This document shows, piece after piece, positions 1-26,370 of a DNA stretch of 26,370 nucleotides. Position 1 is the first letter of the stretch; each line of letters begins with the position of its first letter. The stretch comes from Saccoglossus kowalevskii (taxonomy: Eukaryota > Hemichordata > Enteropneusta > Harrimaniidae). Location of the stretch: positions 2,776 through 29,145 of the forward strand of contig NW_003124926.1 of the NCBI RefSeq assembly GCF_000003605.2. The letters are read 5' to 3'. The position numbers were made by a program, and so were the translations under genes. A model generated the notes under the pieces. That model was not told the origin of the DNA, ran no database searches, and was given only the letters and a program-made list of their open reading frames with translations.

Positions 1-416
1 GTAAAACAAAAAATAACACCGAAATTTATCCAGCTGAAACAAATATGTAAATCGGGCGATGTCGAACAAATACGTCATTGTCATTTTTCTTGAAAATTTA
101 TTGTCATTACTTAATTAAAAAAAAATGGGTCAACTTTCATATGCAAAATTTATTCCCTAAAACATACGCATATTCAAGCATGATAAACTAAGCATTACCA
201 ATCAACAATACTCAATCATCCATATGGCAGGTAAGAGACTATTTTGTACATAAATAACAGTGATGAAATATGTTCGTATTTTCTCCGCTGACACAACTCT
301 CAGACTTGTAACCCACAAGTATAAATGTATACAAACAAGCTATGTGCTCACAGCCAAGAAGTGTTCTTCTATGAGCATGTAATGGTGTCATCATTGTCGT
401 CACAACAGTGTGGAAA

Positions 417-521
417 TTAAAGCGGGGGAGTTGTCACCTGCGCTGTGTTTTTAGCGCTGATTGTTATCATTGGTTGGGACTCAATTATCGCACATGCGCA
501 GGTGACGACCCTTCCGCTTGA
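417..521 (+). mobile_element. MITE family 1, copy 1 (internally deleted)
   Basis: A 105 bp element with imperfect terminal inverted repeats of about 25 bp: TTAAAGCGGGGGAGTTGTCA at the left, and the reverse complement of AAGCGGAAGGGTCGTCACCT at the right. It begins at TTAA, and the matching right-hand tetramer is degenerate (TTGA). It shares its ends and the GGGACTCAATT block with the copies at 2871 and 7049 but lacks their central core. Confidence 0.7.
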
Positions 522-1281
522 AATCATAGTTGTCATGTTCAAATTTGAGATAAATAAAATATTTTACTTGAATTGTACACATGTACATCACTATGGGGGG
601 GCATTAACAAACATGGCGCTGCACATGAAAGACCACTGCCCTTTAAGTAACTGTATTGAAAACGAGATACCATTGGTATGTTTAGAAATGTATGAAATGA
701 ATATTCCTGCAATGAATATTCTACACAAAGGATGCAGAAAAAGGGGGAGGGGCACAATTAGTCAGAATCATGGAAATCTCTTCAGTATGCAAATTAGTCA
801 TTATCAGTCTTAGCATTAAAACAAATAAGGAAGACATCAGAGAGGTAAAAGCGCAGGAGGAATCTGGCCTCCAAATCAGAGTTTATGATTTCTAAGAGCG
901 ACCTTCCATCAATGATTGAGCTCTTACTATTGGACTATGTTCAAAAGTATGCATCAAATAACAAATTTAATCTGTTATGTAAAAAACATCATTTATTATC
1001 GAGCTTGACATAAAAAATATCAAATGATGTAAACTATAAAACATTTCAGTACAAAAATGTGCCATTCAATATAAACAATTTAAAAAGAAAATACATGCTT
1101 TAAATTGGATTCTCAAAGTAGTGTTGTTGCTAAGCTTATATGCACGCAACACCAATAGATGTGCTTACATTTAGCTAGTTGCCATGGTTACAAAAACATT
1201 TAGCATATTTTGTGTCAAATTCATTCATTTCACTGTGTAGCAGTAAATTATGAAAACAAAAATTCAAGAGACCCTTAAATA

Positions 1282-1414
1282 TTAAAGCGCGGTGGTCGTC
1301 GCGCAGCGCGTGTTCGAATTTCTTGTAAAGAAACAATGTATTTTACACGCGTTGTATACGTCGCTATGTGTCCCATATCAAACAAGACGCGGCACAACGA
1401 CTGTCGCCCTTTAA
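1282..1414. mobile_element. Small GC-rich palindromic MITE with TTAA ends
   Basis: A 133 bp block, unusually rich in CG, in otherwise very AT-rich DNA. The left end TTAAAGCGCGGTGGTCGTCG pairs with the reverse complement of the right end, TTAAAGGGCGACAGTCGTTG, over about 27 bp with several mismatches. Both ends carry TTAA. It contains no open frame and differs inside from family 1, though the tips (TTAAAG) agree. Confidence 0.6.
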
Positions 1415-2870
1415 ATTAAATTCTTAAAGACCCCCATATAAAAATGACCATATTTGTGGTCAAAATGGAATTATATAAAAGAAAATTTCTTTGCCAGTCT
1501 ACAGTAAAAATGCTTGATATTATATAACAGCTTGTACAGAAGAACTTTTATGTTTTGATGATTATTATTTCACCACATAACACATTTAAAACAAAAAATA
1601 TTGCAATGCTCTACTCAAAAACAAATATAATAAAATTCCGAATTGAGGAGCACACTAGCAAAACAACAATTCTTGTTAACAAATTAAAGAGACAATGAAA
1701 AGAACTCTGAATATTTTTTTATCATATCAAAATAATTTTAATTTGAAAATGAGATATAATAAAAATTGAGGGAACATTTACATAATTTTATCGATAATGC
1801 TATGTTTACAGCATTTTTTATTTTACGATAAATTTTACACCACTGTAATTTCTCAAGATACCATTTTAAACAAAATGATGCTCAAACCATACTAAAAATA
1901 TTCAAAGTTATTTGCACTGCCACTTTATACATTTTGTGATGTTTCCAGCACAAACCCTGGCATTTTCCGCAAATAGTCTCCTTATATCTGCTTATCCCCA
2001 TACACCAGTCTTTGTGTCAAGACATGTTCAATAGTGGTCCAATGCAATGCATACAACATATGTAAAATATGATTGATGGTTTTTGGGTTTAACATCAAGC
2101 CAAAAAAGTTTAACCCTTCAAAACACCATACTTGTTTCTATCGAACATGTATTGTGTACGTTTACACAAATTTCTTCATTAATTTAGCACCTGCTGCCAA
2201 AAAAATGCATTAGCTACAAGGTTACATTAGATCATATCGATATTTGGTAAAAATGTTTGGGGGCAGCAGCCAAGCGCTTAAAAATAGTATGCACATTGTG
2301 CGAGTCATTTAATCTTTTACGTCAGTTGTTTTTAAAATTTTTGTATGAATTTTAAAAAAAAATGTCAGAAAAATTGTGAAAATGTGTTCATGACAAACTA
2401 AAACATCAATTTTAAAATGAAGAAATGTGTACATATATGGAATTTAAAAAAAAATGAATTCATCAGATTTCTGTTATCAACTAGTAATAACTACTAGTTC
2501 ATACTGGTTATAAAACAACAGTCACATTTATTTCTCAATTGTGTTGTACAAAACTATTCTGTAATTTGTATTATTTGCAGAACCATTATTTACTATATGG
2601 CTTACCATATCTGTCATAGAAAGCAAGGTTAAAGTCCATCATAACAAGATTGTAATATTTATAGTGAAATATACTCTATCACACTTTTACAAAGTAATTC
2701 TATGCAAATTTTCATTCAATTATATAATTATACACCATATGAAATCTGCTATGACAAAAATGACATATTTGAAGATTTTGCGTCGACTGACGTCAACCTA
2801 AGACAATATATCATGTGATTGTGTATTTATTACATACACACTCCCACAGTACAGCACAATGGAACTAGTG

Positions 2871-3035
2871 TTGGAGCGGCGGAGTCGTCACCTGCGCATG
2901 CGTCAGATGGCCATAGCACGTCATTGTTTACAAACAAGAGTCTACCCATGAGCCTTTGCATTTGCAATTTAAGCGCGTGTTGTTATCGGCGCTTGGGACT
3001 CAATTCCTGCACAGGTGGCAACCCTCCTGCTTTAA
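2871..3035 (+). mobile_element. MITE family 1, copy 2 (longest copy)
   Basis: A 165 bp element with the same inverted ends as the copy at 417 and the core ATGGCCATAGCACGTCATTG followed by TTTACAAACAAG. The right end closes in CTTTAA. Near the left end is CTGCGCATGCGTCA, and in the centre the palindrome TTGTTTACAAACAA. Small open frames here are by-products of the repeat. TTAA flanks suggest a piggyBac-like insertion target, but the tips do not match canonical piggyBac ends, so the superfamily is open. Confidence 0.75.
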
Positions 3036-3636
3036 ATTAACGACTACAAATATATCAATGAGTTCACGCTGTATGCTAATTTTGTTGACGCCGCAGTGTT
3101 CCATTTCATACGAAAACCTTGCATACGATGTGTGGTAATTCCGCTCGTTAATCATGTTTTCTAAGATTTGCTGCGATTATTTTCAACTTCAATGATTTTT
3201 TGGAGGTTCTGAATAACAATTTGGAAAATACACATTTGAGCTCACCAAAATGAACTTTAGTTACCAAAATGTGTAGTTATCGGACTGTACAAAAAGATAA
3301 CTGACTAGTATAAGCACTTTGAAATAACAATACTATGAATGAGAAATATGCATGTTTTTTTGCTCAATTCCAATGGCAGGCCAAAAAACATCCACAAGAT
3401 GCAAAATGCAACTTTTATTATTTTCACACAAAGACACATGCTTTGTTTACAGCAATAATTATTGTCTTGTCTATGTTTGTTTTAGACTAGAAATCAATTT
3501 GTCACATGACTTTTGTGCCAAATGAATAAAAATCTGAAAAACAAAATGGCTACCTGTGAACTTTTGATATGCTACCTAAAATCTTGGTCAATAATTAATA
3601 ATTTATGCTAATTTCTGGTGAAATTACATCTCAACA

Positions 3637-3692
3637 GCAAATAAATATGCATATTGGGACATTTATGGCAAATAAATATTGGGACATTTACG
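3637..3692. repeat. Two-copy tandem repeat
   Basis: GCAAATAAATATGCATATTG followed by GGACATTTATG is followed directly by GCAAATAAATATTGGGACAT then TTACG. The two units differ by a 6 bp deletion and one substitution, suggesting a recent local duplication in intergenic DNA. Confidence 0.7.
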
Positions 3693-5096
3693 GCAATATC
3701 AATGAAATCTGGATAAAGGTATGGAAGAATTAGGTACAGTGTATGTATTTTGGAAATATTTTCTTCACAGATGCCAGAATACAAATTATTTATTCACATT
3801 CTTTATACATTATGCAGTTATTGTGGACATGTTTCTCTTCATCCTTAAGAATTATTTTATTTCTAAAATCTTTTAACCCAGCACAAGCCAACTCACTCAT
3901 CATGGAAGTAGAAAGCAGTGGGTTCAAAGGGTATAAGATGTTAAAATTTGCATACACTTAAAGAATATAAAAAAATATAGTGTTATGAAATGTAAATTTT
4001 TTTTAAGCAGGTAAAATATATTGCTAATATATACATATATTCGGGGAAAATAAGTAATTTTTATAAATTTTGTTTATAAGAAATTTATACAATCTTGATT
4101 GAGTTAGGCAAACATTAATTCTGCACCAGAATTATGTAAAAGAATTTTTCATTGTTAATTTAGCTACAGGTGTAGAGATTAAGAATTAAATTCTGAATTA
4201 TAACTTTAGAAATCATAGGGTTGTAAGGAGAATGTGTTTTCTGATTTTTTTTTGGATGAATTTACTGTTGATATGTAGAATTTGTTTTTGTCAGATTTGT
4301 ATTTTGGTTTTCTCTTGTTAATTTTCTACAACCCCCCCCCCCTCCCCAAGTGTTTCTCCACCACCCCTTGATGGAAACATTTGTCTGGGTATTATAAGGA
4401 GATATCTGCCAAGGCGGAAATTGTTACCGAATTGTACATGTATACACGGATGTCAACAAGACCATGTTTATTTTATAAATAATTATAAACCCATTTAAAA
4501 TCAGTCTCATAAAAATTAGCTTAACTGGTCCCTCTTCCATTTCACAGCGTGATCACACACAAATTAGAGTAGCCGATTGATCCAACAAGTCTGCGACATC
4601 ACTTCCTGTGCAACTGCAACTTGAGTTTGTAAATATTGAGGTTTATAAATGATTTACAACATACTAGTACCGTACATGCCTTTGTTAACGCCAGAGTAGT
4701 AAACTGTTTTAATGCACAGATACAGCATTTTACTTTTAAATTAAGGCACTTAACCTTTTCATACTTGAGACTTTCTTTAAATTTGTCTGCACTTTTTTTC
4801 CTACATTCGTCAATATTTCTGGGAATGAACCCTAATTTCGGAGCCAACAGACAAAATTTGAATCTATTTTCAATTTTTACTCAAAAAATGTGACTATTTT
4901 TGTCCCAATCTTCTGAAGAAAAGTGCAGACTATAAATGAGAGTATTGTGAATTTGTGATGAAAAGAGGGAACTGGTGTTGAAAAGGTTAACATTGGTAAT
5001 CTTAGTCAATATGTAACAGTTAATTTGTGTAAATAGTATAGTTTGGGTAATTTTTGTACTAAATGGTTTAAATTTCTTGCAATTTAATTTAAATAT

Positions 5097-8000
5097 TCAT
5101 TTCTTAGCTGTTCTTGGCCTTCTTTTCCTGCGTGATTTTGGTCTGGAATTCATTTTCACAATATTGACATCGCACAGTTTGGTGATTGAGTTTTTTCTCT
5201 GTGATGTGTAGCTCTTTCCGGGAATCACAGCATCTCGTCCCTTTGGACGGTGTGCTGTGGTTGATTTCGCAGTAGATGGACGTGAAAATGTTTTGGTGGA
5301 TGTTGGAGTTGAAGAGCGACTTGTGGCATGACTCGGTAATATGACAATTTGTTGTGCTGATTGAACAGCCCCGTTCATTCTGCTACAAGATCCTAATGAT
5401 TTTGGTTCCACGTTATACAGTTCGGACAAACTAAAAGTAGCATAAGCTGACTTGGGTCGACCAAGTACTGTATTGTTTGCATTGATTGTATTAGCTCTAG
5501 TTGATTTCCTTGTACAACTATGACAAGACTTGGGTCTTGTTCTCAACATTTCATCATCACTATCAGATCGTGGTTGCCGTACAAAATGATGATAACCGTA
5601 CTCTGTACATGAACCATTGCACGTCTTTTTTTTACAATGTAAACATCCTTTTGCCGACTGCACACGCTTCGATGGGCAGTCCCCAGCACATGCCGGCTGC
5701 ATACAGTCTTCAGCACAGTTTCTGCTCCGAAATCTAGTACTGGGGCCTGCGCTCTGCGCCCTTTCCATACCATTCTTCTGCTTACTATTACTACTTTTTT
5801 TTAGTTTATTTTGTTTATCGTTTTCCCAGTTTATAGTTAACCACTGCAACCTTTCCAACTCAATTAGTTTGTCCATTATTACCTCTTCATCTCCTTCCGG
5901 TTTGTCTTCGATAACATCTTTCCAATCATCCTCAAGACAAGATAGGTAAAACAAATCCATATTGCAAAAAGGTACGGACAATAACTCACTGAATTCATCA
6001 TCATCCTCATCTTCTATATTTGATTCATTGTAATCCACATCGTCATCTTCTAGATCAGATGGAATGATGAAATCTTGTACTTTATATTGCATCTTCTGCC
6101 TCTCGTACCTCTCGTCATCCTCATTATTATCTTCTTGTTTCTCTGCAGCATCAGACTTCTCACTCTCTGTGTCAGACCATGTGCTAGGCTTAACTGTCCT
6201 AAAGGGCCCATCAGGTATGTCATAATAGGGTGAAGGTGTGTCAAGCTCCCCTAACTCACTCACAATTTCATGGGACAATCTGTCGTATTCATACGAAGAC
6301 GTTGAGGATCTTGTGCTATAGTACGATAGCGTTGAATGCGGCCGTTGTGACAAGGAAGATTGTGATCTTGCCGAACCTGTCCTAGGCAACCTTTAAAACA
6401 CAAATTGAATGACAATATTATTTTAGGTGAATGAATGAATGAATGGATGAATGAATGAACATAAATATTTATTGTCACTATCTCAAATTTGAAAGCAGTC
6501 AGCAAATTCATGTACGAAGTGAACAATTTTGATTGTTTTTGACAATGTTTAAATAGTTCCGTTTTATATTTTATCAAGTTAAAAACAATAATAAAGCATG
6601 ATCAATTACCTAAAAAAATTATTATTTTGGAAGTCACGTTTCATAAATATGTAAACAGAGATGAACATATGCCCTGGAATTACTTATATATACCTATATG
6701 TTATTTAAAGCACACTACAATATTCATAACATTCAAACATATACTGCGATGAATGCTGTCGCAACAATGTCTATTTAGAAATAAATGATACAATATCAAA
6801 AATTGTTTTTAAACAAGTTATCCACATCGCCAATTTAGTAATTTTTTAGACAAATATTATTGGATTGTATTATAAAATTTGGTGCAGATGTGAAAAATCA
6901 TCTACTGTCTGTGTGGTAGCATTGTACCATGAATGTTACCCATAAAGTGAATTATTTTGACAGATTGATCTTTAAGGCCAAATCCCCCAAAAAAGAAAAT
7001 CAAAAAGCAATTTTTTTTTATATGCATAATGCACAAGAAACTTATATGTTGAAGCGAGAAGGTTGTCACCTACGCACATGCAGGAATTGAGTCCCAAACG
7101 CAGAGGCTCATGGGTAGACGCTTGTTTGTAAACAATGACATGCTATGGCCATTTGACGCATGCACAGACAAACCACTCCCCCGCTTTAAAAGAAAGTATT
7201 AGGAATGATTTTTAGAATGGAATTACACCAAATAGGAAAATCATATCCTTTGTCATCAGAATAAAATCAAATCTCATATTTCCATATGTGGCAACAGCAC
7301 CAGCATTAAATGAACCTAATAGTAATGTCATACCACATTCTCTCTCTCTCAAAGAAAGATAAATAAATTCACAAGTGATGTTACAAGCGATGAATCAATG
7401 AAGCAAGTTAGTTTTGGGCACAGTCCATAGAGGGACTGTGTTTTGGGCTTCTGTTTTTTATTTTTGACGATTGATGACTATTTGGGTATTAAAAAAAGAC
7501 TATATAATTAGTATTTTCAATTATTTTATTCAATCTCCATATTTCAATAACATATTTGCTCAATTAATATTGATGCACTTAAATTATAATGACAGTATGT
7601 ATCTATGGTCAAAATAAGTCATATTTTAATGATCCAGATTTATATGCACTTTAATTTTAATAGAACAAGTACCTGGTGTTTTCAATGTTCTTTATAAAAG
7701 GTTATAAAAATTACACAACACTACAGAATCCGGATAAGCTGAGTACCCATGTCATTTACAGGGAAACAGAGACATTGTGATTTCCTGATAACTACCTCAC
7801 ACTCTGATGTCCATTTTGAAATGGATTAATAGAATACTACAGACCCTGAAACAAATTTAATTTTCCATTTTTTTTCAAATCTGCTAGGAAATGATTTAAT
7901 TGTATTTACTTGCAAAATATACAGTGAATTACGTCAACAAAGACTCCATATCGATAGTGTGGGAAACTGGTAAACAAAATATAGCAAGCGCTGACGAATC

Positions 8001-11000
8001 TGCCTGAAACTCATCTAGCGTGATGAGTTGACAACGCTTCTCGCGCTCTTTAGTCCATGGAAATTAATTATACCAATACAAATCAATGACACATTCCAAT
8101 TCATTGACAATCAAACCCAACAGTGTTACCATGGAAATCTGTACACATTAGAGTCTGTCAATGGTTGCCAAGTAGATAGTCTATAAGCTACTTCACATGT
8201 CTCAGTGCGTTATTGATTGTCAGCATGATATCGACAATATTGCAGGAAATAATACTTCCCCTATTTCATGCTCGTTCATTTTAATCATGCTGATTATTTT
8301 TGCAACAGAACTCCGCTTCACATTGAAAATTAGTCTCACAATAACCAAAGAAATGGACGACATGCAAGGCGAAAAATAGAATTCTGAAAATTATATTACC
8401 ACGTAGTATTTAAAAAATAAGTTTTACAAATAAATACAAAACCAACTGAGTAACTTGTTTGTAGGCATGTGAATCATTGGAATGCTTTAATTAGAATATA
8501 GTTTAACCAGATTCATATTTCCAATAGTGCACTTTTTGCTTTTGTTTATTGACAATAAATATATATACATGCTGCTGTTATTTCCCTGAGTGCAGGTGCT
8601 AATAATACAGAAAATAAATACTTATATCATGATTTTCTCTGATTTATAAAGAATTTGTCTGTGCCGAAATGTACTAAAAAAAATTTATTTTAATGAGTTA
8701 ATTATTATTTATGACTATGGCTGTCCATGAAACGGACATACTTCACAGATAATATTAAAGTCACACAGTAAACGTACTGTGTTGTACATGTCATGTTTTA
8801 AGTAATATATTTCCATGCGATTAAAGACAAAGCACTCACAGGTTTTTCCTGGATAATATCAAATGGTATTGTAATGTTTATTGCTTTAAAATTGTTAATT
8901 TTTTTTTAGTTCAATGGGTGAAATATATATATATATATTTTCAAATTGAGTAAATAATATTTTATATGTTATTTAGCGAGTGTACAGAAATATGCGTATC
9001 TGTATTGTTATGCATTTGATAGCATTCCAGGATGGGCGTGTTCGCATATCACACAGGTATTGCATGACAGCCCAATTTTCAAACATTTAATAACCCCCTC
9101 GTCTCAATAAAAAGGAACGCCAATCAACACTCCAATTAAAAAATCACTTTTACAACAGTCTCATTTTCCAGTGGATTTAGCATTGTTGTGCTGAATGGAG
9201 CTAAATGTAATTCACTTGTTGAATCAAGCGTAACATTATTGGTGTTTGATTTGGGGTAATAATAGTTCTCTAGTATTTGACTGGGGACAATAGCTCAGTG
9301 TGAAAACCATTGAGGTCACGGAGAAGTTCTGTATATCTCAACAACAAGGTATTGTCAAGGGATGGGTGTGCTCTCAATTGTAATAAACGGTCAGACCCAG
9401 GGCAAATTAAATCAAGTATTTTACATCGTGTATATTACCATACTGCCAGCAATGCTGTCAAATGAAAGAAATATTTCCGTTTATAGGACTCCCTAAGTAA
9501 ACGGTATCAGAGTCCCCAAAGACTAGATATTAATAACTGTTCATTAACAAGGGATACAATGTGACCAATTGTTGCTAAGTGTTCCTAATTTGTACTTTGA
9601 AATACAGGTCAAAAGATCACACACAATACAAATAGCAGTTGAACTGTTGTTATTCAATTTAATACATTGAGAGAGTACTAATTGTGTTTTTAAAAAAAAG
9701 TTGTATTTGTAAATTCAGAAAGAAATATTTTCTTAATATCAGTCTATGGGTCTATAAGTTTTGAATTAACTTAGCCAGTAAGAGACGACTTTGAAAAAAT
9801 AAAAAAAAATTGAGTTTATGGACACACTTGAGAAGCTGGGGGTGATCTATCAAGCTGTAAAAGAGGGAGGAGAAGCAAGCAAAACAGATGAACGAGGCAA
9901 ACAATTGGCATAGTCCCTTCAATGTACAATTTTGGCCAGTAATTTTCGGGGTTTGATGACTTGTGGGTACTCACAATGACACTGATTAGAATCCTAGTTT
10001 GGGCTTTATTATTTTCTTTCTCTCATATTTTTTTTAAATATGTGTGTAATTATTTATTTTTACCATTAACTTTCTTTTACTTTATTTTATTTGAATTTAT
10101 TAGTTAGATTTTTTAAAGTTTTGGTGATTGTGAAAGCCCACAAAGTGATATCTAAAGTAGTACAAAATAAGATGTACGTAAAAACAATAAAATCAATTAA
10201 AAAATAATAAAATTTAAAGTAAAATTAAAATCAAATTCATACATCAGATTTTAATCAGATTGTCAGGATGACAACATTTCATGGAAGTGCTTGTGACTGG
10301 AATGTTCATTGCCATACTATTTTGCAATTAATATTTATGAAATTACAGTAGATTATAATATTCAAATTTACAAAGAAATAAGAAAAACAAAATAAAATTA
10401 TAAAATACATGAAAGCAAAATCAATGTACAAAGCAATCATGTTGAATTTGTTTGACTCAAAATAAAGGACCACTCATACCACTAGACCACTACAAACATG
10501 TCCACCAATGGCTGCTCACAGGCATACCGGCAATTTTCCATACTCTAACAGTAAAAATAACTTACCTTGCCATTGGGTTTGCTTGTCGAGACTGGACAGT
10601 GATATCATTAGATGTGTCAAGCTGATAGCGCTCATATGATGGCCTGGTGGAGCGCAAACTTGACGCTAATTTGCTGCTATGAATGCTGGGAGACGTCTTC
10701 TCGCTACCCATGTAGTGTTTCTGTGTAAGAAGGAAATAAAACACGATAAATTAAGCGACAAGATCTGCGAAACAAACATGTGTGTTTGATTGGCTGATCG
10801 CAAGATACTGTACGACACGCTGAACATAGCAGTGCATAGTCGCAATATTTCACAACGGCTCATGCCGATAAGTTGTCATAGCGACCTTCCTGTCATGAAT
10901 CATGTTTGCTTGTATTCAATCTTAGATCAATGTATTAATATATATATATATTGCCATGTGATGAAAGTCCTGCTGATTGCAGAAAACAGCCCCTCCCCCT

Positions 11001-13513
11001 TCTGCCACTATTTATACAAAACGTATAGTGTCCCATAGCTTGGGGGGATGACATGTCCCAAATTTTGTTTCAGTGTCTAAATTATTTTTAATTAAAAGTA
11101 AATTTGCATCAATCATAAATATCAGTTAATAAAACCATAATTAAAAAATCAAGAACTGATATCGACAAAAACATATCTAGTATACCTTGTCTGTGATTTT
11201 AAAATCAATAATGTTTACACTAGATATATCAGTCTGAGTCAACATGATTTTGATAAAGCTCGCTTCTTATCAAGACATGAGTACAAAGTTTTCCATATTC
11301 AAATTAGACAAGTTTATTTTTAACACATTGTAGGTGCCACAGCGATGATCAATACATTCCTGTGTTACACATTGACGGGAATATGCCCGCAGAGATCTTG
11401 TAGTAGTTACCATGCCAACAGCTTGACTGTGTTGACTATACCTGTGAACCACAGTTATAATTTTGAGTGTATTTAAAATATGAAACTTAATTGCTGGTGC
11501 ATGTGATCATTTTATTACTACGGTAACAGTGTAACAAAGTTTTTTTTATGAAATTTTATACAATATAACTAACAATTGTTTAATATTTAATAATCTTTAT
11601 TTATACAATGTTGTGTTTGTAGTATGGTATAAATATGTACTTTTTGAGCATAGAAGAATTATATTACATGCATAATTTATTGTCTAATAAAATTTCTAAT
11701 TAAAATATATTTATTGAATTCCCCCTTCTCTCCCCTGTCCAAACATCACACTTTATACATCAGTTCTCGACTTCAAAAGAAAACACACCTTGAAAATATA
11801 CACAAAAGAAAATAAAACTCACCCTGAAACCATTACTGCGGAATTTATTTATCATCATAGTGTTGACGTCTTTGACTTGTCTGGAAAGTTTCTTGAAAGT
11901 GTCCTGTATGAAGAGGTAGAAACTTTAAGGATAAGTACTACTTGTAGTTTGAGCGTAACCGTAGCTCGAAACCGAACCCAGTTTTGCAGACTACCTACTG
12001 GCCGCTTATGGTATTTGTGTTTTCTGTTTGGTTGAACAATTTACGACTTAAAAGTTTCATTCAAAACTGTAAGGATGCCTGTGGGAGTATTTTCAACGAA
12101 AGTTCACAAAATACAAACAGTGTCTCAATACCCCCTTCAGCAACTCTGATCATTCCACTACATAGATTAACATCTACCATGTCTAATGTTCAGCAAAACA
12201 TTCTATGCAGAAACACGAATATTTAAGTTCCACATGGTTACTTGTATATCCCCCGCAGGGTTAAGTATTAACCGGTCAATTCAACATGCAATTGATATAT
12301 TCCAATTCAACAAGAAAAAATCTATCAGGCCGACTGCCTGCCTAAGCTATTCATAAATCCATCGACACAATACAACACTTCGTACTCAGTATCAGCTCAA
12401 CACTCAAAAGCGTTGCGCTTTCATACTATCTTTTCAGAACGAAACACAAAATGAAATTTAAAGAGGTAGTTTTACTCATCATAAGTATAATTATGTTGTT
12501 ATATAGTGGCTTGGGGGAGAGAGTGATATCTGGGTGTAAATTAAAACAAGTGATTGTGGTGTAAATCAAAATAGTTAAACATCCCATTGCCCATGTCAAT
12601 ATGGTGAAGCCATTAGTGGCAGATTTGTATGTAAATAAAGCACTGAATACTGAAAGCCATTTAGAATAGAGAAAACTCACCTGTGTAATTTTGTACAACG
12701 ACAAATCTGTTTTTAAGAAAATAAAAGGAGGATAAATTACAAAAAGTTCCAATTTTGTGATTATCTATGTTCCTAATCACTGGATTGATTCAATTATTTT
12801 TGCATTCAATTAACTGACAGTGAAGTAAATAATTATAGTAACATTAAATAGTACCGCCATATACTGTAATATTGTGTCTCTTAACGTCGATGTGAAGGTA
12901 AAGTACAACGAAGCTAAATAATATCTCACCAGTGTGGCTATCTTCTTCGCCTAGCTGGCCATCGCTTCGCTGTGTCCAAGATCTCCACCTCAGCGTGTCC
13001 TTGCAAAAAAAAATATACCTTTTTTTAATAAAGCCGTCGAACTTTCACCTTTATCACACTTCGCAAAATGCTCATCTAATAAGGTTACTTGATTCACAGA
13101 GTGACAATGTATTCATAAGGTTCGGTAGAGAGTAATAAAAGCGAGACGTGGAAGAGTTCGGCATTACCCGGTCTAAGGTGTTAGAGCTGAGACCGTGACA
13201 AGGTGTCGGTGGTCGAGACATCAACTCGGCACGTTCTTCGGTCGATAACCACCCAGTCCGCCTGAATTGTGCGCTGTTACTTCGGTGGTTCAACTGTCTC
13301 CGCTTGTCTCTGAAGAACATGACATAAACATACATAGTGATTATACAACAATAGCTGAAAGTCGTGAAGAATCGTGAAACAACTCGAAAAACATGACACT
13401 TACCCTTGAAACCCTCGGCGTGACGGCGATCGAGCTGGGTCGGGGACCGGCCAGTTTTGACTGTAGACGGCTGTCAGAAGCGTCTGGCCGGTCATCGCGT
13501 TCTCTGGGCCCAT
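5097..13513 (-). CDS. FAM217-like protein, seven coding exons, 625 residues
   Basis: Proposed exons, in order of transcription: 13513-13404, 13309-13168, 12999-12930, 12706-12681 (26 nt), 11903-11823, 10720-10566 and 6390-5097. Every junction has GT/AG and the phases agree throughout (2,0,1,0,0,2), giving 1,878 nt and a TGA stop. The start ATG has an in-frame TAA 51 nt upstream. Residues about 326-387 contain an acidic run, LLSVPFCNMDL, then IMDKLIELERLQWLTI and a basic stretch with RAQSAGPS. From knowledge of the family this order matches the FAM217A/B core (PF15344), whose function is not established. A double cysteine motif follows (residues 420-456), then RPKSA-like motifs and a very basic tail. 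The protein looks mostly disordered, with no signal peptide or membrane segment. A possible poly(A) signal lies at 4472-4467. The last three exons are the surest; exons 1-4 rest on phase agreement, and the FAM217 assignment is from memory of the motif. Confidence 0.68.
6428..6460. repeat. (GAAT)n microsatellite
   Basis: About eight tetranucleotide units with one GGAT variant, 38 bp upstream of the acceptor of the last exon of the FAM217-like gene (in transcript direction). It gives a spurious short frame rich in Ser-Phe-Ile-His. Confidence 0.9.
7049..7189 (-). mobile_element. MITE family 1, copy 3, in the last intron of the FAM217-like gene
   Basis: A 141 bp element, inverted relative to the copy at 2871. 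Its reverse complement shares the core through CATTGTTTACAAACAAG, CGTCTACCCATGAGCCT and GGGACTCAATTCCTGCA. It ends in CCCCCGCTTTAA on the plus strand. A segment of about 25 bp present in the 2871 copy is missing. Confidence 0.75.
7418..7444. repeat. Perfect short hairpin
   Basis: CACAGTCC-ATAGAG-GGACTGTG gives an 8 bp stem with a 6 nt loop in the last intron of the FAM217-like gene. It could be the tip of an old inverted-repeat element; no partner was found. Confidence 0.4.
7551..7671 (+). mobile_element. MITE family 4, short copy
   Basis: It starts with CATATTTGCTCAATTAATA then GCAC, and ends with GCACTT...TTAATAGAACAAGTAC, imperfect inverted ends of the 310 bp element at 25291. The two share a 36 bp segment (7602-7637 here, 25325-25360 there) with 34 identical bases. 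This copy is much shorter, so it is an internally deleted relative. It lies in the last intron of the FAM217-like gene. Confidence 0.5.
12681..12706 (-). other. 26-nt coding microexon of the FAM217-like gene
   Basis: The acceptor CTTAAAAACAG and the donor CAG|GTGAGT enclose only 26 nt. Read after the phase-1 exon ending at 12930, it codes for D-LSLYKITQ and ends in phase 0, which is what the next exon (11903-11823) needs. Skipping it would shift the frame, so it should be constitutive if the flanking exons are real. It could be missed by gene finders. Confidence 0.5.
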
Positions 13514-13760
13514 GTTGTCTTGGGAGATGTGATCTGACAAGCAGCGTTTAACGTGAGAATATTATCGACAACATGACAGTAGTTCAACTAGCTAGCCAAT
13601 ATTGCACTCAACCGACGATAAATGTCCTCTCTAGGAGCGTTCGCAATGGTCTTGTGGTATGTGACAACAGAACCCATTGTTATGTAAATTAGGCGGTAAT
13701 ATTAGGTGGCACCCAAGGAACACACTACGATCGAACCGTATCCAGGGCCACTTGTTTTGG
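13514..13760 (-). promoter_or_regulatory. Probable 5'UTR and promoter of the FAM217-like gene
   Basis: This stretch lies directly upstream of the proposed start codon at 13513. It and the first two exons hold many more CpG dinucleotides than the AT-rich surroundings. No clear TATA box is seen. The transcription start cannot be placed from sequence alone; an acceptor-like TTGTCAG at about 13534 leaves open that a further 5'UTR exon exists. Confidence 0.35.
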
Positions 13761-13999
13761 TTTCGTGCCTGTGAAAAACAATTCAACTCACCGCATATTT
13801 TTCTCTCCAATTACTTTTCATGAAATATCGGAACAGATAATTCCCAACAATAAAAAATACTCGTCCTGAGTATCAGATGTGGGCGGTTAGAAGCCATATG
13901 TAACTACGTGCTTATCGTACTACCAGACATATTTATTTCCTCGTCTCATTTTTCCTTGTTTATTTTTTTTAATCCTGTTAACCTTTACAATATTCAATG

Positions 14000-16900
14000 G
14001 GTATTCGTGAGAAGAGGTTTAATATATCCGCTTTTCAACTTTTAAAAAAAAAAAAAAAACGTGCGTTTGCATATTTTACTCGGGAATTTACTTAGTGTCT
14101 GAGCCTAATTGACGGAACCTCGTACTGTTGATTATGTGAGAATACATATGTTCGTGTGTTGTATCATGTTGTTGAGTAGTTTGGGTGATTTGAAACACGT
14201 ACGTATACGGTATGTCTGCTAAGCTTTGAGAGAATATATTAATCTATTAACGCTATTTAGAGAAGTAATCGCAGTTTCTTCGCAGTTCACATCGGGTAGA
14301 AGTCTACTCATATTTTTTTTGAGAAAGTTAGTCACAAATCGTTTATTGGTTTATTATGTAAAATCATGAAGTTATTGTCCCATGACACCATGAAATAGCG
14401 TTTTGGGGTTATAGTGACTTAACTAATATTTTTTTAAAACCCAGGTTTTTGAAGTAAGTCAGGACAACACAAAGTACCCTACCATTAACAATATATGATT
14501 TTTCCAGCCTATGCCACCAGCCTACAATTTGAGATATGGCATAATATCTTTGCCATAGGAACCTATGGTAAAAGCATTATAATACTGACAAAATGGACAC
14601 TTATTACTGAAATACGACCAGTATTTTATTGAAAATTAACCTGGTGACCCCCAACTTTTTTCAAGTCGATATCCTTAGACTAGTATTGCCCGAGAGTACA
14701 CTTTCTTTCAAAATGAAAGAATTGCATTTACATTTATAAGCTTCTACTTTAAATAAATTAATGTAGGGAACTTGAGTAATTATTTCTACTGTAAAATAAT
14801 GAAATGTCTCACGGTGCATGGTATAGGGAGAAATTATTGTTTTGTTGTCATTAGATGGCGCTATAACAGTCTATTGGTTAATAAATGAGCAGCGTGACCA
14901 CACAGTATATATTGGTAGTTAGTGTTGTTATAAGGTGGGGTGTAAACAAAACTACAAATATTACAGTGTATGCTTTATTCTCTCTCATATATGTGTCATG
15001 CGTGCATAAATTTACAAATTAGATTATTTTTCTTTTTCTGCAATTTAATATCTCCATCGCTTTTGATTTGAGTTGAGACATCCACTAATATATGTGAATT
15101 CACTTTCAGACTTTTTGTCACTTTTTTTTTTTCAAGCTGGAAATCATGCACAGGTAAACTATGGTCTCCCAGCAACATCGTCCATGTAAAAAAAAATTGC
15201 CAGCATTTTTCAGAAAATACACGTGCACTAACACTTAGAGTGGGTGCAAAGATGCTTGAACATTTTTTTCATTGATGATTTTTTTGTTGAGGAAAGAGAT
15301 TAAAAGAATATTACAATAGATCTTCATCTTTGATTTAACGCATACAATTGCCGGAAATAACCAACAACATAATTATTAGTTTTGTGATTGTGAAAAAAAA
15401 TGTAAGCTAATCATATTTAGGTGATTGCCTCTGCTATCCATTACATTATATTTTGTTCATCATTGCGTAAAATCTTTCGTTTGCGTGCAATATTTTGCAG
15501 AGTTTAACCATTAGAGGGCGCTGTTAAAATTTAAAAACGCCGTAGACTGTCACATGGGGGCGCTATTTCACTGATAAACAATTTCCTGTTTTTATCAAGA
15601 TGCAATATAAAACAAGATTATTCGAACATATAAATATCCACATTTACTTGTTTATTTATCTACTCGGTTATCTGTGAACAAATTCTGAATTACCATCACG
15701 TCAAGGGCGTTTGTAAGGAAAACCAGGAAAAATAGTTTTTTTTTTGTAAATGAAATTTATGAATACTCAGAATTGTTTTATATATGATTTGATATGCCGT
15801 TTACTCCATTTATTTCACAAATCAATGCATACCTACCGAACATTACCTTAAATTCACACACAAAAACATTCACTACTTACAATATTTTGAAACAAAGTTA
15901 GTAATCAGTTACTCTGATCATACAACATCCAGAGAAATCTTCAATGTCCAGCATTATAATACCATGAACAAACAAGTCAGTTATTCACCATCAAACTTTC
16001 GATCAGTGCACAACCCCCCAAAATTCTTATCAACTGACTTTCTACCAAAGAACACAACATTTTACACATGTACGGGCAAGGTGATACAGTCGGCGCCATT
16101 TCACACCTCTTGGGGTTGCAGTTGCAAAAAAATGCTCAGGCACGCATCAAATTACCTTTACACTGTTCAACTCAAGTTTTAGATTTCACCTTCACATTCA
16201 TTATGGCACCTTCGAATAGTAGTGTTTGGGATTTTCAAATACTTTTATCTGTGGTACTAATTTTTGGCTCGTTGCCATCTTTCTAACAGTCTGCTAACAT
16301 TCAATTGTAGATGGTTATGGTTCAACAGTACCCATCAAACAATAACTGTTTACTAGTTTCTTTGTCTCAACAATACCAATTTACCAGGAGGGGGCGTTTT
16401 TCAGAACTAGGTTGTTCTCACACGACTCGAGTTTCCTTCATTATTTAAAAATGGTAAATTTTTTATGCATCAACATCCTGGATACGAACCAAAAAATTTC
16501 AGTTTTCTCTGCTGAATGACGTAAGCAAGTGGTTGAAAGCAACATGTAGTTTACTACATGTACATGAATCAGGTGTGATTTCTACAGGTCATTACCCTAT
16601 ATAAATGGAGTTACGTAACATATGACAACACAAACCATGATGGGGCTGCAAAAACAACACACACCTAGAACTCAACAAATTTGCAGTATTACTTTGTTAA
16701 AATATGGAAACTCTGATGCTTATAGTAGTTAATGAACTGTCTGGAGATTCTGTTCTAGTAAATGTCTGTTAACTTCCATTAGCGTCCTTGCAGCTATACA
16801 AAATGTTTTTATGACATTGTTGAGCATAACATATAATTTAGCTAACTTTCAGCTGGCCTAAAGCAAATAGGTCTTGCATAAGTAAACACAAGTGAATACT

Positions 16901-17255
16901 ACAATCATACTAACTACCGTTTATGATTCATTTATTTATTAAAGAAGTTTAATTTTGTGAAAAATTGGACTTTCTCAAGCAGAAAGCATAGTGCACTCAC
17001 AATGTATGGGGGTCAGGAATACAAGGATCATTTAAAGTAAACATTATCAAGTTTAATTTATAAGAACACACCCAATTTATAATACATTTACGCATACAGA
17101 AGTCGAGTTTACTACATGCTTTGACACTATATACAAGTACATGCCATGTTGTATAACCTTTACTAGTTTCACTTCCATTCAAAAACTACCTCATTACTAA
17201 ATAGCAAAGCAATGATTTCCAATAAATCATTCAGATCAAACACAGTTGCATGACA
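14000..17255. other. Spacer between the FAM217-like gene and NDUFS6
   Basis: No exon is supported; short frames here are AT-rich and lack splice-consistent context. It contains an A17 run near 14044, the CTCF-like motifs, and at the right the 3'UTR of NDUFS6 (to about 16931). Confidence 0.5.
14849..16397 (+). promoter_or_regulatory. Cluster of four CTCF-like motifs in one orientation
   Basis: Matches to the bilaterian CTCF core (CCASYAGRKGGCRS), all on the plus strand: CATTAGATGGCGC at 14849, CCATTAGAGGGCGC at 15508, CACATGGGGGCGC at 15551 and CCAGGAGGGGGCGT at 16384. The first two have one mismatch, the others two. They lie in the 3.7 kb spacer between the promoter of the FAM217-like gene and the 3' end of NDUFS6, where an insulator would make sense. 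Binding is inference from motif only. Confidence 0.4.
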
Positions 17256-19314
17256 TCAGTGTGCCTTCTTTGTAAATCTCAGACCGCAATAACCGCAAGA
17301 ATGTGCACCCGGTGGATCCTGTATTGAGAAGACAAAAACATAATATTATCATGCTGTCCTGATATTAACTAGTTTTTGTTGAAATGAAAATTTACTAAAG
17401 CAGTGTACAAAAATGATCAAATGGAATTACTGTAAAATACTAAATTTTAGCTGGAATTAATTTTAACTTTTTGGGTGTTTTGTAAGGAATTTATTTTCAC
17501 TGATTTTTGATAAGTTGAATGTAAAATATTGGAAAAAAGGTATCCGTAAAATCTGTATTAGAAGCCGCATCTCTAATAGAAGTCGCACCCATTCTTTTTG
17601 AATAATTGAGAACCAAAAAAATCACAATTTCTCATATGCGTAGATGCTCTAATAGAAGCCGCATCCCTTCTGTTGCATTGTACCATTTTAATAGAAGTCG
17701 CGGCTTCTAATACAGATTTTACAGTATTTGCTGGGTTTTTAGTTTCACTGAATCATTCCTTCAGCTAAAATTAGTTCCAAGCTAAAATAAAGTATTTTAC
17801 AGTATTATATTGTGCATTTTGTTGCCTTTAAACCATTTGCATGTTTATTGCGCAAAATACAACAAAAATATTATACTATTTGCTCACTTCTTACTTTACT
17901 AGAATTATACTCGAACAGAGAATTAAATCATACACAAACTATATACCAAAGAGCAAAAAAAAAAAGCTTTCAAAACCACCATATATCAAAATTGGCACAG
18001 TAATCTGCCTAAATATCTTATATCAGAAACCTAGGTAAATACCCCAAAAGAATAAGACAAATTATTGACAACAATGAAAACGCAAAGCTAGCTGACAGCT
18101 GTACCATGGTTTGAGTCCAACAAAGCATATGTTGATTCTAACAAGATAGAGTGGTCTGAGAGCAACAACATGTAAAAAAACTCACCAGATTTATATAGAC
18201 TTTGGGATGACCAAGAGCACCGCCACCACCATCACAGTAAACATGACGACCAGCAATCACTTTTGGGGGTACATCATCAATTAGATTTATAGCAAACTTC
18301 TGATTAACCTACATATATATGATACAACAATAACTAAATGAGTACCGGTATGTGATTTACTGATTCGACGACCACTGCCCTAATGCTTTGTGTTGTGCTC
18401 ATAAATTAGTATATATAAATATCCTGTTGATGCAAATTATCTTCGTTCCGCTTTGTAAAAATATTTACCCTGCACATATTCTTAGATACTGTTTTATACT
18501 TGTGTAGTTTGTTTTTTTCTTGAGTGTGTTTTGAGACATAATTAGATACGTTATTATAACTTACCTCTTTTTGAGCTTGACTGTATCTTACCTGACGGTA
18601 ATCAGATTTATCAAATACCTACGAGATCAGAGACATAAAATCAATTCATACATGAAGACACTAGCGAGCCGGCATCGGTAAGAGTTCTTTAGGACCCCCC
18701 CCCCCCTTACCATAACTCAAACACTAACCCTTCCTCTCCAGTACCCTCCTCCATTTCAACTGTATATACATGTACCAATCCTTGGAGGTGCATATTGATT
18801 TATAGTGGGAGGGGATGGAGTGAGGGGACCTCAAGGAACTTTTTCCCGTCCATGGCAGACAGTGAAATTGCGTGGTACAAACATTTTCCAAACTCTAAAA
18901 TCATGACCACATAACATTTTCAACGTACAAAATTCTGATGGTCTATGGTTAATTTGCGATATTTTAGTATATATGCTGTGTATGGCTAAAATAAAGCCAA
19001 CATTAAACTACCCTTGTCAACCAAACGTCAAAAGCTCAAAACAAATAAGTGCATGCTACTTTTGAGATAAAAAAAAGACTTGAACAGAGGCTCTTCAAAC
19101 CTTCAAAATAATCCCCGGTTACAATCATAGTATTAGTAGTGTGCAAATAACATGCCTTTATTCATATATATACTGTTGCACTAACCTGCCCTGTGTGGGT
19201 GACAGTGTTGTCTTGAACATAACACCTACTGCATGTAGCTATAGGCCTTGCAATATTTAAAAATTGCCGAGAAATCGACGGACCACGAGAGCAAAACATT
19301 CTCACCGACGCCAT
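17256..19314 (-). CDS. NDUFS6: NADH dehydrogenase iron-sulfur protein 6, mitochondrial (complex I 13 kDa-A subunit)
   Basis: Accessory subunit of mitochondrial complex I. In known structures it binds zinc at the matrix arm and is needed for late assembly of the NADH-dehydrogenase module. Four exons, 19314-19186, 18618-18565, 18308-18186 and 17318-17256, are all joined in phase 0 with clean GT/AG sites and give 122 residues (human 124). Residues 1-43 hold an Arg/Ser-rich, acid-poor mitochondrial presequence and the THTGQ motif. Residues 44-61 carry the DYR...QKE segment. Residues 62-122 are the zf-CHCC domain: [17 protein letters not shown] then CGYCGLRF, with ligands Cys86, His95, Cys110 and Cys113 all present. 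The start has a strong context (AAAATGGCG). A minus-strand AATAAA occurs at 16940-16931. Introns 1 and 3 each carry a MITE. The gene diverges from MRPL36. Identification is secure. Confidence 0.97.
17542..17725 (+). mobile_element. MITE family 2, copy 1 (NDUFS6 intron 3)
   Basis: A 184 bp element with ends CCGTAAAATCTGTATTAGAAG and, inverted, CTGTAAAATCTGTATTAGAAG. Inside, the 13-bp unit TAATAGAAGYCGC occurs four times. The last unit forms the near-palindrome AATAGAAGTCGCGGCTTCTA. It may be flanked by TA, which would fit a Tc1/mariner-type insertion, but the left boundary is a base uncertain. It lies wholly in the intron between 17319 and 18185. Confidence 0.7.
18679..18846 (+). mobile_element. 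MITE family 3, copy 1 (NDUFS6 intron 1)
   Basis: A 168 bp element with imperfect inverted ends: TAAGAGTTCTTTAGGACCCC at the left, and at the right the reverse complement of AAAAAGTTCCTTGAGGTCCC. It contains a C13 run and, in its middle, TTGGAGGTGCATATTGA, shared in inverse with the copy at 20129. Confidence 0.65.
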
Positions 19315-19345
19315 TTTACTTTCAATGCATTCTGGGATGGATCAA
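19307..19345. promoter_or_regulatory. Core of the putative NDUFS6/MRPL36 bidirectional promoter
   Basis: The NDUFS6 start codon sits inside AAAATGGCGTCG on the minus strand (19318-19307), a good YY1-type motif, often found over start codons of mitochondrial and ribosomal protein genes. Nine bases upstream the minus strand reads ATCCCAGAATGCATTG (19338-19323), close to the ZNF143/Staf site, with its CCCA and ATGCA blocks. Both factor types are known from animal divergent promoters. That they act here is inference, and the transcription starts are not visible. Confidence 0.5.
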
Positions 19346-19754
19346 ATATTGTAATCTCCCGACAAAGAATTTGGTTGACATTTTATTTATCAGCGATATT
19401 TATCAATACCTAATATTTCTATGGAACAACGAATTAAAAATGTGGAGCATGAAATGGTAGCTGTTGAAATTGTTTAATTGCGTTGTGAAATGCAAATCGG
19501 ACATAATAGTATTTTTTTCAAGTTACTTAGGTGGTCTGGTTGTGTTCATGCAGTGCACGTAAACGTGCTGGTGGACAATGGTTTGATAAATTTAGCTGAA
19601 ATTCATCTATTTTCTCTAGCTAAAAAGAATTCAGTTGATCGTTTGTGTTCGGTGAGTCAATTTTATCATTTTCGAAGCTAACATTGAGAAGGATTTGTTC
19701 ACAGCACCATGTTAATTTTGTTTCCCATGCCGTGCCATGAACGACACATGTTTG

Positions 19755-19770
19755 CTGCCCTCTGCGATGG
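19755..19770 (-). promoter_or_regulatory. CTCF-like motif, opposite orientation
   Basis: The minus strand reads CCATCGCAGAGGGCAG. Its CAGAGGGCAG core fits the CTCF consensus, while the first part does not. It lies about 440 bp from the NDUFS6 start and points toward the cluster at 14849-16397. One motif alone is weak evidence. Confidence 0.25.
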
Positions 19771-20128
19771 GATGTTCGTATCCCAGACAATTATTTGATA
19801 TATTATTCTGCAATATTTTTAACAGAAGGGGCCATTACAGAATTGGGTCTACATTGTCGAAATTGTAGAAACAGTTAAGATTCTTCCAAGAATTTATAAG
19901 ATAAGGGGATGTAACGTGTTTTTTTTTCTCTCTCAAGGGCAGCATGTACTAATTGAGCTGTTCACACAGTCATCTGATGTACAATTAAGTCATAACAAAA
20001 TGAAGGCCATAACTAAAAGCCTTCAAAACGGCCAACAAAATGTTTATGGTTTTATGGATTTGTTTCAAATATGCATTGAAACGATAATATTCACTGGTAA
20101 AGATGAATTGAAGTTTAAATTTTGGGAA

Positions 20129-20311
20129 AGAGTTCTTTAGGGCAAACTCGTCCGTAACCCAAACCCTAACAATTCAGCCCCAATGTAATTCAATATGCCC
20201 CTCCAAATAACTGTAAATGACCTGAATAGGGGTATATAGAATGGGGGAGAAGCACTGGCATGGCATTGTTAGGATTAGAGTTATGAGTGAGGGGACTATA
20301 AGGAACTCTTA
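20129..20311 (-). mobile_element. MITE family 3, copy 2 (MRPL36 5' side)
   Basis: A 183 bp element with ends AAGAGTTCTTTAGGG and, inverted, TAAGAGTTCCTTATAGTCCC. A second nested inverted pair (AACCCTAACAATT / ATTGTTAGGATTAGAG) lies inside. Its minus strand carries TTGGAGGGGCATATTGAATT, matching the centre of the copy at 18679, so the two are in opposite orientation. Confidence 0.65.
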
Positions 20312-20367
20312 CTAAATGTTGAACCTCTCTTACTGAACTATGTGTGTAAGAAAAGCATACAACGATA

Positions 20368-20506
20368 CAGTGGCGGATCTAGGGGTCCATGCCCCCCCCC
20401 CCCCCAACGCATGACGATACATATCTGGATTATGCATAGCTTCTCTGCGACTTCGCTCCATAATGTTAAGCGAAGCTCCCCCCCCCCCAAATACATTTTG
20501 CCACTG
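20368..20506. mobile_element. hAT-type MITE with perfect 8-bp target duplication
   Basis: The element starts CAGTGGCGGATCTAGGGG and ends CATTTTGCCACTG. It is flanked on both sides by CAACGATA (20360-20367 and 20507-20514), an exact 8 bp target site duplication. CAGTGGCG tips with an 8 bp duplication are the hallmark of hAT transposons. Long C runs lie near both ends. There is no transposase, so it was moved in trans. Confidence 0.85.
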
Positions 20507-20796
20507 CAACGATATAGTATTCAGTTTGTGCATGGAGGTATATGGTTTGTGCTTTCAGAAGCTCATCACAGGCACATACAACCAGGCTGACCCAACAAGG
20601 TTTTTGAACTTTCATTCCGACTTAAGATCCCTACAAAATCAGTTCTGTTAGAGAACGCACTGCTAGCTGATGCATGTTTAATGAAGAGGCGTCAAAATGA
20701 TATTACACTTTCTCCAGGTAGTCTAAGTTCGACAACACTGACATGCATCTCCCAAAAATTATATTTCCATGACTACAGTCGGTAGAGCATGAAATA

Positions 20797-20984
20797 ATGT
20801 AAAATATGTACATGTATTAGAAGTCGCAGCTTCTATTAAAATGGTACAATGCAACAGAGTGGATGCGGCATCTATTAGAGCATCAACACATATGAAAAAT
20901 GATGTTTTTTTGGTTCTCAATTGTTCACAAAAAATGGGTGCGACTTCTATTAGGGATGCAGCTTTTAATACAGATTTTACGGTA
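20797..20984 (-). mobile_element. MITE family 2, copy 2 (MRPL36 5'UTR intron)
   Basis: Inverted relative to the element at 17542 and highly similar along its whole length; shared blocks include TTCTATTAAAATGGTACAAT and TTTTTTTGGTTCTCAATT. The left end carries a small insertion (ATGTACATGTATTAG). It ends 75 bp before the predicted acceptor of the MRPL36 coding exon. Confidence 0.7.
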
Positions 20985-21076
20985 GTTGATGTATTGTCAT
21001 ATTTTGACAATTTACTTAAATCTTACTGGCTGGTAACAATTTTCTTTTTATTTTACAGCAAGTTGTCAATAAAAAG

Positions 21077-21466
21077 ATGGTTTCCTTGATCGGGAAATGC
21101 AGCATGGTGCTATCAACTCTGCCTCGAAGGTTGTGTATTCCTGTAAATTCAATGTATAAAATAATAAACTCTCCATACAGCCTGTTTCATCGCTATGCAC
21201 TTTTACCAGTTACACAACAGTCATTAGTTCTACCAGTAAAGCAGCAGAATTCACTGCAAAGAACGCCTACCGTACAACTTGTAAATTCATTCAAATCCAA
21301 AGTGAAACTGCGAAAAAGATGCGAAGATTGTTACTTTGTTAAACGAGAAGGACGACGATACGTCATGTGTAAGACTCACCCCAGGCACAAACAGAGAAGT
21401 TTAATTGTTGACAACAAACAACCCTATCCAAGGAAGTATCTTACTGACCAAGATTTCTGGTACTAA
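21077..21466 (+). CDS. MRPL36: Mitochondrial large ribosomal subunit protein bL36m
   Basis: Small zinc-ribbon protein of the mitochondrial large ribosomal subunit. The coding sequence is one uninterrupted exon of 129 residues; human MRPL36 is 103. The conserved part is residues about 72-109, with Cys82-x2-Cys85-x12-Cys98-x5-His104 as in bacterial L36 and the basic KQR end. Residues 1-70 are Arg/Ser/Leu-rich with few acids, fitting a cleaved mitochondrial presequence. A C-terminal extension of about 22 residues ends in DFWY. The ATG has a good context (AAGATGG). An acceptor (TTTTTATTTTACAG, exon from 21059) sits 18 nt upstream, so the first exon is untranslated and further left. A GTGAGT donor at 19652 is one candidate, placing the transcription start near NDUFS6. 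Possible poly(A) signals are at 21876-21881 and 22005-22010. Confidence 0.95.
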
Positions 21467-22010
21467 GATCTTGGGTACTAAGTTTATGTGTACATCATTA
21501 CCAGACTACATGAGATGGCAACTTGGGATCGATTTTTAAACTTCGAAGTTGAGAAGAAAATTAATTTCAATGTCAAAATTGACCATATATAAATAACATA
21601 CCAAAGGTCACGAAGGCAAATTCCTTGGGCATCAAGGCAATCGATTTTGATGTCCTTGAATTTTTTATATAAAACAATATTATCAGATATAATTTGTCAC
21701 CAGAAAGGAATATACATGCTTTGACCACTTATCTAAATATAAATATTTACCCCTTTTGAATGCTATAATGAAACTCTTATGCATTTCAAATAATAATTAA
21801 ATTTCTTGATCGACATTCAAAATTAATGACTTGTTCAATTGCTTGTTTCGCCTTTTGTTTGTTTTATATGAAAACAATAAAACTGATTTGTTCCTAATTG
21901 ATAACAATCATTCATAGATAGAATGATTTATTACACTTTGCTCAGCAATAGACTACCCACCAACCTGCTGTCAAGATTAATGTGTTGTGATTGTGTACAT
22001 GTACAATAAA

Positions 22011-25000
22011 ATTGTTCTCTCTGAGATGTACTTTCCAGTTCTGATTGGATGTCAGTTTTGATTTATTTTTGATTTCTCCTGCTTGGAGAGAACAGCAGCA
22101 GTTGTAGTGATTGCTGCGGTACCAGAATCTGTTACTATATTACCGGTATCATCATTTATTCTATTAGTTGTTGCATCTTCCTAGAGTCAGTTGCTCTCAA
22201 AGACAAGGGTATATAACCAGTCCTACAAGTTCAGTGAGTATGCGCTTCAGTTCTACATGGGTGAAAGGAGGACCGCTCACAACATCAACATTTTTTTTTT
22301 ATCGCTAGTCGATTAAAATTATGTATTGATTTACTGTATTCTAAATGACAACAAACTGCACAAATAGCAGGACCACTCACCCAAATAAAGATACAGAAGG
22401 GCTAATCCTTACCTTCCCAATCCATATCATTTTGCAGAGATTTAATAGCATAGCTCTCATAATCACTCGTGTGAGAGACATTTTAAGCTGCCAGGACATT
22501 TTCAAAAGGCAAGGCATGAAACAAACATTTGTCACTTTGAAACGTCGTTGCTTTCATCCAGCTACTTAAGGTCGTAAAGGTGCTTCATTACAATTGAGAG
22601 TTTAGGAAAGATGTTTAGTGCATATTAGTTTAATTCATTCATATTTCTTGATCTAATTCTTTTCATCTCTGTGCCCAATTTAAAATATTGAAAGTGGTCC
22701 CAAAAGACTATTGTGCGGCGACGAGGATATATCACTGAACAAATTGGCGAAAATATTATCTTTCGGTGAGAATCTAGTGGCATGCTGCATTATCTTCAAA
22801 TTACAATATTTTCACAATTCACCTATAACAGTTGGTGAATAGTAGAAATGTTGTAATCCACCTTAGGGTAAATGATGCGGCGCCTCGTACTAATACAGTT
22901 TGATATTGTACATCTGCGTTTTGCAATCACAGATTATCCCTTACTGTAAGAAGTCTTGTGTCTACAATTATTATTCAATATTAAACAGGTTAGCTTCTAT
23001 CGAGGACTTGTCTAAAGTTAAGATAGAGATACAATCACTTTAGAGAATTTTTTCAGGTTATCATTTTCTGTGATTGAGGGTTATGAGTTGGTGTTTGAAT
23101 TGGACTGACGAAGACAAAATGACCCTACCTATTGCCATTTTGGATTGACGACAAAATATCCCTAACTACGCATATTTTGAACTCGTTTCACGTATAAAAA
23201 TGAATTTGTTGGCTTCATTTGATGACTAGATTACAACAAACTTGGTCATGTCTACATTAAATTCATAATTGTGATAGAAATTAAATGAAAATCCTGAGTA
23301 TTTTGGTACTTAATTTACCTTAGAAACTCTTTTTTTTTTTTCCTTTGGCCTTCATTATGAACCTTGGTTGTGTTTTTCAATCAATTTTCGCTCAGTAAAA
23401 AATCCAAAATTTGTAAAGTTTGTAAATGTGTATTCATCATTACTTGTATAGTAAAAAATACTATAATGTGGCAGTATATAAAATCTTGTGTTTAAAATTA
23501 ATACAATAAATATTTTATGTTTTATTTTATTAGGCATAAACATGTAATAATGCTGACAATAAATAACAATAAAAAAGTATATTAATAATAAATAATCTTC
23601 ATACATTAAAAAAAAAAATCTGTTCATGCAATGAGCAGTTCCATAATATACTAAATTTGGCCTTCAATTCATTCAGAATATATTGTTCCTTTAAATCTAG
23701 GAACAAGCAGGAGTCTGTCTATTTTGGGTGCTTATCAGTAATTCCTATCATTTTGGGTACAAAATATGCATAAAAATATTATTTTAATATAGAGTATTGT
23801 TTTACCAAAATGGCAGTGAGGTAGAAGCCAGCTACATACATATGTGGACTAATATCTCATGGCATACATTCCTTTATAGTGTTCCACGTTTCCAAGACAA
23901 TTTCAGCCTGAGGGATTAGAGTGTATTTCAATTACTGAACTTCATTCAGGATGTATTTAATCTATGTATATAATACATGGAGACGTGAAAAAATATCAAT
24001 TTTTGGGAAGATACGTGTAGATGCATGTGGGAATGTAAGAAGTTACGTACATTGCCATAAACAGATGCAAAACAAGAATGTGTTAAGTACAGCAAAGAAT
24101 AACAAAACTAAAGTGTGAACTTCAATTTGAGGAAGATGAAAGCTACAGTTATTACAAAAATACGAGTTCATTCTAAAGTAGACAATGTAAATGAACAAAT
24201 CTATGTCACTTTATGCATTTCCAAATGTTTTATATATTCCACTTCATTTGTTGCCCACAACAGATTTAAATTTGCACATGCTCCAATCTTCCAGCTGACA
24301 CAAACAAACAACAGTAACAAACAACTGAATCATCAGAAAAACACAAAAACGCCCACAAATGTCACATGGGATAAATCAATCAAATCAGCCACATTAGAGA
24401 TTTCGTTCCTGCAACTTTAATAGCAGTACATGGACAGCCACTGTAAATATTATTAACAAAATATTGAAAAGTGTGCTAACGACGGCTAGAGTGAAAGGTT
24501 ATATCTTCTTTCTAACTTGACCACTTGTGCAATGGAGTTTGAATAGTTTTCTGGCAAATCTTTCTGTTTAACCAAAGGGTGCAGCAAAATAAATTCAAAT
24601 CACATGTTGCCCATACACGCTGTTCAAAATCAAAATTTTGTTTCGCAAAATGTTAATAAATATTCTGAATTTTGCACTAAAGTGTACATGCAATGTACCA
24701 ACGTATTGTTTTCCAAACAAAAATATATCATTCTACAGTAATATATTACAGCAATAATCAATAGCTAATTATTTTCACACAGCTGTCTGTGCCCTTTGTG
24801 GAGTAATCAGTAGAATACAGTGAAAATACAACAATGCTGATGGCACAAATGTCTTTCACAAGAGTTGATGTCAACTTGAATCTGTTATATACCAATAGAC
24901 CAAAATAATTATGAACTCAAGACCATGATACATATGTACCACATCCAAGGACACAATATTAACATTAATACAGTACTAGCTCAACATCTCAACATGATCT

Positions 25001-25820
25001 ATCCATAGACCTAAGGACTATGAACTATCTAACTCTGGAATTTACAGGCATTAAAAATATATATATCCAGTAATACATTTTATTGTTGTTGGACTGCTAT
25101 ACCTTGAATAAAATTTGAATGGGATATCTATTGTGTCCTCTGAGAACAATATCACTGTGTGTGCCCCCTCCCTTTCCTTTCCTCTCCTCTGCACCCACCA
25201 CTCTTAAATTATTCAGCTGTTTTGGAAGCCAATCTCCAGATAGGAATACAATATATGTTCTTATTCATTTTTTTTAAACAAATTGCTACCATATTTGCTC
25301 TATTAATAAGCACCACATCATTTTTCTATGGTCAAAATAAGTAATATTTTAATGATACAGCCAATGAGATTTTTGTTTATACAGTCATGATTTTGGCTAA
25401 GTTGCGGGTAGTTGGATGGCTCCCATAAAATTCTATTGTATTTTGAGGGCAATGTTGAAGTAAAAGAATTAATGTTTAGTTGCATTGTGTATTTAATTAG
25501 TCGTTAAAGGGCTGGAGGAGATAACTTAACACCCACTGTCTGTCAATTACTGAGACGTTTGTGCTTCTATTGGTAGATGCACTTCTAATAGAGCAAATAT
25601 ACTAGGTAAAGCATACAATGGGTTGAAAGACAACGTTAGCATCACTTTTATAAACACTTTAAAAATCATGTCTGAATTATTTTGTACATCAATGAGTTTA
25701 TATAAATGAAGAAGAATTAAAAATGAAATGAGAATATCACACTGTTTAACCATTCGTTATAAAGGTTTGTACCTTTAGTAGGAAATGCACCAGATCGTAA
25801 CATAGCAATCATACAATAAC
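22011..25820. other. AT-rich spacer right of MRPL36
   Basis: No gene is supported on either strand up to the membrane-protein exon. The 101-residue frame at 24115-24420 shows no splice or family signals. The right part, from about 25079, is the likely 3'UTR of the minus-strand gene and carries the 310 bp MITE. Confidence 0.5.
25291..25600 (+). mobile_element. MITE family 4, long copy
   Basis: A 310 bp element with inverted ends ATATTTGCTCTATTA (left) and TAATAGAGCAAATAT (right), perfect over 15 bp. Inside the right end are GTGCTTCTATT and GATGCACTTCTAATAGAGCA. The latter closely resembles the GATGCGGCTTCTATTAGAGC sub-repeat of family 2, so the two families are probably related. There is no coding capacity. 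It sits in the probable 3' flank of the membrane-protein gene. Confidence 0.6.
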
Positions 25821-25979
25821 TTAAGTAAGAACATGCATGTCTCGCATAATATCTTCTTGTTGTTGCTGTTGTTGTTGTGTTGACAACCGATGATGTGCAA
25901 ACTGTTTGCCTCGTTTCCACCTCCTATATGCTAGGAATGCACCCACAGTGTACAGTATCAAACACACATAGCCAAGAAT
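25821..25979 (-). CDS. C-terminal exon of an unidentified single-pass membrane protein (partial)
   Basis: A good acceptor (TTGTTTATTTTACAG) precedes a frame open for 52 residues to a TAA stop; the other two frames hit stops before the exon's midpoint. The exon begins with a hydrophobic stretch of about 18 residues (ILGYVCLILYTVGAFLAY), followed by RRWKRGK, a typical stop-transfer signal. A short cytoplasmic tail with a run of seven Gln and the end MRDMHVLT follows. This fits the end of a type I membrane protein. The remaining exons lie beyond the right edge, so the family cannot be named. The gene converges on MRPL36. A minus-strand AATAAA at 25084-25079 could end a 3'UTR of about 740 nt. Confidence 0.6.
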   Translation of the reverse strand: MLGYVCLILYTVGAFLAYRRWKRGKQFAHHRLSTQQQQQQQEDIMRDMHVLT

Positions 25980-26038
25980 CTGTAAAATAAACAAGTTATT
26001 TGGATTATAAAATAAAGCAGTTTATATGTCCTTTTTGA

Positions 26039-26370
26039 CTCCCGTGTGCGAAGCACAAAAAGGGAGTCTTTGCAGTTAGTGTGTGTGTATGTGTGTGTGT
26101 GTGTCCGTCTGTTCCACTGATATCTAAAGAACCACTCATTGGATTTTGATGAAACTTGGCACACAGAAGCTCCAAACTAATGCGCAGATTTGATTAGTTT
26201 TGGGTAAAAATCTGTGCAATATTAATTACCTAATTTGCATAATGATTAATCAATTTTTTGGCTTTTCCACTGATATCTCAAGTACTAATCATCACATTTC
26301 AATAAAACTTGGTGCATAGATGTCATAGGACACTGCACAAACCTGATAGTTTTTAGGGTTATATCAGTAT
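26039..26370 (+). repeat. Dispersed repeat with nested hairpin, GT microsatellite and tandem units
   Basis: It begins with a hairpin (GACTCCC ... GGGAGTC) that holds an inner one (TGTGC-GAA-GCACA), then a (GT)n run at about 26079-26105. Two diverged units of about 155 bp follow, each starting TTCCACTGATATCT (26114 and 26267), continuing with CAAT/GGAT-type AT-rich sequence and an AAACTTGG block. The second unit runs off the right edge. It lies in the intron upstream of the membrane-protein exon. Confidence 0.6.

Follow-up and report, generated by a model that had tools for sequence, protein, structure and literature searches.

In the hemichordate Saccoglossus kowalevskii, the nuclear genes for two mitochondrial proteins, NDUFS6 (the 13 kDa subunit of complex I) and MRPL36 (the mitochondrial ribosomal protein bL36m), are a genuine divergent pair, ordered and oriented like their human counterparts. 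The pair lies in a 26,370-nucleotide stretch of contig NW_003124926.1 (assembly GCF_000003605.2), hereafter called the window. It has the look of an ordinary divergent pair of ancient origin that has been kept, perhaps with a common promoter. The two genes are neighbours whose starts face outward from a common interval, and 1,763 bp separate the first bases of their ATGs. Positions 17256-21466 run from the outer end of the NDUFS6 stop codon to the outer end of the MRPL36 stop codon. The features of the locus are shown in Table 1.

Table 1 Features of the NDUFS6-MRPL36 locus (positions in the window)
Feature	Position	Strand	Remarks
NDUFS6 (complex I 13 kDa subunit)	17256..19314	-	4 coding exons
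NDUFS6 exons	19314-19186, 18618-18565, 18308-18186, 17318-17256	-	spliced frame without stop
MRPL36 (bL36m)	21077..21466	+	single coding exon, 129 residues
Candidate common promoter zone, with putative MRPL36 leader exon	19315..19651	.	putative, from CpG, motifs at the left edge and a donor at the right edge
ZNF143/Staf-like core TCCCAGAATGCA, exact	19326..19337	-	sole window match at <=1 mismatch
YY1-like AAAATGGCG, over the NDUFS6 start codon	19309..19317	-	sole exact match in the window
Putative MRPL36 5' leader intron, 1,407 nt	19652..21058	+	predicted from the best donor and best acceptor between the genes
Short MITE-like repeat	20792..20982	-	inverted copy of 17544-17729
Same-frame open stretches, candidate third gene	19421..20785	+	not supported

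The NDUFS6 product has 122 residues in a frame open throughout, and all three introns have GT/AG borders, with donor scores of 7.7, 7.0 and 3.9 and acceptor scores of 6.5, 3.3 and -0.9 under splice-site scoring matrices. A Pfam scan places the product in its family by a C-terminal zf-CHCC domain (E 1.3e-18), and 25 distinct solved-chain sequences match it at E <=0.001, the best of which (E 4.4e-36) is named NDUFS6. In MRPL36 the same type of scan found Ribosomal_L36 at residues 72-108 of 129 (E 6.7e-16), behind an N-terminal extension like that of mitochondrial bL36m, and the closest solved relative is the mitochondrial bL36m chain 3j7y_4 (2e-14; 103 residues, matched at 63-102). Pfam and solved-chain matches thus confirm the two identities given in the original prediction, and its head-to-head orientation (NDUFS6 on the minus strand, MRPL36 on the plus strand) and start-codon spacing of about 1.8 kb also hold. 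A search of viral contigs for relatives of NDUFS6 gave one locus (L001) with 47% identity over residues 40-70, at an E value of 3e-4 that applies within the candidates only; its open frames read as phage DNA and it contained no further NDUFS6 stretch below E 0.6, so it was taken as a chance match. For MRPL36, 40 pattern hits in viral contigs included no relatives, and searches for RNA families at gathering threshold and for tRNAs returned none.

In array annotation, the label TSS200 denotes 0-200 bp and TSS1500 denotes 200-1500 bp upstream of a start. The CpGs cg05926253 and cg07875360, in the annotation given in PMC6537208, are each assigned to 'NDUFS6;MRPL36' on chromosome 5 with the labels 'TSS200;TSS1500' and 'Island'; they lie upstream of both human starts, so that the human genes are adjacent and divergent with annotated starts 200 to 1,700 bp apart, as read indirectly from array annotation. 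The predicted human parallel is therefore correct, and the identical two genes are divergent at 5p15.33 as they are in Saccoglossus. Mouse Ndufs6 and Mrpl36 are also neighbours, located between Irx4 and Lpcat1 (PMC5591014), whereas the recognised neighbour here is a FAM217-family exon (5100-6392). No homeobox (Irx4-like) or acyltransferase (Lpcat1-like) Pfam match was obtained from 26 proteins and open stretches of the window, 20 of which were unassigned stretches among the 82 listed, a scan that genes split over exons could escape.

Ancient metazoan microsynteny, as Irimia et al. are said to have described in 2012, is reportedly kept by cis-regulatory constraint, and like the pairs concerned, NDUFS6 and MRPL36 are neighbours common to vertebrates and a distant animal. 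Among the papers of the collection searched, none joined NDUFS6 to 'microsynteny', or NDUFS6 and IRX4 to 'synteny'. The pair also resembles the head-to-head housekeeping genes of bidirectional promoters in PMC2670823 and PMC12672016, although such promoters are defined by an inter-TSS distance of <1,000 bp and the 1,763 bp measured here is a distance between start codons only. According to PMC12672016, Drosophila has conserved 66 of 1,399 human divergent pairs and C. elegans 50, and expression is less synchronised as the distance between starts nears 1 kb. That chance alone made the two genes divergent neighbours in two animals so far apart is unlikely; a rough estimate under random gene order is ~1e-5 to 1e-4 per given pair. 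Should most animal phyla prove to have the pair with a common promoter, nature would have provided a small test case for whether shared promoters hold gene order, and for how nuclear genes for respiration and those for mitochondrial translation are balanced; as the evidence stands, the pair adds one to the conserved divergent pairs.

Splice scores raise the possibility that the first exon of MRPL36 is noncoding and lies near NDUFS6. The top plus-strand donor in 19315-21100 is TCG/gtgagt at 19652 (score 5.5; next 2.1), and the top plus-strand acceptor in the same range is tttattttacag/CAA before 21059 (score 9.0; next 8.8, before 19938), with the MRPL36 ATG sitting 18 nt past it. This acceptor outscores all three of NDUFS6, and its score is reached at 3 places on both strands of the window, its own included (0.057 per kb of strand, genes included in the count). 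Donors scoring at least as high as that at 19652 number 14 on both strands of the entire window, genes again included, and at this rate (0.265 per kb of strand) about 0.5 such donors would be expected in the interval by chance. The acceptor before the MRPL36 ATG, taken with the best donor, points to a possible noncoding first exon close to NDUFS6, and with this donor at a distance of 338 bp from the start codon of NDUFS6, a promoter interval of 1.8 kb would be reduced to one of a few hundred bp. The second acceptor is nearly equal in score, so the leader is perhaps spliced otherwise.

On the preferred reading, the first exon of MRPL36 would most likely be noncoding and end at 19651, and removal of a leader intron of 1.4 kb would join it to the coding exon, which would begin at 21059; another small leader exon may lie between the two. 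Both genes would then be driven, in opposite directions, by a single zone a few hundred bp long (~19.3-19.65 kb) that carries the ZNF143-like and YY1-like sites. The chances that the pair has such a common promoter zone with an MRPL36 leader exon, in which exon, zone and factors are all putative, are in our judgement about even. Somewhat less probable, and still a serious contender, is adjacency by descent only, in which the genes would have separate promoters, MRPL36 would start in 19.7-21.0 kb, and the order would have stayed unbroken in a slowly rearranging genome. The 1.76 kb between the start codons and the tolerated insertion of a repeat in the interval accord with separate promoters, and the acceptor before 19938 together with a moderate plus-strand donor at 20097 (score 2.1) would allow a start elsewhere in the interval. 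Seven ATGs lie within 19340-19651 and are awkward for a long leader, since upstream ATGs would be part of any leader from near NDUFS6 unless its transcription begins past 19578. However, the acceptor-like sequence just before the MRPL36 ATG suggests an upstream exon, and there is no separate CpG rise before 21059, as would suit a start of its own for MRPL36.

CpG observed/expected values are 1.11, 1.01 and 1.01 in the 300-bp segments starting at 19201, 19301 and 19401, and 0.71, 0.66, 0.64 and 0.57 in those starting at 20601-20901, up to the MRPL36 start. The mean over the whole window, genes included, is 0.59 (sd 0.32), and the ten highest values (1.24-1.69) all fall outside the promoter zone, so 1.11 is not exceptional. 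About ten motif patterns were tried. The sequence TCCCAGAATGCA, which we take to be a ZNF143/Staf-like core, is expected 0.10 times and was matched at least once in 10 of 100 shuffles; AAAATGGCG, presumably YY1-like, is expected 0.16 times, with at least one match in 14 of 100 shuffles. A Staf consensus gave 13 matches at <=3 mismatches against 7.8 expected, a number reached in 2 of 100 shuffles, which is uninformative alone, and with 2 mismatches it occurs at two sites in the window, one of them at 19321-19338. Exact NRF1, ETS, CRE and SP1 patterns had no sites in the promoter zone, CCAAT was absent from 18900-19800, and the only Inr-like site in the zone is on the plus strand. A preprint (PMC11118474) states that ZNF143 stimulates initiation and, citing other work, that it activates nuclear genes for mitochondrial proteins. 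The candidate leader exon, the two sites (ZNF143-like and YY1-like) and the local peak in CpG make the single shared promoter of the original prediction plausible, and fall short of proving it. Its further proposals, that such a promoter would couple the output of respiratory chain and mitoribosome and that selection would act against separation of the genes, are hypothetical. It is rather doubtful that a ZNF143-type bidirectional promoter next to NDUFS6 and a noncoding first exon and leader intron of MRPL36 were the architecture of the bilaterian ancestor, kept for more than half a billion years as one regulatory unit that supplies complex I and the mitoribosome.

The promoter of NDUFS6 could instead be shared with an unrecognised plus-strand gene (ATG 19421, stop 20785), whose ATG would be 107 bp from that of NDUFS6. 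Its pieces (19478-19681, 19823-20140 and 20591-20785) share a reading frame, and joining them gives stop-free models of 166 or 189 residues; the GC content by codon position (0.45/0.31/0.34) is coding-like. The joined model scored -0.007 per codon, close to MRPL36 held out of training (-0.054) and above its own other frames (-0.495 and -0.345), but below held-out NDUFS6 (0.097) and the FAM217 exon (0.108), and its middle piece (-0.164 per codon) is under background. Four splice sites needed by the models score <=0.2, namely the donors at 19457 (0.2) and 19874 (-7.2, one model only) and the acceptors at 19523 (-3.4) and 20652 (-5.2). Neither the pieces nor the joined models had a Pfam match above cut-off; PUFD appeared in the first models (E 0.0036 and 0.014; 17.8 and 15.9 bits, where the cut-off is 29.5) and was gone in two better-phased models (none at E <=10). 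The best solved-structure match of the first joined model was only E 0.19, and the two later joined models had none better than E 0.75. Folded by AlphaFold without relatives, the middle piece had a poor pLDDT of 40.5, and the window has other open stretches of 100-130 codons without a recognised gene. A third gene between NDUFS6 and MRPL36 is not supported, and that such a gene has the place of MRPL36 at the promoter seems very improbable. Conceivably, the same exons could belong with MRPL36 to a single two-cistron transcript.

The MITE-like repeat in the interval is 86% identical to its other copy over 192 aligned positions, and since it added about 190 bp to the interval, the distance between the start codons is probably under no tight constraint. 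The copy at 17544-17729 is located in the last NDUFS6 intron and has perfect inverted ends of 23 nt.

The divergence of NDUFS6 and MRPL36 described in the original prediction is correctly read, and the two genes are a conserved divergent pair, with start codons 1,763 bp apart on opposite strands and identities borne out by domain matches and solved relatives. The NDUFS6 product carries a zf-CHCC match (Pfam, E 1.3e-18) and matched NDUFS6 chains among solved structures (best E 4.4e-36), and the best solved relative of the MRPL36 product is mitochondrial bL36m (E 2e-14). The MRPL36 product has 21 residues past residue 108, where the match to solved mitochondrial bL36m stops, and the solved chain itself has 1 residue more past the end of the match. 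NDUFS6 exon 2 also contains a second strong donor, CAG|gtaaga (score 7.2), at position 18591 of the minus strand. It precedes the modelled donor by 27 nt, and splicing from it would remove 9 residues with the frame kept.

Features of the NDUFS6-MRPL36 region, in window coordinates
Feature	Position	Strand	Description
NDUFS6	19314 to 17256	minus	4 exons, stop-free join, 122 residues
MRPL36	21077-21466	plus	129 residues, Ribosomal_L36 domain (Pfam, E 6.7e-16)
Candidate third gene, open stretches	19478-19681, 19823-20140, 20591-20785	plus	one frame, joinable from ATG 19421
Repeat element, ~190 bp	20792-20982		in the NDUFS6-MRPL36 interval; its inverted copy, in the last intron of NDUFS6, has 86% identity

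The array labels TSS200 and TSS1500 usually denote a site upstream of the annotated start. In the excerpted methylation table of PMC6537208, two CpGs of a CpG island on human chromosome 5 are each labelled TSS200 of NDUFS6 and TSS1500 of MRPL36. These CpGs are upstream of both human starts, so the two genes diverge there with annotated starts 200-1,700 bp apart, and the proposed human parallel is supported. Excerpts of two further papers place NDUFS6 and MRPL36 near a 5p15.33 GWAS signal (PMC9329799) and among the 5p15 genes of cri-du-chat work (PMC6687350); no discussion of a common promoter was found in these excerpts, and "bidirectional" in that of PMC9329799 concerns another locus. Searches of the open-licence literature for NDUFS6 with "microsynteny", and for NDUFS6 and IRX4 with "synteny", found no paper, though the pair may be described elsewhere. 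Conservation of neighbour pairs across distant animals is already well recorded as a class, and a further case is not very surprising. According to the portions available, 66 of 1,399 human divergent pairs are kept in Drosophila and 50 of 1,399 in C. elegans (PMC12672016), and most human pairs are suggested to post-date the protostome/deuterostome split (PMC2670823).

Splice sites were scored on the plus strand over 19315-21100 with a generic matrix. The top acceptor, tttattttacag before 21059 (score 9.0), lies 18 nt upstream of the MRPL36 ATG and is one of three at this level on both strands of the window, and the top donor is TCG|gtgagt at 19652 (score 5.5, the next 2.1), one of 14 donors at least as good on both strands of the window. 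In the simplest reading, MRPL36 would have a noncoding exon 1 ending at 19651, followed by a leader intron of 1,407 nt, and its transcription would start a few hundred bp from NDUFS6. The evidence for this leader exon, an element that the analysis adds, is suggestive; with such an exon the two genes could share a compact promoter even though their start codons lie 1.8 kb apart. The chances of the model are about even, since it is opposed both by the runner-up acceptor before 19938 (score 8.8), possibly marking an extra small leader exon or other splicing, and by the motif patterns that gave no site. A third plus-strand gene starting at ATG 19421, with which NDUFS6 would then share its promoter, is very improbable because of its weak splice sites: its joined model has a codon score near that of MRPL36 and coding-like base use by codon position, but the sites required score 0.2, -3.4 and -5.2 (in one model also -7.2), others among them scoring better, the middle piece has a codon score under background and a low-confidence predicted fold (pLDDT 40.5), no Pfam family match exceeded the cut-off, and the two final models reached a best E of 0.75 against solved structures.

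The window has a G+C content of 34.0%, and its intron-split NDUFS6 and FAM217-family exon mark it as probable animal DNA. CpG observed/expected is 1.11, 1.01 and 1.01 in 300-bp windows from 19201, 19301 and 19401, and 0.66, 0.64 and 0.57 in those from 20701, 20801 and 20901 (mean over the window 0.59, sd 0.32). This rise beside NDUFS6 is weak support for a promoter, because the ten top values of the window (1.24-1.69) all lie elsewhere. Among about ten motif patterns tried, TCCCAGAATGCA, which we take to be a predicted ZNF143/Staf-like core, has its sole window match at up to one mismatch, an exact one, at 19326-19337 (0.10 expected), and AAAATGGCG, presumably YY1-like, occurs once in the window, over the NDUFS6 start codon (0.16 expected). 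No NRF1, ETS, CRE or SP1 pattern was found near the putative promoter zone. ZNF143 recognises a core TGGGA and stimulates initiation, according to part of a preprint (PMC11118474) that also, citing other work, presents it as an activator of nuclear genes for mitochondrial proteins.

Seven ATGs lie within 19340-19651, so a leader from near NDUFS6 would have upstream ATGs in it, except with a transcription start beyond 19578. The interval has also taken up a repeat, and the start-codon distance thus does not look tightly held; an insertion within a leader intron would be harmless to a shared promoter. In human divergent pairs, expression synchrony falls as start distances near 1 kb (PMC12672016, in part). 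That selection keeps the pair together, coupling respiration and mitochondrial translation, is a stronger claim and hypothetical. Short elements are nested one within another in the last NDUFS6 intron (17428-17804), with outer inverted repeats at 17428-17468 and 17763-17804 (88%) and an inner element (17544-17729) whose inverted ends are perfect over 23 nt. Runs of 11 to 14 C occur in AT-rich surroundings at 18692-18713, 20391-20412 and 20475-20496.

Besides the pair, the sole further gene recognised in the window is of the FAM217 family, with an exon at 5100-6392 on the minus strand (Pfam E 1.2e-8, above cut-off). Sub-threshold matches were obtained on the plus strand for open stretches at 11718-12032 (SPC25, the 25 kDa subunit of signal peptidase; E 0.024 and 14.8 bits, cut-off 24.3) and 421-810 (zf-C3HC4_2, a zinc finger of the RING type; E 0.0054 and 16.9 bits, cut-off 27).
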